From: a virus | Virus record (IMG/VR): IMGVR_UViG_3300020442_000008 | Coordinates: 1-64,000 of that record | Direction: 5' to 3' (one strand) | DNA: 64,000 bases | In this document: positions 1-64,000 of the stretch, one piece after another | Layout: each line of letters begins with the position of its first letter | Position numbering within the stretch: position 1 is the stretch's first letter | Notes under the pieces: model-generated | Database searches by the model: none | The model's input: only the letters and a program-made list of their open reading frames with translations | What the model was told of the DNA's origin: nothing | Made by a program: the position numbers and the translations under genes

Positions 1-3000
1 GGCAATGTCGGTATTGGTACTGCGAGTCCTGATGATAAGTTGCATGTAAATGGAGATATAGTGATCGGCCCTTCAGACAATGTGATCGGTGACAGTGTAT
101 ATTCTTACATTAGACCCAAACATGCTGGTGCAGCCATTAAAATGGGAACCAATAATAATACTTGGGATAGAAACTTACATCTTGGGCATTACGACAATAA
201 TGGTGACTTTACTGAAAAGGTATCGATTGTCAGTCAAACTGGCAATGTCGGTATTGGTACTACGGATCCTGATTTTAAATTAACTGTAGATAATGGCATT
301 GGGAACAAAGGACTAAAAGTAATTGCAGGAAATAATGGCGATGAAAACGAATCAGTTATTGAGGCATGGAACTGGAAGATTAATGGTTCTGACCCAGATT
401 TGCTTTTTAAAGTGCGGGGAGACGGCAATGTCGGTATTGGTACTGCGACGCCTATTACCCCTCTTACAATAAAATCATCTGCCGTAAGCTCTACAGACTC
501 TGCTTTTTCTATTGTCTCCGCAGCCAATTCTTCTGAGCCAATAATTAAAATTGCTGAAAAAAGTAGTGAAGGGTGTAGGCTTCATATGTATGATGGAGGG
601 GTTGAGGAAATTGCTTTTTATACAGATGGAACAGATAATTTTATTAATGCAGGCAATCTCGGTATTGGTACTACGACCCCAGACGCAAAGCTAGAGGTTT
701 CTGGTGGATCAGCAATGATTACAAGTAATGGTCCAGTGCTTATTCTTAAAGACTTGGATGGTGGTGATGTAAATACACAGACAGGATACATAAGCTATCG
801 GGATAATGGTAACGTAGAGCGTGGTTGGGTAGGCTTTGGTAGTGAGGGAAGTAAAGACTTTGGAATTTATAATAAAATAGATGGGGGTATACTTTTTGGT
901 ACTGGAAATACTGGCGAAAAAGCACGTATTACTCCCGATGGCGCTTTCAGGCTTACGGGCGGCTTAACTCCCGCTGAGGGTGGAAGCGATTATGGCAATC
1001 AGTTTGTCCAATGGTGCGATAATAATGGTCACGCAAATATTGCCTCCTTTGATATTCAGTTTAAAACTGGTCAGAATGACAATCGAACAGACTCCATGTA
1101 TATCAGCGAGGACGGCAATGTTGGTATTGGCACTACGAATCCTCAACATAAATTACAGGTTGCTGGTAATGTCCTTGTCGGAAGCAATAGCAATATAACT
1201 CCATCTAATACTGGGCTAGGGCAAATTATGATTGACTGTGTTGGTTATAATGGCTATGTAGCGCTTGATGAAGAGGCGATGCACATTGGGCACAACTCAA
1301 CGGTTCGGGATCTGCGCTTGGGCACAAACGAAACCACTAATTTAACAATTAAACCTTATGGAAGTGTTGGCATTGGAACCACGATTCCACAGAGTAATCT
1401 TGATATTGTTGACGATTATGCAGCTTCAACCAGGATTTGGGCGAAGACAGACTCGGCCCTAGGATCAGGTCTGGTAGGAGCATGGACTCAGTGGGGAGTA
1501 AAACATCAACCAGGAGCTGACCATGTTTATGGCACCTCAGATGATAATCCAGACTATTCATTTTCTTGGGGCATTGATTCTACAGAAACAAGTGGAAGTG
1601 GAAATGATGAAATGCCTAGGTTTAAATTAGATTATACATACCAAGGCTGGAGTAAACCAGGTGATTCTGATAAAACTCTTATGAGTTTTGAACCGAATGG
1701 AAATATTGGTATTGATGCTGCGAATCCGCGCGAGAAATTAGAAATAAATGACGGAAGGCTTTTGGTCACTCAATATGAGACGCCTTCAGGTTCATCAGCT
1801 GCTCCTGTTATTGCTGCTACATTTTTTGCTAGAAGGCAGCTTAGCTCTAATGGCAGTCGTCACGGTTGTGGTATTGATATTATGACCATGGGGCACGGCG
1901 AGCACACCTCGCCCGCTATTCGTTTTTATGATAGTGCAGCTGACGGTGATTACGATGGCACTACTGTTGGAGATAACAACTGGATTATAGGTGCAGATGA
2001 TACCGATGTAAGCTCCTTTAAGCTTTCTTATGGAGGAGGACAAAATACGGTAAAACCAAACAGCATAGTAAATGCAACTTCTCGACTTAGCATTGATGGA
2101 CCAACAGGTGTCGCGACATTTTCCGGCCCGCTTTCGATAGCTGAAGCTATTAGACACACTGGGGATACGAATACATATTTTGGATTTCCTAATACTGATC
2201 AGTTTTCTGTAGTCACAAATGGATCAACCAGGTTACAAATTACAGGTACCGCAACAACTGTAAACAATCAGCTACGGGCTCAGGGAGGCATGACAATAGC
2301 GACAAATGAAGACAATGATACTCCTGAATTAACTTTAAAAAGATACTCTTCCACTAACGAAGAGGGTAACGATGATATTTGTGATATTCGCGTAGGAGAT
2401 AGCACGTTATCGTTTTATATCAATAATGATGATGATGCAGATGCTGGAAGTTATCATTTCTATAAAATGGCTGGCGGTTCTCAAACCTATGCGAAGCTTC
2501 ATGCGGGAACAGTAGACATTCAGGGGTATATTACTCATGGCGGCGATAGCAATACATACTTTGGATTCATTAACAATGACCAGTGGGCTCTAGTTACTGG
2601 TGGAACAGAAAGGATTGGAGTAACTAATAGTGCAATTAATCTTCGTCAAAACACAGGCATAACAGGTACCCTTGATGTTTCGAGTGATTTAACAGTCCAA
2701 GGAGATCTTACGGTAAACGGTGACCTTGTAACACTTAACACAACCAATTTAAGCATAGAAGATAAAGTTATTCAAGTTGCAAAGAACGCAACAACAGACA
2801 CGCAAGCAGATGAATCAGGAATTGCGTTTGGTAATTCAGCTCAATTACTTTATGATGGTGATACGGACACACTTTATGTTAAAGACTGCACAGGCCTTAA
2901 TGGTTCATCCATTAAAACTAATTCGATCACAGCGACTCAGATTGCAGCTAACGCTGTTGGATCTTCTGAGCTAGCCGACAACGCAGTAGACACTGCCGCA

Positions 3001-4368
3001 GTTGCCAACAAAGCAATCACTGCAGCCAAGATCGCAGACAACACGATCACGGCAGGTCAGATTGCAACGTATGCCGTAGGAACTTCTGAACTAGGTGCTA
3101 AAGTTGTAACTGGAGCTAAGATCGCAGACAACACGATCACGGCAGGTCAGATTGCAGCTAACGCTGTTGGATCTTCTGAACTAGCTGATAACGCAGTAGA
3201 CACTGCCGCAGTTGCCAACAAAGCAATCACTGGAGCCAAGATCGCAGACAATACGATTGGCACAGGGCAAATTGCAGCGAGTGGCGTAGGAACTTCTGAA
3301 CTAGGTGCTAAAGTTGTAACTGGAGCTAAGATCGCAGACAACACGATCACGGCAGGTCAGATTGCAGCTAACGCTGTTGGATCTTCTGAACTAGCTGATA
3401 ACGCAGTAGACACTGCCGCAGTTGCCAACAAAGCAATCACTGGAGCCAAGATCGCAGACAATACGATTGGTGCAGGGCAAATTGCAGCTAACGCTGTTGG
3501 ATCTTCTGAAATCGCAACCAACGCTGTTGGATCTTCTGAAATCGCAACCGATGCTGTTGGATCTTCTGAGATCGCAGCTAATGCCGTTGGGGCTAGCGAA
3601 CTTAATGTCTCAGGAAACGGGACTTCTGGACAAGTATTAACGTCTGATGGAGACGGAACTTTCTCGTGGACTAATAAAACAGTAGACACTGATACAAACA
3701 CTCAATTAACTTCGGCGCAGATTTCGGCGATGGGTTTCATTAAAACCGACACAAATACTCAAAGAACCGATGCTGAGATCAGAAGTGTTATCTCTGGAGA
3801 AGGCTACTTAACAACCTTACCCACGGGCACTATCACAGGTGCCTCAGTGTCAGGCGATACTCTCACCCTTAATAAACAAGGAGGCGGGTCGGTAAGTTTC
3901 ACCGCTACCAACACTTCAGGCGGAACTTCAGGCGGTTCTACAAATGCTGTAGAAAAAACTGGAGCGCAAACAATGCAGGGTCCATTAAGTATTACTGGCA
4001 CCAACTCAAGCAATCAAAGTTTAATTGCAGCAGGAGATGTGATAGCAATGAACTCTGCCTCAGACGAAAGGCTTAAAACAAATATTTTAAAAATAGATTC
4101 TGCACTTGAAAAAGTTTGCAGTTTAGAAGGTTTCACATTCGACTGGAACCAGGAAGCTAAACAATTTGGTATTGACTCACCCAACTCAGAGGTCGGACTT
4201 TCTGCCCAGGCAACAGAAAAGGTTGTACCAGAAGCAGTAAAAACCTTCGATAATTCAGACTACAAATACATTAACTACGAAAAACTAGTACCATTATTAG
4301 TAGAGGCAATTAAAGATCTTAAATCAGAAATACAAGAATTAAAAAATAATTGTGGATGTAATAAATAA
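1..4368 (+). CDS. Tail fibre protein with C-terminal S74 chaperone domain (5' partial)
   Basis: The reading frame is open from base 1, so the gene starts left of the window; the first internal Met is at base 40. The visible 1455 codons contain many copies of a GNVGIGTT-type motif (bases 1, 241, 424, 653, 1114 and later), a beta-strand repeat common in phage and bacterial adhesion fibres. A long AxxIADNTIxxxQIA-type heptad-like repeat region follows at about 2911-3600. The last ~110 residues, starting at SDERLKTNI (about base 4057), are an intramolecular chaperone of endosialidase (Peptidase S74), which in known fibres trimerises the beta-helix and then cleaves itself off. A Glu/Leu coiled coil closes the protein. 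Role: virion host-binding fibre. The exact receptor is unknown. Confidence 0.9.
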   Translation, partial: GNVGIGTASPDDKLHVNGDIVIGPSDNVIGDSVYSYIRPKHAGAAIKMGTNNNTWDRNLHLGHYDNNGDFTEKVSIVSQTGNVGIGTTDPDFKLTVDNGIGNKGLKVIAGNNGDENESVIEAWNWKINGSDPDLLFKVRGDGNVGIGTATPITPLTIKSSAVSSTDSAFSIVSAANSSEPIIKIAEKSSEGCRLHMYDGGVEEIAFYTDGTDNFINAGNLGIGTTTPDAKLEVSGGSAMITSNGPVLILKDLDGGDVNTQTGYISYRDNGNVERGWVGFGSEGSKDFGIYNKIDGGILFGTGNTGEKARITPDGAFRLTGGLTPAEGGSDYGNQFVQWCDNNGHANIASFDIQFKTGQNDNRTDSMYISEDGNVGIGTTNPQHKLQVAGNVLVGSNSNITPSNTGLGQIMIDCVGYNGYVALDEEAMHIGHNSTVRDLRLGTNETTNLTIKPYGSVGIGTTIPQSNLDIVDDYAASTRIWAKTDSALGSGLVGAWTQWGVKHQPGADHVYGTSDDNPDYSFSWGIDSTETSGSGNDEMPRFKLDYTYQGWSKPGDSDKTLMSFEPNGNIGIDAANPREKLEINDGRLLVTQYETPSGSSAAPVIAATFFARRQLSSNGSRHGCGIDIMTMGHGEHTSPAIRFYDSAADGDYDGTTVGDNNWIIGADDTDVSSFKLSYGGGQNTVKPNSIVNATSRLSIDGPTGVATFSGPLSIAEAIRHTGDTNTYFGFPNTDQFSVVTNGSTRLQITGTATTVNNQLRAQGGMTIATNEDNDTPELTLKRYSSTNEEGNDDICDIRVGDSTLSFYINNDDDADAGSYHFYKMAGGSQTYAKLHAGTVDIQGYITHGGDSNTYFGFINNDQWALVTGGTERIGVTNSAINLRQNTGITGTLDVSSDLTVQGDLTVNGDLVTLNTTNLSIEDKVIQVAKNATTDTQADESGIAFGNSAQLLYDGDTDTLYVKDCTGLNGSSIKTNSITATQIAANAVGSSELADNAVDTAAVANKAITAAKIADNTITAGQIATYAVGTSELGAKVVTGAKIADNTITAGQIAANAVGSSELADNAVDTAAVANKAITGAKIADNTIGTGQIAASGVGTSELGAKVVTGAKIADNTITAGQIAANAVGSSELADNAVDTAAVANKAITGAKIADNTIGAGQIAANAVGSSEIATNAVGSSEIATDAVGSSEIAANAVGASELNVSGNGTSGQVLTSDGDGTFSWTNKTVDTDTNTQLTSAQISAMGFIKTDTNTQRTDAEIRSVISGEGYLTTLPTGTITGASVSGDTLTLNKQGGGSVSFTATNTSGGTSGGSTNAVEKTGAQTMQGPLSITGTNSSNQSLIAAGDVIAMNSASDERLKTNILKIDSALEKVCSLEGFTFDWNQEAKQFGIDSPNSEVGLSAQATEKVVPEAVKTFDNSDYKYINYEKLVPLLVEAIKDLKSEIQELKNNCGCNK
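2911..3600 (+). repeat. In-gene tandem repeat, 210-bp units then 30-bp units
   Basis: Bases 2911-3120, 3121-3330 and the start of a unit at 3331 repeat with a 210-bp (70-codon) period and are nearly identical at the DNA level across most of their length. From about 3490 to 3600 the period shortens to 30 bp (10 codons, NAVGSSEIAT-like). The repeat encodes the shaft of the fibre and preserves frame, so copy number could change by recombination without breaking the gene. Confidence 0.9.
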
Positions 4369-4386
4369 TTAACCATAATATAATGT

Positions 4387-4605
4387 ATGGCTGATTTTGA
4401 ATTAATTAATACTGAAGAAGAGTATAAAAAATACGAACGAAAGGTTCTCGCTCGCGGAGGAATACATGCAATAGAAGTTTGCAACAAGCCAGATCAATTC
4501 CCAAGCGTCATATGCAATACTCTAGTTAGAGACTCAAATGGAATAAGAGCAATACTCAAGCACTTAAATAAAAAACAAATTGAAGAGTTTTTTAAAAAAT
4601 TATAA
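4387..4605 (+). CDS. Small hypothetical protein
   Basis: A 72-residue, charged, soluble protein with no recognised family. It starts 18 bases after the fibre gene stops and its last 6 bases overlap the 3' end of the opposite-strand fibre gene. Position suggests it could be a fibre assembly helper, but nothing in the sequence proves that. Confidence 0.55.
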   Translation: MADFELINTEEEYKKYERKVLARGGIHAIEVCNKPDQFPSVICNTLVRDSNGIRAILKHLNKKQIEEFFKKL

Positions 4606-6576
4606 TGCTGATACTATAAAACAAATAAGCTCTTCGTATCTCAACGAGTAAGCATCAAAGGGTTCAAACGTTACTTCATCAGCTATGCCAACAATTTTAC
4701 GTTTCTTTGGAGAGGTTGTTTGGCTTCCTCCACTACTAATAGATCCCAGACTAGAGTCTTTTGTTTCAGCAGAAGTTTCTTCTCCTCCTGTTTCTTCGTA
4801 AATTTTTTCCAGACTTTCATACAACAGTTCGTCTTGTACTTGACCGTTTGTTCTTTGAACCGTTCCTGTATCTTCACCATTAACAAAAACTTTATAGTGA
4901 GTATCCCTGCAAAATAAACCATATCTTGAAGCGTCGAGACCCTCATCTGAAAAAGCTTTCTCAACTTCTTGAGCGATCCATCCGATATGTATACGAGCTT
5001 CTTCGCCTTTGGATTCTACAGAACTTTTGAGTCTGTATTTTTTTACTAAATCTTTTAATTTGAATGCAACTTTCTTTTCTGCGTCGTCAAGACTAGAGAT
5101 GTCTTGTTTTACTTTCTCATCAGAAACTACGGTTACAGCGTTTTGTGTAAATACATCACGCCATTGAGAGTCTGAATTACCTAAATCCATGTTACTGCCC
5201 TGAGGAACCAGAGATCTTTTATTCTGGCTTCCATCGGTTGTTGTTCCAAGTCCTTCGCCATAAAGGTATATTCCAACAACATTACCTATGTCGGTTCCAC
5301 CGGTCATGGGTATTGGGTTGGCGTTTGGCGATGGTGTAAATTTAGTTGCGTCACAGTGAGCCATGTATCCTAAAGCTACGCGCGCAGCGTAGGCTTGGAC
5401 TTGTAATGTAGCTTGATGTGAAGTAACTAGATCACCTGGATAGTCACTGGTTACGTTGTAGGCTATTGGCCCAGGAGCAGTACCTACGTTCCTTTTGATT
5501 TCTGCTTCTGGATTAAATCCGTCGAGCTGTTGATTTAGTTGTAGCGTGGTTCCTCCTGCGCCAGTAGCATCACCTGCGGTTCCGCCAGAGCCTTCATTAT
5601 TAATAAACATTCTGTGGTAATTTCTGTCTTCGCGCATTCTGAAACACCATGAAGTTCCTTTGTCTAAATAAAAACAACCATTTCCATTTTCACGAATAAG
5701 CATGTCTGTTACGTCGGATGTATCCAGGGGTCCAAGAACAAAAGCTCCAGCGAAATTAAATTGACCCCACACTGGATGCGTTCCGCCGCCCCAGTTGTAG
5801 TGACCTCCGTTGCCATCAACTCCGTCAACTACTTTATGAGGATAAAGACTAAAAAGAGAGGAATAGTTACTAGTACTCCAATCGAGAGAGTCAATTCCAA
5901 ATTTTCCATTACTATTAACTATATTAAAGTTTCTATAGTCGCGCTCGGTATACCTCAGATCAAAGTTTGATGTCATTTGTGATCCTGTATAAGTTGTGCC
6001 CGCAATTGAATCTTGATCGAAATCCCTAAGGGCAATAATATTAACCGAACCTTTCATTTCCATTCCCGAGATAGCGTTTTTACCAAGACCTTGAAGATAC
6101 AATACGGATTGGCCGTATGGAGCCCTAAGCTCAGTTACCATATCTGCAGCTCCACCATAATCAACATTTTGATCAAGAGAGCTGCCTGCGGGTCCATAAA
6201 ATTTTAAATTACCAGCACGAAATTCTGCATAAGTTCCCCGGCTTTGAGTGCCATTGATATCTCGGTAAGATACATCGGCAAACCTTATATAGCCTTCACT
6301 TGTTAAATAAAAGTCCTGCTCAAAAGTGTTAGTGTTGCTAGTTTCATGTATAAACCTAAAACCTGGCCCAGCAGCTACGTTACCAGAATCATTTGAAAGT
6401 TTTGACATAACCATATTTCTACTAACAGATATACCTCCGTCTGATCTTTTGGTTATATTATCGTACAATAAGTCTTCTATTTTTAATTTATAATTCTGCC
6501 CAGCGTGTTCGATAACAACCTCTGAAGCAGGATCTGGATTAGATGCAGGATTAAGTTCTGATATTTTTTTGGCCAT
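4600..6576 (-). CDS. Tail fibre/structural protein with S74 chaperone domain
   Basis: 658 residues. The N-terminus (MAKKISELNPAS..., then a VVIEHAGQNYKLKIEDLL-like segment) is the short attachment motif seen at the start of many marine phage fibres; the plus-strand protein at 10272 has a comparable start. The middle is beta-rich with no recognised enzyme. From about residue 485 (SDEKVKQDISSLDD) the protein carries a Peptidase S74 chaperone domain, including an IGWIAQEVEKAF segment. Unlike the first fibre, ~60 Ser/Gly/Lys-rich residues interrupt the C-terminal part before a final YEELICFIVSAL segment. It is transcribed toward the first fibre gene. Role inferred: a second trimeric, autoprocessed host-binding fibre. 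Confidence 0.85.
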   Translation of the reverse strand: MAKKISELNPASNPDPASEVVIEHAGQNYKLKIEDLLYDNITKRSDGGISVSRNMVMSKLSNDSGNVAAGPGFRFIHETSNTNTFEQDFYLTSEGYIRFADVSYRDINGTQSRGTYAEFRAGNLKFYGPAGSSLDQNVDYGGAADMVTELRAPYGQSVLYLQGLGKNAISGMEMKGSVNIIALRDFDQDSIAGTTYTGSQMTSNFDLRYTERDYRNFNIVNSNGKFGIDSLDWSTSNYSSLFSLYPHKVVDGVDGNGGHYNWGGGTHPVWGQFNFAGAFVLGPLDTSDVTDMLIRENGNGCFYLDKGTSWCFRMREDRNYHRMFINNEGSGGTAGDATGAGGTTLQLNQQLDGFNPEAEIKRNVGTAPGPIAYNVTSDYPGDLVTSHQATLQVQAYAARVALGYMAHCDATKFTPSPNANPIPMTGGTDIGNVVGIYLYGEGLGTTTDGSQNKRSLVPQGSNMDLGNSDSQWRDVFTQNAVTVVSDEKVKQDISSLDDAEKKVAFKLKDLVKKYRLKSSVESKGEEARIHIGWIAQEVEKAFSDEGLDASRYGLFCRDTHYKVFVNGEDTGTVQRTNGQVQDELLYESLEKIYEETGGEETSAETKDSSLGSISSGGSQTTSPKKRKIVGIADEVTFEPFDAYSLRYEELICFIVSAL

Positions 6577-6604
6577 AATTTTTCTTTCTAGTTAAGTATA
6601 CACT

Positions 6605-9600
6605 TTAAAAAAGTAATATTGAAGTATTTTCTGGCTCAAGTTGAATCCTGTAAGAATTATTTTCGTATCTAAAATCTCCATTAGAAGAAGCGTTAAGTAT
6701 TCCAGTCTTTAAATCCCCCCATGTTTTACCAACCCAATAACCTCCGTCGTTATCAGAACTACTTCCAGTAAACCCATGGGGAGCTAGGTATAAATCGTAA
6801 GCTTGTGTGACATCGTCAGCACTAAGCACTCTATCCAACTCCCAAACAGGAGGGGGTTCATAATATCTTGCGTCACTTAACATTGCTGCTTGTAAATCCC
6901 CCCATGTTTTACCAAACCAATATCCACCGTCATTATCAGAAGGACTGCCAGTAAACCCATGATTACTGCTTCCGAAGTATAGGTCATAAGCCTGCATAAT
7001 ATCAGAGGCATCAAGCACTCTACTTGTTAGCCATGATGTTGTTGAATTTTCAAGCATAATATCGGCGCATATTATTTCCCCGCCAATAACCTCAACTTGA
7101 TCCGGGATCTGGATCGAACCATCAGCATCAGTAATGGTTTTATATGTCAACACATTTTGAACCTTATCCGCAACCAGCAATTCCGCTGAATTATCAACAG
7201 TGTCGCCAGTATCCGCTGGGGCAGATTCTCCGTCCCCTATTAAAATACTATCTCCATTTACGAGTGTAATTTCTTCTCCATTAGCATCTATCAGATACTT
7301 TTCTCCCGTTACGTCGCCGTGTTCGGTACCTCCACTATCTCCAGGTTCGCCAGTTCCACCAACAGGGTTTGTGTTAACAAAAGAACCTGGTCCACTTGAA
7401 AAATAATCTTCTCCACCCTCACTTGTAAAGTTTCCAAAAGAATTCCACCACCATGATTTTTTACTTTGAGAAAAAACCCAACCATCACCAACGCCGTTAG
7501 AGATTAAACTTCCAAACCAAAACCAGTCAGAAAAGTTTACGATATAGAACCAGTTTTGAGAGGAGTCTCCCCAAATCCAACCGTATCTTAAGGTATAAAA
7601 CCATCCGTAAGTCAGAGGGTCTTGAGCCTGCATCACAATGCAGATTCCAAAAACGGGGTGCGTAAATATTTTAGGATAAACAACCTCAACATCAGTGTTG
7701 TCTTTAGATCCAGGCGTCTCACTACCCCCGCCAGAACTAGGAGGTGGATCTCCTCCGCCGACAACAGGGCTGACAGACACAAGATGGTCAACCTCTATTT
7801 CAAATTCTTCGGAGTAAATATCTGTACCTCCCCATCTTAATTTAATTTTCTGCCCTGGAGCGGCAGAGCTCCCAGTTTCTTTTTTGTCGGAGATCAAAAC
7901 GTTTTCATCGTATGCGCCAAAATTTTCCCAAACATCCCAGGATGAACCATTAAGCCTATACAACAACAACCCTCTACTTCCAGCGCTTTTATGTTGTCCA
8001 GAAAATGATATTGTTGCAGTGCCAGAAGTTGCATCTGGCTCGGTCATAAATGCCGACAAAATCTCAATGCTCCCTGTAGAATCTTGAAAATCTTCGGGAT
8101 CAAGAGCATCATTGCCAGAAGGATCTCCATCGCCGCCAACACTGGTAACTTTATATATATTCGGAGACATAAGCCAGTACCATTTTTTGGTTGTTCCAAA
8201 ATATACCCAACCTATGGTTCCATGACCTTCTTCACCAAGCTCCCCAACATACCACCAACCATTCCATCTAACAGAATATATCCATGGGTAAGTCATGTAA
8301 TACAAACCAAAATGCGGGGACTGAAACCATCCAGCAGGCATGGTTGTTGGTCCGTCAACTTTGATATTACTAGGGGGACCCACTTTTTCTACAACCCCAT
8401 CAATTGGTTCTGCAGACTCATTAACTTCGCCAACCAATCCTCCATTAGGTCTTTCCAAACTAGGAGGGTTACCAATTAAGGTTACAACCGAACTTCCATC
8501 GCCTTCGCTACCGTCAGGATTCCATATTTTACAAACAGCAGGTAGTCCAATATTAAAAGGATCAAATTCTCCATCGCCTGGAAAACTTAGCCAAACTCCC
8601 CATTTAAAAAAGTAAACCACTCTGGAAACACCATTCCACAAAAACCACCCAAATACAGGATGAAATAACTTAAGAAGTTCGTCTCCTCCTCCAGAATCGT
8701 CCTCCCCAGAGCCGTCTCCGCCTCCGCCGTTCCCTTTATTTTTATTTAAACCTGGAGGGCATGTAATAACAACGTTCTCAATTTCCCAAAATCCACCCTC
8801 ACTAATGTCTTTTCCAATTTTAAATTCCAACTCCCCGCTCAAATCATCAAGGCCCGCAATAGGCTTTAGGGCTATTTCTCCCAGAGATAATCCATTGCCT
8901 ACCTCTGATCCGTTTTCATCAGTAACTCTGCCGCCGCCTACGATGTACCATTTTCCAGGATTAGAAAACCAAACAGGACCATAAGGCTTACCGCCAACTG
9001 TTTGAAGTAGGCCTATGTAAATCCAAGATAAATATTTATTACTCCATATCCAATTTGGATACCTTGAGCTAATCCAGAAATCACCCCAAAGATTACTATA
9101 ATACCATCCACTACTAGAAGTAACCTTTCTTACTTTTGTTCCAGTACCGGTCGTGCCAGAGGTGAAAGCTTCTCCAACCTTAGCGCAGGATCCGCCTAAA
9201 ATTTCTGTTATCACCCGTGTTTGTATTTCAGCATCTAAGTTTCCGCCGACGACTATAGTATCTCCGACAGACAAAGTGGAAGTATCTAAACCGCATATCT
9301 TAAATGCATCTTCATCTAGATCAATAACCCCCGTATCAGTATTTTCAGTGCTATTTTTCTTTTTAACTTTAAGCCCTGTGCCATCCCCACCTTCACCGCT
9401 GGGGTCTAAAGGTGGTGTTGTTATACTGGGCTGAACCCTTACTCCATCAGGAGGAACGAACCCTATAATTTTTACCTCGATGGTGTTTGGAAATTCGCCA
9501 ACAATTAAAGTGTCTCCGATTTCTAAATCACTAATATCAATACCTGTAATTAAATCTGTTTCGCCATTATTACCAAAAGAACATCCACCGCCTCCAGTTT

Positions 9601-10201
9601 TTTTCTTGATGTCGAATGGGCCAGTTCCCCCGCCAAGTGGAGGGGACGTCAAACCTGGACTAACTTCAATTGAGTTAGGAGGAAGCATCTTAGTAATAAC
9701 ACAAATTTGAGTATTAGGAGGAGTGCCAACGATGATTGTATCCCCAACCTCTAAGTCGCTTATGTCTATATCGGTAATGATATTATTATTTTCGCCGCCA
9801 ACATTACATTTACCACCTCCAACTATTTCTTTTACTCCACTAACCTCAGTTCCACCGTCTAGATTAGAGGTGTTAGGAGACCCAGTTCCAGCCTTACCAT
9901 TCCCAACTCTTTCAAAATCGTCAGAGTCAGAACCTGAACCACTACCAGTTTCATTATCAGACGCTCCACCCCCTCCCCCAGAATTAGGTTCGACGTGTTC
10001 ATTAATAATTGTGGTTAATGATCTAGGATAAACGTTAGCAAGGGATGATAACATTGCAGCTCTATTAAGGGAAAATGATCCGCCCTCTAGAGTACCACGG
10101 GTTAGATTACCTAAACTATCAAACGCCGCATCGTTGTCAGGATCAACAAAATCCCTAAACTGTTGGATCTTATTAAACAGGGCTATAAAGTTTTTAGACA
10201 T
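6605..10201 (-). CDS. Giant Gly- and Trp-rich adhesin-like virion protein
   Basis: 1198 residues, no signal peptide. Order of parts: a short N-terminal helix (MSKNFIALFNKIQQFRDF); a Gly/Ser/Asp linker; three copies of a GDTI(I/V)VG-centred module (about residues 140-370) separated by Gly-rich linkers; four or more Trp/Tyr-rich blocks with GW(Y/F)Y, WIWS and HPVFGW motifs; an Ig-like stretch near residues 725-820; and at the C-terminus two copies of a block centred on SDNDGGYW(F/V)GKTWGDL. The Trp-rich blocks resemble the secreted protein at 36034. Probably a modular fibre or adhesin between two other fibre genes. I do not recognise the whole protein. Confidence 0.75.
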   Translation of the reverse strand: MSKNFIALFNKIQQFRDFVDPDNDAAFDSLGNLTRGTLEGGSFSLNRAAMLSSLANVYPRSLTTIINEHVEPNSGGGGGASDNETGSGSGSDSDDFERVGNGKAGTGSPNTSNLDGGTEVSGVKEIVGGGKCNVGGENNNIITDIDISDLEVGDTIIVGTPPNTQICVITKMLPPNSIEVSPGLTSPPLGGGTGPFDIKKKTGGGGCSFGNNGETDLITGIDISDLEIGDTLIVGEFPNTIEVKIIGFVPPDGVRVQPSITTPPLDPSGEGGDGTGLKVKKKNSTENTDTGVIDLDEDAFKICGLDTSTLSVGDTIVVGGNLDAEIQTRVITEILGGSCAKVGEAFTSGTTGTGTKVRKVTSSSGWYYSNLWGDFWISSRYPNWIWSNKYLSWIYIGLLQTVGGKPYGPVWFSNPGKWYIVGGGRVTDENGSEVGNGLSLGEIALKPIAGLDDLSGELEFKIGKDISEGGFWEIENVVITCPPGLNKNKGNGGGGDGSGEDDSGGGDELLKLFHPVFGWFLWNGVSRVVYFFKWGVWLSFPGDGEFDPFNIGLPAVCKIWNPDGSEGDGSSVVTLIGNPPSLERPNGGLVGEVNESAEPIDGVVEKVGPPSNIKVDGPTTMPAGWFQSPHFGLYYMTYPWIYSVRWNGWWYVGELGEEGHGTIGWVYFGTTKKWYWLMSPNIYKVTSVGGDGDPSGNDALDPEDFQDSTGSIEILSAFMTEPDATSGTATISFSGQHKSAGSRGLLLYRLNGSSWDVWENFGAYDENVLISDKKETGSSAAPGQKIKLRWGGTDIYSEEFEIEVDHLVSVSPVVGGGDPPPSSGGGSETPGSKDNTDVEVVYPKIFTHPVFGICIVMQAQDPLTYGWFYTLRYGWIWGDSSQNWFYIVNFSDWFWFGSLISNGVGDGWVFSQSKKSWWWNSFGNFTSEGGEDYFSSGPGSFVNTNPVGGTGEPGDSGGTEHGDVTGEKYLIDANGEEITLVNGDSILIGDGESAPADTGDTVDNSAELLVADKVQNVLTYKTITDADGSIQIPDQVEVIGGEIICADIMLENSTTSWLTSRVLDASDIMQAYDLYFGSSNHGFTGSPSDNDGGYWFGKTWGDLQAAMLSDARYYEPPPVWELDRVLSADDVTQAYDLYLAPHGFTGSSSDNDGGYWVGKTWGDLKTGILNASSNGDFRYENNSYRIQLEPENTSILLF

Positions 10202-10271
10202 GCTATTATATACACGAACAAATAAATGAAAAAAAAATTTATTTTAAAATGTTTTAGGTGTATTATTTATT
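10202..10271. promoter_or_regulatory. Divergent intergenic region between two structural genes
   Basis: This 70-bp AT-rich gap separates divergent starts at 10201 (-) and 10272 (+) and should hold promoters for both. On the minus strand a TATATAATA box lies 5-6 bases before the ATG; on the plus strand GTATTATTTATT abuts the ATG. No TTGACA box is present, unlike genes right of 14 kb, so these may be late promoters. The motif assignment is weak. Confidence 0.3.
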
Positions 10272-13200
10272 ATGCCAAACAAAACAATTAGAAATTTAAA
10301 CAATGCATCGCAATTAAACGGTGGAGACTTTTTGGTTATCGCTCAAACTGACGGAACAACAAAGAAAATTGCGATGTCTGATTTCACAGCGCAATCAAAA
10401 CTAGTAACAGACGTAGATGGCAGGTCGGTTTCAACAAATCGATTCAAGATTGCAGTAGGACACGATAGTCACATCAAAGGTTTAGACGGAGTAGAAAGAA
10501 GCGCAAGTAACTCTTGGAAAGATAAAGCATTCATGGTTGTTCAGCCGCAGGCAGGACAAGATGAAGAATCAGTAAGGCAAACAGACTTTTGCTATTTCTG
10601 CGCAGTACAACAACCCTCAACCTGTCTGATGCTTAATAGACCTTTTATTAGTTTAGATGAGGCGCTAGTTTGGTGTAGATATAATATTCCAGCGGGAGCA
10701 GAACTGCAGATTGAATTCTGGGGACACACAACAGCTTACCATGGTGCAGATAGCTTAGGGCAATTCAATCTCAATTTGACTCAAGAGTTAAACTTTGCAA
10801 CTTTAGTTTTCGTACCAAAAATGAGGTGGGTTGGAAAATATAATGACTCCACAGGCTTTTGGGATCCAGGTCCATATTTAGGAAGATGGATTCCTGATTT
10901 GAATTTTGGAAACTTTGGATACAATTATCTTGGTTCCAACAACAGCTCTCACCATGTTAATTATAAAACAAGGGGCGGAGATGGATCTGGAATGGTATTA
11001 AATAGTACAGGAACCGCAAGAAAACACAAAAGTCATCTTACGGGTACAACAAAAAATTCATGGAATTGGGATTATGGTCAGCAGCCAGGCTTTTCTGTTG
11101 CCACAACGATGGGGACAGCCTTTAATAATATTACAACACACGTTCCCGAAGACATATCGGTTCATCTCGGAGGAGGTTCTCCGATCAGATTTTGGTTCAG
11201 AAGAGTTCAGACTATGTATATAGTAGGAATTAATTGGTGCGATTATGCCCTCGGAAACCAAGCTAATGATCAGACATTTTTTAGAATTTCAAATTGCCTA
11301 CTCACGGTTTTAGGCGAACCAACATCAAACGTCGAAGCATCAAGGCATATCTTCGCAAACCAAAGGGGTCCAGCATTTTATAGCAAGCATCGAAGCTCTA
11401 ATATATTTGAATGCACGGAAGGAGCAAAGATTTATATCATGTCCAACCTGAGACAATATAGCGTTGGAGCAACAGAATCTTTTTGGGACAAACTTCATTC
11501 ACTTCGAGCTGACATGGTTGCAGCAGGAGCAAACATCCCTAGTAATTTAGGAGCAACCAATTACTGGGATTGGCTTCCGTATCCAAGGCAAGCGCTAACT
11601 CTTTGCAAGGTGGGAATTTCATCAACAGGAATCAATGTTCCATCTTATGTTATATTTGACCCACTTCAACATGGCTGGAGAAGATACATGGGAACCCTGT
11701 GTGCAGACAATGGTGATTTAAAATTTTCAAATGGCGATAAAATGATAGGATATTCTTTGAGTAATAATTTTGAGATCAAAGGTTCTAGCGGCACCGGACA
11801 AATATCAGGCAACGGAGAATCCAATACTATTCCTCAAGGAGCAAATTTAATTAATTACGATGCGCCAGATGATAATACTGTAGGATTTTTTACTCTTCCT
11901 GCTGTTGACTGGGGAGAGTCTCATAATTCTGATGGAAGATTACTGCCCGATGCAGGACCAAATGGTTGGCTATTAAATAATAACGAATCAACAGGGATGC
12001 ATGCGGGTAGCGGCTCGTGGCCAGTTCCAAGGTCTTATAAATCTTGGGGTTACACGGGTGCAACAGGCTGGACCAGTAGTTATAATTACTTTTACGGTAA
12101 GATTACCCCGTCAGATGGTAGTTTTCTTTGGGATAATCGATGGGGAACAAATCATGCGCCGACCACGACTTGGAATATAGCGAGCATAAATGATAATGGA
12201 TACTTTGTTTCTTCAACACCTGGAGCAATCTATGGACCAAACCAGGGAACCAACGGAGATCAGGTTTACTCGATGAGAGGTTATAGGCATTTTGCTGCGG
12301 GCCTACAGAATATATTCAGAGATGACGCTCCAAGTAATCATAATCCAGCACACCCAGATAATCTTAAATATTTAAACACAAAAGGCGGAACAAGTTTTCA
12401 CCAAATGTTCTTCACAGATTGGAATGCGAGAATCGGTAATGCAATTTTATTCTCTCCAGATGCTGCGTATAATTTTAGCACAGACAACGGAGCAATAGCT
12501 CTTAAAAAATATTTTAATTTAGCAAGTTATTATGGATGGACAGACTGGCTCTTCGGAGATTTTACAGGACTGGCTGCACAAACAAGTCACCTTGAAACTA
12601 ATACTGGCCACATGATGTCTTTTTATTTACCAAACAGAAACAAAACTGGTGGGCTTCCAAATGTCAATTTCTATGATTCAGATGGAAACTCTGTAAGTGA
12701 ACCTACAAATGTTAATAATACCGGCAGAGACTTGACCGCAGATCGTTTATCAGAGGCTTATGGAGCTATACCCTTGCCACTTGGCAAAGATGTTTATTGG
12801 ACTACTCAAACGAACGGCGCCTCACAAAGTTGGGCTAATTTTTGGTATGAACCTCAGGCCTTTTTTAGGTACAGAGGTGGCTACGGAACGCATTTAACAG
12901 AACAGTTTGTTACAGAGACCCCAATAGGTTCGTCAATTACTATTGGCGGAGGAAACAAAGAAGAGAATTCTATATGGCCAGGAGCGCAAAAACAAATGGT
13001 TACTACAGCAAAAGCCATAGGAAACAATAGATTGGTTCTTCATCCACTTACTAGTGCAGTTCAAGCTCACAGCGGTTGGTTTAGGGAGTGGGGCTGGTTC
13101 GATGAAAACAACTCAGAAAGAGACGGAGATTTACCAAATATTGCGGGAGACGTAGGATTCGGAGATCAACGCGTTCGCATGTCGCAGGTAGTCTTTAGTT

Positions 13201-13412
13201 TAGAAGCTTACCGAGAAATGCACACTCCACCATGGAGCGCAGGAGTAGATAGTTCAACAGGTTTAAGAAATTATCCATCCGAAGCAACCATGGACAACGG
13301 TTGGGCGAATAAGAATTTCTATATTAACGGAAGCCATCCTAATGCGGGTAAATATGCTTTTGGTGGGGGAGAAGGTGGAGGAATGAACTTTATGCCAGCA
13401 TGGCCTACCTAA
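10272..13412 (+). CDS. Large virion structural protein (fibre/baseplate-associated)
   Basis: 1046 residues. The start, MPNKTIRNLNNASQLNGGD followed by FLVIAQTDGTTKKIAMSDF, is the same type of N-terminal attachment segment as in the 4600-6576 fibre. The remainder is rich in Asn, Gly, Trp, Tyr and aromatic beta-strands with no enzymatic motif that I recognise, and it ends in a Gly-rich tail. No signal peptide or membrane segment. Flanked by fibre genes and the DDPxTPDxNEAW protein, it is most likely a secreted-independent virion component (fibre or adhesin). Specific role unknown. Confidence 0.7.
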   Translation: MPNKTIRNLNNASQLNGGDFLVIAQTDGTTKKIAMSDFTAQSKLVTDVDGRSVSTNRFKIAVGHDSHIKGLDGVERSASNSWKDKAFMVVQPQAGQDEESVRQTDFCYFCAVQQPSTCLMLNRPFISLDEALVWCRYNIPAGAELQIEFWGHTTAYHGADSLGQFNLNLTQELNFATLVFVPKMRWVGKYNDSTGFWDPGPYLGRWIPDLNFGNFGYNYLGSNNSSHHVNYKTRGGDGSGMVLNSTGTARKHKSHLTGTTKNSWNWDYGQQPGFSVATTMGTAFNNITTHVPEDISVHLGGGSPIRFWFRRVQTMYIVGINWCDYALGNQANDQTFFRISNCLLTVLGEPTSNVEASRHIFANQRGPAFYSKHRSSNIFECTEGAKIYIMSNLRQYSVGATESFWDKLHSLRADMVAAGANIPSNLGATNYWDWLPYPRQALTLCKVGISSTGINVPSYVIFDPLQHGWRRYMGTLCADNGDLKFSNGDKMIGYSLSNNFEIKGSSGTGQISGNGESNTIPQGANLINYDAPDDNTVGFFTLPAVDWGESHNSDGRLLPDAGPNGWLLNNNESTGMHAGSGSWPVPRSYKSWGYTGATGWTSSYNYFYGKITPSDGSFLWDNRWGTNHAPTTTWNIASINDNGYFVSSTPGAIYGPNQGTNGDQVYSMRGYRHFAAGLQNIFRDDAPSNHNPAHPDNLKYLNTKGGTSFHQMFFTDWNARIGNAILFSPDAAYNFSTDNGAIALKKYFNLASYYGWTDWLFGDFTGLAAQTSHLETNTGHMMSFYLPNRNKTGGLPNVNFYDSDGNSVSEPTNVNNTGRDLTADRLSEAYGAIPLPLGKDVYWTTQTNGASQSWANFWYEPQAFFRYRGGYGTHLTEQFVTETPIGSSITIGGGNKEENSIWPGAQKQMVTTAKAIGNNRLVLHPLTSAVQAHSGWFREWGWFDENNSERDGDLPNIAGDVGFGDQRVRMSQVVFSLEAYREMHTPPWSAGVDSSTGLRNYPSEATMDNGWANKNFYINGSHPNAGKYAFGGGEGGGMNFMPAWPT

Positions 13413-13436
13413 TGATTCTTACATGGAGCTAAAATT

Positions 13437-14324
13437 ATGGATAAATATACATTAACTGACGAAGAAAAAATTCAACTACTTAAAGTAGCGGGTGCGAACT
13501 ATGATACAGCCGAAGACAGCGGCTTGGTTTCAGATTATGATGTCGCCAACGAAACGGATCTTTTTAAAATGAATGAGGAGGCTTTTAATTTGAAAGACGA
13601 GCTAGATTTTCAAGAAGAAGAACCCCTTCCATCAGACCCAGAATATCAAGAATTTCACGAAAAAAGAACAGAAAACATAAAGAAAAAAGACCTCAGGGCC
13701 AGAGAAAACAATACAAGAACACAAAGAAATCTTTTATTAAAAAGAACAGATTGGCTTGTGCAAAACGACAGCCCATTAAATAAAGAGGACCTTGATTCAA
13801 TTAAAAAATGGAGACAAGAACTCAGAGATGCGCCAGATAACTCGAATTGGCCAAAAGATTTACCACATGTACCAGATATCAAAGAAGCAATGAAAGCTTT
13901 TTCGGAGGCATTTGGATTGCAGACCGTACAACAGACTGAGACTGACTCCATTAAACCTGCGACGGAAGAAGAAATGAAAGCTCTGGCACTAGAAAAAGAC
14001 GCAAGCTTGATCACACAATACGAAGAAGGCCAAGAAAAACTAAAACAAATTCGAGAGGCCAGCGCAGAAGAGCAAAAAGAAAAAGGACTTTTAGAATTAA
14101 ATAAAAACAAACAAAAACAACCCATATTTAATAATGAGGTTAAAGAAGAATCAGAAGATAAAACTTTTATTAAAAACGCAGAAGGAGTATGGGTTCATAA
14201 AAATGAATTAGACACCAATATCCCCAAAAGGGCGAGAGACGCAAACGGAAAATTTATTTCAGATGACCCAGACACTCCAGATTATAATGAAGCCTGGGAG
14301 GGTGGAAAAGCTCCAGAAAAATAA
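13437..14324 (+). CDS. Charged coiled-coil phage protein with C-terminal GKF-DDP-TPD-NEAW motif
   Basis: 295 residues, very rich in Glu, Lys and Asn, with long predicted helices and no membrane segments. The C-terminus reads RARDANGKFISDDPDTPD then YNEAWEGG. I have seen this arrangement in structural proteins of marine tailed phages, so I assign it to the virion module with modest confidence. A GGAG sits 9-10 bases before the ATG, one of the few visible Shine-Dalgarno sites here. It closes the structural block; the gene after it has its own promoter. Confidence 0.6.
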   Translation: MDKYTLTDEEKIQLLKVAGANYDTAEDSGLVSDYDVANETDLFKMNEEAFNLKDELDFQEEEPLPSDPEYQEFHEKRTENIKKKDLRARENNTRTQRNLLLKRTDWLVQNDSPLNKEDLDSIKKWRQELRDAPDNSNWPKDLPHVPDIKEAMKAFSEAFGLQTVQQTETDSIKPATEEEMKALALEKDASLITQYEEGQEKLKQIREASAEEQKEKGLLELNKNKQKQPIFNNEVKEESEDKTFIKNAEGVWVHKNELDTNIPKRARDANGKFISDDPDTPDYNEAWEGGKAPEK

Positions 14325-14326
14325 AC

Positions 14327-14355
14327 TTGACAAAACTCTGCTTATATAGTAGAGT
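14327..14355 (+). promoter_or_regulatory. Sigma-70-type promoter, leaderless spacing
   Basis: TTGACA, 17-nt spacer, TAGAGT, then 6 nt to the ATG at 14362. The expected start of transcription falls on the start codon. It is the leftmost member of the TTGAC promoter series. Confidence 0.8.
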
Positions 14356-14361
14356 TAAAAT

Positions 14362-14901
14362 ATGTCAGATTTATTATACAGAACAAAAACTTATCTCGTC
14401 GGCCACATGCAATACCTCTCTGGGAGAAACTGGAGAGAAGAAGTGACCGAAAAATTGAAACCTCTAAATGTAACCTGTTTCGATCCATACAAAAAGCCTT
14501 TCATGAAAGACGTTGAAGAAGACGAAGCGTCTAGGCAAGAAATGGAGACTTGGATGAAGACCAAGCAATACGATAGAGTTACAGATAGAATGAAAACCGT
14601 AAGGGCTTACGACTTAAATTTGGTAGATAGATCTGATTTTATCATTGCGCATCTTGTTCCAGATGTTGCGTCTTGGGGATCTGCGGAAGAGATCGTGACT
14701 GCAGTTAGAATGAAGAAGCCGGTCTTTGTAAGTATGGAAGGTGGAAAATCTAAAACTCCACTATGGATGCTAGGAATGTTTCCTCACAAATATATTTATA
14801 ATAACCTTGACGAAATCATAGAAATGTTGTATGCTATTAATAATGGAAACAAAGAAATTGATTCAGATAGGTGGAGACTACTTCGAAAGGAATTTAGATG
14901 A
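14362..14901 (+). CDS. Nucleoside 2-deoxyribosyltransferase-like protein
   Basis: 179 residues. The start YLVGHMQYLSGRNWREEVTEKL and the later DLNLVDRSDFIIAHLVPDV...SWGSAEEIV...KKPVFV pattern match the nucleoside 2-deoxyribosyltransferase-like fold used by phage nucleotide-salvage proteins: a Gly-rich first loop, an Asp-containing DRSDFII strand and a Gly-Ser-Glu-Glu helix. Classical enzymes exchange bases on 2'-deoxyribonucleosides. Being upstream of GMP reductase suggests purine salvage. Whether it transfers, hydrolyses or only binds nucleosides cannot be told from sequence. Transcribed from a leaderless-type promoter; overlaps the next small gene by ATGA. Confidence 0.65.
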   Translation: MSDLLYRTKTYLVGHMQYLSGRNWREEVTEKLKPLNVTCFDPYKKPFMKDVEEDEASRQEMETWMKTKQYDRVTDRMKTVRAYDLNLVDRSDFIIAHLVPDVASWGSAEEIVTAVRMKKPVFVSMEGGKSKTPLWMLGMFPHKYIYNNLDEIIEMLYAINNGNKEIDSDRWRLLRKEFR

Positions 14902-15056
14902 TTGAAATTTTAGCAACGTCACCAGACACTTCCTATCTATGCTTCTTTCAAGGAGACTGGATAGTATTTGGTGTTCTAGGTGGAATAATTTGGGCATTCA
15001 AAGACAACTGTAACTTTGGAGGCTCACAAGCAGATGATGATGAGCATTACTATTGA
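14898..15056 (+). CDS. Small single-span membrane protein
   Basis: 52 residues, starting in an ATGA overlap with the previous stop. A central hydrophobic segment (WIVFGVLGGIIWAF) should span the membrane once, followed by an acidic tail ending DDDEHYY. Overlaps the oxygenase gene by 23 bases. Function unknown. Confidence 0.55.
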   Translation: MIEILATSPDTSYLCFFQGDWIVFGVLGGIIWAFKDNCNFGGSQADDDEHYY

Positions 15057-15987
15057 TTGTCATAAAATCGAAAAACAAGAAGCACCAAAAACCCTTGAAG
15101 ACTTTATACCTTTAAGGGATCGTGCAAGAATTTTCTACAATGGAATAACAAACCCTTATGCCAGAAAATTAAATTTCGACACAATAAAAGATTTAATACC
15201 CGACCAAGAGATAGAATTAAACCCTTCCCTAGAAGACGAAGATCTTATTATCGAGACAACACTACATAAGTATGTAGACTATTGCTTGCAAAAAATAAAT
15301 TTAGAAGCAAATTATTATTATAATTCCACAGGAGTAGCAGGGGTAAAAACTTACACAGATGAACCGATTTATATGATTTCTAAAAACGTATGTCATGATG
15401 AAAATTTAAAAAAATTTGTATCCTGCCCAGAATATCTAGGAGACTGGTTTGATAAATACATGCCAAATTACAGAGATTTAGTTGTATATGGCAAGCGGCA
15501 TACTTGGTTTTTTATCGGCCCCAAAAATACAAAAAGCGAAATGCATACAGACCATGATAACATACACACAACAATCCAGCAGCTTGATGGAGTAAAAAGG
15601 TTTTTTCTTTTAAGCCCCGAGGATATGTCGTTTATCGAAAACGAATGTCCGCCTGATTTTTTTTCCACGATAGAGTTTAAATTAGAATCAGAAAATCGCT
15701 GTCAGGTTTCAGACTTTTCGGGAGAAAGGGACTTGGAAGCTTTAAAGCACCTAAACCTGCTTTATGGAGATCTCTTTAAAGGTGATTTAGTTTACCTCCC
15801 AGGAAACTGGGGGCATTATGCTAACAGTTTAGAAGCGAGCCTTAGTGTGAGTAGGGATTTCATAGACGAAAGAAACGTTGATGGATATTTCTCTTCCATT
15901 ATGTTAAGTGGAGACGTTGAAAGATTATACCAAACAATAAGTGATGAAGAATCAACAAGAATATACAATGAAGTGTTTAAAATATAA
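15034..15987 (+). CDS. JmjC/cupin-like Fe(II), 2-oxoglutarate oxygenase
   Basis: About 318 residues. The His-x-Asp pair (MHTDHDN; H171 and D173) and a distal His in GNWGHYANS (H261) form the facial triad of cupin_8/JmjC hydroxylases. The surrounding WFFIGPKNTKSEMHTD, QLDGVKRFFLLSPED and GDLVYLPGNWGH segments are typical of this family. Members hydroxylate protein side chains (Asn, His, Lys, Arg) or demethylate them, using O2 and 2-oxoglutarate. A longer reading uses a TTG at 15016, but I chose the ATG run at 15034 with GGAGG 11 bases upstream. Substrate unknown; it heads a run of overlapping enzyme genes (to 19145), so it may act on a partner encoded there or on the host translation machinery. 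Confidence 0.75.
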   Translation: MMMSITIDCHKIEKQEAPKTLEDFIPLRDRARIFYNGITNPYARKLNFDTIKDLIPDQEIELNPSLEDEDLIIETTLHKYVDYCLQKINLEANYYYNSTGVAGVKTYTDEPIYMISKNVCHDENLKKFVSCPEYLGDWFDKYMPNYRDLVVYGKRHTWFFIGPKNTKSEMHTDHDNIHTTIQQLDGVKRFFLLSPEDMSFIENECPPDFFSTIEFKLESENRCQVSDFSGERDLEALKHLNLLYGDLFKGDLVYLPGNWGHYANSLEASLSVSRDFIDERNVDGYFSSIMLSGDVERLYQTISDEESTRIYNEVFKI

Positions 15988-16942
15988 AGACGTTTGTTTA
16001 ATACCAAACTACACAGACTGCCATAGCAGATCAGATCTAGACCCATCGGTCAAACTTTTTGGTAAAGATTTCCTACTACCAATCATTCCTGCGAATATGA
16101 AATCTGTAATAGATATGAATACATGCGAATGGATGAGCGCGCATAACTTTTTTTATATTATGCATCGCTTTGACCGTGATTTACCTGAGGACGTTGCCAA
16201 CGCCCAAGATTGGGAGACTATTTCATTTAGTATAGGAATCAAGGCTAAAGATAAGATGGCTGTCCAAAAAATTAGCAAACGAGATCATAGAGTAGACTAC
16301 TTAACAATCGATATTGCTCATGGCCATTGCAATCGAATGAAGGCCATGATCAAGTGGATTAAGAAATACCTTCCAGATGCAAAAATTATTGCAGGAAACG
16401 TTGCAACACCGCAGGCGGTAAGAGATTTAGCTTCTTGGGGTGCGGATATTGTAAAAGTTGGAATAGGTCAGGGTTCGCCTTGTACGACTAAAGATAAAAC
16501 AGGTTTTACGATGCCAATGTTTTCTTGTGTTAAAGAGTGTTCAGGGCAGTATGTTAATTTTGAATGCGAACCTTGGCCCGAGAAAGAAATTCCTATAATT
16601 GCAGACGGAGGTATAGAATGCAATGGGGACATCGCAAAAGCTTTGGTTGCGGGGGCGAAAATGGTAATGGCAGGAGGTATGTTTGCCTCTTGTAGCGATA
16701 GCCCTGCGGCGTGTAGTACGGTCAACAACCTACAATATAAAGCTTATTTTGGTTCAGCCAGTGCAGAAAATAAGGGTCACAATAACAACATTGAAGGAAA
16801 ATTAACAAACATTCCTTGCAACAACATGACTACCAGCGAAAAACTTGCAGAGATTAAACAAGATCTACAAAGTTCAATTTCCTATGCAGGAGGTAAAGAT
16901 TTAGACTGTTTCAAGAAAGTCGGCTATGAGGTCATTAATTAA
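15968..16942 (+). CDS. guaC: GMP reductase
   Basis: 324 residues, IMPDH/GMP reductase (beta/alpha)8 barrel. The start MKCLKYKDVCLIPNY is the normal family N-terminus, so I place the start here and not at the in-frame ATG at 15941. GIGQGSPCTTKDKTG holds the catalytic Cys172; IIADGGIECNGDIAKAL and MVMAGGMFASC are the phosphate-binding loops. No CBS domains, and its length fits GMP reductase better than IMP dehydrogenase. Reaction: GMP + NADPH to IMP + NH3. In a phage this would redirect guanine nucleotides toward IMP/adenine pools. Overlaps both neighbours by about 20 bases, so it is translated as part of the run. GMP reductase versus IMPDH-like specificity is the main uncertainty. Confidence 0.85.
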   Translation: MKCLKYKDVCLIPNYTDCHSRSDLDPSVKLFGKDFLLPIIPANMKSVIDMNTCEWMSAHNFFYIMHRFDRDLPEDVANAQDWETISFSIGIKAKDKMAVQKISKRDHRVDYLTIDIAHGHCNRMKAMIKWIKKYLPDAKIIAGNVATPQAVRDLASWGADIVKVGIGQGSPCTTKDKTGFTMPMFSCVKECSGQYVNFECEPWPEKEIPIIADGGIECNGDIAKALVAGAKMVMAGGMFASCSDSPAACSTVNNLQYKAYFGSASAENKGHNNNIEGKLTNIPCNNMTTSEKLAEIKQDLQSSISYAGGKDLDCFKKVGYEVIN

Positions 16943-17429
16943 TGGAATTAATTATAGAAATGCAACACTAGACGATGCAGAATTAATTAAAGGCTTGGTA
17001 CTATCAGCCTTTAAAAACAACGAGGGTTTATTTTTACCATTAGAACCGACAGAGCATAATGCTATGGTTTTTTATATGCTAGAAATAAGGCCTGCGATCA
17101 TTAACAAAGACCCTTGTCTACTAGCGTTCGACACAGATAAGGCTGTGGCGATTGCATGCTGCTCAACCGGCATCAACACGGCATACAACCTCAAAAAGAA
17201 AACGGCGCTAGGAATACTAACTACAACAATAACCTCCCACAGAAGAAAGGGTATAGCAAATGCGTTAAGAAAAATTATGATGCAAGACCTAAAAGAAAAA
17301 GGCATAACATCCGTACTCTCAGATATTTCGATAACAAATTTAGCCTCAGAAAAGGGCTGTAAAAAAATAACTGAACAGGAGAATTTATCTTTTAAAGAAA
17401 TTTCTATAAGATATGAGTGTGAAATATAA
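16926..17429 (+). CDS. GNAT-family N-acetyltransferase
   Basis: 167 residues. The N-terminal INYRNATLDDAELIKGLV strand-helix and the acetyl-CoA loop TSHRRKGIANALRKIMMQ (R/Q-x-x-G-x-A type) define a GNAT fold. The hydrophobic pair of strands before the loop and the final LSFKEISIRYEC strand complete it. Acceptor unknown; candidates are a metabolite, an aminoglycoside-like toxin or a protein. Overlaps guaC by 17 bases and the citrate-synthase-like gene by 17 bases, indicating one transcription unit. Confidence 0.75.
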   Translation: MRSLINGINYRNATLDDAELIKGLVLSAFKNNEGLFLPLEPTEHNAMVFYMLEIRPAIINKDPCLLAFDTDKAVAIACCSTGINTAYNLKKKTALGILTTTITSHRRKGIANALRKIMMQDLKEKGITSVLSDISITNLASEKGCKKITEQENLSFKEISIRYECEI

Positions 17430-18039
17430 TTTTTTTGAGTTCATTTTAGAAGAAACAGCAAAAGACTCTCTGAATATAGAGAAAGATCGCTGCATGGAAC
17501 TCGTTAATGCTATTGCAATTAATTTCGTAGAATTTCCTAAAGAATTAGAACCTCCTAGTTCTGCCGTGATTGCCTTATCAGCGAACGCAGGAGCGTCACT
17601 ACCTAATTCTCTTGCTTGTGGGTTAAACTGTATATCTGATAGGCATTTACTACTGGAAACTATTTGTGACTTCATAGAAGAAAATTATCAAAAAGATTTA
17701 ACCTTTGAATACCTAAACAACAGAATCATTCCAGGGATCGGACATCCATCAATCAAGGGTAGCGACCCTAGGGTTGAACATCTTCTCTCAGAATTTAAAG
17801 ACGTGCAAGGAGAGCGGGTGGGCTTTTATCTAAAAGCGGAGAGCAAACTCAACCCCTTAAAAATCAATATCGGGGGAGCAATGTGCGCGCTAATGCTTGA
17901 CGCAGGACTAAACAAAGATTATATACAATTCTTCCCACTAATGGGAAGGTTATTTGGTTGGTGCAAGACCTATAAAAAAATACAAGAGAATTTTCCAAAG
18001 GTTAGGCCTTCTAATTTAATTATCAATGAAAGTAACTGA
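17413..18039 (+). CDS. Minimal citrate synthase / citryl-CoA lyase-like protein
   Basis: 208 residues, about half the length of citrate synthase (~430) and shorter than citryl-CoA lyases. Landmarks in order: LSANAGASLPNSLACG (the synthase substrate-loop helix), DRH (H78), PGIGHPSIKGSDPR (H111, equivalent to the second catalytic His loop), INIGGAMCALMLDAGL and PLMGRLFGWCKTY (the Arg-containing helix). The family's catalytic Asp lies in an N-(V/I)-D motif; here the sequence is N-I-G (G154), so the Asp appears lost. It may bind an acyl-CoA or dicarboxylate without classic condensation, or use another residue. Overlaps both neighbours, so it is translated with GNAT and the following genes. Confidence 0.6.
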   Translation: MSVKYNFFEFILEETAKDSLNIEKDRCMELVNAIAINFVEFPKELEPPSSAVIALSANAGASLPNSLACGLNCISDRHLLLETICDFIEENYQKDLTFEYLNNRIIPGIGHPSIKGSDPRVEHLLSEFKDVQGERVGFYLKAESKLNPLKINIGGAMCALMLDAGLNKDYIQFFPLMGRLFGWCKTYKKIQENFPKVRPSNLIINESN

Positions 18040-18502
18040 CGACTATTTAGAAGAAGATTTATGCAAAGAAATTTATTGCGCATTATTAAATCAATTTAAA
18101 TTAAAAGACTACAGATCTGTATGTATATATGACAGCGACAAAGATATGAATGATTCATTTGGTTTAAAAAATATATTAAACAAAATTAGTTTTTTAAAAA
18201 ATGGGTCAAGATTAATTATAAATTCATTTCAAAAAAACTGCAGATGCCTAGGCCCAAGTCAAAGCCCTCGGTATACAAATTTTTTTTATATGTTATGCCC
18301 TAAAGCTTTAACAGGCGGAGCTTTATGTAAAATGAAAAACTACTGGGAGCCAGGGGACGTAGAATTTGACTTCGACAAAGTTGATTTTAAAAACAATAGG
18401 TTTATAGAGTTTGATACCTATGATCAAATTTTTATGGAGCAAATATATGAGTGCGAGACCCCTGTGGTTTATTTTTCAGAAGTAAAAGATGAAGATGAAT
18501 AA
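18026..18502 (+). CDS. Hypothetical protein, possibly degenerate 2OG oxygenase-like
   Basis: 158 residues. The layout of FFYMLCPKALTGGALCKM...FDKVDFKNNRFIEFD recalls the GG-x-L and distal strand of prolyl-hydroxylase-type oxygenases, but the HxD...H metal ligands are not visible. So this is at most an inactive or distant relative. Located between the citrate-synthase-like and UPF0489-like genes with 14-base overlaps on each side. Confidence 0.45.
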   Translation: MKVTDDYLEEDLCKEIYCALLNQFKLKDYRSVCIYDSDKDMNDSFGLKNILNKISFLKNGSRLIINSFQKNCRCLGPSQSPRYTNFFYMLCPKALTGGALCKMKNYWEPGDVEFDFDKVDFKNNRFIEFDTYDQIFMEQIYECETPVVYFSEVKDEDE

Positions 18503-19145
18503 AATACTATCCATAGATATTGATTACTGTAAGTCCACCAGAGACTTTCAAGAAGTGTTTGAAATTTTCTGCAGAAACCTATTCACAGTAGATAGTGATA
18601 AAATTTTATTTTCAGATTACCATGTAGATATTATAGATTTAATTAAAAACACGCAAGGTGCATTAGACATAGTTAACATTGATGACCACCACGATATTTT
18701 TTATGATCACTCACAGATACCTGTCTGCAGAAACGGCGTAGCAGACTCTTCTTGCTGGGTAGGTTGGCTTTGTATGCATGCAGAGGTCAAGAGCTATAGA
18801 TGGGTGAGCCAAGACTTTTCTGAGGCTTTTTCGAGCGAGCTAATAGATAGTTTTGAAAATCTGTATGAAAAAAATTCTATGTATGACATAGTAGACTCAA
18901 GGAATATTTTATTTAGCAACAAAAAAGCGGTAACAGAAAGAATGAGTAGCAGTTATATAAAATACAAACCATCAATCACCAGGGATATACATATTGATAA
19001 AGAAATTTTTGACATGGACTTCGATTATATTTTTGTTTGCAAGTCCCCAGAGTATACCCCAAAAGAAAATTATTTTATGTATAATTTATTAAAATCAGCA
19101 TATATTGAATATGCGAAAAAACCCAAGAACGAAAAAAAAATTTGA
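18489..19145 (+). CDS. UPF0489-like / arginase-fold metallohydrolase-like protein
   Basis: 218 residues. It begins with LSIDIDYC, has NIDDHHDIFYDH (D65-D66-H67-H68-D69) and near residue 188 a CKSPEYTP motif. This set fits the UPF0489 family, whose members adopt an arginase-like fold and of which some act as peptide arginases that turn Arg into ornithine in peptides. The Asp/His clusters could bind two metal ions. The assignment is by motif only. The alternative start at 18495 (MNKILSID) is equally good. Its place next to a JmjC-like oxygenase and GNAT points to peptide or protein modification. Confidence 0.5.
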   Translation: MKMNKILSIDIDYCKSTRDFQEVFEIFCRNLFTVDSDKILFSDYHVDIIDLIKNTQGALDIVNIDDHHDIFYDHSQIPVCRNGVADSSCWVGWLCMHAEVKSYRWVSQDFSEAFSSELIDSFENLYEKNSMYDIVDSRNILFSNKKAVTERMSSSYIKYKPSITRDIHIDKEIFDMDFDYIFVCKSPEYTPKENYFMYNLLKSAYIEYAKKPKNEKKI

Positions 19146-19152
19146 AAACAAA

Positions 19153-19926
19153 ATGAGCAGTAGTGGACTATATACGCGCGGGATCAAGGATTACATAGCA
19201 AGCGAAGAATTTCAACAGTTTGGGTATTTCTCGAATCAGCTTAAGATCTGCCATAGAACTCTAGACGGCATAGGAATAAATTATTCAAGAAAACAATTAG
19301 ACAGCGTCAAGGGCTATATCAAGGTATTAGAGTCTATGCCGAATTTTTCTAATGATTTCCTAGAATGGGTGGGGAGCGCAAAAGACGATTTTTTAAGATT
19401 ATGCGAAAATCGCTGTTCTACGCTTACAGACAGATCGGACGGCCTATCAGGTATTAATATATCACTAAAGTATAATATTAATAAAAAAACCTACGATAAA
19501 TCATTCTATATCAAAACAAAAACCAATAAGGTGCAAGTGCTAAATTTATCACAAGATGGATCATTGCAAAAATACAATTATAGCTATATATCTAATAAAA
19601 CTTTAATTTTTGCTTTAAAATATCTTTTTTTTATGAAATATCCATTGAATCAAGATTGCATAGAGCTATCCTTTAGAAAACATGGCTTAAACGCAACTTT
19701 GTACCCAAAATTTAAAAACCCAAAATCTAGAGATCGGATAGGCTGCGAAAATCACTTTAACAACATAAAACACAAGGATTGGGAGATAGAGGATGAAATT
19801 CTAGTGCAGATTTCAAATTTAAAACGCAAACTAACACCAATAACCAGAGGTTATACGTCTTTTGATAGATTTAGAAAGATTTACTTTGGGTTATTCTCGA
19901 AAAAACTATCATCCTTTGATATTTAA
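19153..19926 (+). CDS. Hypothetical protein closing the enzyme run
   Basis: About 257 residues from the ATG at 19153, which follows the previous stop by 7 bases; the longer reading from 19105 would overlap it by 41. Basic, Lys/Asn-rich, soluble, with no family that I recognise. Helical N-terminal third, then alternating strands (SLKYNINKKTYDKSFYIK) and a helix-strand-rich C-terminus. Could be a partner or substrate of the upstream enzymes. Confidence 0.5.
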   Translation: MSSSGLYTRGIKDYIASEEFQQFGYFSNQLKICHRTLDGIGINYSRKQLDSVKGYIKVLESMPNFSNDFLEWVGSAKDDFLRLCENRCSTLTDRSDGLSGINISLKYNINKKTYDKSFYIKTKTNKVQVLNLSQDGSLQKYNYSYISNKTLIFALKYLFFMKYPLNQDCIELSFRKHGLNATLYPKFKNPKSRDRIGCENHFNNIKHKDWEIEDEILVQISNLKRKLTPITRGYTSFDRFRKIYFGLFSKKLSSFDI

Positions 19927-20234
19927 TTTATTTTGGATATAATTTTGTTAAAATTGTGATAACCAATCCTGCGGATATTTAAATCTCCAGGGACATCATG
20001 AATTTCCCTTAATCTTATGGAAAAACCTGATTCTGCATCATAATCAACAATATCTTCAACAAAGTCAAAAGCTCCGTGCTGCTTAAGCCAAGACCAATAT
20101 AGGTCCTTCGTCAATGGAGAACATTCTAACAAAACTTCTCGATCCCTAAAAACACGGGCAAAAAGTGTGATATCCCTAAAAAGAGTAATACTTGAGGGCG
20201 GCTCGCTCAACAAAGAGTCGATTAATAACAACAT
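19923..20234 (-). CDS. Small hypothetical protein, opposite strand
   Basis: 103 residues, the only minus-strand gene between 10.2 and 25 kb. Its end overlaps the facing gene by 4 bases. Contains a clear soluble-protein segment, LYWSWLKQHGAFDFVEDIV, but no family that I can name. No promoter box of the TTGAC type is evident upstream on its strand. Confidence 0.55.
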   Translation of the reverse strand: MLLLIDSLLSEPPSSITLFRDITLFARVFRDREVLLECSPLTKDLYWSWLKQHGAFDFVEDIVDYDAESGFSIRLREIHDVPGDLNIRRIGYHNFNKIISKIN

Positions 20235-20259
20235 ATTTCATATTACACAAAAATAACTC

Positions 20260-20288
20260 TTGACTTTTGATTAAAAATAATGTACTAT
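20260..20288 (+). promoter_or_regulatory. Promoter for DUF736-like gene and tmRNA
   Basis: TTGACT, 17 nt, TACTAT, 10 nt before the ATG at 20299. It is the nearest recognisable promoter upstream of the tmRNA, which starts 7 bases after the DUF736-like stop, so both are probably on one transcript. Confidence 0.75.
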
Positions 20289-20298
20289 TAAATACATA

Positions 20299-20592
20299 AT
20301 GAGCGATACAAAGCAAAATCAAAATTCAGAGTGGCGCGACAGAGAGCTTGGAGCTCTTTGGGTGCGTCAAGGCAAGAACCAGAAATACCTTTCTGGTCAC
20401 TTGGAAGTCGAAAGCATGCCTGGTGTTTCAGAGCGTATTAAAGTCGTTGTTTTTTCAAACAAGGGCAAAGCAAAGAATGAGCAGGCTCCAGACTATGTAG
20501 TTTACCGATCAGTTGACAAAGAAGAGTCAACCGAAAATACTCAAACCCAACCTTCTGAGAATACAGAAGAACTTCCCAGCGCTTTAGTGTAA
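20299..20592 (+). CDS. DUF736-like protein
   Basis: 97 residues. The LGALWVRQGKNQKYLSGHLE start, RIKVVVFSNKGK and PDYVVYRS follow the DUF736 pattern (a small beta-rich domain common on mobile elements, often near single-strand DNA-binding or conjugation genes). The last 25 residues are an acidic, Thr/Glu-rich tail, as in SSB-like proteins. Function of the family is not established. Expressed from its own promoter and directly precedes the tmRNA. Confidence 0.7.
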   Translation: MSDTKQNQNSEWRDRELGALWVRQGKNQKYLSGHLEVESMPGVSERIKVVVFSNKGKAKNEQAPDYVVYRSVDKEESTENTQTQPSENTEELPSALV

Positions 20593-20599
20593 TATTGTT

Positions 20600-20957
<358 letters not shown>

Positions 20958-20967
20958 AATTTAAATT

Positions 20968-21282
20968 ATGTTTAAAAAGATTAAAGATATTTTTACTAAA
21001 AATAGTAAAAAAGTAAGACGGGCTCCATTCCATAAATTACTGCATTCCCTAATCAGAGACTGTTACCCAAAAGATAAATCGGATACATTCTTACCCAAAA
21101 GGTTTAGGGATCGCTTAAAAGCAGAGATCAGTGATGGACTACAGAGTTTATATAACATAAACTCTAAAATGCCAAAGGAAAAAAAGCAGGTTGAACTTAG
21201 AAAAATTACTAACATGCTTCTAATTTTATTAAAGTATTCTCCTAAGAGTAAAAATAACAAAATTAATTTAGAGAAAGTTTAA
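20968..21282 (+). CDS. Basic hypothetical protein after the tmRNA
   Basis: 104 residues, strongly Lys/Arg-rich at both ends, all helical by eye, and possibly nucleic-acid binding. Starts 10 bases after the tmRNA CCA, so it is likely on the same precursor, and its maturation may depend on tmRNA processing. No family recognised. Confidence 0.55.
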   Translation: MFKKIKDIFTKNSKKVRRAPFHKLLHSLIRDCYPKDKSDTFLPKRFRDRLKAEISDGLQSLYNINSKMPKEKKQVELRKITNMLLILLKYSPKSKNNKINLEKV

Positions 21283-21332
21283 ATTATTATTTACATTTAA
21301 GATACAAAACTATATAATATTTTTTTATTAAT

Positions 21333-21602
21333 ATGAATGACGAACAAAAAAACAAAATTAAGTTAGCTATTGCTAATTCTTTTCTTCAGACCGCCACGGT
21401 ACAGCAAACCTTAGCTATTCTTCAAGAAAAAGCTCTCGAAAGAGCTCAAGAAGAACTAGACAAGATGGATGAAAAAGCCATGGAGGAAGTATTAACGAAT
21501 ATTCGTGCGCAAGAAATTGCTCAAGAATTACGTTCAGAAGATACCGAGTCGAGCGAGTCTAGTGAATCGACAGAAGAAGATCAAGAAGCGGTAGAAAACT
21601 AA
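21333..21602 (+). CDS. Small acidic hypothetical protein
   Basis: 89 residues: a Gln/Glu-rich helical N-terminus, then an acidic Ser/Glu tail (SSESSESTEEDQE). A TATATAATA box lies about 15 bases before the ATG. No family recognised. Confidence 0.55.
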   Translation: MNDEQKNKIKLAIANSFLQTATVQQTLAILQEKALERAQEELDKMDEKAMEEVLTNIRAQEIAQELRSEDTESSESSESTEEDQEAVEN

Positions 21603-21603
21603 A

Positions 21604-21801
21604 ATGATAAAATCAATCTACGCCATACTCAAAAATGGTAGAAGATTTGAAGATATCAATTACCTTGAAAAAGAATCTGCGCAAGCTAGATTAAATTCTA
21701 TAATTTCAGGAAGAAAAGCTTTCTATAACAAAACAGGTGCCAGAGAAGAAAGACTTAACTTTGAGATTGTAGAACTAGAAAAACCCAATAAAGCTTGGTA
21801 G
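21604..21801 (+). CDS. Small hypothetical protein
   Basis: 65 residues, mixed alpha/beta, one base after the previous stop. Basic N-terminus with KNGRRFEDINYLEKESA. Function unknown. Stop codon overlaps the probable GTG start of the next gene. Confidence 0.55.
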   Translation: MIKSIYAILKNGRRFEDINYLEKESAQARLNSIISGRKAFYNKTGAREERLNFEIVELEKPNKAW

Positions 21802-22310
21802 TGGAAATAGAGTTAATTGAAAATTATAACTTTCCTGAGCTTGCCCAACTTCGAAAATATATCGTCTCTCCGGCAAGCAAAGACCTGGTCGCAAAAGGAA
21901 TAGATTACCATCTCAAGGGGGTTTATAAAAACCCCCGAAGAGAGGTAAATCTACTCTTTGCGGTAAAACGAAAAAAGTCTAAAACAAAATCCAAATATAC
22001 AGATCGCTGGACTTGGATAGAGTACAAGAAAAATTCTAAAGAAGATGGGTGGATTTATGGTCCGGCACATTTTATTGCCTTTGAGAGGTCTGATGATTTT
22101 ATCATCGTAAACCGAAAGGTCTTGTTAGAATTTCTAGTCTCTCCAAAATGTAGGGTTAGATGGGATGTACCTTTTGTTAGATCGCCAAAAGAAGCTAAGT
22201 ACAAAATATACGTAAACCCACGGACTGGATCTAAAATTAGCCAAATTCTATCAAAAGATATTATGAAGCTAGAAGGAGTCCAAATTTGGAACAAAAACGG
22301 AAATGGCTAG
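21801..22310 (+). CDS. Hypothetical protein, possible PD-(D/E)XK-like nuclease fold
   Basis: About 169 residues from a GTG at 21801 (a TTG at 21795 is the alternative). A KGIDYHL segment followed 40-45 residues later by WTWIEYKKN gives an Asp...Glu-x-Lys spacing like PD-(D/E)XK nucleases, followed by GPAHFIAFERSDDFIIVNR. This is a pattern guess only. It precedes the nucleotide-metabolism genes with an 8-base overlap. Confidence 0.45.
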   Translation: MEIELIENYNFPELAQLRKYIVSPASKDLVAKGIDYHLKGVYKNPRREVNLLFAVKRKKSKTKSKYTDRWTWIEYKKNSKEDGWIYGPAHFIAFERSDDFIIVNRKVLLEFLVSPKCRVRWDVPFVRSPKEAKYKIYVNPRTGSKISQILSKDIMKLEGVQIWNKNGNG

Positions 22311-22734
22311 CCTTAGAGATTTGGACAGAGCTTATCTTGATATTGCATCAAGATGGAGTAAGCTGTCTATGGCAAAAAGAAAAAAGGTCGGTTGCATTAT
22401 AGTTAAAAATGGCTCGATTATTTCTGATGGATATAATGGCACACCTTCTGGTTTTGATAACGATTGCGAATTTGAAGATCCCTATAATAAATCTTTGATT
22501 ACAAAGGCAGAAGTTTTGCATGCCGAGAGTAATGCAATAACTAAGTTGGCAAAATCAACCCAATCAAGCGTTGGATCAACAATGTATATTACAATCTCTC
22601 CATGTGTAGATTGTGCAAAATTAATCATACAGTCAGGAATTGAAAGAGTCGTTTATGGAGAGTTATACAGAAACAAAGACGGAATAAACTTATTAAGTAA
22701 GGCAGGAGTTAAAATTCATGAAATTGAAAATTAA
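22303..22734 (+). CDS. Deoxycytidylate deaminase
   Basis: 143 residues. Zinc-binding and catalytic motifs are complete: H73-A-E75 and P-C101-V-D-C104. SKLSMAKRKKVGCIIVKNG and SDGYNGTPSGFDN are the substrate-side segments typical of dCMP deaminases. Reaction: dCMP to dUMP, feeding thymidylate synthesis. Its end overlaps the dUTPase start by 17 bases, so the two dUMP-producing enzymes are co-expressed. Confidence 0.9.
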   Translation: MASLRDLDRAYLDIASRWSKLSMAKRKKVGCIIVKNGSIISDGYNGTPSGFDNDCEFEDPYNKSLITKAEVLHAESNAITKLAKSTQSSVGSTMYITISPCVDCAKLIIQSGIERVVYGELYRNKDGINLLSKAGVKIHEIEN

Positions 22735-23137
22735 AAAACTAAGAGAAGAGGCGGAATTACCCTTTTACGCCAAACAGGGTGACGCAGGAATGGACTTGAG
22801 AGCGCTAACGATAACTAGGACGGGGAAATACTTTGAATACGGAACAGGTATAGCAATGGAGATTGAAGAAGGTTATGCGGGTTTGATATTTCCTAGGTCT
22901 AGCATATCAAATACAGATCATTTTTTAAGAAATTCTGTTGGCGTAATCGATTCGGGTTACAGAGGTGAAGTCAAGGTAAGAATGAGTGTTCCAGCTTTAG
23001 GGTCAAAAGAATATGAGCTTGGAGATAAAGTGGCACAGTTGGTAATTATTAAACTTCCTTGGGTTGAGGTCGAAGAATGTCAGGAGCTTTCCGATTCAGA
23101 AAGGTCAGGTGGAGGTTTCGGCAGTACGGGCGCTTAA
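22718..23137 (+). CDS. dut: dUTPase (trimeric)
   Basis: 139 residues, all five motifs present: DAGMDLRA (22-29), PRSSIS (59-64), GVIDSGYRGEV (75-85), GDKVAQLVI (102-110) and the Gly-rich C-terminal RSGGGFGSTG (129-138). Hydrolyses dUTP to dUMP and PPi, keeping uracil out of DNA. Complete and probably active. Overlaps the deaminase. Confidence 0.95.
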   Translation: MKLKIKKLREEAELPFYAKQGDAGMDLRALTITRTGKYFEYGTGIAMEIEEGYAGLIFPRSSISNTDHFLRNSVGVIDSGYRGEVKVRMSVPALGSKEYELGDKVAQLVIIKLPWVEVEECQELSDSERSGGGFGSTGA

Positions 23138-23143
23138 TTAAAA

Positions 23144-25207
23144 ATGAAGAAGGGGGATGAATATTCAGTTGCCAATCTAGTCATTGGCTTCGGGATGTCA
23201 GCGATCCCAATTATAAGAGAGCTAGAAATCAGCGGGGAAGACTTCAAAGTTTTATCCAAAAAAGCCAGTATCTGGCGAAAAATGGAGAAATCGGATAATT
23301 TAAACTTTGATTTAGTAAGCACTAGATTTTGCAGTTTTTTTTCTTGGGACCTATGGAAGTTTAAAGAAGATTTGTTCCCTACAGCAAAAGAGTTCTTAAA
23401 TTACCAAAAATCATATTATGAAAAATACAAAGACAGAATAACAAAAGATTGGGTTAAAAAAATATACAACTATAAAGACTATAGTATAGTTGAAACCGAA
23501 GAAGGAAATGTTTATAAGGCTAAAAATGTCATTATTTCTTCTGGTTTAAAAAGAAAAATTGCGGATTCTATAGTAAATTTTGACAGAAAAATCCAGAATA
23601 AAACTATAGTATTAAGTTCCAGCGGGGATACAGCAAACATGCTTATATCTGATTTAATTTCGGGGGACAATAAAATATATCTATTAACTAACGGCGGGCC
23701 GACATGCTTAAATAAGTGCTGGCATGATCCTAATTTCAATCAGATTTGCACTCTAGATCAATTTGAATTCCAAAATTTAGGTTTTTTCTCAAAAAAAGCT
23801 TATGAAGACTTATTAAGTGTTTCTTTCTCTTCCGCAACCTTTCCATATGGAAAAATTAAGCTTAAAGCAATTAAAAACTTAAGAACAAGAAAAGATTTGA
23901 GCCTTAAGCGAAAAATATTAACCTTAATTGACTCCATAAGTCACAACGTGTATAAATATTTTGCCAGGTTTACCTCGAAAAACTTATTTCAAGTTAAATT
24001 TGGCACAGAGAGGGAAGTAGATTGCGCTGCAGATGCGTCGATGATTTCATTCAATCAAGTATTTGTTAAATATTGGCCAATAGATGTCTACCACAAACTT
24101 TTCGCAGAAGATATAGAGGGTTCGATTAAAAATGGCTATAAATTAAATGACTTAACTTTCTTTATAAACGAAGGTTTAGTAAAAGTTTTAAATAAAAAAA
24201 TATTTAACATAGATAGAGATAAAAAAGAAATATACCACTCCAATAATATAGTAAAATATGATTACCTTATAGAAGGAAATACGGAGCGTCCAGGTTTAGA
24301 CGATATTGAAATCATTAAAGAGGATGGGGCTTGCTACAAATACGTCCCTAGAGAAAACTTTTTGGGAGTGGTTCCTAAAGATCTCAACAATATTTATATA
24401 ATAGGGGCGACTAGACCAAACACAGGAGGCTTAGCGAACATTACTGAAATGCAATCCCTACTGATTCACCACATGATCACGAACAAGACTGAGAGGTTAA
24501 GGATATTAAATAATATAGAAGAAAAAATAAAAGAATATAATAAAAAATATTTCTTTGGACAAGAAGAACTTCCACTAGATCACGTGGTAGCCTATGGTTT
24601 TTACAATGAGGAGATTGCGAGGCAGATTGGGCTAAGCATGAATTACAAATTGTCAGATTTATTAAAATCTCTGGCAGCATCTTTTTGGAAATTTAAAACC
24701 AAACCGCTCTTCTTACTTCCAAATAATTGCTTTATGTACAGGCTTAAAGGTAAATATAAGACCCATAAACCAGCAAAGCTTTTGAAAAATTTTTTATCAA
24801 ACTACAACTTCAGGAGTTTGGGTTTTCTTATATTAAACTACTATTTGTATCATTTTATTTTTTTAGCAGTTAACATAAAATGCTTAGCACTCGGAATGAT
24901 CAATCTACCACTGGCTCTTTGTTTTGGGGTGATGCAGTTTTGTTTTTCGAGGTTTATACTATTACTGATTGAGAGGGCTCTAGCATTAAAGTTTTTCGTG
25001 GCGTTCGCTTGGGCCGTTTCAACACCATTTACCCCTTTGTTATTTGACGCGGTATTTGCATGCATAGAACTGGCAAGCCTTCCAGTGTTAAGAAAATTTG
25101 GGCACAATTCTGTATTTAATGATCTTTCAGGAAAACATAACTACAGGTCTTTTTTTTATGAGGAATATTTACCGATTTTAAAAAGATTAGCATGCAAGTC
25201 TTCGTAA
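23144..25207 (+). CDS. Flavin monooxygenase-like protein with membrane C-terminus
   Basis: 687 residues. Residues ~10-30 (LVIGFGMSAIPIIREL) form a GxGxxA FAD-binding motif; SIWRKMEKSDNLNF and FPTAKEFLNYQKSYYEKY follow the FMO pattern; KTIVLSSSGDTANMLISDL is a degenerate second Rossmann motif (Ser replaces Gly); YIIGATRPNTGGLANITEMQSLL is the C-terminal FMO segment. Residues ~545-660 add hydrophobic stretches that should cross or lie in the membrane, unusual for FMOs. The altered NADPH site suggests another electron source. Substrate unknown; perhaps a lipid. Seven bases after dut, and its 3' end overlaps a facing gene by 52 bases. Confidence 0.6.
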   Translation: MKKGDEYSVANLVIGFGMSAIPIIRELEISGEDFKVLSKKASIWRKMEKSDNLNFDLVSTRFCSFFSWDLWKFKEDLFPTAKEFLNYQKSYYEKYKDRITKDWVKKIYNYKDYSIVETEEGNVYKAKNVIISSGLKRKIADSIVNFDRKIQNKTIVLSSSGDTANMLISDLISGDNKIYLLTNGGPTCLNKCWHDPNFNQICTLDQFEFQNLGFFSKKAYEDLLSVSFSSATFPYGKIKLKAIKNLRTRKDLSLKRKILTLIDSISHNVYKYFARFTSKNLFQVKFGTEREVDCAADASMISFNQVFVKYWPIDVYHKLFAEDIEGSIKNGYKLNDLTFFINEGLVKVLNKKIFNIDRDKKEIYHSNNIVKYDYLIEGNTERPGLDDIEIIKEDGACYKYVPRENFLGVVPKDLNNIYIIGATRPNTGGLANITEMQSLLIHHMITNKTERLRILNNIEEKIKEYNKKYFFGQEELPLDHVVAYGFYNEEIARQIGLSMNYKLSDLLKSLAASFWKFKTKPLFLLPNNCFMYRLKGKYKTHKPAKLLKNFLSNYNFRSLGFLILNYYLYHFIFLAVNIKCLALGMINLPLALCFGVMQFCFSRFILLLIERALALKFFVAFAWAVSTPFTPLLFDAVFACIELASLPVLRKFGHNSVFNDLSGKHNYRSFFYEEYLPILKRLACKSS

Positions 25208-25914
25208 TATTTGTATAATTTATTTGGACAGCTCGAAATCTCAAAAGAAATATCTTGAATAAGCTTGCTTTGCTCGGGATATGATTTTGCAATCTTCTCG
25301 ACTCTTTTATTAATTAAATCAGGGTCTCCTAGACTTGTCAAACAATGAGCTATAAATTTACCAATGAGGAGTACCTCAAAAGCTTGAGAATTTTGTATCT
25401 GATACTTTTTATCTTCGGGGTCGAGCCATGTCAAAGCTCTACCTATTCCCATGGCCTGAGAAATATTAAGCGGGCTTCTAATTTTTAAATTCGATATACT
25501 AGACTGAATTAAAGAATCTGGACTCATTAAGGTTTTTGCAAAAAACTCTCCATCAGCTAGTAGGTTTTTTTCTTTAGGGGATATTTTCTTTTTTAATAAA
25601 AAGTTAATTTTCTTTCTTTTGCAAATCCCATTCCAAAGGCCGTAGCCGATATATTTTACAGAATTAGGAATCTCATCACTTAAGTATAAATCAGGATCGT
25701 ATTTATTTCTCAAAACTCCAGATATAGCAGCTTGTCTAGTAGCCTGACCCTCGTAAAAAAATATTTCTTCATAAGGATTAAAATCATTTTTTTTATTAAA
25801 AAACCCAGAGATAAAACATTTTAAACTTCTAGGGCAATTCCTAGTTTTTATTAGACAGCCAGCAAGGCTTAGAATACTCAAAACTACATTGCACAATACT
25901 CGATCGGCTTTCAT
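25156..25914 (-). CDS. DUF1702-like protein (tentative)
   Basis: 252 residues. The EEIFFYEGQATRQAAISG, YIGYGLWNGICKRK and QAMGIGRALTWLDPED segments resemble, in that order, the conserved blocks of DUF1702 proteins, which occur near polyketide, enediyne and UnbV-type genes; their role is unclear. The N-terminus has a hydrophobic start (LCNVVLSILSLAGCLI) that could be an anchor. It faces the FMO-like gene and overlaps its 3' end by 52 bases, so their 3' messages are antisense. Family assignment is from memory of motif shape only. Confidence 0.4.
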   Translation of the reverse strand: MKADRVLCNVVLSILSLAGCLIKTRNCPRSLKCFISGFFNKKNDFNPYEEIFFYEGQATRQAAISGVLRNKYDPDLYLSDEIPNSVKYIGYGLWNGICKRKKINFLLKKKISPKEKNLLADGEFFAKTLMSPDSLIQSSISNLKIRSPLNISQAMGIGRALTWLDPEDKKYQIQNSQAFEVLLIGKFIAHCLTSLGDPDLINKRVEKIAKSYPEQSKLIQDISFEISSCPNKLYKYYEDLHANLFKIGKYSS

Positions 25915-25955
25915 ATGAGATGATATTAAATTAAATGGTTTTTCTCAAAAAAACC

Positions 25956-25984
25956 TTGACATTGAAGCGGAAATAAAGTATTAT
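25956..25984 (+). promoter_or_regulatory. Sigma-70-type promoter
   Basis: TTGACA, 17 nt, TATTAT, near-perfect consensus; 12 nt before the ATG at 25997. A GGTTTTT/AAAAACC hairpin (25938-25955) immediately precedes it, between the divergent genes. Confidence 0.85.
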
Positions 25985-25996
25985 TATCTTTATAAC

Positions 25997-26191
25997 ATGA
26001 AAAAACCAAATACCAAAGTTCTTGTTAAGAGTGTACTACAAAAGTACAGTAAGTATAAATTGTCTCTCGCAGAAAAAGGCGTCATAGAAAGCATTTCTTC
26101 GGAAGTTGCAGACGAGCTTCGTAGAAGTTTCGTTATTGAACCTAAGTCTTCTTGGGCGAAGCCAAGCGAAAAGCAAAATGCAGCTACTTAA
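25997..26191 (+). CDS. Small hypothetical protein
   Basis: 64 residues, Lys/Ser-rich, helical; first gene behind a strong promoter. The next gene begins inside its 3' end. No family recognised. Confidence 0.6.
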   Translation: MKKPNTKVLVKSVLQKYSKYKLSLAEKGVIESISSEVADELRRSFVIEPKSSWAKPSEKQNAAT

Positions 26192-26372
26192 TTATTGTTT
26201 GAATAAGTTCATGCCCTCCGTAATTATGGCGGTGCTTTTATTTATTCATTTTGGACCGATGAAGTTTGAACCCTATATTATATTAGGGCTCGCTTTATTT
26301 GCTCAACATTTTCATTACAAAGCTGGATACGCAATGGCTTATTGCGAGTCTCGTAATATTGACTTAGACTAA
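26178..26372 (+). CDS. Small two-span membrane protein
   Basis: 64 residues from the ATG at 26178 (MQLLNYCLNKF). Two hydrophobic segments (FMPSVIMAVLLFIHFG and YIILGLALFAQHF) suggest a hairpin membrane protein. Its stop overlaps the ATG of the nuclease-related gene. Confidence 0.55.
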   Translation: MQLLNYCLNKFMPSVIMAVLLFIHFGPMKFEPYIILGLALFAQHFHYKAGYAMAYCESRNIDLD

Positions 26373-26746
26373 TGAACCACATCTTGGCGTTATACTGTAT
26401 TCTTGCCGCTGTATGTTTGGCTTTAATTCTAAGTGTATATAAGTCCAAGAAAGAATCTTTAAAGCAAAGGGCGGCATACAAAAAACTTTTATCTCAGAAA
26501 AAAAGTTCCGAAGTGCGCACAGGGCATATCGCAGAAAAGTTTGCCCCTTTCTTAGATTGCTTTCCACATGATCCAGAATCTTCTGTTTTCTTAGGTCAGC
26601 CTATAGATTATATCGTATTTGAAGATGAAGGTGTTACTTTTTCTGAAATCAAAAGCGGAAACTCGCAATTAAGCAAAAAACAGAAGATGATTAAAGAAAA
26701 TATTCAACAAGGAAATGTCTTTTGGGAAGAGGTGAGAATAAAATGA
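26372..26746 (+). CDS. Membrane-anchored endonuclease-like protein (Holliday-resolvase related)
   Basis: 124 residues: one N-terminal membrane helix (ILALYCILAAVCLALIL), a Lys-rich linker, then GHIAEKFAPFLDCFPHD, FLGQPIDYIVF and VTFSEIKSGNSQLSKKQ. This is the pattern of the family described as endonucleases related to archaeal Holliday junction resolvases (PD-(D/E)XK type: Glu at the start, D in IDYIVF, E-x-K in SEIKSG). Probably cuts DNA at the inner face of the membrane or acts in repair. Translationally coupled on both sides by ATGA-type overlaps. Confidence 0.7.
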   Translation: MNHILALYCILAAVCLALILSVYKSKKESLKQRAAYKKLLSQKKSSEVRTGHIAEKFAPFLDCFPHDPESSVFLGQPIDYIVFEDEGVTFSEIKSGNSQLSKKQKMIKENIQQGNVFWEEVRIK

Positions 26747-26889
26747 AATACTCGAACACTAAATACCGAAAGCTTCAAAAGCAGCTATCTTCCTCCGAAA
26801 GAGAGGTTTCTCTTTTAAAAAAGGCAGTCAACCGCTTAAAAAAGAAAATTGCAGACGATAAGGCACATTTTTTCAGGCGAGATAAATGA
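26743..26889 (+). CDS. Small basic coiled-coil protein
   Basis: 48 residues in an ATGA overlap with the nuclease-like gene. Heptad-like Leu/Lys pattern (KLQKQLSSSEREVSLLKKAV) over most of its length. Perhaps a dimeric nucleic-acid-binding partner. Function unknown. Confidence 0.55.
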   Translation: MKYSNTKYRKLQKQLSSSEREVSLLKKAVNRLKKKIADDKAHFFRRDK

Positions 26890-27295
26890 TTATTTCGCGG
26901 AGAAGTTGCACGGTTTCCACGACTATTATGTAGAGACCATGCTTCTTTGTGGGGTTGACAAACCTGGGACACCTTTAGATAAAATAAAGATGACCAAAAA
27001 CCCAAGCTTCACAATGCAGTATTATAAAAAAGTAGTGGGAGGACTACTCAAATTTCAGCCAGAGATATCTGTATCTTGCATTGATGAATTTGGGGCTATT
27101 TTGGCGGAGTGTACATTCACTTATTTAAATGATAAAAAACATGTAAACAGTATTTTTTTATTACAAAACGTTTATAACTGGGATTGCACAAACCTTTCTT
27201 GCGCTCAAGTTTGGCGCATAAAAGAGCCTAGCACTTTAGGAGCTAGTGAAATTGCAGAAAATATGTGTAATATAAATAGATACTGGCATGACTAG
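26849..27295 (+). CDS. Hypothetical protein (start uncertain)
   Basis: Up to 148 residues. The only upstream start in frame is a TTG at 26849 inside the coiled-coil gene; the first ATG is 30 codons further in. Soluble alpha/beta protein with SVSCIDEFGAILAECTF and QVWRIKEPSTLG segments; no family recognised. Ends in an 8-base overlap with the next gene. Confidence 0.55.
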   Translation: MQTIRHIFSGEINDYFAEKLHGFHDYYVETMLLCGVDKPGTPLDKIKMTKNPSFTMQYYKKVVGGLLKFQPEISVSCIDEFGAILAECTFTYLNDKKHVNSIFLLQNVYNWDCTNLSCAQVWRIKEPSTLGASEIAENMCNINRYWHD

Positions 27296-27488
27296 AAAAG
27301 ATAAAAGATCACCTTGGCTTTTAGCGTGGAATGAAAGACCTTATAAATCACGCAAAGTTAAAAAGACCGAGCAAGAGATTTTAGAGGCAAAGGATCAAGG
27401 AGACTGGTTTAAAGTAGCCAAACTAAAGAACCTACTAAGGAAGGTCTGGTGGGGTTACAAAAGAGTGAAACGTATGGCTAAAAAATAA
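27288..27488 (+). CDS. Small very basic protein
   Basis: 66 residues, more than one third Lys/Arg, with three Trp. Likely binds nucleic acid or a membrane. One base separates it from the glycosyltransferase gene. Confidence 0.55.
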   Translation: MTRKDKRSPWLLAWNERPYKSRKVKKTEQEILEAKDQGDWFKVAKLKNLLRKVWWGYKRVKRMAKK

Positions 27489-27489
27489 A

Positions 27490-28179
27490 ATGACACATTC
27501 AGTAATAATGATTTCGTTTTTAGGGAATTATCCAAATTGTGCAAAAAATAGAGATAAAAAATTTAAAAGAGCAGTAGATTCTTTTATTTGCAATACCTAC
27601 CAAGACAAAGAATTAATCATTGTTAGCGATGGCTGCGAACAAACAAACTTTATTTATGAAAATTTCTATATTAAATATAAAGATATTCAGTTGATTAAAG
27701 CGCCAAAACAGAGCAAGGGCTACCCAGGAGTTTTGAGAACAGTTGGGTTATTTTTTGCCAAAGGCGAAACTATTTCTTATTTAGATACGGATGATTATCT
27801 TGCTCCGTCTTATATAGAAAAACTTGTATCAAACTTTAATTTTGATTGGGGTTTTTGTGATGTATACCTTCCAGATATTAAAAAAGAATTTTTAAACATA
27901 AAAGAAATAAAAGACAAATCCATCAATAAAGATTTGCAGAATTTTCGCTGGACAGAATTACCGTCAAAAGAGCAAATCTGTCGTATCGGAACGCCAAATA
28001 TTTTTCATCGAGCTAAAGCGAGAGAGAAATGTTTTTGGAAAAACTGGAACGGAATCGAAGGAGAGAGCGAAGACTGGGCTTTTATTAAGCAGTTATCAGG
28101 AGAATATGGAAAAGGTATTAAAGTTGATCCTTTAGGGTATTACATGTGTCATTTTAATCCAGCAGGGATAGACATTTAA
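27490..28179 (+). CDS. Family 2-type glycosyltransferase
   Basis: 229 residues, GT-A fold. SVIMISFLGNYP starts the nucleotide-binding domain, ELIIVSDGCEQT is the second strand, and D99-T-D101-D102 is the metal/sugar-nucleotide DxD motif. GESEDWAFIKQLS holds the usual ED general base. A single-domain enzyme that transfers a sugar to host surface glycan or a phage component. No membrane segment. Last gene before the promoter of the outer-membrane gene. Confidence 0.85.
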   Translation: MTHSVIMISFLGNYPNCAKNRDKKFKRAVDSFICNTYQDKELIIVSDGCEQTNFIYENFYIKYKDIQLIKAPKQSKGYPGVLRTVGLFFAKGETISYLDTDDYLAPSYIEKLVSNFNFDWGFCDVYLPDIKKEFLNIKEIKDKSINKDLQNFRWTELPSKEQICRIGTPNIFHRAKAREKCFWKNWNGIEGESEDWAFIKQLSGEYGKGIKVDPLGYYMCHFNPAGIDI

Positions 28180-28186
28180 TTTTTTC

Positions 28187-28215
28187 TTGACATATTTAGC
28201 TTTTTTTGATATTAT
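28187..28215 (+). promoter_or_regulatory. Sigma-70-type promoter with short leader
   Basis: TTGACA, 17 nt, TATTAT, 19 nt before the ATG at 28235. It drives the outer-membrane gene and its small membrane partner, ended by the terminator at 29180, so this is a self-contained unit. Confidence 0.85.
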
Positions 28216-28234
28216 CATACTTTATTAATTCAAT

Positions 28235-28906
28235 ATGAATACAAAAACAAAACTAACATTGGTTGCTGCCCTATTTTTAGGTGCAGTAAGTTTAAACGCC
28301 GCTGAAGAGAGTTCTTTCTCAGGCTCTGCAAGCACTAAGTATACTTCAGATTATGCTCGAAGAGGGGCTTTGGTTTCTACCGAAGCTGCTCAAGCTTCTA
28401 TTGGTTTTTCCACGGAGGTTTCGGAGTTTGATGTATATGGAGACTTTTTCACAAGTCAATCTACAGATGCTGGGGTTGATAGTGATGAATTCACCATTGG
28501 TGTAGGCACGGACCTGTTTGAAGACACGATCAACGCTTCGATTGGACTATATAATACAGATTTTTCTGGGGCGGATAACGCCTTGGAATACTTTGTTCAA
28601 GTCCAATTGAATACAGCCCTAACTCCAACAATCTCATTCTTTGATGATACCGACGAAAGTTTGCAAACTTTTGAAGGTTCTTTGTCTTATAATGTTGATA
28701 CTGATTTAGTAGACCTAAATCTAGGAGGCTTACTTGGTTCGACTGACACTCTTGCGTCAGACAATCAAACTTATACAGGCTTAACAGCAGTAGTATCTAA
28801 AGATATCTCTGAAGACTTTAATGTTTTTACAGATATTTCTTTTTCAGATGCAGAATCCCGTGATTACGAAACGGTTTGGGGAATCGGATTAAATCTAAAC
28901 TTCTAA
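28235..28906 (+). CDS. Secreted outer-membrane beta-barrel protein
   Basis: 223 residues. A typical Sec signal peptide (Lys start, hydrophobic core, cleavage expected after ...SLNA, residue 22). The mature part is built of alternating strands (SASTKYTSDYARRG, FDVYGDFFTS, SIGLYNTDF) and ends GIGLNLNF, the aromatic C-terminus recognised by the BAM machinery. The SDYxxRG pattern recalls small TIGR02001-type porin-like proteins. A lysogeny-independent moron-like unit with its own promoter and terminator. Likely alters the infected cell's surface, for instance blocking superinfection or changing uptake. Confidence 0.8.
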   Translation: MNTKTKLTLVAALFLGAVSLNAAEESSFSGSASTKYTSDYARRGALVSTEAAQASIGFSTEVSEFDVYGDFFTSQSTDAGVDSDEFTIGVGTDLFEDTINASIGLYNTDFSGADNALEYFVQVQLNTALTPTISFFDDTDESLQTFEGSLSYNVDTDLVDLNLGGLLGSTDTLASDNQTYTGLTAVVSKDISEDFNVFTDISFSDAESRDYETVWGIGLNLNF

Positions 28907-28910
28907 TATT

Positions 28911-29153
28911 ATGAATAACGTAGTAGAAACAGTAAGAAACGCCGTAGGAGGCATCTTTAGCGTATTACTTTCGATTGTTGGGCTTCTTGTCCTCTCTCAA
29001 GTAGTATTCGGAGAATCCGTCGGTATGAATGTGATCTCCAACCTACAAGCCATTGTTAATGGTTTTGTTGGAGAAGGAGCAAGTTTAGCGGGGCTAATTA
29101 CCTTGTTACTTGTCGTGGCGCTGCTTCAAAAGCAGGGCAAAAACTCAGAATAA
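28911..29153 (+). CDS. Small two-span membrane protein
   Basis: 80 residues with two strong hydrophobic segments (GIFSVLLSIVGLLVLSQVVF and LAGLITLLLVVALLQ) around a short polar loop and a charged end. Size and layout fit a holin, but its pairing with the outer-membrane gene in one terminator-closed unit also fits an envelope-modifying role. Starts 4 bases after the upstream stop. Confidence 0.6.
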   Translation: MNNVVETVRNAVGGIFSVLLSIVGLLVLSQVVFGESVGMNVISNLQAIVNGFVGEGASLAGLITLLLVVALLQKQGKNSE

Positions 29154-29179
29154 TAAGGGTTATTGTTTTGAGTAATTAA

Positions 29180-29215
29180 AGAGAGCGGGGGTTTATCCCT
29201 GCTCTCTTTTTTTTT
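29180..29215 (+). terminator. Rho-independent terminator
   Basis: AGAGAGCGGGG pairs with CCCTGCTCTCT around a short GTTTAT loop, followed by nine T. Ends the outer-membrane/membrane-protein unit. Confidence 0.92.
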
Positions 29216-29230
29216 GTGTAATTACCTATT

Positions 29231-30130
29231 GTGAATTCTTTGGTTCCAGTTCACCTCCATATACCTAAAAATGCGGGGACTTATGTTCAAGATGTATTCA
29301 ACAGATACTTTATCCGCATTCTGGAGAGGGAAAAGAAAAAAGAAGCTTTTTGTGTACAAAAAATTAGCGTAGAAAGCCCGCTTTTTAATTTGACTTTAAC
29401 TGTAGAGTTTTTAACAGATTACTGGAAGAACGATGAAAATATGAAGGCGCATCCGGTTGCAGTAATGAGGGGTAAAAATAACCGAAGGGCTAAATCTTGC
29501 GGTATAGAAACATTTAAAACATATCTGAGAAACAAACAGTTAAGGCTTTTGGCTGTAGTTATTGAGCCTGTAGGAAATCAAGATGTAAGATCGGGTTTAT
29601 TTCAGGCTTATGAATTACTTGATATTTGCGGAAAAACGCCGTTGAATTTTTTAATTCTAAGGGATGCATTTTCAAGACAGCAATCGTTATATTACTACCT
29701 TACTGGAGAAGAATCCTCACATGAACCAACACACGGATCAATTAAGCAAGAAAGTTTTTTAGATTACATTAAATCTGAAAAAGTAGAAGATAGTTGGCTA
29801 ATTCGGGTTATCTCTGGAATGCCTGCAGAAGAATCCATTAGTAAAGGCTGGTTCAACTTAGCGGCAAGATTTCTTGATTTTCATAATTTTGAAATTAAAT
29901 CTATCGAGAATACAGATATATTAATAAATCAAGTTTTATTGAATTGTTTTAATAGAAAAGTTTCCGATTCGGATAGAGAACGAGCACTTAAGAACGTTTC
30001 TAGCAAATCTGCCAAAATAACAATAGATGATCTAGACGAAGAAACAAAACAAAAATTCTTAAATCGTACTCAGTGGGATAGAAAACTATGGGAGAGGTAT
30101 TGTCAAAATGCTAATATCACACAAACATAA
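29231..30130 (+). CDS. Sulfotransferase family protein 1
   Basis: 299 residues from a GTG start. HIPKNAGTYV (10-19) is the 5'-phosphosulfate loop and LILRDAFSRQQSLYYYL (from about 141, R144) the 3'-phosphate motif of PAPS-dependent sulfotransferases. Acts in the cytoplasm by sulfating a glycan, lipid or peptide acceptor; the host supplies PAPS. No membrane anchor. Followed by two shorter relatives, which are not close copies of it. Overlaps the second by 23 bases. Confidence 0.8.
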   Translation: MNSLVPVHLHIPKNAGTYVQDVFNRYFIRILEREKKKEAFCVQKISVESPLFNLTLTVEFLTDYWKNDENMKAHPVAVMRGKNNRRAKSCGIETFKTYLRNKQLRLLAVVIEPVGNQDVRSGLFQAYELLDICGKTPLNFLILRDAFSRQQSLYYYLTGEESSHEPTHGSIKQESFLDYIKSEKVEDSWLIRVISGMPAEESISKGWFNLAARFLDFHNFEIKSIENTDILINQVLLNCFNRKVSDSDRERALKNVSSKSAKITIDDLDEETKQKFLNRTQWDRKLWERYCQNANITQT

Positions 30131-30758
30131 ATTTATTACAATTGATATTCCAAAAACTGGCACAAGATCGCTCCGCCAGAGCTTGATTCCGTTAAAAGTT
30201 ATCAACATTTGTGGGGAGCCAAATTTAAATGCGGAATTTTATCAACATGATAATGCAATTCGCGTCAGAAAGCAATTCAAAAAAAATAACTGGAATTGGA
30301 ATGATTATTTTAAGTTTACGATTGTGCGTAACCCATGGGCTCGTTATTTTAGTTTTTTTAAATATTTTAAAAGTTACGGTGAGAAATATTTATGTCTAGA
30401 CGAATCAATAAATTGGGGTAAGCCTGAAATTAACCAAGGGAAACATTGCGCTGAATTATTCAAGAACAGAGATGACCACGCTGTATTAAGAAAAATTATA
30501 TTAAATAACAACTCACAAGATTCATATTATTCCGATGACAAGGGAAGGGTCATAGTTAATCATGTAGCGAGTTTTGAAAATCTTGAGGATGAGTTTGTGT
30601 TTTTATGTAATCAAGTTGGTATGAGCTCGCCTGGATTGCAACACGGAAACAAAAGTTCTAGCTTACTCAAGATGACAGATATTTATGACCAAGAATTAAT
30701 TGATCTTGTTGCCAAAAAAGAAAGCCGTGTAATAGAATTAAAAGGTTATACTATATAA
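30108..30758 (+). CDS. Sulfotransferase family protein 2
   Basis: 216 residues. DIPKTGTRSLRQSL (13-26) is the 5'-PAPS loop and FTIVRNPWARYFSFF (70-84) the 3'-phosphate motif, in the form used by carbohydrate (Sulfotransfer_2-like) enzymes. The start lies inside the end of the first sulfotransferase gene. Acceptor unknown; glycan is most likely given the GDP-fucose genes downstream. Confidence 0.85.
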   Translation: MLISHKHKFITIDIPKTGTRSLRQSLIPLKVINICGEPNLNAEFYQHDNAIRVRKQFKKNNWNWNDYFKFTIVRNPWARYFSFFKYFKSYGEKYLCLDESINWGKPEINQGKHCAELFKNRDDHAVLRKIILNNNSQDSYYSDDKGRVIVNHVASFENLEDEFVFLCNQVGMSSPGLQHGNKSSSLLKMTDIYDQELIDLVAKKESRVIELKGYTI

Positions 30759-30773
30759 AAATTATTTACTTAA

Positions 30774-31352
30774 ATGATATTGTCGCATAAATATAAATTT
30801 GTTTGCCTAAATCCGCCAAAAACTGGATCAGGATTTAGAGAAAATACGCTGAAACAATATGCTGATTTAAGCATTATTTCTGAAAAATCTTTAAACCTAA
30901 GACACTGGAATTCATCAGAAGCCTCAAATTACATCAAAAGCATAAATAAAAACCCAAATGATTATTATTGGTTTACTTTTGTTAGAAATCCGTGGGAGCG
31001 AATGATTTCTTGGGTTAATATGAAGAAAAATAAATTCTTAGATAACGGGGTCTCAGTAGATATTGATATTGAAGATTTTATTTCGCGCACATTAAAACAG
31101 AATAGTTTTAAAAATTATATATATCGTGATGGACAATTATTAGATTTTGTCGGTTCGCTTGAAAACATCACGGAAGATCTTCGTTTTATTTTAAATAAAT
31201 TAAATATTGATGCAGATATTGGCTTTAGAGAAGACAAGTATATCAAAAACTTCAAGGAAGAAATTAGAAGCCAGCTAAGCCAGAAGACGATTGATCTTAT
31301 TTTGTGTGCAGAAAAAGAAGTTATAGACATGAAGAATTACTCGTTTAAATAA
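30774..31352 (+). CDS. Sulfotransferase family protein 3
   Basis: 192 residues. NPPKTGSGFRENT (13-25) and FTFVRNPWERMISW (67-80) are the two PAPS motifs. It shares the MILSHKYKF opening style with protein 2, so these two probably arose by duplication. At 192 residues it is short for the family but keeps both motifs. Eight bases before the next gene. Confidence 0.85.
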   Translation: MILSHKYKFVCLNPPKTGSGFRENTLKQYADLSIISEKSLNLRHWNSSEASNYIKSINKNPNDYYWFTFVRNPWERMISWVNMKKNKFLDNGVSVDIDIEDFISRTLKQNSFKNYIYRDGQLLDFVGSLENITEDLRFILNKLNIDADIGFREDKYIKNFKEEIRSQLSQKTIDLILCAEKEVIDMKNYSFK

Positions 31353-31360
31353 TATTCGAT

Positions 31361-32071
31361 ATGAAAATATATACTTACTATCAAGATATCAATTTTTCCA
31401 GTCAACGAGAATTAATTAATTTATGGAAAATTAGTTGGTCTCGACATGGCTACGAACCTATCGTGCTTAATCTGGAAGATGCAAAAAAGCATCCGTATTT
31501 TGAAACTTTGAACTTAGAAATGCGTAGAATATTTAAAGAAATAACAAATAAAGAAATTAATGACTACGGAATGAGTTGTTGGTTTCGCTGGTTAGCGTAC
31601 GCAACTCAAAAAGAAGAAGTTTTTTATGTTTCCGATTATGATGCAATAAATATTAATTTTCCAATTACAGAGCCGAGAGATAAACTTCATTTAATGGATA
31701 ACTGGGTTCCATTTTTAGCAAGCGGAACGCCCGATCAATTTGAAAATTTATGCAAAGCATTTGTTAATGTCAGTAATGAACGCATCGACAGTTTAAAGAA
31801 ACAGGCAACACACTATCATGATCAAGAGTTTTTTAATTATAATTTCATGCCAAAGAACAATAGTACGGCAGGAGAACTGAGAAAGAAATATAATATTTTA
31901 ATGACGAGAGACAGAACAAGATTCGGGGGAGCCAACATCAACTCAAACGTTTTAGTGCATCATGTATCGCATAACATGGTCAAGGTTACGCTTCAAACAA
32001 AATCTCCTAACAAAAAATATAGTGAAAGAGAGAGAATTATAATTGTCCGTGATTTATTAAAATTGGGGTAA
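31361..32071 (+). CDS. Glycosyltransferase-like protein
   Basis: 236 residues. IYTYYQDINFSSQRELINLWKISW opening and YVSDYDAI with a D-x-D-type site resemble short GT-A-like enzymes found in polysaccharide clusters (the DUF5672/capsule type). HYHDQEFFNYNF could be the acceptor-side segment. No signal or membrane part. Placed between sulfotransferases and GDP-sugar genes. Assignment moderate. Confidence 0.55.
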   Translation: MKIYTYYQDINFSSQRELINLWKISWSRHGYEPIVLNLEDAKKHPYFETLNLEMRRIFKEITNKEINDYGMSCWFRWLAYATQKEEVFYVSDYDAININFPITEPRDKLHLMDNWVPFLASGTPDQFENLCKAFVNVSNERIDSLKKQATHYHDQEFFNYNFMPKNNSTAGELRKKYNILMTRDRTRFGGANINSNVLVHHVSHNMVKVTLQTKSPNKKYSERERIIIVRDLLKLG

Positions 32072-32146
32072 TAGACATGAGCGCAGTTTTTTAACAAATA
32101 AACAAAAGAAAATTGATTAATTATTAAAATCACCACATAATATAAT

Positions 32147-32374
32147 GTGGACGAAGATTTAGAATTTATCAGCCCTAGGGATTACGACGAACAAACTGAT
32201 GCATTTAGATTTGAGTTAGATAATTTAGTAGAAAGATTCTTAGAAGAATTTGATTTAAACACTATTACATTGGTTGGAGCATTAACAGAAAAAACAAAAG
32301 AGTTGCTTGAAGTAGGGAGTATTGAATTCGAAATGGACGAAGATTTTTTTGACGAAGAGGAGGATGAACTTTGA
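32147..32374 (+). CDS. Small acidic hypothetical protein
   Basis: 75 residues from a GTG start; more than 40% Asp/Glu, ending DEEEDEL. TTGATT/CATAAT with 17-nt spacing lies 5 bases before the GTG, a weak variant of the leaderless promoter. Perhaps a DNA mimic or regulator, based only on charge. Overlaps the next gene by TTGA. Confidence 0.55.
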   Translation: MDEDLEFISPRDYDEQTDAFRFELDNLVERFLEEFDLNTITLVGALTEKTKELLEVGSIEFEMDEDFFDEEEDEL

Positions 32375-32550
32375 GGCCATGGAGGGACTGTAATTCTTTA
32401 GGTAAACTTTTGATTATATGCTGCTTGATTAATATGTTTTTTTGTATCGAACTCGCTATTATAGGTCACCCCTTAGCGATTTTTAGTGTTTTTTCAGCAG
32501 CCTGTTGCGGGTTAGGAACTTATTCTCGCAAGGCAACAAAAGATGTGTAA
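32371..32550 (+). CDS. Small two-span membrane protein, TTG start
   Basis: 59 residues. The frame has no earlier ATG; a TTG at 32371 has a strong GAGGAGGA Shine-Dalgarno 7-8 bases upstream and overlaps the previous stop, which supports it. Two hydrophobic stretches (LLIICCLINMFFCIELAII and LAIFSVFSAACCGLG). Six Cys, which is unusual here. Function unknown. Confidence 0.55.
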   Translation: MRPWRDCNSLGKLLIICCLINMFFCIELAIIGHPLAIFSVFSAACCGLGTYSRKATKDV

Positions 32551-32559
32551 CATATATTT

Positions 32560-32793
32560 ATGAAGATTGATTTAATTGATTTAATTTTTCTTGCAATTGG
32601 AGCTTGGGTAGTATATTATATCTATTCCTTACAAAATGCAAATAACGAACTTCAATCTATTATTGACTCTCAAAATACAGTTCTTGAATCTCAAAGAATT
32701 TATATACATGAAGTCAACAAAATGCTGGGAATCAACCCCTACTTATATCAAGAGTATTCTCAACCAAAAAAGCAGAATTTCGGACCGATCTAA
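32560..32793 (+). CDS. Membrane-anchored coiled-coil protein
   Basis: 77 residues: one N-terminal span (LIFLAIGAWVVYYIYS) then a coiled coil (LQNANNELQSIIDSQNTVLE) and a Pro/Tyr/Gln tail. The layout resembles an inner-membrane spanin, but a spanin partner with a lipobox is not adjacent, so this is only a suggestion. Confidence 0.55.
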   Translation: MKIDLIDLIFLAIGAWVVYYIYSLQNANNELQSIIDSQNTVLESQRIYIHEVNKMLGINPYLYQEYSQPKKQNFGPI

Positions 32794-33243
32794 ATGACAC
32801 TTCAAGAATTACTAAAATCAACGAGATATAAACCTGTCTTTAATAAGGTTTACAAACATTATCTATCAGAATCATATACTGTTAGCAAAATTGAAAACAT
32901 GGACACTGGATTTTTGCGAGCTTTTGATGAACTAAGAGAGATGACCCCAGAAACCCATGAAGACAAAGATGTAAGCCATTCCACGATTTACATAAAAGAG
33001 GTTCATCAAGATCAAGAAGCCTATATTGATGTATGCTTAAGAAATGAAGATGGAGACGAATACTTCTCATTGGATTTTTTACCTTGGAAATCCTTATTGC
33101 AACTTAATATTGATTCAAATATTAAATTAAATAAAGAAGAGATGATGGCCCATATTTTATGGGAGCTTACCTTTTGGGGGTTTTCTTCTGCAAGCGTAGA
33201 TGCACAAGGAAAAAAATTAATAGATATTGCCGAGGAAGATTAA
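32794..33243 (+). CDS. Hypothetical phage protein
   Basis: 149 residues, soluble, starting directly after the previous stop. Opens MTLQELLKSTRYKPVFNKVY and ends with a WELTFWGFSS segment, the kind of layout seen in conserved phage proteins of unknown role. No enzymatic motif seen. Confidence 0.6.
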   Translation: MTLQELLKSTRYKPVFNKVYKHYLSESYTVSKIENMDTGFLRAFDELREMTPETHEDKDVSHSTIYIKEVHQDQEAYIDVCLRNEDGDEYFSLDFLPWKSLLQLNIDSNIKLNKEEMMAHILWELTFWGFSSASVDAQGKKLIDIAEED

Positions 33244-33855
33244 ATGCCGTACTCTCAAGCAGGACAGGATATTTTTGTTAATCATTTATTTAAAGATTCA
33301 AATAGATTTTTTTTAGATTTTGGCTGCGGGGATGGCATAAACAAACCATGCGGAAACAATACTATGTTTCTAGAGCAAATGGGTTGGAATGGAATCTCTA
33401 TTGACATAAACCCCGATTATATAAATAGATTTAATCAGACGAGAAAAACAAAAGCGTATTGTATTGACTTAACAAAAGTAGATATCGTTAAAACAATGGA
33501 AGAGATTGGTTGCCCAAAATCTATAGATTACTTTTCATTTGATATCGATGATGCAACCTTGCAAGTTTTAAATAATTTCCCTTTTGATTATTTTGAGTTT
33601 AAGTTTATCACCTTTGAGCACGATTTATATAGAGGACAGTATGCTTTAAAGGCGTTTTCCAACAAACTTTTTGAAGATCAAGGCTATAGATTACTATTTG
33701 AAAATGTTTCCTTTTCTGGAGTAAGAGATAACCAATTAGTGGCAGTAGAAGATTGGTACATTAATCCAAAGTTTTTTGATTACCCGTGTATTAAAAAAGG
33801 AGCGGACTCAAGATCTTTGATATATGAGTACGAAAAATTTAAAAATTCAATATGA
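33244..33855 (+). CDS. FkbM-type methyltransferase
   Basis: 203 residues. SQAGQDIFVNHLF and FFLDFGCGDGINKPCGNNTMF are the FkbM N-terminus and SAM-binding GxGxG loop; WNGISIDINPDYI binds the SAM ribose; DYFSFDIDDATLQVL carries motif IV. O-methylates sugars in many polysaccharide clusters. Starts right after the preceding stop and overlaps gmd by 4 bases. The target is probably a glycan built by this cassette. Confidence 0.8.
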   Translation: MPYSQAGQDIFVNHLFKDSNRFFLDFGCGDGINKPCGNNTMFLEQMGWNGISIDINPDYINRFNQTRKTKAYCIDLTKVDIVKTMEEIGCPKSIDYFSFDIDDATLQVLNNFPFDYFEFKFITFEHDLYRGQYALKAFSNKLFEDQGYRLLFENVSFSGVRDNQLVAVEDWYINPKFFDYPCIKKGADSRSLIYEYEKFKNSI

Positions 33856-34901
33856 AAAAAATAATTATCACAGGAGTAACAGGTCAAGATGGAAGTCATA
33901 TGGCAGACTATTTACTGAAAAATACAAACCATAAGATATATGGAGCAGTAAGAAGACTTAGCGTTAAAAATCATGAGAATATTTTACATTTAGAAAACGA
34001 ACCTAGGTTTAATTTAATTGATATGGATTTAAATGACGCGCACAGCATAAGGGATGTTGTTCTGGACATAAAGCCTGACTATTTTATTAATTTTGCAGCG
34101 CAATCTTTTGTTGCAGGAAGTTGGAAGTACCCGATTCAAACATGGGATACAGATGCAAACGCTGTTCTACATATATTAGAATCTATTCGTAGATTTTCTC
34201 CGCATTGTAGATTTTATAATGCGGGCTCCTCAGAAGAATTTGGAGATGTAGCATATTCACCTCAAGACGAAAAGCATCCCTTATTACCTCAATCTCCTTA
34301 CGGGGCAGCAAAATGCGCCGCTAGACATATTGTAAGGGTTTATAAAGAGTCTTATGGCTTATACGCCGTCCAGGGTTGGCTTTTTAACCATGAAGGAGTG
34401 AGGAGAGGGCTCGACTTCGTCACAAGGAAAATTTCGGATGCTGTAGCAAAAATTAAATTTTCGATTGTAAATAATTTAGAACTACCTTGTTTTGAATTAG
34501 GCAATCTAGAAGCTCAAAGAGACTGGAGCGATGCAGAGGATTTTATGGAGGGGGTTTGGTTAATGATGAATCAAGATCGTCCATTTAATTATGTACTCGC
34601 AAGTGGTGAGATGCATACGATTAGGGAGTTTGTGGATGAGTGCTTTAAGTGTGCAGGGATCGATGGTTCTTGGAAATTTCAAAATGGTTCAAATAAACCA
34701 GAGGATGAAGTTTTTATGAAAGATACTGGAGAAATTTTACTTAAAATCAATCCTAAATTTTATAGACCAGCAGAAGTGCATGAATTATGTGGAGACCCAA
34801 GATTGGCAGAATCTGAATTACATTGGAAGAGGAAGACCGACTTTAAAGGTCTGGTTCAAAAAATGTATGAACATGATGAGCGGAAACACTTTAATAAATG
34901 A
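33852..34901 (+). CDS. gmd: GDP-mannose 4,6-dehydratase
   Basis: 349 residues, extended short-chain dehydrogenase. IITGVTGQDGSHMADYLL is the NADP-binding GxxGxxG loop in the form typical of GMD (with the GQDGS start), NAGSSEEFGDV holds the catalytic Ser/Glu, and SPYGAAKCAA the Tyr-x-x-x-Lys pair (YGVAK in most enzymes). Converts GDP-mannose to GDP-4-keto-6-deoxymannose. The next gene encodes the following step, and together they supply GDP-fucose. ATGA overlap with the FkbM gene. Confidence 0.9.
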   Translation: MKKIIITGVTGQDGSHMADYLLKNTNHKIYGAVRRLSVKNHENILHLENEPRFNLIDMDLNDAHSIRDVVLDIKPDYFINFAAQSFVAGSWKYPIQTWDTDANAVLHILESIRRFSPHCRFYNAGSSEEFGDVAYSPQDEKHPLLPQSPYGAAKCAARHIVRVYKESYGLYAVQGWLFNHEGVRRGLDFVTRKISDAVAKIKFSIVNNLELPCFELGNLEAQRDWSDAEDFMEGVWLMMNQDRPFNYVLASGEMHTIREFVDECFKCAGIDGSWKFQNGSNKPEDEVFMKDTGEILLKINPKFYRPAEVHELCGDPRLAESELHWKRKTDFKGLVQKMYEHDERKHFNK

Positions 34902-35832
34902 GAGAATTTTCATTGCAGGACACAAAGGTATGGTTGGTTCTGCACTCTGGAGGCGTTTAAAAGATTACGATGTTATTACGCTAGATAAATCTAAATTAGA
35001 TTTAATTAATCAACAGTCTGTTGAGGAGTTTTTTGCAGAGTATAAGCCAACTATGGTGGTGAATTGCGCAGCAAAAGTCGGAGGAATCCTAGCAAATAAT
35101 TCCTTCAAAGGTGAATTCATTTTTAATAATTTACAAATTTCAGCAAACATCATCAACCAATCGCACAAACATGGGGTAAAGAAATTAATTAACCTAGGAT
35201 CATCTTGTATATATCCCAAGCAGTGCGAAATCCCCATAGTTGAAGAGTCTCTCTTAAGTGGAAAGCTAGAACCCACAAACGAACCGTATGCAATAGCTAA
35301 AATAGCAGCATTAAAAACCTGTGAGAGTTATTTTTATCAATATGGAAGCAACTTCTACTCATTAATGCCTTGTAATCTTTATGGTTTTGGAGATAATTTT
35401 GACCTAGAGACATCTCATGTTTTACCAGCGTTAATGAGAAAGATAGACCACGCAAAGCGCAATAATATAAATTGTGTTGAGATCTGGGGTTCGGGAAAAC
35501 CCTTGAGGGAATTCTTATTTGTAGACGATTTAGCGGAGGCGATTGAATTTTGCTTAATTAATATTGATGCGGAAAATATCTATTCCCAAGGGGTGTCACA
35601 TTTAAATTGTGGCTCAGAAGAAGAGGTTTCAATTATGGAATTGGTTTATTTAATATCTGATGTTATTGGATATAAGGGAGATTTTTCTTTCGATTCCTCA
35701 AAACCAGACGGGACTTTTAGAAAAAAAATGGATAACTCTAGGATGACTGACTCTGGATTCACAGCCAGAACAAAACTAAAAGATGGACTAAAGATGACAT
35801 ACAAGTGGTTCAAAGAATTAAATTTATCTTGA
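34876..35832 (+). CDS. fcl: GDP-L-fucose synthase
   Basis: About 318 residues from the ATG at 34876; an earlier in-frame ATG at 34780 lies inside gmd. IFIAGHKGMVGSAL is the NADP loop with the family's H-x-G-M-V-G-S, NLGSSCIYPKQC the catalytic Ser/Cys/Tyr region and NEPYAIAKIAAL the Y-x-x-x-K. Epimerises and reduces the GMD product to GDP-L-fucose. Overlaps gmd by 26 bases, so the pathway is translated as a unit. Confidence 0.9.
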   Translation: MSGNTLINERIFIAGHKGMVGSALWRRLKDYDVITLDKSKLDLINQQSVEEFFAEYKPTMVVNCAAKVGGILANNSFKGEFIFNNLQISANIINQSHKHGVKKLINLGSSCIYPKQCEIPIVEESLLSGKLEPTNEPYAIAKIAALKTCESYFYQYGSNFYSLMPCNLYGFGDNFDLETSHVLPALMRKIDHAKRNNINCVEIWGSGKPLREFLFVDDLAEAIEFCLINIDAENIYSQGVSHLNCGSEEEVSIMELVYLISDVIGYKGDFSFDSSKPDGTFRKKMDNSRMTDSGFTARTKLKDGLKMTYKWFKELNLS

Positions 35833-35857
35833 CAAAATTGAGTTTTTAGTTCATATT
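35829..35857 (+). promoter_or_regulatory. Promoter, leaderless spacing
   Basis: TTGACA, 17 nt, CATATT, then 6 nt to the ATG at 35864. The -35 box overlaps the stop codon region of fcl. Confidence 0.65.
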
Positions 35858-35863
35858 AATACT

Positions 35864-36031
35864 ATGAACGAAAGACAAAAGCGTTATCTTAAAACGAAGA
35901 AAGGGCAGGAAGCTCAGAAAAAAGCTCAGAAAAAGTATGACGAAAATAATCTCGAAAAAAGACGAGAACAAAAACGTGAGTACATGAGAAGAAAAAGAGC
36001 AGAAGACCCTAATTACTGCAAATGGAAATAA
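35864..36031 (+). CDS. Small highly basic, likely nucleic-acid-binding protein
   Basis: 55 residues, about 45% Lys/Arg, with KRREQKREYMRRKRAEDP near the C-terminus. Probably one long helix. Too short for a known fold; DNA or RNA binding is inferred from charge. Transcribed from a leaderless-type promoter. Confidence 0.6.
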   Translation: MNERQKRYLKTKKGQEAQKKAQKKYDENNLEKRREQKREYMRRKRAEDPNYCKWK

Positions 36032-36033
36032 TC

Positions 36034-36516
36034 ATGAAATATATTATTATATTTATATTGTTCTCTGCTTGCGTGGGGTTTGCATTTGAAGAGTCAATGC
36101 CAACTTATGATATGTATTCTCAAGATGTCAGAGACGAATACAGTCAATATCTAAGAGAGCAAGAACATTTAGTGCTACTATCGATGTTGGATAGTTTTAC
36201 AGATAAAGGTTTTTCCTATGTTGTCATCCACGATTCCGTAGAAACAGAGTATCCAAGCTGGAGGTATTCGGAATGGCTTGGTTATTTTTATCAATCAAAT
36301 TCGATTTGGGTCTTTCACCCAAAACTGCAATGGGTTTATCCATATGCAACCCATAATGGATTTTGGCTATGGGTAGAATCTATCGGCTGGATTTGGACGA
36401 ATAAAGATTGCTACCCGTTTTTTTGCAGGGAAAATGGAGAGAAGCTATACTTATATGACACAGAAGGGAGTGCGATCTTTTACTGCTACAGTTCGCAGGA
36501 TTTAATAAAATTGTAG
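36034..36516 (+). CDS. Secreted Trp/Tyr-rich repeat protein
   Basis: About 160 residues. A Sec signal peptide (IIIFILFSACVGFA) is followed by an acidic stretch and then WxYSEWLGYFYQSN, VFHPKLQWVYPY, GFWLWVESIGWIWTNKD and YLYD blocks. The same HP...GW...W-I-W pattern occurs in the large virion protein at 6605-10201, and similar blocks are common in secreted Verrucomicrobiota proteins (from memory, not searched). Probably an envelope or surface protein acquired from the host. Start chosen at 36034, two bases after the preceding stop. Confidence 0.65.
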   Translation: MKYIIIFILFSACVGFAFEESMPTYDMYSQDVRDEYSQYLREQEHLVLLSMLDSFTDKGFSYVVIHDSVETEYPSWRYSEWLGYFYQSNSIWVFHPKLQWVYPYATHNGFWLWVESIGWIWTNKDCYPFFCRENGEKLYLYDTEGSAIFYCYSSQDLIKL

Positions 36517-36553
36517 TTTTTTAATACTAATGTGTAATATATTTGCACAGATT

Positions 36554-38824
36554 ATGAAAATATTACTACTGACCTTACTATCTTTTAGCACCTGTTTTGC
36601 AGGCGAGCTTTACTTTAATAACGGAAAAAATCTTAAAGCGGATATACTTGAAGCCAACTCGACTCATGCCTTAATAGAGAGGTGGGAAGATGGGCAACTT
36701 TTTAGAATTAAAATCAATTCATTAACAAAAGATAATCAGGCTTATATTAAAAATAATTTCCCTCCGAGCCACGAAGCTCTTCCAAAATTCAAAAAACCTC
36801 TATCAAGTGACCAATTAAACAGGCACTCGGCTTTTATAGATAGATTAATAGAAACAAAACTAAGATCATATAACCAAAGGCCAAATAAGGATATCAATGA
36901 TGAGATTTTTGTAAGAAGGGCTTACTTAAAAATAATCGGAAGAACACCTTCATTGAAAGAATTTGATAATTTTATTAACAACAGAGATTCAAATAAAAGA
37001 GCTAAATTAATTGACGAGCTATTGGGTAGTGAGGGTTATGTCAGTAATTGGTTTAACTTTTGGGCAGATATATTACGGATTAAAGACAGGCTAAATAATA
37101 GAATATCTGGAATACCTTATAAAAATTATGTTAAGCAATTCATATCAGATAACCGACCCTATGATGTTTGGGTTAGGGAAATGCTATCTTCCTCCGGACC
37201 GCTCTGGGTAGAAGGCAACGAGGGTGTTAGTTATTTTGCTAGGGATGTAAATATGCCTTTGGACAATATGGCAAATACTGTTAGAATTTTTCTAGGGACA
37301 AGCTTGGAGTGCGCTCAGTGCCACGATCACCCTTTTGATCGCTGGACTCAAAAACAGTTTTATGAAATGGCGGCTTTTACAAGCGGTTCAACCAATTTAA
37401 GATTAAAACGGGAGAGCAACTTAAATGAATTAAATAAATTAGTGAGAGAAGAAAGGAGAAAGCTGGAGCAGGCTGAAGAACCACAGAAGTCGCGTCAATT
37501 ACAAAATGCAGTAAGAGATATTGAAGACATCCTAGGTACAGGACTAACAAGTCTTGGAAATGGTAAAATTAATTTACCTAAAGATTATCAATACGATAAT
37601 GCAAAACCAAACGAATCTTTGACTGGAAAAACTATTTTCGGAAAGGAGATAGATATAAAAACATATGCTCCCGAAGCAGGCTCTAGAGAAACATACGCTA
37701 ATTGGCTTGCCTCGGACTCAAACCCTAGGTTTACTGCCGTGATTGTCAATAGGCTTTGGAAGGAAGTTTTTGGCTTGGCGCTGATTGAGCCATTGGATAA
37801 TATGTTTGATGACACATTAGCCACAGACCCTACTTTACAACTGCATTTAGAAAAGGTAATGGTTGCATTGGATTATGACTTGAAAGAATTCTTAAGAGTC
37901 TTATATAACACAAAAACTTTTCAAAGAGAAGCTGTCGCAAGGGATGTCATACCAAAAGATAATAAAGACACGCAAATGCCTGTAGATGTACAATGGATAA
38001 TAGCTGGACCAAATATCGAAAAACAATCCCAAAATGCAGTACCTTACTTTTATCAAGGGCCAATGCTCGAAAGAATGAGCGGGGAACAGATTTGGGACTC
38101 TCTTGTGAATTTAACATTCAGTAATATTGACTCTCGCAAATTAGAACAAAACACAAAAGGTTATGAAAATTTTAGAAATTTTTCAGAAATGAGCGGGGAA
38201 GATTTATTTAATCAAGTTATGGCAAAGATTAATAAAACAGAAAAACCAAATAATCCAAATAAGACAAAGTTTTCTAAACCGATTAATACAGATTGCCCCA
38301 TAAAGCCAGGGAGAGCGATTGACCCAACCCTTCTTGCCCTCAATGAGAACGGAGAAACAGTTGCTTTTTGCTGTGAATCTTGCGTGGACAAATATAAATC
38401 CCAACAAGACGCAAAAAAACAAGAATACCGAAAGAACTTCGTAAAAGATCGTAACTCTGTAAGAGCATCAGAACTACCTTCTCCTGCTCCTATTGGACAT
38501 CTAATTCGTGAGTTCGGCGGGTCGGATAGGGAGCAGATAGAAAATTCAGATAAAAGCGCTTCAGCAACGCAGGTTTTGAATTTAATTAATGGCTTTGTGG
38601 AAACGAGATTACTCAAGAATAAAAATTTTGAAATAATAAAAGCAATAGAATCCAAGAAGACATTAAAAGATAAAGTTGAAGTAGGTTATAAATATATACT
38701 AAGCAGAGAACCAACTTCTCAAGAATTAAGAATTTTTACGGAGAATTTGAAAAACCAAAAAGATGAATATAAAGAAATAATTTGGGCGTTAATTAACACC
38801 CATGAATTTATGTTCGTTAAGTAA
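36554..38824 (+). CDS. Secreted DUF1549/DUF1553 protein with CxxCH motif
   Basis: About 756 residues. Signal peptide ILLLTLLSFSTCFA; a small SHD1-like beta domain (residues ~25-75); DUF1549 (~95-290; VRRAYLKIIGRTPS, ECAQCHDHPFDRWTQ); a coiled segment; DUF1553 (~370-500 and again toward the end; FTAVIVNRLWKEVFG, LSREPTSQELRIF). Inserted between ~565 and 620 is a CPIKPGRAIDP...FCCESC segment, a YHS/TRASH-like metal-binding motif. The CxxCH could bind haem or metal. Such proteins are characteristic of Planctomycetota and Verrucomicrobiota, sit next to DUF1501 genes, as here, and lack an established activity; finding a full-length one in a phage is unusual. An upstream ATG at 36530 is less good because it would put eight residues before the signal. 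Confidence 0.85.
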   Translation: MKILLLTLLSFSTCFAGELYFNNGKNLKADILEANSTHALIERWEDGQLFRIKINSLTKDNQAYIKNNFPPSHEALPKFKKPLSSDQLNRHSAFIDRLIETKLRSYNQRPNKDINDEIFVRRAYLKIIGRTPSLKEFDNFINNRDSNKRAKLIDELLGSEGYVSNWFNFWADILRIKDRLNNRISGIPYKNYVKQFISDNRPYDVWVREMLSSSGPLWVEGNEGVSYFARDVNMPLDNMANTVRIFLGTSLECAQCHDHPFDRWTQKQFYEMAAFTSGSTNLRLKRESNLNELNKLVREERRKLEQAEEPQKSRQLQNAVRDIEDILGTGLTSLGNGKINLPKDYQYDNAKPNESLTGKTIFGKEIDIKTYAPEAGSRETYANWLASDSNPRFTAVIVNRLWKEVFGLALIEPLDNMFDDTLATDPTLQLHLEKVMVALDYDLKEFLRVLYNTKTFQREAVARDVIPKDNKDTQMPVDVQWIIAGPNIEKQSQNAVPYFYQGPMLERMSGEQIWDSLVNLTFSNIDSRKLEQNTKGYENFRNFSEMSGEDLFNQVMAKINKTEKPNNPNKTKFSKPINTDCPIKPGRAIDPTLLALNENGETVAFCCESCVDKYKSQQDAKKQEYRKNFVKDRNSVRASELPSPAPIGHLIREFGGSDREQIENSDKSASATQVLNLINGFVETRLLKNKNFEIIKAIESKKTLKDKVEVGYKYILSREPTSQELRIFTENLKNQKDEYKEIIWALINTHEFMFVK

Positions 38825-38848
38825 AGCGCAAGAAATACACAATATATC

Positions 38849-38877
38849 TTGACTTTTGCATAAAATTGTGTAATAAT
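38849..38877 (+). promoter_or_regulatory. Promoter, leaderless spacing
   Basis: TTGACT, 17 nt, AATAAT (TAATAA at 16 nt is the alternative), 6 nt before the ATG at 38884. Gives the DUF1501 gene a start separate from its partner. Confidence 0.65.
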
Positions 38878-38883
38878 ATTACT

Positions 38884-40176
38884 ATGAAACATAGTAGTAT
38901 AGATGAACTTGGCAGAAGAGAATTCATAGCTCATGCAGCAAAAGCCTGTTTGGGCGTAGGCTTAATGCCTATGGCAGGAAATTTTATACATGACAGCGTT
39001 CAAGCCTTAACTCCAGGGGCTAGAGTACCCACGGCTCGTCATGTTATATATTTAAATATGGCTGGAGCAATGTCTCACTTAGATACTTTTGGACCGAAAC
39101 CAGATGCTCCAGATATTCAAGGTCCGACAAAATCTATAGCAACAAGCGCAGATGGAGTGATTTTATCTGAAAATTTACCCAAAACTGCACAAATAATGCA
39201 TAATGCAGCGATCATAAAAACCATGAACACAAGCCAAGGTGCGCATGAGCAAGCGAGCTACCTTATGCATACATCTTATCTTAAAAGAGGAACTATTGTT
39301 CACCCAACTTTTGGTAGCTGGGTTTCGAAACTTTCGGGTTCTCTTAATAAAACAATTCCAGCTAATGTAAAAATTGGCGGAGGTGGGGGTGGTGCAGGCT
39401 TCCTAGAATCTAAATATGGAGCTTTACCTATTAATAACCCAAAGTCTGGATTAGCAAATAGCAAAATGGCATCCTATTTAGATCAAGAGCACTTTCAAGG
39501 GAGGATATCGATAACAGAAGCTTTAAATGAAAACTTTGCAACAGATTTCCCGCAAAAACAAATTAGAGCTTATTCTGATTTATATAAAGATGCAATTAAG
39601 TTAATGAATAGTGACGATCTGAATGCTTTTGATATTACAAAAGAATCAGAAATGACATCTAGTTTGTATGGTACAACAAATTTCGGCCAAGGTTGTCTTC
39701 TTGCAAGAAGGCTTGTGGAGAATGGTGTGAGGTATGTTGAGGTCACCAGAGGCGGTTGGGATACCCATGATAATAATTTTGAGAGGGTTGCGGCTAATTG
39801 CGCAGATATAGACCAAGCATTGAGCGGTTTATTAATTGACTTAGATCGCAGGGGGCTTTTGTCGGAAACTTTAGTGGTGTTAACTTCTGAATTTGGTAGA
39901 ACTCCAAACATTAACGGCAGAGACGGAAGAGATCATTGGCCTTACTGTTTTACGGCTTTCTTAGCTGGAGGCGGGGTAAAAGGAGGAATCACTTACGGAG
40001 AAACTGATAAGACGGGAAGGTCGCCAATTGACGGGAGACCCGTTAAGCCAGCGGATCTAAATGCTACTATTGCATATGCACTAGGGTTGTCATTAAATAG
40101 CTTTCAATATTCTCCATCAGGAAGGCCATTTACGATTGCACACAAAGGAGAACCATTAACAGAGATTTTATCATAA
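38884..40176 (+). CDS. DUF1501 (alkaline-phosphatase-superfamily-like) secreted protein
   Basis: 430 residues. GRREFIAHAAKACLGVGLMP is a Tat-like signal. HVIYLNMAGAMSHLDTFGPKPDAP is the DUF1501 hallmark, followed by TMNTSQGAHEQASYLMHTSY, RYVEVTRGGWDTHDNNFE and LTSEFGRTPNINGRDGRDHWP, which carry the Asp/His residues that bind metal in sulfatase/phosphatase relatives. DUF1501 proteins accompany DUF1549/1553 in PVC bacteria; the pair has been linked to polysaccharide use, but the reaction is unproven. Full length, so probably functional. The final ATAATG overlaps the start of the next gene. Confidence 0.88.
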   Translation: MKHSSIDELGRREFIAHAAKACLGVGLMPMAGNFIHDSVQALTPGARVPTARHVIYLNMAGAMSHLDTFGPKPDAPDIQGPTKSIATSADGVILSENLPKTAQIMHNAAIIKTMNTSQGAHEQASYLMHTSYLKRGTIVHPTFGSWVSKLSGSLNKTIPANVKIGGGGGGAGFLESKYGALPINNPKSGLANSKMASYLDQEHFQGRISITEALNENFATDFPQKQIRAYSDLYKDAIKLMNSDDLNAFDITKESEMTSSLYGTTNFGQGCLLARRLVENGVRYVEVTRGGWDTHDNNFERVAANCADIDQALSGLLIDLDRRGLLSETLVVLTSEFGRTPNINGRDGRDHWPYCFTAFLAGGGVKGGITYGETDKTGRSPIDGRPVKPADLNATIAYALGLSLNSFQYSPSGRPFTIAHKGEPLTEILS

Positions 40177-40826
40177 TGAAAAAAAAGGTAACCAAAATTG
40201 ACCTAACAGAGGAAATACGAGCAGCTTTGCTCGCAGAGCAAGGTTTCGAAGAAGAAATTTCCGAGGAAGCTTTTGCTGAAGAAAAAAATAAAGGAAAAAA
40301 ATTAAATAAACCCTTTAGAACCCCAGGTGGGCCAAAGAAATTTTCAGTCTATGTTAAGAATGAAAAAGGTAATGTTGTAAAAGTGAACTTCGGCGATCCA
40401 AATATGGAAATTAAAAGAGACAATCCAGAAAGAAGAAAGTCTTTTAGGGCTAGGCATAATTGCGACAACCCAGGTCCGAAGACCAAAGCAAAGTATTGGT
40501 CATGCAAAATGTGGAGCAAAAAACCTGTAAGTAAAGTTTCTAGCAGTCAAGATTTCGAAGATCAAATACTTGATATGCTCGATGAATCTGATAGCAAGCA
40601 AGGGCTTTGGGATAATATCCGAAAAAAGAAAAAAAGAGAAGGTAAGAACTATAGACCCGCGAAACCTGGGGATAAAGATAGACCTTCAAAAGAAGCATAC
40701 GAAAAAGCACAGAAACCAAAGAAAAAATCTAAAGCTTTTGAAACCTGCGACTCTTGCAAAAACCCGAAATCTTGCTCAGAAGCAGGACACTGCGAGAAGT
40801 CAAAGGCGAAAAAGAAGAAATATTAA
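40176..40826 (+). CDS. DUF5872-like marine phage protein
   Basis: 216 residues. KKFSVYVKNEKGNVVKVNFGD, MEIKRDNPERRKSFRARHNC and NPGPKTKAKYWSCKMW are the conserved segments of a protein common in T4-like marine phages (DUF5872 type). The C-terminal half is very Lys-rich with ETCDSCKNPKSCSEAGHC, a Cys cluster that could bind zinc. Likely structural or nucleic-acid-binding; exact role unknown. Its start overlaps the DUF1501 stop by one base. Confidence 0.7.
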   Translation: MKKKVTKIDLTEEIRAALLAEQGFEEEISEEAFAEEKNKGKKLNKPFRTPGGPKKFSVYVKNEKGNVVKVNFGDPNMEIKRDNPERRKSFRARHNCDNPGPKTKAKYWSCKMWSKKPVSKVSSSQDFEDQILDMLDESDSKQGLWDNIRKKKKREGKNYRPAKPGDKDRPSKEAYEKAQKPKKKSKAFETCDSCKNPKSCSEAGHCEKSKAKKKKY

Positions 40827-40840
40827 GTGTAACATAGTAT

Positions 40841-41068
40841 GTGTTAAGGTATTTATTAATTCTTTTGCTATTCAGTAGTTGTTCAACAAAAGAATACTTA
40901 ACGCCAGAAATTACAGCCCTCAAGGAAGAAGATAGGGATTGGGTTCAAGTTTATCGCCATGAAATGAAAGTGGCGATGGAGCATGATGATGAAGTCGCTT
41001 GGCATTTTTTCTTTTGGGAACTTTTGAAAGAAAAGTCTCGAATTTACGAAAAATCTATTGACAAATAA
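40841..41068 (+). CDS. Small lipoprotein
   Basis: 75 residues from a GTG at 40841. A short hydrophobic start then LFSSC, a lipobox with a lipidated Cys expected. The mature part is charged and helical. Resembles in layout the lipoprotein at 54683 (signal, SC/SCS, then acidic helix). Could be an outer-membrane spanin-like or exclusion lipoprotein. Confidence 0.65.
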   Translation: MLRYLLILLLFSSCSTKEYLTPEITALKEEDRDWVQVYRHEMKVAMEHDDEVAWHFFFWELLKEKSRIYEKSIDK

Positions 41069-41086
41069 CACTCATTGTGGTATAGT
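41058..41086 (+). promoter_or_regulatory. Promoter, leaderless spacing
   Basis: TTGACA, 17 nt, TATAGT, 6 nt before the ATG at 41093. It overlaps the end of the lipoprotein gene. Confidence 0.8.
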
Positions 41087-41092
41087 TATTTC

Positions 41093-41281
41093 ATGTTAAC
41101 AGGCGTACTTAAAACTAGAGACGGAGAATACAAATATAGCCTAGATGTTAATGAAGATGAATTAATTAATATCTATATAAAAGAGTTAATTTTGTATTGG
41201 TGTGAAAAAAACCATCCCGATGTCGTAAGTAAAATAGAATCAAACATAAAAGAGTTAATTTTAAAAGAAAATGAAAATTAA
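41093..41281 (+). CDS. Small hypothetical protein
   Basis: 62 residues starting at the ATG that fits the promoter spacing; the in-frame ATG at 41075 lies inside the promoter. Acidic, alpha/beta. No family recognised. Overlaps the next gene by 11 bases. Confidence 0.6.
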   Translation: MLTGVLKTRDGEYKYSLDVNEDELINIYIKELILYWCEKNHPDVVSKIESNIKELILKENEN

Positions 41282-41576
41282 AAAAAAATTAAAAAATGCA
41301 GAGTTTGAATACGATGAAGAAACTAAAAAGTTTTTAATAATAGATAGTGAAGATGGGAGTGCTATTGAATTAAATAAAGTATATGCATTCGCATTTATGC
41401 GGTTCGTGATTCGCATGGCACAAAGAAATTGGCTTAAAACCAAAAAAAATGTTGACAAACATGAGCCAAATATAGTATCATTAATAGATAATGAAGAAAT
41501 CAATCCAAACCAGACCACCATTCAATGGACTCAAGAAGTATCTACAGAACCCTGCACATCCAATGAGTCAGTTTAA
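41271..41576 (+). CDS. Small hypothetical protein
   Basis: 101 residues, soluble. Basic N-terminus, then FEYDEETKKFLIIDSEDG, and a C-terminal acidic/Thr-rich tail. Overlaps the next gene by 14 bases. No family recognised. Confidence 0.55.
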   Translation: MKIKKKLKNAEFEYDEETKKFLIIDSEDGSAIELNKVYAFAFMRFVIRMAQRNWLKTKKNVDKHEPNIVSLIDNEEINPNQTTIQWTQEVSTEPCTSNESV

Positions 41577-41760
41577 AGCATTTATGTTAAATATAAATTC
41601 ATTCAATTTGGTACACGCCTCAGAAGTAGAAGAGTTTTTTTATGAAAAAAATGATGAAGCTGTAGAGGAAGGTGAAGTCGTAGGTATAGAAATAGAGAAT
41701 GAAGACACAGTAGATATTGTTTTGTTTTCGGATATTTATTTTAGCCAACAAAATTTTTAG
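41563..41760 (+). CDS. Small acidic hypothetical protein
   Basis: 65 residues from 41563; an earlier ATG in the same frame at 41491 would overlap the preceding gene by 86 bases and reads poorly. Ends in a beta-rich acidic part (VVGIEIENEDTVDIVLFSD). Unknown function. Confidence 0.5.
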   Translation: MSQFKAFMLNINSFNLVHASEVEEFFYEKNDEAVEEGEVVGIEIENEDTVDIVLFSDIYFSQQNF

Positions 41761-41764
41761 TAAA

Positions 41765-41995
41765 ATGGAAAGACTTTGGGAATATAGGATCAAATATAAT
41801 CCCGGGGCTGGACACTCCGTCACAGACAGTTATCACTATTATAACGCAGAGAGTGCTTGTGTTGCTTTGAAATATCATGAATACATGATGGAAAGACATG
41901 GATTTAGAGCACAGATTCTTTCCGTAGAAAGAAAGTGCCCTTACGCAAATAAGTGGATCGATGAGACAGATTTACTGAAAGAAAATAGCGAATGA
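41765..41995 (+). CDS. Small hypothetical protein
   Basis: 76 residues from 41765, four bases after the previous stop. YHYYNAESACVALKYHEYMM and HGFRAQILSVERKCPYANKW give a compact alpha/beta domain. No family recognised. Overlaps the beta-helix gene by ATGA. Confidence 0.55.
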   Translation: MERLWEYRIKYNPGAGHSVTDSYHYYNAESACVALKYHEYMMERHGFRAQILSVERKCPYANKWIDETDLLKENSE

Positions 41996-42615
41996 GTTTT
42001 GACCAAATAATAAAAAATCAATCCTTCAAGGGAGACCCAAATAAGCACAAAGGAAAAATAGATGATAATGCTTTAGGCTTTGCTTGGAGACCTAATCAAA
42101 AAAAACGCTCATTGCTAATCAAAAACTGCCAAATAAATGCTAATGGCGTTGCAGAGGGGTTAAAGCTTTCATATATGCACGATGTACTAGTGCAAGATTG
42201 CGAAATAATAGGCGGGTATGAAGATTGCGTAGATATAGTAAGAGGAGGCAACATAACTTTCGAGAATTGTATTTTTATTTCTAATGGAACAAAACATCAC
42301 TTTACCATTAAATGTCAGGTTGAAAATGTCAAAATTGTGAATTGTATTTTTCGAAATAATTTTAATAAAATATGGGATGGAGCATTCGTTGATATGGGTA
42401 ATTGGTCAGATTATGATATAAAAGACCTTCCAAAAACGAAAGGAATTGAAATAATTAATTGCACTTTTGAAAATGTGTCTTGGTGGAAAAAAATCCTAAC
42501 TAGAAGGCTTTACGCAGAGAACGCTATCGTAAAAAATACATCAGGGTTTAATCTAAAAATACCAAATATATTTATTAATTTATTCTGGAACCATCAAAGG
42601 TATTTAAATAAATGA
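41992..42615 (+). CDS. Small parallel beta-helix protein
   Basis: 207 residues. Repeating strand turns such as [55 protein letters not shown] and [11 protein letters not shown], with a Cys-Asn/Asp-Ile ladder, define a right-handed parallel beta-helix like pectate lyases. It has no signal peptide, so it is either cytoplasmic, a virion adhesin or a glycan-active enzyme. It precedes a sugar acetyltransferase with an ATGA overlap. Confidence 0.65.
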
Positions 42616-43238
42616 ACCTTAAACAAGAACTAAAGAAAGCTAGAAGCGGAGAGTCCAACTTAATAGAGTTTACGGCAGACCCCAAACTATTAGTCCCTTA
42701 CTCAAGAATTAGAGTCACGGAAGATCCATCGTACCCTGGTGCTTTTCCAAAAATTCATAGGAGTCCGTATTCAAATAATAAACTATTAATAGGCAAATAT
42801 GTTTCTATTGCAGAGGGTGTACAATTTTTGATAGGCTCAAACCATGATTGGGAGAGGGTTACGACATATTTGAGCTTTTGCATTGAAAGCGGTATGTTAG
42901 ATGAAGGGTCTATGACTTCATCTGGAAATATTATAATAGGAAATGATGTCTTAATAGGAACAAATGCGGTTATTATGGATGGAGTATCTATTGGTGATGG
43001 GGCGGTTATAGGTGCGTGTGCGGTTGTAACTAAGGATGTTGACCCTTATACTATTGTAGGGGGAGTACCCGCAAAATTTATTAAAAAAAGATTTAATGAA
43101 GAAATAATTAAAAAATTATTAAAACTGCAATGGTGGAACATTGAGGAAGAAATATTAAATGAATTTTCAGATTTATTATTCTCAAGAGATATTAACTCAT
43201 TTATAGCAAATATAGAAAACCTTTTATCGCCACCTTAG
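42612..43238 (+). CDS. Left-handed beta-helix (hexapeptide) acetyltransferase
   Basis: 208 residues. Repeated hexapeptides ([22 protein letters not shown] and [16 protein letters not shown]) and the closing [12 protein letters not shown] are the XAT/CatB-Vat pattern; HDW about residue 77 includes the usual catalytic His. Such enzymes O-acetylate sugars or antibiotics using acetyl-CoA. In this genome a glycan acceptor is more likely. Last protein gene before the tRNA cluster. Confidence 0.8.
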
Positions 43239-43304
43239 CTCAGATGGTAGAGCACCTCACTTGTAATGAGGATGTCGTCGGTTCGATCCCGACAGGTGGC
43301 TCCA
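43229..43304 (+). tRNA. tRNA-Thr (TGT anticodon)
   Basis: Acceptor GCCACCT pairs with AGGTGGC, followed by T and encoded CCA. Anticodon loop CTTGTAA gives UGU, reading ACA and probably other ACN codons. Normal D and T arms. The first bases overlap the end of the acetyltransferase gene. Confidence 0.95.
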
Positions 43305-43308
43305 TTTT

Positions 43309-43395
43309 GCGGATGTGGCGGAATAGGTAGACGCTACGGACTTAAAATCCGTTGCCAGTAATGGCGTGAGGGTTCAAGTCCCTCCATCCGTACCA
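43309..43395 (+). tRNA. tRNA-Leu (TAA anticodon)
   Basis: Acceptor GCGGATG with CATCCGT (G-U at the end), variable arm of the long class-II type, encoded CCA. Anticodon loop CTTAAAA gives UAA, reading UUA, the favoured Leu codon in this AT-rich genome. Confidence 0.95.
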
Positions 43396-43400
43396 AATAT

Positions 43401-43477
43401 GCGAGAGTAGCTCAGTTGGATAGAGCATCTGCCTTCTAAGCAGAATGTCGTGAGTTCGAGTCTCACCTCTCGTGCCA
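43401..43477 (+). tRNA. tRNA-Arg (TCT anticodon)
   Basis: Acceptor GCGAGAG pairs with CTCTCGT, G discriminator and encoded CCA. Anticodon loop CTTCTAA gives UCU, reading AGA/AGG, which are abundant Arg codons in the surrounding genes. Confidence 0.95.
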
Positions 43478-43478
43478 T

Positions 43479-43661
43479 TTATTTTTTATGAATTTTCCTC
43501 AAAATATTCTGCTTTTGCTCATCGCTTAGTTTTAAAAACATTTTTTTAGCTTCTATCCAAGCCGTCCTCGCACGAATGTGAGGATTTGCTTGGAAAGTAT
43601 TATCTTCGATTAACTTAACAGTAAGATAATCTATTATTAATTCTTTATCGCATGATTCCAT
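43479..43661 (-). CDS. Small hypothetical protein facing the tRNA cluster
   Basis: 60 residues, opposite strand, ending one base after tRNA-Arg. Acid-rich N-terminus (SCDKELIIDYL) and basic helical C-terminus. Reads like a real soluble protein (balanced composition), but no family or promoter is evident. Confidence 0.45.
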   Translation of the reverse strand: MESCDKELIIDYLTVKLIEDNTFQANPHIRARTAWIEAKKMFLKLSDEQKQNILRKIHKK

Positions 43662-43684
43662 ATCAATTTTTACACAAATAAGGG

Positions 43685-43716
43685 TTGACTTTGTGGAAAA
43701 AATATGAAAGTATTAA
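43685..43716 (+). promoter_or_regulatory. Possible promoter (long spacer)
   Basis: TTGACT with TATTAA 20 nt downstream, 6 nt before the ATG at 43723. Spacing is longer than the family average, so the -10 is uncertain. Confidence 0.4.
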
Positions 43717-43722
43717 ACCATT

Positions 43723-43899
43723 ATGAAAAATACAGAATACATTACATTGACAGAGATGTGGCAGGACGAACAATATCTTGAGGTTGTTGACATTATATCG
43801 ACAGAAAATTGGGATCATTCTACTTTGGTAGAGTTTTGTGCATATTTTATTAAATATCTTGGACTAAAAGAATTTAGCGTTTTTCAGAGGCTTGTATGA
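43723..43899 (+). CDS. Small hypothetical protein
   Basis: 58 residues, acidic, helix-rich (YLEVVDIISTENWDHSTLVEF). ATGA overlap with the following gene argues it is translated. No family recognised. Confidence 0.6.
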   Translation: MKNTEYITLTEMWQDEQYLEVVDIISTENWDHSTLVEFCAYFIKYLGLKEFSVFQRLV

Positions 43900-44285
43900 C
43901 CCCAACAGAACATTTCCAACTCATTTGGAAAACTTACGAGTTTACACTAACTCGTCTTGCGTTCCTAGAGGATGATTACCAATACCTTTTTGCTCAAATA
44001 AATAATAAATTAAGCGAAAATGATAAGCGAATCCCTGTGGATCTAAAACAGGCTTTTATAGAGAATGCTAGAGAGCTTAAATTAATATATGCAAAACAAC
44101 AGAAAACCATTAATGAATTAATTTCTTTTTGTGACGAGCATAGAGCTTGGAAAAATTCGGAAATCATTCCCGAAGGCTATGATATATCAAAACATTCACT
44201 AAAAGAGTTAAGTAGGGTTACAAGGCATCTTGAGGAAGTTCTAGAAGACTCTATGGAAAATGTAGAAAGTTTGCTTGACTTCTGA
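43896..44285 (+). CDS. Helical hypothetical protein
   Basis: 129 residues, almost all helical, with two heptad-like stretches (around LAFLEDDYQYLFAQINNKL and LSRVTRHLEEVLEDSME). Possibly a coiled-coil dimer. The promoter of the next gene overlaps its end. Confidence 0.55.
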   Translation: MTPTEHFQLIWKTYEFTLTRLAFLEDDYQYLFAQINNKLSENDKRIPVDLKQAFIENARELKLIYAKQQKTINELISFCDEHRAWKNSEIIPEGYDISKHSLKELSRVTRHLEEVLEDSMENVESLLDF

Positions 44286-44303
44286 GAAGTATTGCTCTAG
44301 TGT
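44275..44303 (+). promoter_or_regulatory. Promoter, leaderless spacing
   Basis: TTGACT, 17 nt, TAGTGT, 6 nt before the ATG at 44310. Drives the AT-hook-like gene and the RuvB-like gene. Confidence 0.7.
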
Positions 44304-44309
44304 TAAATT

Positions 44310-44561
44310 ATGAAACGAGGAAGACCAAAAGGCTACTCTCCTTATGTGGAGATTTCTTATGAAGACCTTGCCGACTATGTTGGCAGGAAAACTCTAATTA
44401 AAGTCTGTAAGACTTGGATAGAAGACCTTGCGGAGCAAGCTCATTCATCTAATAACCTATTCTCGCTTAGTAAACAGAGCCATGCAGAAGATGTGCATGA
44501 GGAAGAAGCTAATCAGGAACAACCAAAAATAGAATATGCAATCACAAACTTCAATGAATAA
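44310..44561 (+). CDS. Small AT-hook-like protein
   Basis: 83 residues. MKRGRPKGYSP at the start matches the AT-hook core (RGRPKG), which binds AT-rich DNA minor grooves. A helical middle and an acidic C-terminus follow. Its last 8 bases overlap the RuvB-like ATG (26 bases if 44536 is used). Probably binds DNA with the ATPase. Confidence 0.6.
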   Translation: MKRGRPKGYSPYVEISYEDLADYVGRKTLIKVCKTWIEDLAEQAHSSNNLFSLSKQSHAEDVHEEEANQEQPKIEYAITNFNE

Positions 44562-45486
44562 ATATTTTCCAGACCTTATTGGTCAAAACGCAGTCAAAAG
44601 AAAGCTGTCTTTTTATATTGATGCTTTTAATAAAACAGGCGTTTGCCCGTTTTTGTTGCTTACAGGTGCTAAGGGCTTGGGCAAAACAGAATTCGCTAAA
44701 GGATTCGGAAAGAATCTTGTAAACAGAGATGGAACTAAAAGAAATTTTCTTGAGATTAATTGCTCAACGATTAGAAATAACGAGCAGTTCTTTGAGCAGA
44801 TTTTCTTACCACTTATTTCCGATAATGAGATTACAATTTTGTTTGACGAATGTCACGCACTCCCAAAAGACTTAACTATGGCTTTTTTAACTATTTTCAA
44901 TACTGAAACTAGAACTAGAAAAACATTTGAATGGAATGAGATGTCTTTTGAGTTTGATTTCAAGAAACAAACATTCATCTTTGCAACGACAGAGAGCGAT
45001 CAGATTTTTCCTCCACTAAAAGATAGGCTGACAAATGTCGATTTTGAACCATATTCAACAGAAGAGTTGGGGCAAATCCTTAGACTTTGTGCCTCTGACG
45101 CACAAATTGAAGACGATTGCTTAGAAGAGGTTTCAAAATCTGTAAGAAATAATGCTAGAAACGCAGTAATGAGAGCTAAAGAAATATCTTTGTATTGTGG
45201 TGCAAAGCGTAGGTTTATTTTTTCGCTAAAAGACTTCAAAGATTTGTGCAAGCAAGTTAGTATTTTGCCTTTAGGTTTGACATATACAGAGAAACAAATC
45301 CTAGAATCACTCAAGAGTGGATCGGCAACGCTTACTGGTCTTGCAGCAAAACTAGGTTTAAGCAAAACATCTATTCAGAAAGATCACGAATTATATTTAT
45401 TAAATAAAAACTTAATTGAAATTGATGGTAAAAGAAAGATAACCGCTAAAGGTATTGATGTCTGCAAGGAGTTAGCAACGCAATGA
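44554..45486 (+). CDS. RuvB-like AAA+ ATPase
   Basis: 310 residues (316 if the ATG at 44536 is used). Walker A GAKGLGKT (38-45), Walker B ILFDEC (95-100), sensor ATTES and an Arg-finger-region PPLKDRLTNVDF, in the order of the RuvB Holliday-junction motor. The C-terminal 80 residues contain a winged-helix-like tail (LTGLAAKLGLSKTSIQKDHELYL), as in RuvB. RuvB normally pairs with RuvA and RuvC, not seen here, so it may use host partners or the nuclease-like protein at 26372. Confidence 0.8.
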   Translation: MNKYFPDLIGQNAVKRKLSFYIDAFNKTGVCPFLLLTGAKGLGKTEFAKGFGKNLVNRDGTKRNFLEINCSTIRNNEQFFEQIFLPLISDNEITILFDECHALPKDLTMAFLTIFNTETRTRKTFEWNEMSFEFDFKKQTFIFATTESDQIFPPLKDRLTNVDFEPYSTEELGQILRLCASDAQIEDDCLEEVSKSVRNNARNAVMRAKEISLYCGAKRRFIFSLKDFKDLCKQVSILPLGLTYTEKQILESLKSGSATLTGLAAKLGLSKTSIQKDHELYLLNKNLIEIDGKRKITAKGIDVCKELATQ

Positions 45487-45496
45487 TTTTTTTACC

Positions 45497-45525
45497 TTGA
45501 CTAAACCCAAATAATATCATATTAT
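45497..45525 (+). promoter_or_regulatory. Promoter, leaderless spacing
   Basis: TTGACT, 17 nt, TATTAT, 7 nt before the ATG at 45533. Gives the ACP/ketosynthase pair its own transcript. Confidence 0.8.
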
Positions 45526-45532
45526 ATATAAT

Positions 45533-45886
45533 ATGAAAAACCAAGATCGGATAGAAGAAGCCCTAGAAGAGGGCAATAAAATTGCAGATGAATTAGATAA
45601 ATTAGAAGCCAAAAAATCAAGCTCAAAACCAAAAGCTCTATCAAGAGAATCCCTCATAGAAGAATTAAACGAAATAATAGAAGAAAATGACGGAGTAATG
45701 ATCGAGGATGAAGATATTCTATTTAGCGAATTGGGTTTAGATAGCTTTGGGGCGACAATTTTCTTTCTTGAGTTAGATGATAGGTATAATTATTGCGAAT
45801 CGGAAAGTCAAGAAGATTTTATGAAAAATACAGACTGGAAAAGGTTAAAAGTAAAGACAATTATTGATAACATTTTATGTTCTTAA
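45533..45886 (+). CDS. Acyl carrier protein-like
   Basis: 117 residues. An ~38-residue Lys/Glu-rich extension precedes an acyl-carrier fold: LIEELNEIIEE, EDEDILFSELGLDSFG, and the helix after it. Ser71 in GLDSFG is the 4'-phosphopantetheine attachment site (the D-S-L/F motif). Acidic as usual for ACPs, but longer than bacterial AcpP (~78) because of the extension. Needs a host PPTase. Overlaps the ketosynthase gene by 10 bases, so the two are probably made at similar levels. Confidence 0.8.
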   Translation: MKNQDRIEEALEEGNKIADELDKLEAKKSSSKPKALSRESLIEELNEIIEENDGVMIEDEDILFSELGLDSFGATIFFLELDDRYNYCESESQEDFMKNTDWKRLKVKTIIDNILCS

Positions 45887-46728
45887 AAAGTTACACCCAT
45901 ACAGTTCCGACCTTGGAGCTTGATGATTATTTCGCAATCGAAGGGTTAGATCGGGATTGTAATTTTAATTTATTCTACAGAAAACAGAATAAAGATTTTT
46001 TATCATCAATCGAAGCTAATGATGGTTTAGCAGTTATATATTGTCCACCTATACCTTTTGTTGAAGTCGAGTCGAAAGGCTTGGCTATTAATAAACTTCA
46101 GCACACTCATGCACATAAATATGCTTTTGCATTAAAAAATTGCAGAGTAGATTATCTTGAAATTGAAGGTTCGGCTTGTGCTTCTTCTTTAGCGGGAATA
46201 GGAAAAGCTTATAAATTAATCCATAGTGGTGAATTTAAAGATGTCTTGGTCATTACTGACGAAAGGATAAGTAAAGGGGTTTCCGATTTATTTAAACAAA
46301 TGAAAATTAATATAAAAGCGGGAGATGGTTTCTCCGCTCTACATTTGGTAAAGTCAGAGCCGAAAGATTCATTTATTAAAATCACCGACCCTGCTACGGC
46401 TTATCACTACCATACTAATCCTTGGGCTACAACAGAGGAAGGTTACAGAAAGGTTATCGCAAGCGAAGACTATGAATATATTAAGCCTCATGGAACAGGA
46501 ACAGATGTGAATGATGATTCAGAAAAATATTTATGTGAAAACAAAAAAGTGATGTTATCACCCGAAGGAATGAGGTACAAGGATAAATATGGTCATATGC
46601 AAGGTGCAAGTGGGGCGACAGAAATTTGCCAAATGCTAGAAGAACACGCCAATCTGCCAAGGACTTTGTGCCTAGCTGCGGGTTTGGGTAACTTTTATGC
46701 AGGATTGGTTATAGAAAAAAAATCTTGA
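45877..46728 (+). CDS. Minimal beta-ketoacyl-ACP synthase-like protein
   Basis: 283 residues, about 130 shorter than FabF. The condensing-enzyme triad is visible: C101 in IEGSACASSLAG, H205 in KPHGTGTD, and H240 in KYGHMQGASGAT, plus the nearby Lys. All sit in the correct order and spacing for a Cys-His-His decarboxylating ketosynthase. The N-terminal third is atypical and much shorter than in FabB/F. Reaction inferred: condensation of an acyl-ACP with malonyl-ACP, or acyl transfer. Pairs with the ACP gene. I know of no established phage counterpart. Confidence 0.8.
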   Translation: MFLKSYTHTVPTLELDDYFAIEGLDRDCNFNLFYRKQNKDFLSSIEANDGLAVIYCPPIPFVEVESKGLAINKLQHTHAHKYAFALKNCRVDYLEIEGSACASSLAGIGKAYKLIHSGEFKDVLVITDERISKGVSDLFKQMKINIKAGDGFSALHLVKSEPKDSFIKITDPATAYHYHTNPWATTEEGYRKVIASEDYEYIKPHGTGTDVNDDSEKYLCENKKVMLSPEGMRYKDKYGHMQGASGATEICQMLEEHANLPRTLCLAAGLGNFYAGLVIEKKS

Positions 46729-46753
46729 CTTTTAATTAATAATATCATATATT
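46725..46753 (+). promoter_or_regulatory. Promoter, leaderless spacing
   Basis: TTGACT, 17 nt, TATATT, 6 nt before the ATG at 46760. It overlaps the last codons of the ketosynthase gene. Confidence 0.75.
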
Positions 46754-46759
46754 CATAAT

Positions 46760-47116
46760 ATGAAATACATAATGATTACATTGTTTTTTATGGCGGGGTG
46801 CAATCATGCCCAAAAACAAATGCACAAGGTAGAGGAAAGCCCTCAAGTACCACCCAACCTACCACCCCATGTTATTGAAATAAATAGCGTCCCACATCCA
46901 TTTAATTTAAATGGATACAACCCCTATGTTGTTTGGGTTAATGGTAAGATGATAAAGCTCACATCAAATCAGAAAAAAGAATTGATTAATATAGTTAAAG
47001 CAGAAAACATTAATCCTGTGTCTGATGCAGACCTTCATTCGGGAGACGGATGGCTTCACCCTCTTTATCCTTCTCGTAAATCTTTTGAACTTGTTTTGAA
47101 TGATCTCAACAGATAA
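46760..47116 (+). CDS. Small lipoprotein
   Basis: 118 residues. Signal start MKYIMITLFFMAGC with the MAGC lipobox; mature Cys14. A Pro-rich spacer (PPNLPPHVIE) and a beta/alpha domain with VVWVNGKMIKL follow. Likely anchored in an envelope membrane. Overlaps the macro-domain gene by 17 bases. Confidence 0.7.
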   Translation: MKYIMITLFFMAGCNHAQKQMHKVEESPQVPPNLPPHVIEINSVPHPFNLNGYNPYVVWVNGKMIKLTSNQKKELINIVKAENINPVSDADLHSGDGWLHPLYPSRKSFELVLNDLNR

Positions 47117-47591
47117 AATTCCAACCATTGAGGGCAATCTTTTAGATTTTCCTTGCGAAATAACTCGCATAGCACATTCTTGCAATACTCATAATGTGAT
47201 GGGGGCGGGAATTGCAAAGCAAATAAAGGATCGCTACCCTAATGCTTACGAGTCTGATTGTCACGCTAGATACGAAGACCAAAATAATTTAGGAAATTGG
47301 AGTTTTGCATGGACGGACTCGACTTGTCAAAGAGGGATTTATAATTTATATACTCAATCTCAAATCGGAGGAAAAAGAGCGGTAAATTACGAAGCTTTTC
47401 ACAAGTCTTTAAGTTTTGTTGCGGAGCATTTGCATTATAATTATTTGCACGGAGAAGATGATGTTATACTCGGCTTGCCCTACGGAATTTCTTGTGGCTT
47501 GGCAGGTGGAAATTGGAATGTTATTTATGAAATGATAAATGATATTTTGGCAGATATGCCCTATCAAACTTTTATAGTGAAATATGATTAG
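47100..47591 (+). CDS. Macro domain (ADP-ribose-binding/hydrolase)
   Basis: 163 residues. GNLLDFPCEITRIAHSCNTHNVMGAGIAKQIKDRYP is the macro-domain first half (Asn pair plus Gly-rich loop) and LPYGISCGLAGGNWNVIY the second loop. Resembles small phosphatase-type macro domains that act on ADP-ribose-1''-phosphate, but could also remove ADP-ribose from proteins. Could counter host ADP-ribosylation of phage proteins, or recycle tRNA-splicing products. No other domain attached. Confidence 0.85.
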   Translation: MISTDKIPTIEGNLLDFPCEITRIAHSCNTHNVMGAGIAKQIKDRYPNAYESDCHARYEDQNNLGNWSFAWTDSTCQRGIYNLYTQSQIGGKRAVNYEAFHKSLSFVAEHLHYNYLHGEDDVILGLPYGISCGLAGGNWNVIYEMINDILADMPYQTFIVKYD

Positions 47592-47757
47592 TTTAGAGGA
47601 AAGAATAAAAGAAGAAATAAATCGGTTAAGCTCATACCATGATGAAAAGACAATTCATTTAATAAATAATGTATTAAGACCGATGCTTCAATATATAAAA
47701 GATCACGATAGACTTATGAAAGAATTACAAAGAGTTGGGAGTAAACATGGATTATGA
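47584..47757 (+). CDS. Small helical hypothetical protein
   Basis: 57 residues, charged helices only. Starts inside the macro-domain gene end and overlaps the next ATG as ATGA. Function unknown. Confidence 0.55.
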   Translation: MISLEERIKEEINRLSSYHDEKTIHLINNVLRPMLQYIKDHDRLMKELQRVGSKHGL

Positions 47758-47987
47758 TATTTGATAACGGAATAAATAATGAATTTGAAGAAGCCCACCA
47801 AAAAGGACTACATAGAGGTTTTGATTTGGGTTGGTCTTATAAAGGTAGATATTATAGACAAATGATAAGAGATATGTTAAATAATAAAGATTACTTAAAA
47901 ACAGGAGAAGCGACTTTAAAAAGGATTTTAAAGAAAATGGAACAAGATAAAGATAATAGAGAGAATATTACAATAAATAGTTGGTAA
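47754..47987 (+). CDS. Small hypothetical protein
   Basis: 77 residues, Lys/Asp-rich, with GFDLGWSYKGRYYRQMIRDML. ATGA overlap with the preceding gene. No family recognised. Confidence 0.55.
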   Translation: MIFDNGINNEFEEAHQKGLHRGFDLGWSYKGRYYRQMIRDMLNNKDYLKTGEATLKRILKKMEQDKDNRENITINSW

Positions 47988-47992
47988 ATAAT

Positions 47993-48259
47993 ATGAAATG
48001 TCCTATATCAAATAGAGAAGATTTAATTGACGATTGCCACATAACCATCGAATTTGGATATGGAAGCGATAGAGATTGCAGAACCTATACTTTTTCACCT
48101 GTGCATGATGAGGTTGGCAAAAAGATTTTAGAATATATATCTTCGTTAGCAGAAGATGGTTTCGATGTAGAGGATTACGCTGAAGATGTTATGAATGATA
48201 TTTTTGGTGTCGATCAAGATTGGAGCGATGAAGATAAAAGGGAGCATGGATTAGAATGA
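47993..48259 (+). CDS. Small acidic hypothetical protein
   Basis: 88 residues from the ATG at 47993 (an upstream TTG at 47981 is possible). CHITIEFGYGSDRDCRTYTF and a highly acidic C-terminus. ATGA overlap with the next gene. Confidence 0.55.
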   Translation: MKCPISNREDLIDDCHITIEFGYGSDRDCRTYTFSPVHDEVGKKILEYISSLAEDGFDVEDYAEDVMNDIFGVDQDWSDEDKREHGLE

Positions 48260-48561
48260 AACTATCACTCACATTACACGATAAAACTTATAGCGTTGAA
48301 TCCAACGAAGCCTTTGATGGAACGAATGTCAACGAGCTAACAGAACAATTTAAAGGCTTGCTTGTTAATGCGGGATTTCACCCAAGCAATGTAGATAATA
48401 TGTTCAATACAGAATATCAATGGTTCACCGAAGAAGAAAGGCGAGATAATATGCAGGGACATCTCAAAGAGGAAGATATTATGGAAAAACTTTTGAGAGA
48501 TCGAAAAGTTCAAGAGTTTCAAGATAATTTATATAAACCAGATGAAGATTTTAAACTATGA
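48256..48561 (+). CDS. Small hypothetical phage protein
   Basis: 101 residues; SLTLHDKTYSVESNEAFDG and LVNAGFHPSNVDNMF give the layout of a conserved phage protein type whose function is not known. ATGA overlap on both sides. Confidence 0.6.
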   Translation: MKLSLTLHDKTYSVESNEAFDGTNVNELTEQFKGLLVNAGFHPSNVDNMFNTEYQWFTEEERRDNMQGHLKEEDIMEKLLRDRKVQEFQDNLYKPDEDFKL

Positions 48562-48848
48562 AAATATGCGAACTAGAAGTAAAAGAAAGTTTCGATGGTG
48601 AATTATATTTTCGTTTACCCGATGACCTATTAAAGAGGTTAGGGTGGGAAGTTGGTGATGAATTAAAATTCATACCACAAGACGAAGCATTTATTATTAA
48701 AAAAGTAAAATATGAAAGCGTTGAACTAGAATTTGATGAGGAAGAATTATTCAAATATATGCAGTTTGCACACGAAAAAGGAATTACATTCAACGAACTT
48801 TGCGAAGAAGCAGTCAAAGCAAAATTAGATGAGAGTGGCATTGAGTAA
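48558..48848 (+). CDS. AbrB-like (SpoVT-AbrB) small DNA-binding protein
   Basis: 96 residues. LYFRLPDDLLKRLGWEVGDELKFIPQDEAFIIKKV is the swapped-hairpin AbrB/MazE N-terminal fold in full. The C-terminal ~45 residues are helical. Could be a transcription regulator or the antitoxin half of a pair; no toxin is adjacent, so a regulator role is more likely. Confidence 0.75.
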   Translation: MKICELEVKESFDGELYFRLPDDLLKRLGWEVGDELKFIPQDEAFIIKKVKYESVELEFDEEELFKYMQFAHEKGITFNELCEEAVKAKLDESGIE

Positions 48849-48987
48849 AATATTATATCATATTGGAGATTTTATCAGTATCTTTCTTCATTTTAATTTT
48901 TTCAGTTGGTTATATCCATTATATTCTAAAATAATGATTTTAAGTTCTGAGCTTGACAAAGATGGTAAAATATGGTTTAATAAATAA
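48841..48987 (+). CDS. Small membrane-associated protein, TTG start
   Basis: 48 residues from a TTG at 48841 overlapping the previous stop. KILYHIGDFISIFLHFN and LYPLYSKIMILSSELDKDGKIW resemble a short conserved phage protein type seen in marine phages. The next gene's promoter lies in its end. Confidence 0.5.
   Translation: MSKILYHIGDFISIFLHFNFFSWLYPLYSKIMILSSELDKDGKIWFNK
48953..48981 (+). promoter_or_regulatory. Promoter
   Basis: TTGACA, 17 nt, TTTAAT, 9 nt before the ATG at 48991. Inside the end of the preceding small gene. Confidence 0.6.
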
Positions 48988-48990
48988 ATT

Positions 48991-49194
48991 ATGCACGAAG
49001 CAATGACAGAAGAGATTAATTACCAAAAAGGTTACGATAAAGGGTGGGCAGATGCCCAAGAATATCTTGCTAAAAAATTTGAAAAAATTTTAAGTAAAAA
49101 CGCAAATAAGTCTTACGAAAATGGGTTTAGAGATGGAGCAAATCAAAAAGATAATAAGCCATGTGTTTGTGGCTTTTGGGGTGACAAAAAATGA
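48991..49194 (+). CDS. Small hypothetical protein with C-terminal Cys pair
   Basis: 67 residues: GYDKGWADAQEYLAKKFEKIL and YENGFRDGANQK repeats of a YxxGxxDG type, ending PCVCGFWG. No family recognised. ATGA overlap with the next gene. Confidence 0.55.
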   Translation: MHEAMTEEINYQKGYDKGWADAQEYLAKKFEKILSKNANKSYENGFRDGANQKDNKPCVCGFWGDKK

Positions 49195-49484
49195 TTAATT
49201 GGATTAATATTGAAGATCAAGTTCCCGAAGAAGGGAAAAGACTACTTTACTTCTTTGAAGGAACAGGTGTTTGGACAGGCTTTTATTATGGTAGGGATGA
49301 AGATTATCCCGATAGAAATAATCATACTTTTGGAAGCAATATAGGCTTTCTAACAGGTGATGTAACTCATTGGTGTTACATTGATTATCCCGAAGGTGGA
49401 GAATGGAGAGAAGAAGCAGACCGAGATTTCTTTGAGCAAGATAAGGAATTAGTAGAGCTTGCGAAACAACCTATAAAAATATGA
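49191..49484 (+). CDS. DUF551-like protein
   Basis: 97 residues. WINIEDQVPEEGKRLLYFFEG, GFLTGDVTHWCYI match the DUF551 pattern (W-I-x-x-x-D-x-x-P and VTHW-x-P/Y), found widely in phages, function unknown. Overlaps both neighbours by 4 bases. Confidence 0.75.
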   Translation: MINWINIEDQVPEEGKRLLYFFEGTGVWTGFYYGRDEDYPDRNNHTFGSNIGFLTGDVTHWCYIDYPEGGEWREEADRDFFEQDKELVELAKQPIKI

Positions 49485-49789
49485 AAACATTACATAATAC
49501 AAAAAACTGCAATTATAGAAGATACTTGCATAAAAAATTAAAGCACGGCAAAATAAGCGGTAAGTTTTATAAATTTATTTGCAGAAACTTTCCATATCGA
49601 GTTACTACGAGAGAAGTACAAACTGCCGTCAGAATGGTACTCGATGGCAAGATGACTGAAAATAAAGCTATTGCCACTTTGCAAGGAGCAAAAGCAGAAT
49701 TAAAGTATCAACAAGAGTTGTACAAATCAAATATAGAGTGCAGAAAGAAAATTTCAAAAACAACAACTCCATATACAAAACCTTTATAA
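49481..49789 (+). CDS. Small basic hypothetical protein
   Basis: 102 residues, Lys/Arg-rich, helical; ATGA overlap with the DUF551-like gene. No family recognised. Confidence 0.55.
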   Translation: MKTLHNTKNCNYRRYLHKKLKHGKISGKFYKFICRNFPYRVTTREVQTAVRMVLDGKMTENKAIATLQGAKAELKYQQELYKSNIECRKKISKTTTPYTKPL

Positions 49790-49796
49790 AAATATT

Positions 49797-50048
49797 ATGC
49801 CATACATACCAAAATCACAAAAACAAAAAGCAGATGACGGAATCATAAAAGATTGCGGATACTTAAATTATTCTATTCACCAATTAATTAATAGATATAT
49901 AGAAATAAATAAAGAGAGCTATCAAACATATAATGATATTATAGGTGCTTTAGATTGTGCTAAAATGGAAATTTATAGAAGACTCGTAGCCAAATATGAA
50001 GATAAAAAAATCCTACAAAATGGGGATGTACCTCCTTACGAAAAATGA
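49797..50048 (+). CDS. Small hypothetical protein
   Basis: 83 residues, with CGYLNYSIHQLINRYIEINKE and LDCAKMEIYRRLV, a layout seen in a conserved phage protein type whose function I do not know. ATGA overlap with the next gene. Confidence 0.6.
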   Translation: MPYIPKSQKQKADDGIIKDCGYLNYSIHQLINRYIEINKESYQTYNDIIGALDCAKMEIYRRLVAKYEDKKILQNGDVPPYEK

Positions 50049-50149
50049 AACAAAAGCTAAAAGACATTATAGATTTATTTGGTGCGATAGGAGTAGGTTT
50101 GTTATTGATTTCTTTTCAAATATGGTATATAATTACAGGTAGAGAATGA
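50045..50149 (+). CDS. Tiny single-span membrane protein
   Basis: 34 residues: a short basic start and one span (GAIGVGLLLISFQIWYIIT). ATGA overlaps on both sides support translation. Confidence 0.55.
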   Translation: MKQKLKDIIDLFGAIGVGLLLISFQIWYIITGRE

Positions 50150-50517
50150 ATAAAAGAAAACCAAAATTTGTAGAGAAGCGTTGGGGATCAGAAACATGGT
50201 TCGCAAATAATGAAACGCATGATTATTGCGGTAAAGTTTTATATATTAAACAAGGGAGTCATACTTCTATGCACTTTCATATACAAAAACATGAAGTTTT
50301 TTATATTTTAAATGGAGTTTTGATTGTTGATTATATAGACACAAATACTGGAAATGTACATTCTGTTACTTTAAATGAGGGAGACTGCATGGATGTAGAG
50401 ATGGGTGAACCTCATCAATTAATTGCTCATGGTGATGGTGTTACGCTTATTGAGGCAAGCACATTTCATAGAGACGAGGATAGTTTTAGGATTCACGATG
50501 AAACGCCAATCAAATAA
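50146..50517 (+). CDS. Cupin, mannose-6-phosphate isomerase-like
   Basis: 123 residues. GKVLYIKQGSHTSMHFHIQKHEVFYILNG carries the His-x-His and Glu metal ligands and GEPHQLIAHG the last His of the cupin barrel; VEKRWGSETWF at the start is the type-II PMI/GMP C-terminal signature. Probably a single-domain isomerase or sugar-nucleotide-related binding protein. In this phage it could help supply mannose to the GDP-fucose route (inference). Overlaps the next gene by 20 bases. Confidence 0.75.
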   Translation: MNKRKPKFVEKRWGSETWFANNETHDYCGKVLYIKQGSHTSMHFHIQKHEVFYILNGVLIVDYIDTNTGNVHSVTLNEGDCMDVEMGEPHQLIAHGDGVTLIEASTFHRDEDSFRIHDETPIK

Positions 50518-50632
50518 AAAGACGAACACTAAACCGATTAATAAGTCACAAAATGGCAAAGGAGATTCTCCAAGAAATATATCTGAAGAATTTAAAAAAA
50601 ATTATGAGAAAATTAATTGGAAGAAGAAATGA
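50498..50632 (+). CDS. Small basic phage protein with KGDSPRN motif
   Basis: 44 residues from the ATG at 50498. NGKGDSPRNISEEFKKNYEKINW matches a short motif common in small marine phage proteins. ATGA overlap with the next gene. Function unknown. Confidence 0.55.
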   Translation: MKRQSNKKTNTKPINKSQNGKGDSPRNISEEFKKNYEKINWKKK

Positions 50633-50712
50633 ACTTAATAGAATTGGAAGTTATTTTACTGCTAGGGGGCATTACCCTGTGTTTTTTATATGATTTATTT
50701 AAAAGAAGATGA
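50629..50712 (+). CDS. Tiny membrane protein (27 residues)
   Basis: One span, VILLLGGITLCFLYDLF, ending in KRR. ATGA overlap at both ends and no competing frame here. Confidence 0.5.
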   Translation: MNLIELEVILLLGGITLCFLYDLFKRR

Positions 50713-50957
50713 TAAAGTTTGCCAATGATTTTGAAGAATTTTCTTCCCAATCCGAACTCAAAAAAATCTTAAATGAAATATTAGATACTATGGGTGACTA
50801 CCCAAAAGGTAGTGTGCATGGGGGTTTAAGTCCTGTTGCAATAGAAAAAATTATTGCATATATAATGTATAGTGAAAATTGCGACTCATTAGATTTAAAT
50901 ATAACAAAAGCAGATGACGAATATCATCTTAATTTAACAATAAAAGATAAACAATAA
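50709..50957 (+). CDS. Small hypothetical protein
   Basis: 82 residues, mostly helical; ends one base into the next ATG (TAATG). No family recognised. Confidence 0.55.
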   Translation: MIKFANDFEEFSSQSELKKILNEILDTMGDYPKGSVHGGLSPVAIEKIIAYIMYSENCDSLDLNITKADDEYHLNLTIKDKQ

Positions 50958-51145
50958 TGATACAAATAGAAGATTCAAATAACGAAAAATTTTTCATTAA
51001 TCCTTCTCAAGTAATATATGTTAAGGAGAGAATGAATAGGGATGGTACGCTATGGAAAATATTACTTTCCAATGGAGAGTCGATCATAACCAAAAACGAA
51101 CATGGAGCAAATTCTATAATTAATTCAATCACTCCAAAAAAATGA
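50957..51145 (+). CDS. Small beta-rich hypothetical protein
   Basis: 62 residues: FINPSQVIYVKERM and WKILLSNGESIITKN form strand pairs, like a small SH3-like fold. No name assigned. Confidence 0.55.
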   Translation: MIQIEDSNNEKFFINPSQVIYVKERMNRDGTLWKILLSNGESIITKNEHGANSIINSITPKK

Positions 51146-51147
51146 TC

Positions 51148-51176
51148 TTGACAAAAAATAAATTACACCCTACCAT
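51148..51176 (+). promoter_or_regulatory. Promoter, leaderless spacing
   Basis: TTGACA, 17 nt, TACCAT, 6 nt before the ATG at 51183. Drives the UV endonuclease gene and the small genes after it. Confidence 0.75.
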
Positions 51177-51182
51177 TAAACC

Positions 51183-52250
51183 ATGACCAACTTAGGACTC
51201 ACTTGCATCAGCGAAGAACTCAAAGCTAAAGATAAAGCAAAATATTCTTTTCGCACAATGACTCGCAAGCGTTTCAATGATCTATCAGAAAAGGAAGGAA
51301 GAAATGAAGCTATTAAAGAATTGTCTGAACGCATTTATCACAATGTGCTTGTTACTCGTTATATTGTTCGCCATTGTATTCGGAACTCTATATGTCATTA
51401 TCGTCTCAGTTCTGCTCTCTTTCCTTTGCTTACCGATGCAACTTTGGACTTATCACTTGAACTATTACCCGATAAAGTCAAGATCGAAAATGAGCTAATA
51501 AAAATTGGCTTAATAGCTAAAAAATTTAACCTTTCAATCGGTTCGCATCCCGATCAATTCAATGTTCTTGCTTCTACTAATGAAACATCAGTAAATAGAA
51601 CTATTAACGAACTAAATTTTCAATCGAGAGTATTTGATTTAATTGGCTTGCCTCAAACGCATCAAGCACCAATGAACATTCATATCAATGGTACTCCGCC
51701 CGAAATTAAATCAGACACAACTGATCCCGACTCTATTAATAATATGCGTATCAAAGAAATGGCAGAAAGATTTTATAATAATTTGATGCGTTGTGATGAA
51801 GGTGTTTTTAATCGACTAACTATTGAGAACGAAGACAAGGGTTTTTGGAATGTAGATAATATAATTAAGTTTAGTGAATATATATTTAACAAATATAATC
51901 TTAATATTCCTGTTTGTTATGACAATCTGCATGATTTTTGCAATCCATCAGAAGAACGCAATATTATATTTCAAGCAGAGCGTTGTGCATATACATGGGT
52001 AGATCAAGATGATGGAGAATTCATTGCTCCTGTTTTTCATTGGTCAGAAGGTAAGCCCGAAAAACCAAGATCACACGCAGACTACTTTGCACTAGGAAAT
52101 TATCCACCCACTATTGCCATCGAACCAAATAGTGAAGCCAAGTGGGAATGTGAAGTTAAGCTTAAAGATATTGCCATACGAACACTTGTAAAAGGAATGA
52201 AATACAGATATTCAAGAAATATGCTTGACAACAAAGAGCAATTAGTCTAA
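51183..52250 (+). CDS. uvdE: UV-damage endonuclease (UVDE)
   Basis: 355 residues, TIM-barrel family. MTNLGLTCISEELK, SSALFPLLTD, LSIGSHPDQFNVLAS, HQAPMNIHING, ENEDKGFWN and CYDNLHDFCN carry the His/Glu/Asp metal ligands of the UVDE fold in the correct order. Cuts 5' to UV lesions and abasic sites without ATP, starting alternative excision repair. Full family length. First gene after a leaderless-type promoter. Together with the DNA ligase and the glycosylase-like gene it suggests a phage repair set. Confidence 0.9.
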   Translation: MTNLGLTCISEELKAKDKAKYSFRTMTRKRFNDLSEKEGRNEAIKELSERIYHNVLVTRYIVRHCIRNSICHYRLSSALFPLLTDATLDLSLELLPDKVKIENELIKIGLIAKKFNLSIGSHPDQFNVLASTNETSVNRTINELNFQSRVFDLIGLPQTHQAPMNIHINGTPPEIKSDTTDPDSINNMRIKEMAERFYNNLMRCDEGVFNRLTIENEDKGFWNVDNIIKFSEYIFNKYNLNIPVCYDNLHDFCNPSEERNIIFQAERCAYTWVDQDDGEFIAPVFHWSEGKPEKPRSHADYFALGNYPPTIAIEPNSEAKWECEVKLKDIAIRTLVKGMKYRYSRNMLDNKEQLV

Positions 52251-52259
52251 GGTTATATT

Positions 52260-52421
52260 ATGCACGAAAACATTACAGAAGAAAAATTTTGGTACGACTC
52301 TTACACAGGAACTTATTGGCTTGCAGATGAAGAATGGGAAGAGCCTAGAGAGTTCACAGAAGACGAATTAATATCAGAAGGAATCTACCTTAACGAATTT
52401 TGCATCAATGAGCATTTATAA
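52260..52421 (+). CDS. Small acidic hypothetical protein
   Basis: 53 residues, rich in Glu, Trp and Tyr (WYDSYTGTYWLADEEWEEP). Overlaps the next gene by 14 bases. No family recognised. Confidence 0.55.
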   Translation: MHENITEEKFWYDSYTGTYWLADEEWEEPREFTEDELISEGIYLNEFCINEHL

Positions 52422-52560
52422 TATAGAAGTTCCGATTACGGAACAAGAATTGGAAGAGATGATGATGGAAGATAAATCTTTTTCTTGGGTTTTTAATACG
52501 AGCGAAGATGATTCCGTTTCAATTAATGTAAATATTTTTAAAGAAGAATATGACGGCTGA
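52408..52560 (+). CDS. Small hypothetical protein
   Basis: 50 residues, acidic, beta/alpha, with SWVFNTSEDDSVSINVNIF. Overlaps both neighbours by 11-14 bases. Unknown. Confidence 0.5.
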   Translation: MSIYNIEVPITEQELEEMMMEDKSFSWVFNTSEDDSVSINVNIFKEEYDG

Positions 52561-52837
52561 AATAATAGGTGACGATTATCCAACTTATGAAGATTTTGTC
52601 AACATGAGACAACCTAAAATATACACTCGCTTTAAACTAGAAGAATGTATTACCGCTCTTTATCAAATATCAGAAGATATTGAAGCCATGATGCACAAAG
52701 AATTTGATACAGAAGAAGGATTAACAGAAGATGGCAAAATGAATATTTTAATAGGCATGATGGAGTTGCATAAAGTTAGATGCGATGCAACTAAAGAATG
52801 TATGGAAGGTTTAATTAAACAAGGAGACTTAAAATGA
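52550..52837 (+). CDS. Small helical hypothetical protein
   Basis: 95 residues, two long helices with KLEECITALYQISEDIEAMMH. ATGA overlap with the next gene. Confidence 0.55.
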   Translation: MTAEIIGDDYPTYEDFVNMRQPKIYTRFKLEECITALYQISEDIEAMMHKEFDTEEGLTEDGKMNILIGMMELHKVRCDATKECMEGLIKQGDLK

Positions 52838-53040
52838 ATATAGTAAAAGCATTAGAATTAGTTATAGAAGAGGCTGAATTTTCTCTTGCATCAAAAAAAG
52901 AAGTATCTATTGCTAAAAATAGTGCTTTAGTTTTATGTAAAGAATTTTTAGAATTTACAAAAGCAACGGAAGAGGGTTTGTCTACTAAGAAACCCGACTT
53001 TACTCCCGATCCACCTAAACAAAAAATACATGAATCTTGA
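52834..53040 (+). CDS. Small helical hypothetical protein
   Basis: 68 residues, helix with ALELVIEEAEFSLASKKE; similar in style to the following gene (EEAFSIVLNEAEISA), so the two may be diverged duplicates. Overlaps it by 11 bases. Confidence 0.55.
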   Translation: MNIVKALELVIEEAEFSLASKKEVSIAKNSALVLCKEFLEFTKATEEGLSTKKPDFTPDPPKQKIHES

Positions 53041-53212
53041 AGAAGCATTTTCAATAGTTTTAAATGAGGCAGAAATATCTGCTTTAGGAGAGCGTTCGGA
53101 TTATCATTTTGCAGTCATTAAAGCAACTGAAGTTTTGCGTTCCTTTTACGAAGATCATGGGCATCATTTTAAAAATTATGAGAAAGAAGAACACGAAAAT
53201 GTTACCAACTAA
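53030..53212 (+). CDS. Small helical hypothetical protein
   Basis: 60 residues with NLEEAFSIVLNEAEISALGE, alike in arrangement to its upstream neighbour. Overlaps both neighbours. Unknown function. Confidence 0.55.
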   Translation: MNLEEAFSIVLNEAEISALGERSDYHFAVIKATEVLRSFYEDHGHHFKNYEKEEHENVTN

Positions 53213-53498
53213 AAGATATTTGCATGATTGTTGGGAAACAGGTTTCCCTTTAAAACCTAAAAATTTAAGAACCTTTTACCCAAATAAATTCATCAGAAAA
53301 AGATATTCTTATGCTTTTTGGAAAGATATTATTAATGATTTAAATATATTGCCATATAAAAAGAGAATTGAAGTGGCGAGTAATTTATTTAAAAGATTAG
53401 ATCATCGAAATAAATTTCATAGTGAAAAGCAAGCAAGCTTTGAATTAGAATCAATGGCTTTCTGTTTACTAGAATCAGAGGGATTAATAAAAGAATGA
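53199..53498 (+). CDS. Small hypothetical protein
   Basis: 99 residues from the ATG at 53199; a longer reading would overlap the preceding gene fully. LPTKRYLHDCWETGF and SYAFWKDIINDLN are the only notable segments. ATGA overlap with the next gene. Confidence 0.55.
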   Translation: MLPTKRYLHDCWETGFPLKPKNLRTFYPNKFIRKRYSYAFWKDIINDLNILPYKKRIEVASNLFKRLDHRNKFHSEKQASFELESMAFCLLESEGLIKE

Positions 53499-53728
53499 GC
53501 GACTACTCAACAATAGAAGGTTGCATAAGACAATCTTGTGACATAAAAATAAAAACCAAATTAATAAATAAAATGGACTTAAATAAAATAATAATTAATG
53601 TTCTTGAGAAATATCAAGACTCTCAACCCAATATGGCAAGCGAATCTTTTAGAAAGATATTAGCAAAAGAGATAGAGGTAGAGGTAGACAAATACTGCCT
53701 TATGCTAATGAATTCATTAAATGGTTGA
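53495..53728 (+). CDS. Small hypothetical protein
   Basis: 77 residues, charged and helical. Ends where the next promoter begins. No family recognised. Confidence 0.55.
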   Translation: MSDYSTIEGCIRQSCDIKIKTKLINKMDLNKIIINVLEKYQDSQPNMASESFRKILAKEIEVEVDKYCLMLMNSLNG

Positions 53729-53752
53729 CAACTGAATAAAATACTATATTAT
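53725..53752 (+). promoter_or_regulatory. Promoter, leaderless spacing
   Basis: TTGACA, 16 nt, TATTAT, 7 nt before the ATG at 53760. The -35 box overlaps the upstream stop. Confidence 0.7.
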
Positions 53753-53759
53753 TAATTAT

Positions 53760-53897
53760 ATGAAACAAATAAATGTAAATAAATATATTATTGGAAAGAA
53801 AAAGCTAGGCAAAGGAAAGGTCGGACACAAAGGTGGAGTCGGTAGTCCAACAGGTGCTTTTGGCAATGGAAGCAAATATAACAAGCGAAAGAAATGA
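53760..53897 (+). CDS. Tiny very basic Gly-rich protein
   Basis: 45 residues, Lys/Gly-rich (KKKLGKGKVGHKGGVGSPTG), like histone-tail or nucleic-acid-packing peptides. ATGA overlap with the next gene. Confidence 0.55.
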   Translation: MKQINVNKYIIGKKKLGKGKVGHKGGVGSPTGAFGNGSKYNKRKK

Positions 53898-54025
53898 ACC
53901 AACAAACTTTAAAAAATATAATTAGGTTTCTGCATGAGACAGAATATGATGATGAAAGAGACAGAGAACAACATATTAAAGTTGTAGAAAATATTTTAAA
54001 GAGTGAATCATGCAAGAAGAAATAA
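53894..54025 (+). CDS. Tiny charged hypothetical protein
   Basis: 43 residues, one acidic/basic helix. Overlaps both neighbours. Unknown function. Confidence 0.5.
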   Translation: MNQQTLKNIIRFLHETEYDDERDREQHIKVVENILKSESCKKK

Positions 54026-54177
54026 AAGATCATTGGAAACATATCAAAGATATTGAAGCGGAGCTTGAATTTCTTTATGTCAGAGAACCCGATGAAGTTG
54101 AATATATTAATCAGTTAAAAAATAAGCTTGACAATTTATACGAGATAATAGATAATTATAACCATGAAACTAACTAA
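54010..54177 (+). CDS. Small acidic coiled-coil protein
   Basis: 55 residues, HIKDIEAELEFLYVREP and QLKNKLDNLYEIIDN heptads. Overlaps both neighbours by 14-16 bases. Confidence 0.5.
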   Translation: MQEEIKDHWKHIKDIEAELEFLYVREPDEVEYINQLKNKLDNLYEIIDNYNHETN

Positions 54178-54373
54178 ATATCAAAAAGCTAGATTGCTTG
54201 AATATAATTGGGATATTATTACCAATCAAATAGATGGAGAAGAACAGAATTGCTCATGGGTCAGTATTGCACCCGAAGATGGTTCTATATATGGAGAAGT
54301 CGTGAAACATTTTAAGTTATCGGGGGATGGCGAAGATGTTAAATTATTGGTAGTAGCAACTGCTGAAGACTAA
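54164..54373 (+). CDS. Small hypothetical protein
   Basis: 69 residues, acidic, mixed strand/helix (GSIYGEVVKHFKLSGDGED). Its last base begins the next ATG. Confidence 0.55.
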   Translation: MKLTKYQKARLLEYNWDIITNQIDGEEQNCSWVSIAPEDGSIYGEVVKHFKLSGDGEDVKLLVVATAED

Positions 54374-54489
54374 TGAGCGAAATAAGAGAATTATGGGATT
54401 TGTCATGGACAGATGGATTGATTTTAACTTTGATGTTAATGGCACTATATACATATAAAGTATGGATAGATAACAAATTTAAAAAATGA
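54373..54489 (+). CDS. Tiny membrane protein (38 residues)
   Basis: One span, GLILTLMLMALYTYKVW, with a basic end. Overlaps neighbours by ATGA-type junctions. Confidence 0.5.
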   Translation: MSEIRELWDLSWTDGLILTLMLMALYTYKVWIDNKFKK

Positions 54490-54686
54490 ATTTTATCAAA
54501 AGATTATTGCGTATATATAATTTAAAAAAGTTTTGTTCTTTTAAAATAAGTTCAGAACCAAAATTATCTGCACAACAAATAGATGAATTGATTGAAATAA
54601 ATAAAGAAGCATTAACAAATATAGGAGACGATATGGATTACGATGGGATGGGAAATCATGGTCGCTTTCCACCCGAAAGAAAATGA
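54486..54686 (+). CDS. Small hypothetical protein
   Basis: 66 residues, basic start then acidic; ends GMGNHGRFPPERK, a short motif common in tiny phage proteins. ATGA overlap with the lipoprotein gene. Confidence 0.55.
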   Translation: MNFIKRLLRIYNLKKFCSFKISSEPKLSAQQIDELIEINKEALTNIGDDMDYDGMGNHGRFPPERK

Positions 54687-54997
54687 AGAATTTAATTATT
54701 ATATTTTTATGTTTGACAACTTTCAGTTGTTCAAATAGACTTAAACCCGAAGATACCAAGTTGTCAAGGTCATTAGAAATGCAACAAGAAATCAATGATT
54801 TACTAGAGCAAGATGCACAAAATAAAGCATTAGAGAAAGAGTATTTAGAAGAGATAAGAATTGCGGAAGAAAATAATGACCAAGAAGCATTTAAATTTTA
54901 TTTATCAGAATATGTTAAAGTAGAAAGATTAAAACTGCCCGAATGGATAAAGAAAGAACCAAATTATGTTAAGGGTGGATTAAATATAAAATATTAA
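54683..54997 (+). CDS. Lipoprotein with acidic helix
   Basis: 104 residues. MKNLIIIFLCLTTFSC has a lipobox-type cleavage with Cys16. Mature part is a Glu/Gln-rich helix, then VKVERLKLPEWIKKEP. Its build matches the lipoprotein at 40841, so they may be related. Probably outer-membrane attached. Confidence 0.65.
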   Translation: MKNLIIIFLCLTTFSCSNRLKPEDTKLSRSLEMQQEINDLLEQDAQNKALEKEYLEEIRIAEENNDQEAFKFYLSEYVKVERLKLPEWIKKEPNYVKGGLNIKY

Positions 54998-54998
54998 A

Positions 54999-55175
54999 AT
55001 GAATATAGATAAAACTCCAATCAGTAAATATATATTAATAGATACAATGGCTAAACCTTCGTATGCTTACCTTGGTTACGCTTATTTAACGCAAAATGAA
55101 AAAAGCATAAAAAATCGTGCGTTTAAAATGAATCGAGCAAATAAGAAATATATATTACAAGAAGATTGGAAATGA
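54999..55175 (+). CDS. Small basic hypothetical protein
   Basis: 58 residues. KPSYAYLGYAYLTQNEKS is the main feature. Overlaps the next gene by ATGA. Confidence 0.5.
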   Translation: MNIDKTPISKYILIDTMAKPSYAYLGYAYLTQNEKSIKNRAFKMNRANKKYILQEDWK

Positions 55176-55432
55176 AAATACAATTAGGAATAAGAGGTAG
55201 TGAGGATGCAATTAATCATATTTTAATTAAAATAGATGATCTTGTATTAATGAATAAAGATAATTTATTTCTTTCGGGCGAAGAGAGTAGAATTCAAATA
55301 GGAAAAGGCATTGAAGCTTTACTTGATTCTTTATCTAAAGATCACGAAATATGTGTTAGTGAAAAAGCATCTGACTTAATAGAGCAAGAATTAAATATGA
55401 AGAAAGGTACATTAAATAAATGGAAAAATTAA
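55172..55432 (+). CDS. Small hypothetical protein
   Basis: 86 residues from 55172 (a longer start at 55166 exists). Alpha/beta with SLSKDHEICVSEKASDLIEQEL. Unknown function. Confidence 0.55.
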   Translation: MKIQLGIRGSEDAINHILIKIDDLVLMNKDNLFLSGEESRIQIGKGIEALLDSLSKDHEICVSEKASDLIEQELNMKKGTLNKWKN

Positions 55433-55500
55433 TTATAGTATTTTTAGTAGGGGCAGTAATCTCTTTTGGCTTTACATTATATCTTTTATTTAAAAGTTAA
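55420..55500 (+). CDS. Tiny membrane protein (26 residues)
   Basis: One hydrophobic span (IVFLVGAVISFGFTLYLL). Overlaps the preceding gene by 13 bases. Confidence 0.45.
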   Translation: MEKLIIVFLVGAVISFGFTLYLLFKS

Positions 55501-55502
55501 TT

Positions 55503-55667
55503 ATGAAAAGAGTAGAAGAAGTAAATAGAGAAAAAGTTTTATCTCAAATAATAGATCATTGCAAGGAACTTCTGAAAGATGGAGAATTTCTGTCTAAAAA
55601 CGATTGGCAGACAGATACGCTCTTACTTCATTCAGAGAAATTTCTCAAGCAAGAAAAAAAAGCTTGA
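55503..55667 (+). CDS. Small charged helical protein
   Basis: 54 residues, Glu/Lys-rich helices. Its stop TGA overlaps the -35 box of the next promoter. Confidence 0.5.
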   Translation: MKRVEEVNREKVLSQIIDHCKELLKDGEFLSKNDWQTDTLLLHSEKFLKQEKKA

Positions 55668-55692
55668 CACTATCGCTTGCCTAGTCTAGTAT
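55664..55692 (+). promoter_or_regulatory. Promoter, leaderless spacing
   Basis: TTGACA, 17 nt, TAGTAT, 7 nt before the ATG at 55700. Confidence 0.7.
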
Positions 55693-55699
55693 TATTACT

Positions 55700-55933
55700 A
55701 TGAACACGGCACAAGCTTTCTTAAATAGTATTAACGAGTCAATCGCTCAAGGCGAGAAGATTGCAAACTCAATTCCTCGCAAGGGTCTTAACATTTACCT
55801 AGACAAATCAACTATGGTTATGCAACAATTCCACGATCCTAGTGCTTTTGACAAGGCAAAGCAAGCAACTGCTCGTAAAGGTCAATCAAGTATTCTTAGG
55901 ATGCAAATGGATGGAAATGGCAGATTGCAATAA
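55700..55933 (+). CDS. Small hypothetical protein
   Basis: 77 residues, basic, Gln-rich (QQFHDPSAFDKAKQATARKGQ). No family recognised. A separate promoter follows before the ligase gene. Confidence 0.55.
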   Translation: MNTAQAFLNSINESIAQGEKIANSIPRKGLNIYLDKSTMVMQQFHDPSAFDKAKQATARKGQSSILRMQMDGNGRLQ

Positions 55934-55938
55934 AAAGC

Positions 55939-55967
55939 TTGACATCATCAAAAAACTCTGACAGACT
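55939..55967 (+). promoter_or_regulatory. Promoter, leaderless spacing (weak -10)
   Basis: TTGACA, 17 nt, CAGACT, 6 nt before the ATG at 55974. The distance fits the series exactly, but the -10 matches poorly. Confidence 0.5.
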
Positions 55968-55973
55968 ACAATC

Positions 55974-57161
55974 ATGCAAACACTAGAAAAACTTTACAAA
56001 ATAGACTCTAAGGGTCGCCTTAGAGAATGGACAATGCACATTAATCGTGATACATTTTTTGCGGTTAAAGGTTTGGTCGGCATGAAGCTGACAGAAGACA
56101 AACCTACATTTTGTACTGCTAAAAATATAGGCAGAAGTAATGAGACTACTGATGAAGAGCAGACAATCCTAGAAGCAAAAGCTAAGTGGGAAAAGAAACT
56201 CAAAGAGGGTTACGCAAAGACTCCCGAAGAGGCAGAGACGAGATCGTATTTTGATCCTATGCTTGCACAATCTTATGATGATCGCAAGTCAGAAGTCGAA
56301 GAGGCATACAAACAAGGTGTAGTTTATTGTCAACCAAAACTAGATGGTATTCGTTGCATTGTGCGTAAAGAAGGTAATGATGTTGTTGCTAGAACTCGCA
56401 ATGGTAGACTCATTGATGCAATCCCTCATATCACCAAGGAATTAAGTCCTTATTTTAAAAATAATGACAAACTCGTTCTTGATGGAGAATTATATAATCA
56501 CGATTTAAAACATGATTTTAATAAAATAGTTTCATTAGTAAGAAAGCAAAAACCTAGTAAAACTAAATCAGATACAGATAAATCTTTTCAAAAGAAATTA
56601 GATAAGTTCGATAAAGCACTAAAAGAATCTAAATCTCTTGTACAATATTGGATATATGATATACCCAAGAGTGACTCGTTTAAATGTAGAAATCTTTTTT
56701 CGGAGCGTTTCTTTGCTGAAGATATATTTGAAAGTGATTCTATTAAATTCGTTAAGACTCAAGTTGCATTTGATAATGATGATCTTGATGATATATATAA
56801 ACGATATGTCGGTAGTGGATACGAAGGTCAAATGATCCGCATTAATTCGGGTTATGAGCAAGGCAAGCGTAGTGCAAAACTATTAAAGCGTAAAGATTTT
56901 ATGGATGCAGAGTATCTTGTGACAGATATTGAAGAGGGTAATGGCAATCGTAGTGGTACTGCGAAACATCTTGTTTGTTATTGTCCTAAAATGGATACGC
57001 ATTTCAATTCAAATATTAAAGGTAATTTTGATTATCTAGCAGAAATCCTAGAGAATCGTGAATACTATATTGGTAAATATGCAACGATTAAGTTTTTTGA
57101 GCTTACTCCCGATGGTATTCCTAGATTTCCTTACGCACTTTCTTTCAGAGATTACGAGTAA
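55974..57161 (+). CDS. ATP-dependent DNA ligase with N-terminal WGR-like domain
   Basis: 395 residues. K122-L-D-G-I-R is the adenylation motif; VLDGELYNH is motif III, YEGQMIRI motif IV and SAKLLKRKDFMDAEYLV motif V, then an OB-fold. The first ~75 residues (LYKIDSKGRLREWTMHI, FCTAKNIGRSNETTDEEQ) resemble a WGR domain, which binds nicked DNA ends in PARP-like proteins. Seals nicks at the expense of ATP. Near the glycosylase-like gene and UVDE, so it could finish excision repair as well as Okazaki joining. Confidence 0.9.
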   Translation: MQTLEKLYKIDSKGRLREWTMHINRDTFFAVKGLVGMKLTEDKPTFCTAKNIGRSNETTDEEQTILEAKAKWEKKLKEGYAKTPEEAETRSYFDPMLAQSYDDRKSEVEEAYKQGVVYCQPKLDGIRCIVRKEGNDVVARTRNGRLIDAIPHITKELSPYFKNNDKLVLDGELYNHDLKHDFNKIVSLVRKQKPSKTKSDTDKSFQKKLDKFDKALKESKSLVQYWIYDIPKSDSFKCRNLFSERFFAEDIFESDSIKFVKTQVAFDNDDLDDIYKRYVGSGYEGQMIRINSGYEQGKRSAKLLKRKDFMDAEYLVTDIEEGNGNRSGTAKHLVCYCPKMDTHFNSNIKGNFDYLAEILENREYYIGKYATIKFFELTPDGIPRFPYALSFRDYE

Positions 57162-57176
57162 ATTCGTTCTTAACTA

Positions 57177-57200
57177 GCTTATAATGAGAGGGTTATAAGC
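57177..57200 (+). terminator. Hairpin after the ligase gene (possible terminator)
   Basis: GCTTATAA, TGAGAGGG loop, TTATAAGC, an 8-bp perfect inverted repeat, followed by ATTTTC. The T run is short, so termination may be weak. Stands between the ligase stop and the next promoter. Confidence 0.5.
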
Positions 57201-57216
57201 ATTTTCACAAAAAAGC

Positions 57217-57247
57217 TTGACAAGCAAGCAGTTTTCCTCAATACTTA
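57217..57247 (+). promoter_or_regulatory. Promoter (spacer uncertain)
   Basis: TTGACA with TACTTA 19 nt downstream, or AATACT at 17 nt, before the ATG at 57255. Confidence 0.5.
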
Positions 57248-57254
57248 TTCTATC

Positions 57255-58025
57255 ATGCAAATCACACTTACAGAAAAATCAACTCAATTTGAATTAACGA
57301 ATAGTTTCGATCAACTATTATTTCCATTTAAGCATACGCTTGAGCAAGCGAAGGCAGTTCAGAAAACGAATCAACTGAAAGAAGTTGATCGCTTTTTTAA
57401 CAACCTTACACTTCGTCTTGTTAAAGAAGGTGAAGATTATTGGGAATCATTAATTCCCAAGAACGATGCAGAAATGTTTGGTCGTTGGGTATTCGCTATT
57501 ATGAGCGTTCACACTACTTGGGAAAGTAATGTGCGTGGATACGAAATCGCAATGAGCGATTTATCATGGACAATTTCCAAAGATGCGTTGCGTGACATGA
57601 TTGTCAAAGCAAAGGTTGGTCTTTATGAGCGTAGAGAAAGAGGTTTGTGGGACTTGGCAACCAAGTTCAGAGAAAACCCCGATCAGTTCAAGAAGCAAGA
57701 TGACGAGACATGGCAAGAATGTCGCAATCGCTTGATTGGTACGATCTATGGACTTGGCAATGCAAAGACAACTTATGCTCTGTCTTTGAGTTATCCAACA
57801 GAGTCGCAACTTTGTTGCTTGGATGTTCACTTGTTACGCTTCATGGGGCATGATCTCAAGAAGGGTCACGCTAGTTCACTAGAAGCATATCAAGAAATGG
57901 AAAACGAGTGGCTTGCTCGTTGCGACAAGTATGGAGTGTCTCCAAATGTTGCTAGAGAAATTTATTGGAACAAAGTTCAAGGCAGAAGGAACTCACGCTA
58001 TTGGAGTTACTGCCTCGAAAAATAA
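57255..58025 (+). CDS. HhH-GPD-like DNA glycosylase-type protein
   Basis: 256 residues, helical throughout. IYGLGNAKTTYALSLSYP (about 164-181) is a helix-hairpin-helix with a G-x-G-x-x-K, and LCCLDVHLLRFMG puts Asp190 where the catalytic Asp of HhH-GPD glycosylases sits (normally V-D-T-H-V). The iron-sulfur Cys loop of endonuclease III is absent. If active it would remove a damaged or foreign base. It sits after the ligase gene, which fits base-excision repair. Could be a non-enzymatic DNA-binding relative. Confidence 0.55.
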   Translation: MQITLTEKSTQFELTNSFDQLLFPFKHTLEQAKAVQKTNQLKEVDRFFNNLTLRLVKEGEDYWESLIPKNDAEMFGRWVFAIMSVHTTWESNVRGYEIAMSDLSWTISKDALRDMIVKAKVGLYERRERGLWDLATKFRENPDQFKKQDDETWQECRNRLIGTIYGLGNAKTTYALSLSYPTESQLCCLDVHLLRFMGHDLKKGHASSLEAYQEMENEWLARCDKYGVSPNVAREIYWNKVQGRRNSRYWSYCLEK

Positions 58026-58030
58026 TTTTC

Positions 58031-58060
58031 TTGACATTCAACATTAATCAGTCATACTTA
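58031..58060 (+). promoter_or_regulatory. Promoter, leaderless spacing
   Basis: TTGACA, 18 nt, TACTTA, 5 nt before the ATG at 58066; the -35 to ATG distance is 35. Confidence 0.6.
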
Positions 58061-58065
58061 ACATT

Positions 58066-58644
58066 ATGAATTATTGGAATACAAAGCAAATACATTGGCA
58101 TGACTTCACTTCTGAAGATATTTTTATTAAAAGAAATAGAGTTAGTAGTCAATTTGAAGATGAAATTCAAACTGCATCATATAAAACCAAAAGTGGTTTC
58201 GTAAGTTTCCTAACAGATGGAAATGGTCGTAACCAATATGGTAGGATGGTTAAAAGAGCAGTTGGAGTTTGTGTTCGATTACATGGATTAAAGGATAATT
58301 ATCCTTGTGCAGAGATTGACTTCGTAAAATATAATATCAACAAGAAATATTCTAATGGAGCAAACAAGTGGACTTCGCCTAATGCTATTGCATATATAAC
58401 AAGCAATCATCAGCATGGACAATACAAGCGTGATCCGATTAGTGGTGATTGGGTTATGGACTATGATCCGCTTGTCGCTAGGGATGACGAAGGTTATCAA
58501 GTTCACTTTTCGGCAAATCAATCTCAATATGGTGGAGATCGTAGAGAGTGCCAAGAAATGCTAGATATATCTTGGGCAGTCGTAGACTTTCTTGTAGAGA
58601 AAGTTTTACCATCTAAAAGAAATGCCTTGACAATGGTTGCGTAA
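58066..58644 (+). CDS. Hypothetical protein
   Basis: 192 residues, soluble, alpha/beta. FVSFLTDGNGRNQYGRMVKR and ANQSQYGGDRRECQEMLDISW are distinctive but unknown to me. Own promoter before and after, so it is a single-gene unit. Confidence 0.6.
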   Translation: MNYWNTKQIHWHDFTSEDIFIKRNRVSSQFEDEIQTASYKTKSGFVSFLTDGNGRNQYGRMVKRAVGVCVRLHGLKDNYPCAEIDFVKYNINKKYSNGANKWTSPNAIAYITSNHQHGQYKRDPISGDWVMDYDPLVARDDEGYQVHFSANQSQYGGDRRECQEMLDISWAVVDFLVEKVLPSKRNALTMVA

Positions 58645-58655
58645 TCTGATTGAAT
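58627..58655 (+). promoter_or_regulatory. Promoter, leaderless spacing
   Basis: TTGACA, 17 nt, TTGAAT, 6 nt before the ATG at 58662. Confidence 0.55.
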
Positions 58656-58661
58656 ACTATT

Positions 58662-58961
58662 ATGACACAAAAAGAGGAAAGACAAATTGCAGAAATTCGC
58701 CAAGCTCACTTGGATAGAATTCAAGAACTAAAAGAAATGATAGCAGAAATGCACCCCGAAGCACTCTTTGCAGATGGTTTTGATCGCTCGATCATGGGTT
58801 ACGATAAAGATGGCAGAGTAATCTACTCTGTTGACTCTATTGTCGAGACTCTTGTAGAGCGTGATGGAATGGATTGGGAAGAAGCTTCAGAACATTTCAG
58901 CTTTAACATAGAAGGTGCTTATGTTGGGGAATACACTCCAATCTATATGTACGAAAATTAG
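58662..58961 (+). CDS. Small acidic hypothetical protein
   Basis: 99 residues from 58662; a TTG at 58650 is inside the promoter. KGDQRQ-poor, Glu/Asp-rich, ending GEYTPIYMYEN. Unknown function. Confidence 0.55.
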   Translation: MTQKEERQIAEIRQAHLDRIQELKEMIAEMHPEALFADGFDRSIMGYDKDGRVIYSVDSIVETLVERDGMDWEEASEHFSFNIEGAYVGEYTPIYMYEN

Positions 58962-58979
58962 TGTAAATATATTAACAAA

Positions 58980-59138
58980 ATGAACAAGCTAAAAGAACTT
59001 ATTAATTTAAAAATAGAAGAGATAGAGAACCTTGAAATTGACACTCAAGAAAACGAAGAAAGATACATCCATGAGATTAACTGCTTAGTATATACTAAGT
59101 ATTTACTCTTCGGTGACGAAAATCTTCTCGTTGACTAA
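58980..59138 (+). CDS. Small acidic coiled-coil protein
   Basis: 52 residues, one Glu/Asn/Ile-rich heptad helix (KLKELINLKIEEIENLEI) then a short strand. 18 bases after the previous stop. Unknown. Confidence 0.55.
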   Translation: MNKLKELINLKIEEIENLEIDTQENEERYIHEINCLVYTKYLLFGDENLLVD

Positions 59139-59146
59139 AAAAAGTG

Positions 59147-59180
59147 TTGACATTCAACCAAAATCTGTCAAACTCATTAT
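59147..59180 (+). promoter_or_regulatory. Possible promoter upstream of rIIA
   Basis: TTGACA starts 55 nt before the rIIA ATG. No good -10 is seen at 17 nt; a CATTAT at 22 nt is the nearest candidate. Weak. Confidence 0.35.
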
Positions 59181-59201
59181 ATAACACTTAGAAAAACTAT
59201 T

Positions 59202-61493
59202 ATGATTATCACACAAGAAAAATCCAAACGAGTCGTATCGTCTCACGATTTCGATTCAGTAAATTGTACCATTGATGCAGAAGATATGCGTTATGTCGCT
59301 TCTCTTCTTCGCAACAACTATTCTAATCCACCTCTCGCAGTTGTGCGTGAGATTAGTGCTAACGCACTAGACGCAAACAAGGAAGCTAATGCTACTCGTA
59401 AAGTAGAGATTACTCTTCCTTCCAAGTTTCAGCCAAACTTTTGCGTTCGTGATTTTGGTAGTGGCTTGAGCAAAGAAGATGTCTTCGGTTTGTATTCAAA
59501 ATATGGTAAAAGCACTAAGCGTAATTCCAATTCGTATATCGGTGCTTTCGGTATTGGCAAGTTTGCCCCATTGTCTTATGGGAATAATTTCACTTGCGTT
59601 TCGTATCATGGTGGAACTAAATCTTCTTATAATATTTTCGTTAATGAAGATGATGATACCAAGATTGTTGAAATGCACCAAGAACCTTCCAACGAACCAA
59701 GTGGTTTGTCGGTAGAAGTTGCTATTGCAGATGAAGATGTAGACAAATTCAGAGAAATTGTCAAAGCGTTCTTTCGTTTCTTTAGCGAAGATGAAATGCC
59801 AAAATTTATTGGCATTGGTGATGACGAACAATTTTTCGACAAGTATGATGTTGTGCTTCAATCCAAAGATGATTCTTGGTTCATCATTGATGACAAACAA
59901 GACTATTGGAGAAGAAGTCATTCGCAATCTCATGCTTTCATGGGCAGAGTGCATTATCCTATCAATACGAATTCTATTGACTTCAAGAATTATGTAGAAG
60001 AGGACTATGACTATGCACCTCTAAAGAATCTATGTGATGAAGATAATGTTTACCTTCGATTCGATATTGGAGAGCTAAAACTACATCATAGTCGTGAGTC
60101 TTTAGAGTATAACAAAGCTACACAAAAAGCTATTGTAGAACATCTTAGGAAAATGTACGATGACATTCAAGAGATTGCCAAGGAAAAACTTGGTGGAGCA
60201 ACTTGCCTATGGGATGCAAAAGCAAAGTATGCACAAGTTATCAATGCTTTGCCATATCAGTTAAGAAGTATTTTTCAGAACTCTTTTAAGTGGAAAGGTA
60301 TTCCAATTTTGGGTGCAACTTTCCATAGAAGTTATCATTACAATGAAAATATTATCATTACTGAATATACTAAAAGCGAAGACAAGGATGTTACTGATGG
60401 ATATAAAGTAAAAAGTCAAAAATCAAGTAGGATAGATGTTCACAAGAACAACCGATTGGTTCTACAAGACATTAAATCCTCTCATGGCAATGCTTTACGA
60501 GCAAGAACTATATTCAATACTGACGATTCTATTGTTGCAGTTTATGTTGTTTCTTACGATAAAAGTGGTGAGACATATATGTTCAATGATGAAGATGGTT
60601 GGCAACTCAACCTTGTCTCTGATGAAAATATATCCTATACTAGCAATATCGAGAAAGCTAAACTAAAGCAAGGAACTAGATCAAGTGGCGAATCACGCTC
60701 ATCCGTTCCAACCTTTCTATACGATCCGCAAGGATATAGAAATTCCGATCAATGGAAGAATGGTGCAGAACGAGACGATCTTGAAGAAGAACTAGATGAT
60801 GATTCACAACTTGTATATATTTCCATTAGTAATTATAAACCAAGTGGAGAAAGTGCTACTGATTTTTATAGCTTAGATTCTCTCAAGCGTGACTACAAGG
60901 GCATGAAAGCTTTGCTTAAAAACTTGGATGAACCTATGATTGATCTGCATGGAATTCGTAAGGCAGATGTTTCCAAGCTTGACAAGTCAAAATGGATTGA
61001 ATGGCAAGATTATCGTATTCGCAAAGCTAAGGGTGCATTGCTTCGCAGAAAAGCTGATATATTGCGTGGAGAGCGTAGACTTGCTTATACAGAGCATCGA
61101 CATGAAATGTCTCATGTGAAAAGTATTGAAGGGTTACTAGCGAATAAGAGCCTTAAAAATATTTTAAACAATAGTCTTGACAAAAACCATGATGTCAGAG
61201 AAGCAATGAATATTCTTGCAGATTCTCAACTAGAAGATGTTGTTGTGTCCACATTGAGTCAACTCAAAAAGTTAGTACATGATAACGATAAAGATTGGTT
61301 CGACAAGAATTTCTCTTCTACATATAAATGGAAAAGCTTTGACTATCTTTGCAAAGATATTTCAGATAAGTACCCATTACTTGTGAACATAAATTCACAA
61401 GTTTACGGATGGGCAAATCTATCCGAATCAAATTTCGGAAAGAACATTGCTGATTATATTTCTATGTGTGATAAGCTAGGGGAAGAGGCATGA
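59202..61493 (+). CDS. rIIA: RIIA-like GHKL-ATPase
   Basis: 763 residues. GHKL ATP-binding motifs: VVREISANALDA (48-58; N-box), CVRDFGSGLS (81-90; G1), YIGAFGIGKFAPLSYG (112-127; G2). C-terminal ~250 residues are charged and helical, as in T4 RIIA. With RIIB next it forms the rII pair, which in T4 affects lysis inhibition and exclusion by RexAB; the exact activity of RIIA is still not settled. Length close to T4 RIIA (725). Its stop codon lies inside the terminator hairpin at 61479. Confidence 0.9.
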   Translation: MIITQEKSKRVVSSHDFDSVNCTIDAEDMRYVASLLRNNYSNPPLAVVREISANALDANKEANATRKVEITLPSKFQPNFCVRDFGSGLSKEDVFGLYSKYGKSTKRNSNSYIGAFGIGKFAPLSYGNNFTCVSYHGGTKSSYNIFVNEDDDTKIVEMHQEPSNEPSGLSVEVAIADEDVDKFREIVKAFFRFFSEDEMPKFIGIGDDEQFFDKYDVVLQSKDDSWFIIDDKQDYWRRSHSQSHAFMGRVHYPINTNSIDFKNYVEEDYDYAPLKNLCDEDNVYLRFDIGELKLHHSRESLEYNKATQKAIVEHLRKMYDDIQEIAKEKLGGATCLWDAKAKYAQVINALPYQLRSIFQNSFKWKGIPILGATFHRSYHYNENIIITEYTKSEDKDVTDGYKVKSQKSSRIDVHKNNRLVLQDIKSSHGNALRARTIFNTDDSIVAVYVVSYDKSGETYMFNDEDGWQLNLVSDENISYTSNIEKAKLKQGTRSSGESRSSVPTFLYDPQGYRNSDQWKNGAERDDLEEELDDDSQLVYISISNYKPSGESATDFYSLDSLKRDYKGMKALLKNLDEPMIDLHGIRKADVSKLDKSKWIEWQDYRIRKAKGALLRRKADILRGERRLAYTEHRHEMSHVKSIEGLLANKSLKNILNNSLDKNHDVREAMNILADSQLEDVVVSTLSQLKKLVHDNDKDWFDKNFSSTYKWKSFDYLCKDISDKYPLLVNINSQVYGWANLSESNFGKNIADYISMCDKLGEEA

Positions 61494-61518
61494 AAATGCC
61501 TCTCCCCGAAACTTTTTT
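61479..61518 (+). terminator. Rho-independent terminator overlapping the rIIA stop
   Basis: GGGG-A-AGAGGCAT, loop GAAA, ATGCCTCT-CCCC (one bulged A), then GAAAC and six T. The TGA stop of rIIA is the loop, so the gene's last codons form the hairpin. Confidence 0.85.
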
Positions 61519-61519
61519 C

Positions 61520-61548
61520 TTGACTTTAACTACAATTTCAAATACTAT
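61520..61548 (+). promoter_or_regulatory. rIIB promoter
   Basis: TTGACT, 17 nt, TACTAT, with a 25-nt stretch before the ATG at 61574. Starts directly after the rIIA terminator, so rIIB is separately transcribed. Longer leader than in the leaderless series. Confidence 0.8.
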
Positions 61549-61573
61549 TATATACAACGAAAGATAAAAAATT

Positions 61574-62647
61574 ATGAATGAAAAATTAGCGTACAACTTG
61601 AGTGAAGATTCCATTACTATCTTTTACGATGGAAAACCATACACGATCCGCAAAGACAATGCAAACTTCTCTGCCTTGCGTTCAGCGATTTTTGAGGGAA
61701 GGTTTGATGATGTTCCCGAATTGCTTGATGTCAAAAAGGCAATCGAAGATTTTGTCGAAGGTGATGTCGAGGTTAGAGATGAGGTCTTATATTACAAAGG
61801 CAAGCATAGACTACATGGTGTTGTTGTTGACAAGCTATTGGATATGTTGCGTAGTGGCATGAAGGATTCTACTCCGATGACCAATTACATTGGTCGGCTC
61901 ATGCAGAACCCATCATCCAATTCTGTTGATGAACTTTATACCTTTCTTGGTTATCGGTCTTTGCCAATTACTCCCGAAGGGAAAGTGTTGGGCTACAAAG
62001 GTGTTCAAGCGGATTATTGGAGCAACACAGGTAATGCGGATACAATCGTATTACAAGGTGAAACCAACGAGAGGCATCAAATCTACAATGGTGTTGGTGA
62101 AACGATTGAGATTCAGCGTAGAAGTTGTGATGACAACAAAGATCATCATTGCTCTCATGGGTTGCATATCGGTTCGTATGATTATGCTAATAATTGGGCA
62201 TCATCTGATGGTAAATTGCTTCTTGTGGAGTTTGATCCCCAAGATGCAGTCTCCGTTCCAACCGATTGTGAATTTCAAAAATTAAGGGTTTGCAAGTACA
62301 AAGTGGTTGCAGACATTAGTGACTCTCGCCAAGAGCTAGATAAGGTAGTCTACGAGGCTAATAAGCCTATCTATGGTTCTGATTCAGATTTAGATGATTC
62401 TGAAATCGAAGGAGAGTGGGAAGAAGACCAAGACGATGCAGATTTCGTTTCCAAGCTTGAAGTCAAAAACTATATTGAAAATAAGTTAGAAAGAGGAGAA
62501 GAAGTTACTCTTAAACTTATATCTTCATTGAAGGTTTGTCGGGAAGAAGGTTGGAGAGTAAGGGATGTTGCAGTTCTTGTTGAAGAACTTGGTTTCGATC
62601 TCGATGAAGACCAAAACGACATCATGTCAAATTGGAAGGTTTCATAA
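61574..62647 (+). CDS. rIIB: RIIB-like protein
   Basis: 357 residues. VDELYTFLGYRSLPITPEG with LGYKGVQADYW, and SHGLHIGSYDYANNW, are the conserved segments of T4-type RIIB. C-terminal ~100 residues are acidic and coiled, as often found. Partner of RIIA. Shares its final ATAATG with the next gene. Confidence 0.85.
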   Translation: MNEKLAYNLSEDSITIFYDGKPYTIRKDNANFSALRSAIFEGRFDDVPELLDVKKAIEDFVEGDVEVRDEVLYYKGKHRLHGVVVDKLLDMLRSGMKDSTPMTNYIGRLMQNPSSNSVDELYTFLGYRSLPITPEGKVLGYKGVQADYWSNTGNADTIVLQGETNERHQIYNGVGETIEIQRRSCDDNKDHHCSHGLHIGSYDYANNWASSDGKLLLVEFDPQDAVSVPTDCEFQKLRVCKYKVVADISDSRQELDKVVYEANKPIYGSDSDLDDSEIEGEWEEDQDDADFVSKLEVKNYIENKLERGEEVTLKLISSLKVCREEGWRVRDVAVLVEELGFDLDEDQNDIMSNWKVS

Positions 62648-62898
62648 TGGACTCAACTCTACAAAAGAACGAATTGTTTGTTTCTCTTAGCAATGCGAAT
62701 TCAGTAGAAGTTGATGCTTCATGGGCAATTCTTAAATACAAGGAAATTGGTATTTACAGAAAGGTTGCTTGTTTGAGTTCCCTATTCAACTTGGACTTTG
62801 AGAGCGTACTAGATACGCTCCCGAAGGACGATGAGGGTAGATTATTGGACTACAAGACAAGGCACTTAATCCATGACGCATTACTTCTAGTATCGTGA
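62647..62898 (+). CDS. Small hypothetical protein
   Basis: 83 residues starting on the last base of the rIIB stop; overlaps the following GTG start by 4 bases. Soluble, helical. No family recognised. Confidence 0.55.
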   Translation: MDSTLQKNELFVSLSNANSVEVDASWAILKYKEIGIYRKVACLSSLFNLDFESVLDTLPKDDEGRLLDYKTRHLIHDALLLVS

Positions 62899-63128
62899 GC
62901 GAAGAAGCAGAAGCATATATTCACAAACTCCAATCAGAACTAACTCAAATAATTCAAAAGATTTGCAAGTCTTATGATGATGTTATGAGTCAAGAGCAAG
63001 TTAATGAATACTTGGGTTATCTGATTGAGTCGTTAGAATATTTTCATAAAAGAGGAAACTATCAACGCATGGCATACGATTTGCGAAACGCAATAAATTT
63101 TCTGCCATCAGCATTTCCAACAAATTAA
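62895..63128 (+). CDS. Small helical protein, GTG start
   Basis: 77 residues; GTGA overlap with the previous stop. Acidic first half (SEEAEAYIHKLQSEL), helical throughout. Unknown. Confidence 0.55.
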   Translation: MSEEAEAYIHKLQSELTQIIQKICKSYDDVMSQEQVNEYLGYLIESLEYFHKRGNYQRMAYDLRNAINFLPSAFPTN

Positions 63129-63131
63129 TTC

Positions 63132-63160
63132 TTGACTTTCGGGGCAAATTAAAATAGGAT
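63132..63160 (+). promoter_or_regulatory. Promoter
   Basis: TTGACT, 17 nt, TAGGAT, 9 nt before the ATG at 63170. Confidence 0.7.
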
Positions 63161-63169
63161 ATATATATT

Positions 63170-63580
63170 ATGGGATTAGATCAATACGCTTATAGCAAAG
63201 ATTCAAAAGGAGAAGAGGTAGAACTCGCTTATTGGAGAAAGCACAATCGCCTACAAGGATGGATGGAAGAACTTTGGGAAGCTAAAGGCAGACCAAACTA
63301 CAAACCAACCAATAATGGGGGTCTAGGAGACTTTAATTGCGTGAATCTCTATTTAAGCTTGGAAGACCTTGACGATCTTGAAGAAGTCGTTTGTGCGAAA
63401 GCTTTACCCGAAACTTGCGGATTCTTCTTTGGTGAGGATTCTTTCTCTTGGGAAAATAAAGATGGAGAACAACATAAAGGTTATGATTATTTCTACAAGG
63501 AACTAGATATGGAATTCATAGAAAAAGCTAGAGATGAAATTAATAAAGGAAAAAAAGTATTCTATACTTGTTGGTGGTAA
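63170..63580 (+). CDS. MGLDQYAY-type conserved phage protein
   Basis: 136 residues. Opens MGLDQYAYS, followed by YWRKHNRLQGWMEELW, and ends KVFYTCWW; this block is a common phage protein of unknown function with the MGLD(M/Q)YAY start. Expressed from its own promoter. I do not assign an activity. Confidence 0.75.
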   Translation: MGLDQYAYSKDSKGEEVELAYWRKHNRLQGWMEELWEAKGRPNYKPTNNGGLGDFNCVNLYLSLEDLDDLEEVVCAKALPETCGFFFGEDSFSWENKDGEQHKGYDYFYKELDMEFIEKARDEINKGKKVFYTCWW

Positions 63581-63582
63581 AT

Positions 63583-63690
63583 ATGTATTCAATAAATATA
63601 ATAGAATTAATAAATAATATATTTATAGGATTAGGTTTGACGGCACTTTTAATATTTGTTTTATTTTTAGCATTTACTTATGATGACTAA
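63583..63690 (+). CDS. Tiny membrane protein (35 residues)
   Basis: One hydrophobic span (IGLGLTALLIFVLFLAFTY), short acidic end. Overlaps the next gene by 11 bases. Confidence 0.5.
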   Translation: MYSINIIELINNIFIGLGLTALLIFVLFLAFTYDD

Positions 63691-63892
63691 AAACAAAGAA
63701 AGAGAATTACTAGATAATATATATAATATAGAGAACGAATTAAAGATAATTGAAAAAGAATTGGATTACATAATCGACAATGCTCCCGAAGATGGGGCAG
63801 TCGCAGAACTCCTAGAGATCGAGCGAGGATACCTTTTGTCGGAACTTGAGATCACCAAGGATTCTTATATGTTACTTACCAAAGATAAATAA
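63680..63892 (+). CDS. Small coiled-coil protein
   Basis: 70 residues (69 if the second ATG at 63683 is used), one Glu/Lys/Leu helix (IENELKIIEKELDYIID), then a short loop and second helix. Unknown. Confidence 0.55.
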   Translation: MMTKNKERELLDNIYNIENELKIIEKELDYIIDNAPEDGAVAELLEIERGYLLSELEITKDSYMLLTKDK

Positions 63893-64000
63893 CTAAATTC
63901 TATATACAATATATATATAAGACTAATATAACAACAAATAACACACTTATTATATTACTTGATTTATTTTAAGTTAATGAATATTATTAATTTATATATA
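63893..64000. other. AT-rich stretch without a gene at the window edge
   Basis: About 90% A+T with TATATA and TAATTT runs and no open frame of useful length. May hold a promoter for a gene beyond the window; nothing more can be said. Confidence 0.5.

What the first reader, a model, noticed from the sequence alone, without database searches (positions are those of the whole stretch)
45497..46728. Phage acyl-carrier protein and mini-ketosynthase operon
A promoter is followed by an ACP-like protein (Ser71 in GLDSFG) and an overlapping 283-residue ketosynthase-like protein with Cys101, His205 and His240 in correct order. Together they look like a two-gene condensing module. I know of no phage that carries such a pair as an intact, separately promoted unit. 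It could make or modify a lipid, a quinone-like signal or a secondary metabolite during infection, or sequester host acyl-ACP.
Basis: partly seen in the sequence, partly recalled or inferred. Interest (0 to 1): 0.87.

Follow-up and report, generated by a model that had tools for sequence, protein, structure and literature searches.

The report
Phage acyl-carrier and ketosynthase gene pair
This phage carries two adjoining genes for a small acyl-carrier protein and a slimmed-down, apparently working fatty-acid-condensing enzyme, and the same two-gene unit recurs side by side in over a hundred other viral sequences, which suggests that many phages run their own fatty-acyl chemistry during infection.

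Summary
ORF 45533-45886 (117 aa) is an acyl carrier protein (ACP): AlphaFold pLDDT 89, Ser71 at the start of helix II. ORF 45877-46728 (283 aa) is a shortened thiolase-fold ketosynthase (KS): pLDDT 91, pTM 0.91, with Cys101, Lys203, His205, Lys235 and His240 invariant in a 40-sequence family alignment. The pair has its own promoter and probably a leaderless mRNA.

It is not unique to this phage. Profile scans of IMG/VR confirmed at least 545 related stretches. In the loci fetched, all 114 non-identical intact KS genes have an ACP gene with a D-S motif directly upstream, and the two evolve in step (Mantel r 0.87). Against 13 bacterial KSs the phage KSs form one side of a branch (93/97); the window KS sits in a short-KS clade (100/99). 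None of 49 phage records, nor this genome, has a phosphopantetheinyl transferase, malonyl transacylase or ketoreductase, so host enzymes must supply those steps. In most relatives the pair lies among virion genes; in one subclade it adjoins a di-iron protein resembling acyl-ACP desaturases.

Best reading: a dedicated phage acyl-ACP unit that diverts host acyl groups. The recipient (virion protein, lipid or small molecule) is unknown. No paper found describes the pair as a unit.

The parts
45497..45525 (+). sigma-70-like promoter TTGACT-17-TATTAT; the predicted transcription start falls at the ACP start codon (leaderless mRNA)
   Evidence: TTGAC-to-ATG spacing of 35-36 nt strongly over-represented in this genome
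45533..45886 (+). acyl carrier protein, 117 aa; Ser71 = predicted phosphopantetheine site; extra N-terminal helix (residues 2-29)
45877..46728 (+). short beta-ketoacyl-ACP-synthase-like protein, 283 aa; Cys101, Lys203, His205, Lys235, His240; overlaps the ACP gene by 10 nt
46725..46753 (+). promoter of the next gene (TTGACT-17-TATATT), which marks the end of the two-gene unit

Best explanation
A phage-type acyl-ACP module. Shown by sequence and prediction: an ACP fold with an invariant carrier serine and a KS fold with the full Cys-His-Lys-His site, kept as a linked, co-evolving pair in many phages. Inferred: the host phosphopantetheinyl transferase converts Ser71 to holo-ACP; the KS takes a host acyl group on Cys101 and condenses it with a malonyl unit carried by the phage ACP (or transfers it), so that a particular acyl chain is built or held on the phage's own carrier using host malonyl transfer and reduction. 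The chain is then delivered to a phage-specified acceptor. In most relatives the position among coat, adaptor and internal-virion genes makes a virion or DNA-ejection protein one leading candidate acceptor, and membrane lipid the other. In this phage the unit has its own promoter, away from those genes.
For: KS model pLDDT 90.7, pTM 0.91, thiolase fold, TM about 0.75 to FabF and FabB. ACP model with helix II starting at Ser71; ACP structures head the fold search at prob 0.9-0.98. C101, K203, H205, K235 and H240 invariant in the 40-sequence alignment. 114 of 114 intact non-identical viral KS ORFs have an adjacent ACP ORF with a D-S motif; Mantel r 0.869, 0 of 500 permutations as high. Phage KSs form one side of a branch against bacterial KSs, 93/97, and the window's short clade has 100/99. 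0 of 49 phage records and 0 of 1 own genome have PF01648, PF00698 or PF13561, so host help is needed. A desaturase-like di-iron protein adjoins the pair in five records (PF03405, E 1e-5 to 1e-6). In most relatives the pair lies inside virion operons.
Against: No biochemistry exists. The ACP alone does not pass Pfam's cut-off. The KS lacks about 120 residues of FabF, so its substrate pocket and dimer interface are unproven. In the window the pair is more than 50 kb from the terminase gene and shares no neighbour with the virion-operon relatives, so the virion link is inferred from relatives only. The PF03405 matches are below the curated cut-off, and no such gene was found in this genome.
Confidence: 0.58

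Rival explanations
1. An ordinary auxiliary metabolic gene pair: acpP-fabF picked up from a host and used to boost host fatty-acid elongation or adjust membrane fluidity.
For: acpP next to fabF is the normal bacterial order (E. coli). Roseobacter prophages with fabG-acpP-fabF (PMC8224337), fabF in pelagimyophages (PMC7029224) and ACP genes in isolated phages have been read this way.
Against: The KS is phage-type, not a recent host FabF: 283 aa against about 410 and 13-18% identity to solved KSs; it falls in a phage-only clade and lacks the FabF gate phenylalanine (GLGN in place of GFGG). No fabG, fabD or acpS is carried.
Confidence: 0.22
2. A decoy or regulator: the phage ACP and KS bind host PPTase, acyl-ACP or FAS enzymes to shut down or retune host lipid synthesis without making a product.
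For: Only two genes, no accessory enzymes; ACPs bind many host partners (general knowledge).
Against: Catalytic Cys, His, Lys and His and the carrier Ser are invariant across very divergent pairs, which a pure decoy would not need; a desaturase-like enzyme adjoins the pair in one subclade.
Confidence: 0.1
3. A minimal polyketide-like unit that makes a small signal or toxin released during infection.
For: KS + ACP is the core of a minimal type II PKS; hits to PigJ and AmcF biosynthetic models.
Against: No chain-length factor or ketoreductase found (one KS only); cyclases and thioesterases were not searched for; mostly sits among virion genes in relatives.
Confidence: 0.08
4. Chance resemblance or assembly artefact.
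For: Single-sequence ACP score is sub-threshold.
Against: Confident models, 114/114 pairing, profile E-values of 1e-33 and 1e-7 against solved structures.
Confidence: 0.02

Closest known systems
Phage '3-oxoacyl-ACP synthase' of MW202545 / UniProt A0A6J7X0R1 'FabB' [uncultured Caudovirales phage]; PHROGs phrog_35856
   Same: same KS superfamily and best viral fold match (E 3.2e-15, TM 0.77); MW202545 also has an ACP-like ORF just upstream, listed only as hypothetical
   Different: about 366 aa against 283; in MW202545 it lies between a stabilization protein and further late genes; 22-26% identity to the window KS
E. coli FabF/FabB (KAS II/I) with AcpP
   Same: thiolase fold, Cys-His-Lys-His site, acpP-fabF gene order
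   Different: about 120 residues shorter, HGTGTxxN in place of HGTSTxxG, GLG(N/G) in place of the GFGG gate, no accompanying fab genes, separate clade
Minimal type II polyketide synthase (KS-CLF-ACP)
   Same: discrete KS and ACP
   Different: no chain-length factor (a single KS in the genome), no tailoring genes seen
Phage-borne ACPs (Erythrobacter phage R6L ORF32, Alteromonas phage R22Y gp30) and fabG-acpP-fabF in Roseobacter prophages
   Same: carrier protein genes in phages, read as auxiliary metabolic genes
   Different: in the passages read, the two isolates are reported with an ACP and no KS partner; the Roseobacter set has a host-like order with fabG

Membership tests
KAS I/II (FabB/FabF-type ketosynthase) | thiolase fold | tested here: met
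   AF2 model pTM 0.91; over 1000 PDB matches at E<=0.001, all of the top 50 being KS or FAS structures
KAS I/II (FabB/FabF-type ketosynthase) | catalytic Cys-His-His with supporting Lys | tested here: met
   C101, H205, K235, H240 invariant; spatial distance in the model not measurable here
KAS I/II (FabB/FabF-type ketosynthase) | full-length match to the FabF/FabB equivalog models above cut-off | tested here: not met
   fabF 31.6 bits against cut-off 493.75; partial matches only
KAS I/II (FabB/FabF-type ketosynthase) | groups with bacterial FabF/FabB in a tree | tested here: not met
   phage KSs lie on the other side of a branch, 93/97, from 13 bacterial KSs
KAS III (FabH) | Cys-His-Asn site | tested here: not met
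   second His (GHMQGASG) where FabH has Asn; HGTGT motif present
Acyl carrier protein | D-S-[LMF] phosphopantetheine motif at the N-terminus of helix II of a four-helix bundle | tested here: met
   Ser71 starts helix 71-85; D70-S71 invariant in 34 aligned sequences
Acyl carrier protein | Pfam PP-binding score above gathering cut-off | tested here: not met
   16.6 bits against 20.8 for this protein; the family profile hits solved ACPs at 6.7e-8
Acyl carrier protein | carries 4'-phosphopantetheine | not testable with these tools
   needs mass spectrometry
Phage ACP-KS pair (the recurring unit described here) | ACP gene directly upstream of, and overlapping, a phage-clade KS gene | tested here: met
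   10-nt overlap; the window KS lies within the short phage clade, 100/99
Minimal type II PKS | KS plus chain-length factor plus ACP | tested here: not met
   only one KS in the 128,598-base record

The most novel reading that the evidence does not exclude
Many phages carry a dedicated acyl-ACP unit that acylates their own virion or DNA-ejection proteins (or the membrane at the entry or exit site), a kind of lipid modification of phage particles that I know no description of. The window's phage carries a reduced, short-KS form of it.
Probability: 0.27. Interest if true: 0.92.

Novelty: new variant of a known kind. Interest (0 to 1): 0.72.

Why it matters
Isolated ACP or fabF genes in viral genomes are usually listed as auxiliary metabolic genes. 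The evidence here points to something else: a phage-specific, co-evolving two-gene unit, in most cases embedded among virion genes, that keeps its full catalytic apparatus while leaving priming and reduction to the host. If active, it would mean that phages direct acyl chemistry to a purpose of their own, and it gives a short list of residues (Ser71, Cys101) with which to test it.

Tried and rejected
Klebsiella phage BUCT541 hit (an unrelated 551-aa hypothetical ORF, judged chance) and the MT835553 hit (bacterial fab operon in an unverified record) were dropped. Bordetella phage BPP-1 was checked on a recollection of an ACP/KS pair: none annotated. The gene right after KS in relatives looked GNAT-like by eye; profiles against PDB, Pfam and PHROGs gave nothing significant, so no function is claimed. 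The two downstream families of the long and short clades are not detectably homologous. No phosphopantetheinyl transferase, malonyl transacylase or ketoreductase in this genome or in 49 relatives. Virion genes flanking the pair in relatives were not found in this genome.

Full report
**What is there.** The window is the first 64 kb of a 128,598-base virus record. Two overlapping ORFs lie at 45533-45886 (117 aa) and 45877-46728 (283 aa). The larger hits ACP_syn_III (7.7e-8), Ketoacyl-synt_C (3.4e-5) and fabF/KS models (2e-8 to 1e-6). The smaller is sub-threshold for PP-binding (E = 0.0099). Family profiles built from relatives are far stronger: FabF crystal structures at 1.5e-33 and solved ACPs at 6.7e-8.

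**Folds.** The KS model has pLDDT 90.7 and pTM 0.91. All top PDB matches are KS or FAS structures, with TM-score up to 0.75 on the query for FabF and FabB. The ACP model has pLDDT 89.2; helix II begins at Ser71. ACP structures head its fold search with probability 0.9-0.98 but weak E-values (best 0.13), as expected for a small bundle with an extra N-terminal helix. In the family alignment C101, K203, H205, T207, T209, N212, E216, K235, G239, H240, S245, E249, G269 and G271 of the KS are invariant, as are D70 and S71 of the ACP. This is the FabF-type Cys-His-Lys-His site. The signatures HGTGTxxN and (A/S)GxG(N/G) differ from FabF's HGTSTxxG and GFGG gate (FabF motifs from general knowledge).

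**Relatives.** The window KS alone finds no close relative in IMG/VR. Through the weakly similar KS of phage MW202545, 51 loci were found. In the fetched loci, 114 of 114 non-identical intact KS ORFs have an ACP-HMM-positive ORF with a D-S motif directly upstream; the one exception (L103) has a broken KS and one locus is cut off. Of 198 ACP-HMM hits, all lie next to a KS ORF except six, all in loci where no complete KS ORF follows; most of these KSs run into the contig end (match positions). KS and ACP distances correlate at r = 0.869, 0 of 500 permutations as high. An ACP-only scan hit contigs most of which had already been found with the KS.

**Tree.** Against 13 bacterial KSs, 37 phage-type KSs form one side of a branch (93/97). 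The window KS falls in a short-KS clade (273-300 aa) with 100/99 support, on a long branch. One clade member, L141, comes from a Sulfurospirillum MAG contig and has no ACP seen upstream. Bacterial sampling is small and the phage set was collected with phage-derived patterns, so the single origin is likely, not proven. In the one bacterial genome scan only seven matches turned up, some of them ordinary bacterial KSs.

**Context.** In long-KS phages the pair follows a virion structural protein (often with a small ORF between) and precedes a conserved ~150-aa ORF (75 of 114 pairs) and a large protein with a hydrophobic repeat N-terminus. In the short clade the order is tape-measure-like, major head protein, structural protein, ACP, KS, ~165-aa ORF, ~750-aa protein. 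In this phage none of those neighbours is found: the pair lies between a clamp-loader-like gene and a lipoprotein-like gene, and the terminase gene is at 104 kb. A few relatives have other contexts, for example after a helicase gene. So the pair behaves as a unit that moves or persists independently of its surroundings. In five records (L075, L082, L083, L094, L095) it adjoins a ~270-aa protein with EExRH...DExRH motifs that matches acyl-ACP desaturases (PF03405 E 1e-5 to 1e-6, below the curated bits; DesA2 among weak PDB hits). This points to an acyl chain on the carrier.

**What is missing.** No PPTase, malonyl transacylase or FabG-type reductase was found in this genome or in 49 phage records with the pair. 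Many of those records are fragments, so absence is not strict, but the pattern is uniform. A KS and an ACP alone could make only a beta-ketoacyl-ACP or move an acyl group. Host enzymes must load the carrier and supply substrates.

**Expression.** The promoter at 45497-45525 puts the predicted transcript start at the ACP start codon. Genome-wide, TTGAC is followed by ATG at 35 nt in 32 cases, against about 5 at other distances. Leaderless mRNAs therefore look like a general habit of this phage, and the pair is one transcription unit bounded by the next gene's own promoter.

**Mechanism.** Shown: two intact ORFs with the right predicted folds and invariant catalytic residues, linkage and co-evolution. 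Inferred: catalysis, the identity of the acyl chain and the acceptor. My estimates for the acceptor are virion or ejection protein about 0.3-0.35, membrane lipid about 0.35, small molecule about 0.1, other or none the rest.

**Literature.** In the held open-access library, phage ACPs (PMC5463345, PMC11705849), fabG-acpP-fabF in Roseobacter prophages (PMC8224337) and fabF in viral contigs (PMC7029224, which also notes a desaturase; PMC12783922; PMC5704599) are reported singly or as host-like sets. None of eight searches returned a paper recognised as describing a dedicated phage ACP-KS pair. The library lacks most subscription journals, so priority cannot be claimed.

Noticed in passing
whole record, e.g. 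14327-14362, 44275-44310, 51148-51183, 46725-46760: Sigma-70-like promoters whose -35 TTGAC lies exactly 35 nt before an ATG (32 cases against ~5 background): genome-wide leaderless transcription in this phage.
   Followed up: partly
36530-38824 and 38866-40176: A phage-borne PSCyt2/PSD1 (DUF1549/DUF1553) gene followed by a DUF1501 gene (E 2e-42 and 2e-110), a pair I know as typical of Planctomycetota/Verrucomicrobiota; suggests the host group.
   Followed up: partly
47100-47591: Macro-domain protein (phrog_335, DarG-like E 4e-8), possibly counter-defence against ADP-ribosylation.
   Followed up: no
33852-35832, 15941-16942, 51183-52250, 59202-61493: GDP-mannose dehydratase plus epimerase pair, IMPDH/GMP reductase, UvdE endonuclease and a GHKL ATPase in the phage.
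   Followed up: no
L075:6503-7312, L082, L083, L094, L095:4664-5488: Di-iron acyl-ACP-desaturase-like gene beside the ACP-KS pair in one phage subclade.
   Followed up: partly
L009:6962-7393 and family (69 loci); L062:6852-7349 and family: Conserved ORFs of unknown function directly after KS in the long and short clades; looked GNAT-like by eye but no profile match.
   Followed up: partly
L062:7328-9865, L025:4928-7987: Large proteins two genes after KS in both clades, many beginning M-(G/S/A) with hydrophobic or VV/DAV-repeat N-termini; not clearly homologous by profile but alike in position and N-terminus.
   Followed up: partly
L004, L149, L151, L152: Several 'unverified' phage records in INPHARED (human-faecal, and Listeria, Staphylococcus and Enterococcus 'phages') carry ordinary bacterial FabF-type genes: likely bacterial contamination.
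   Followed up: partly
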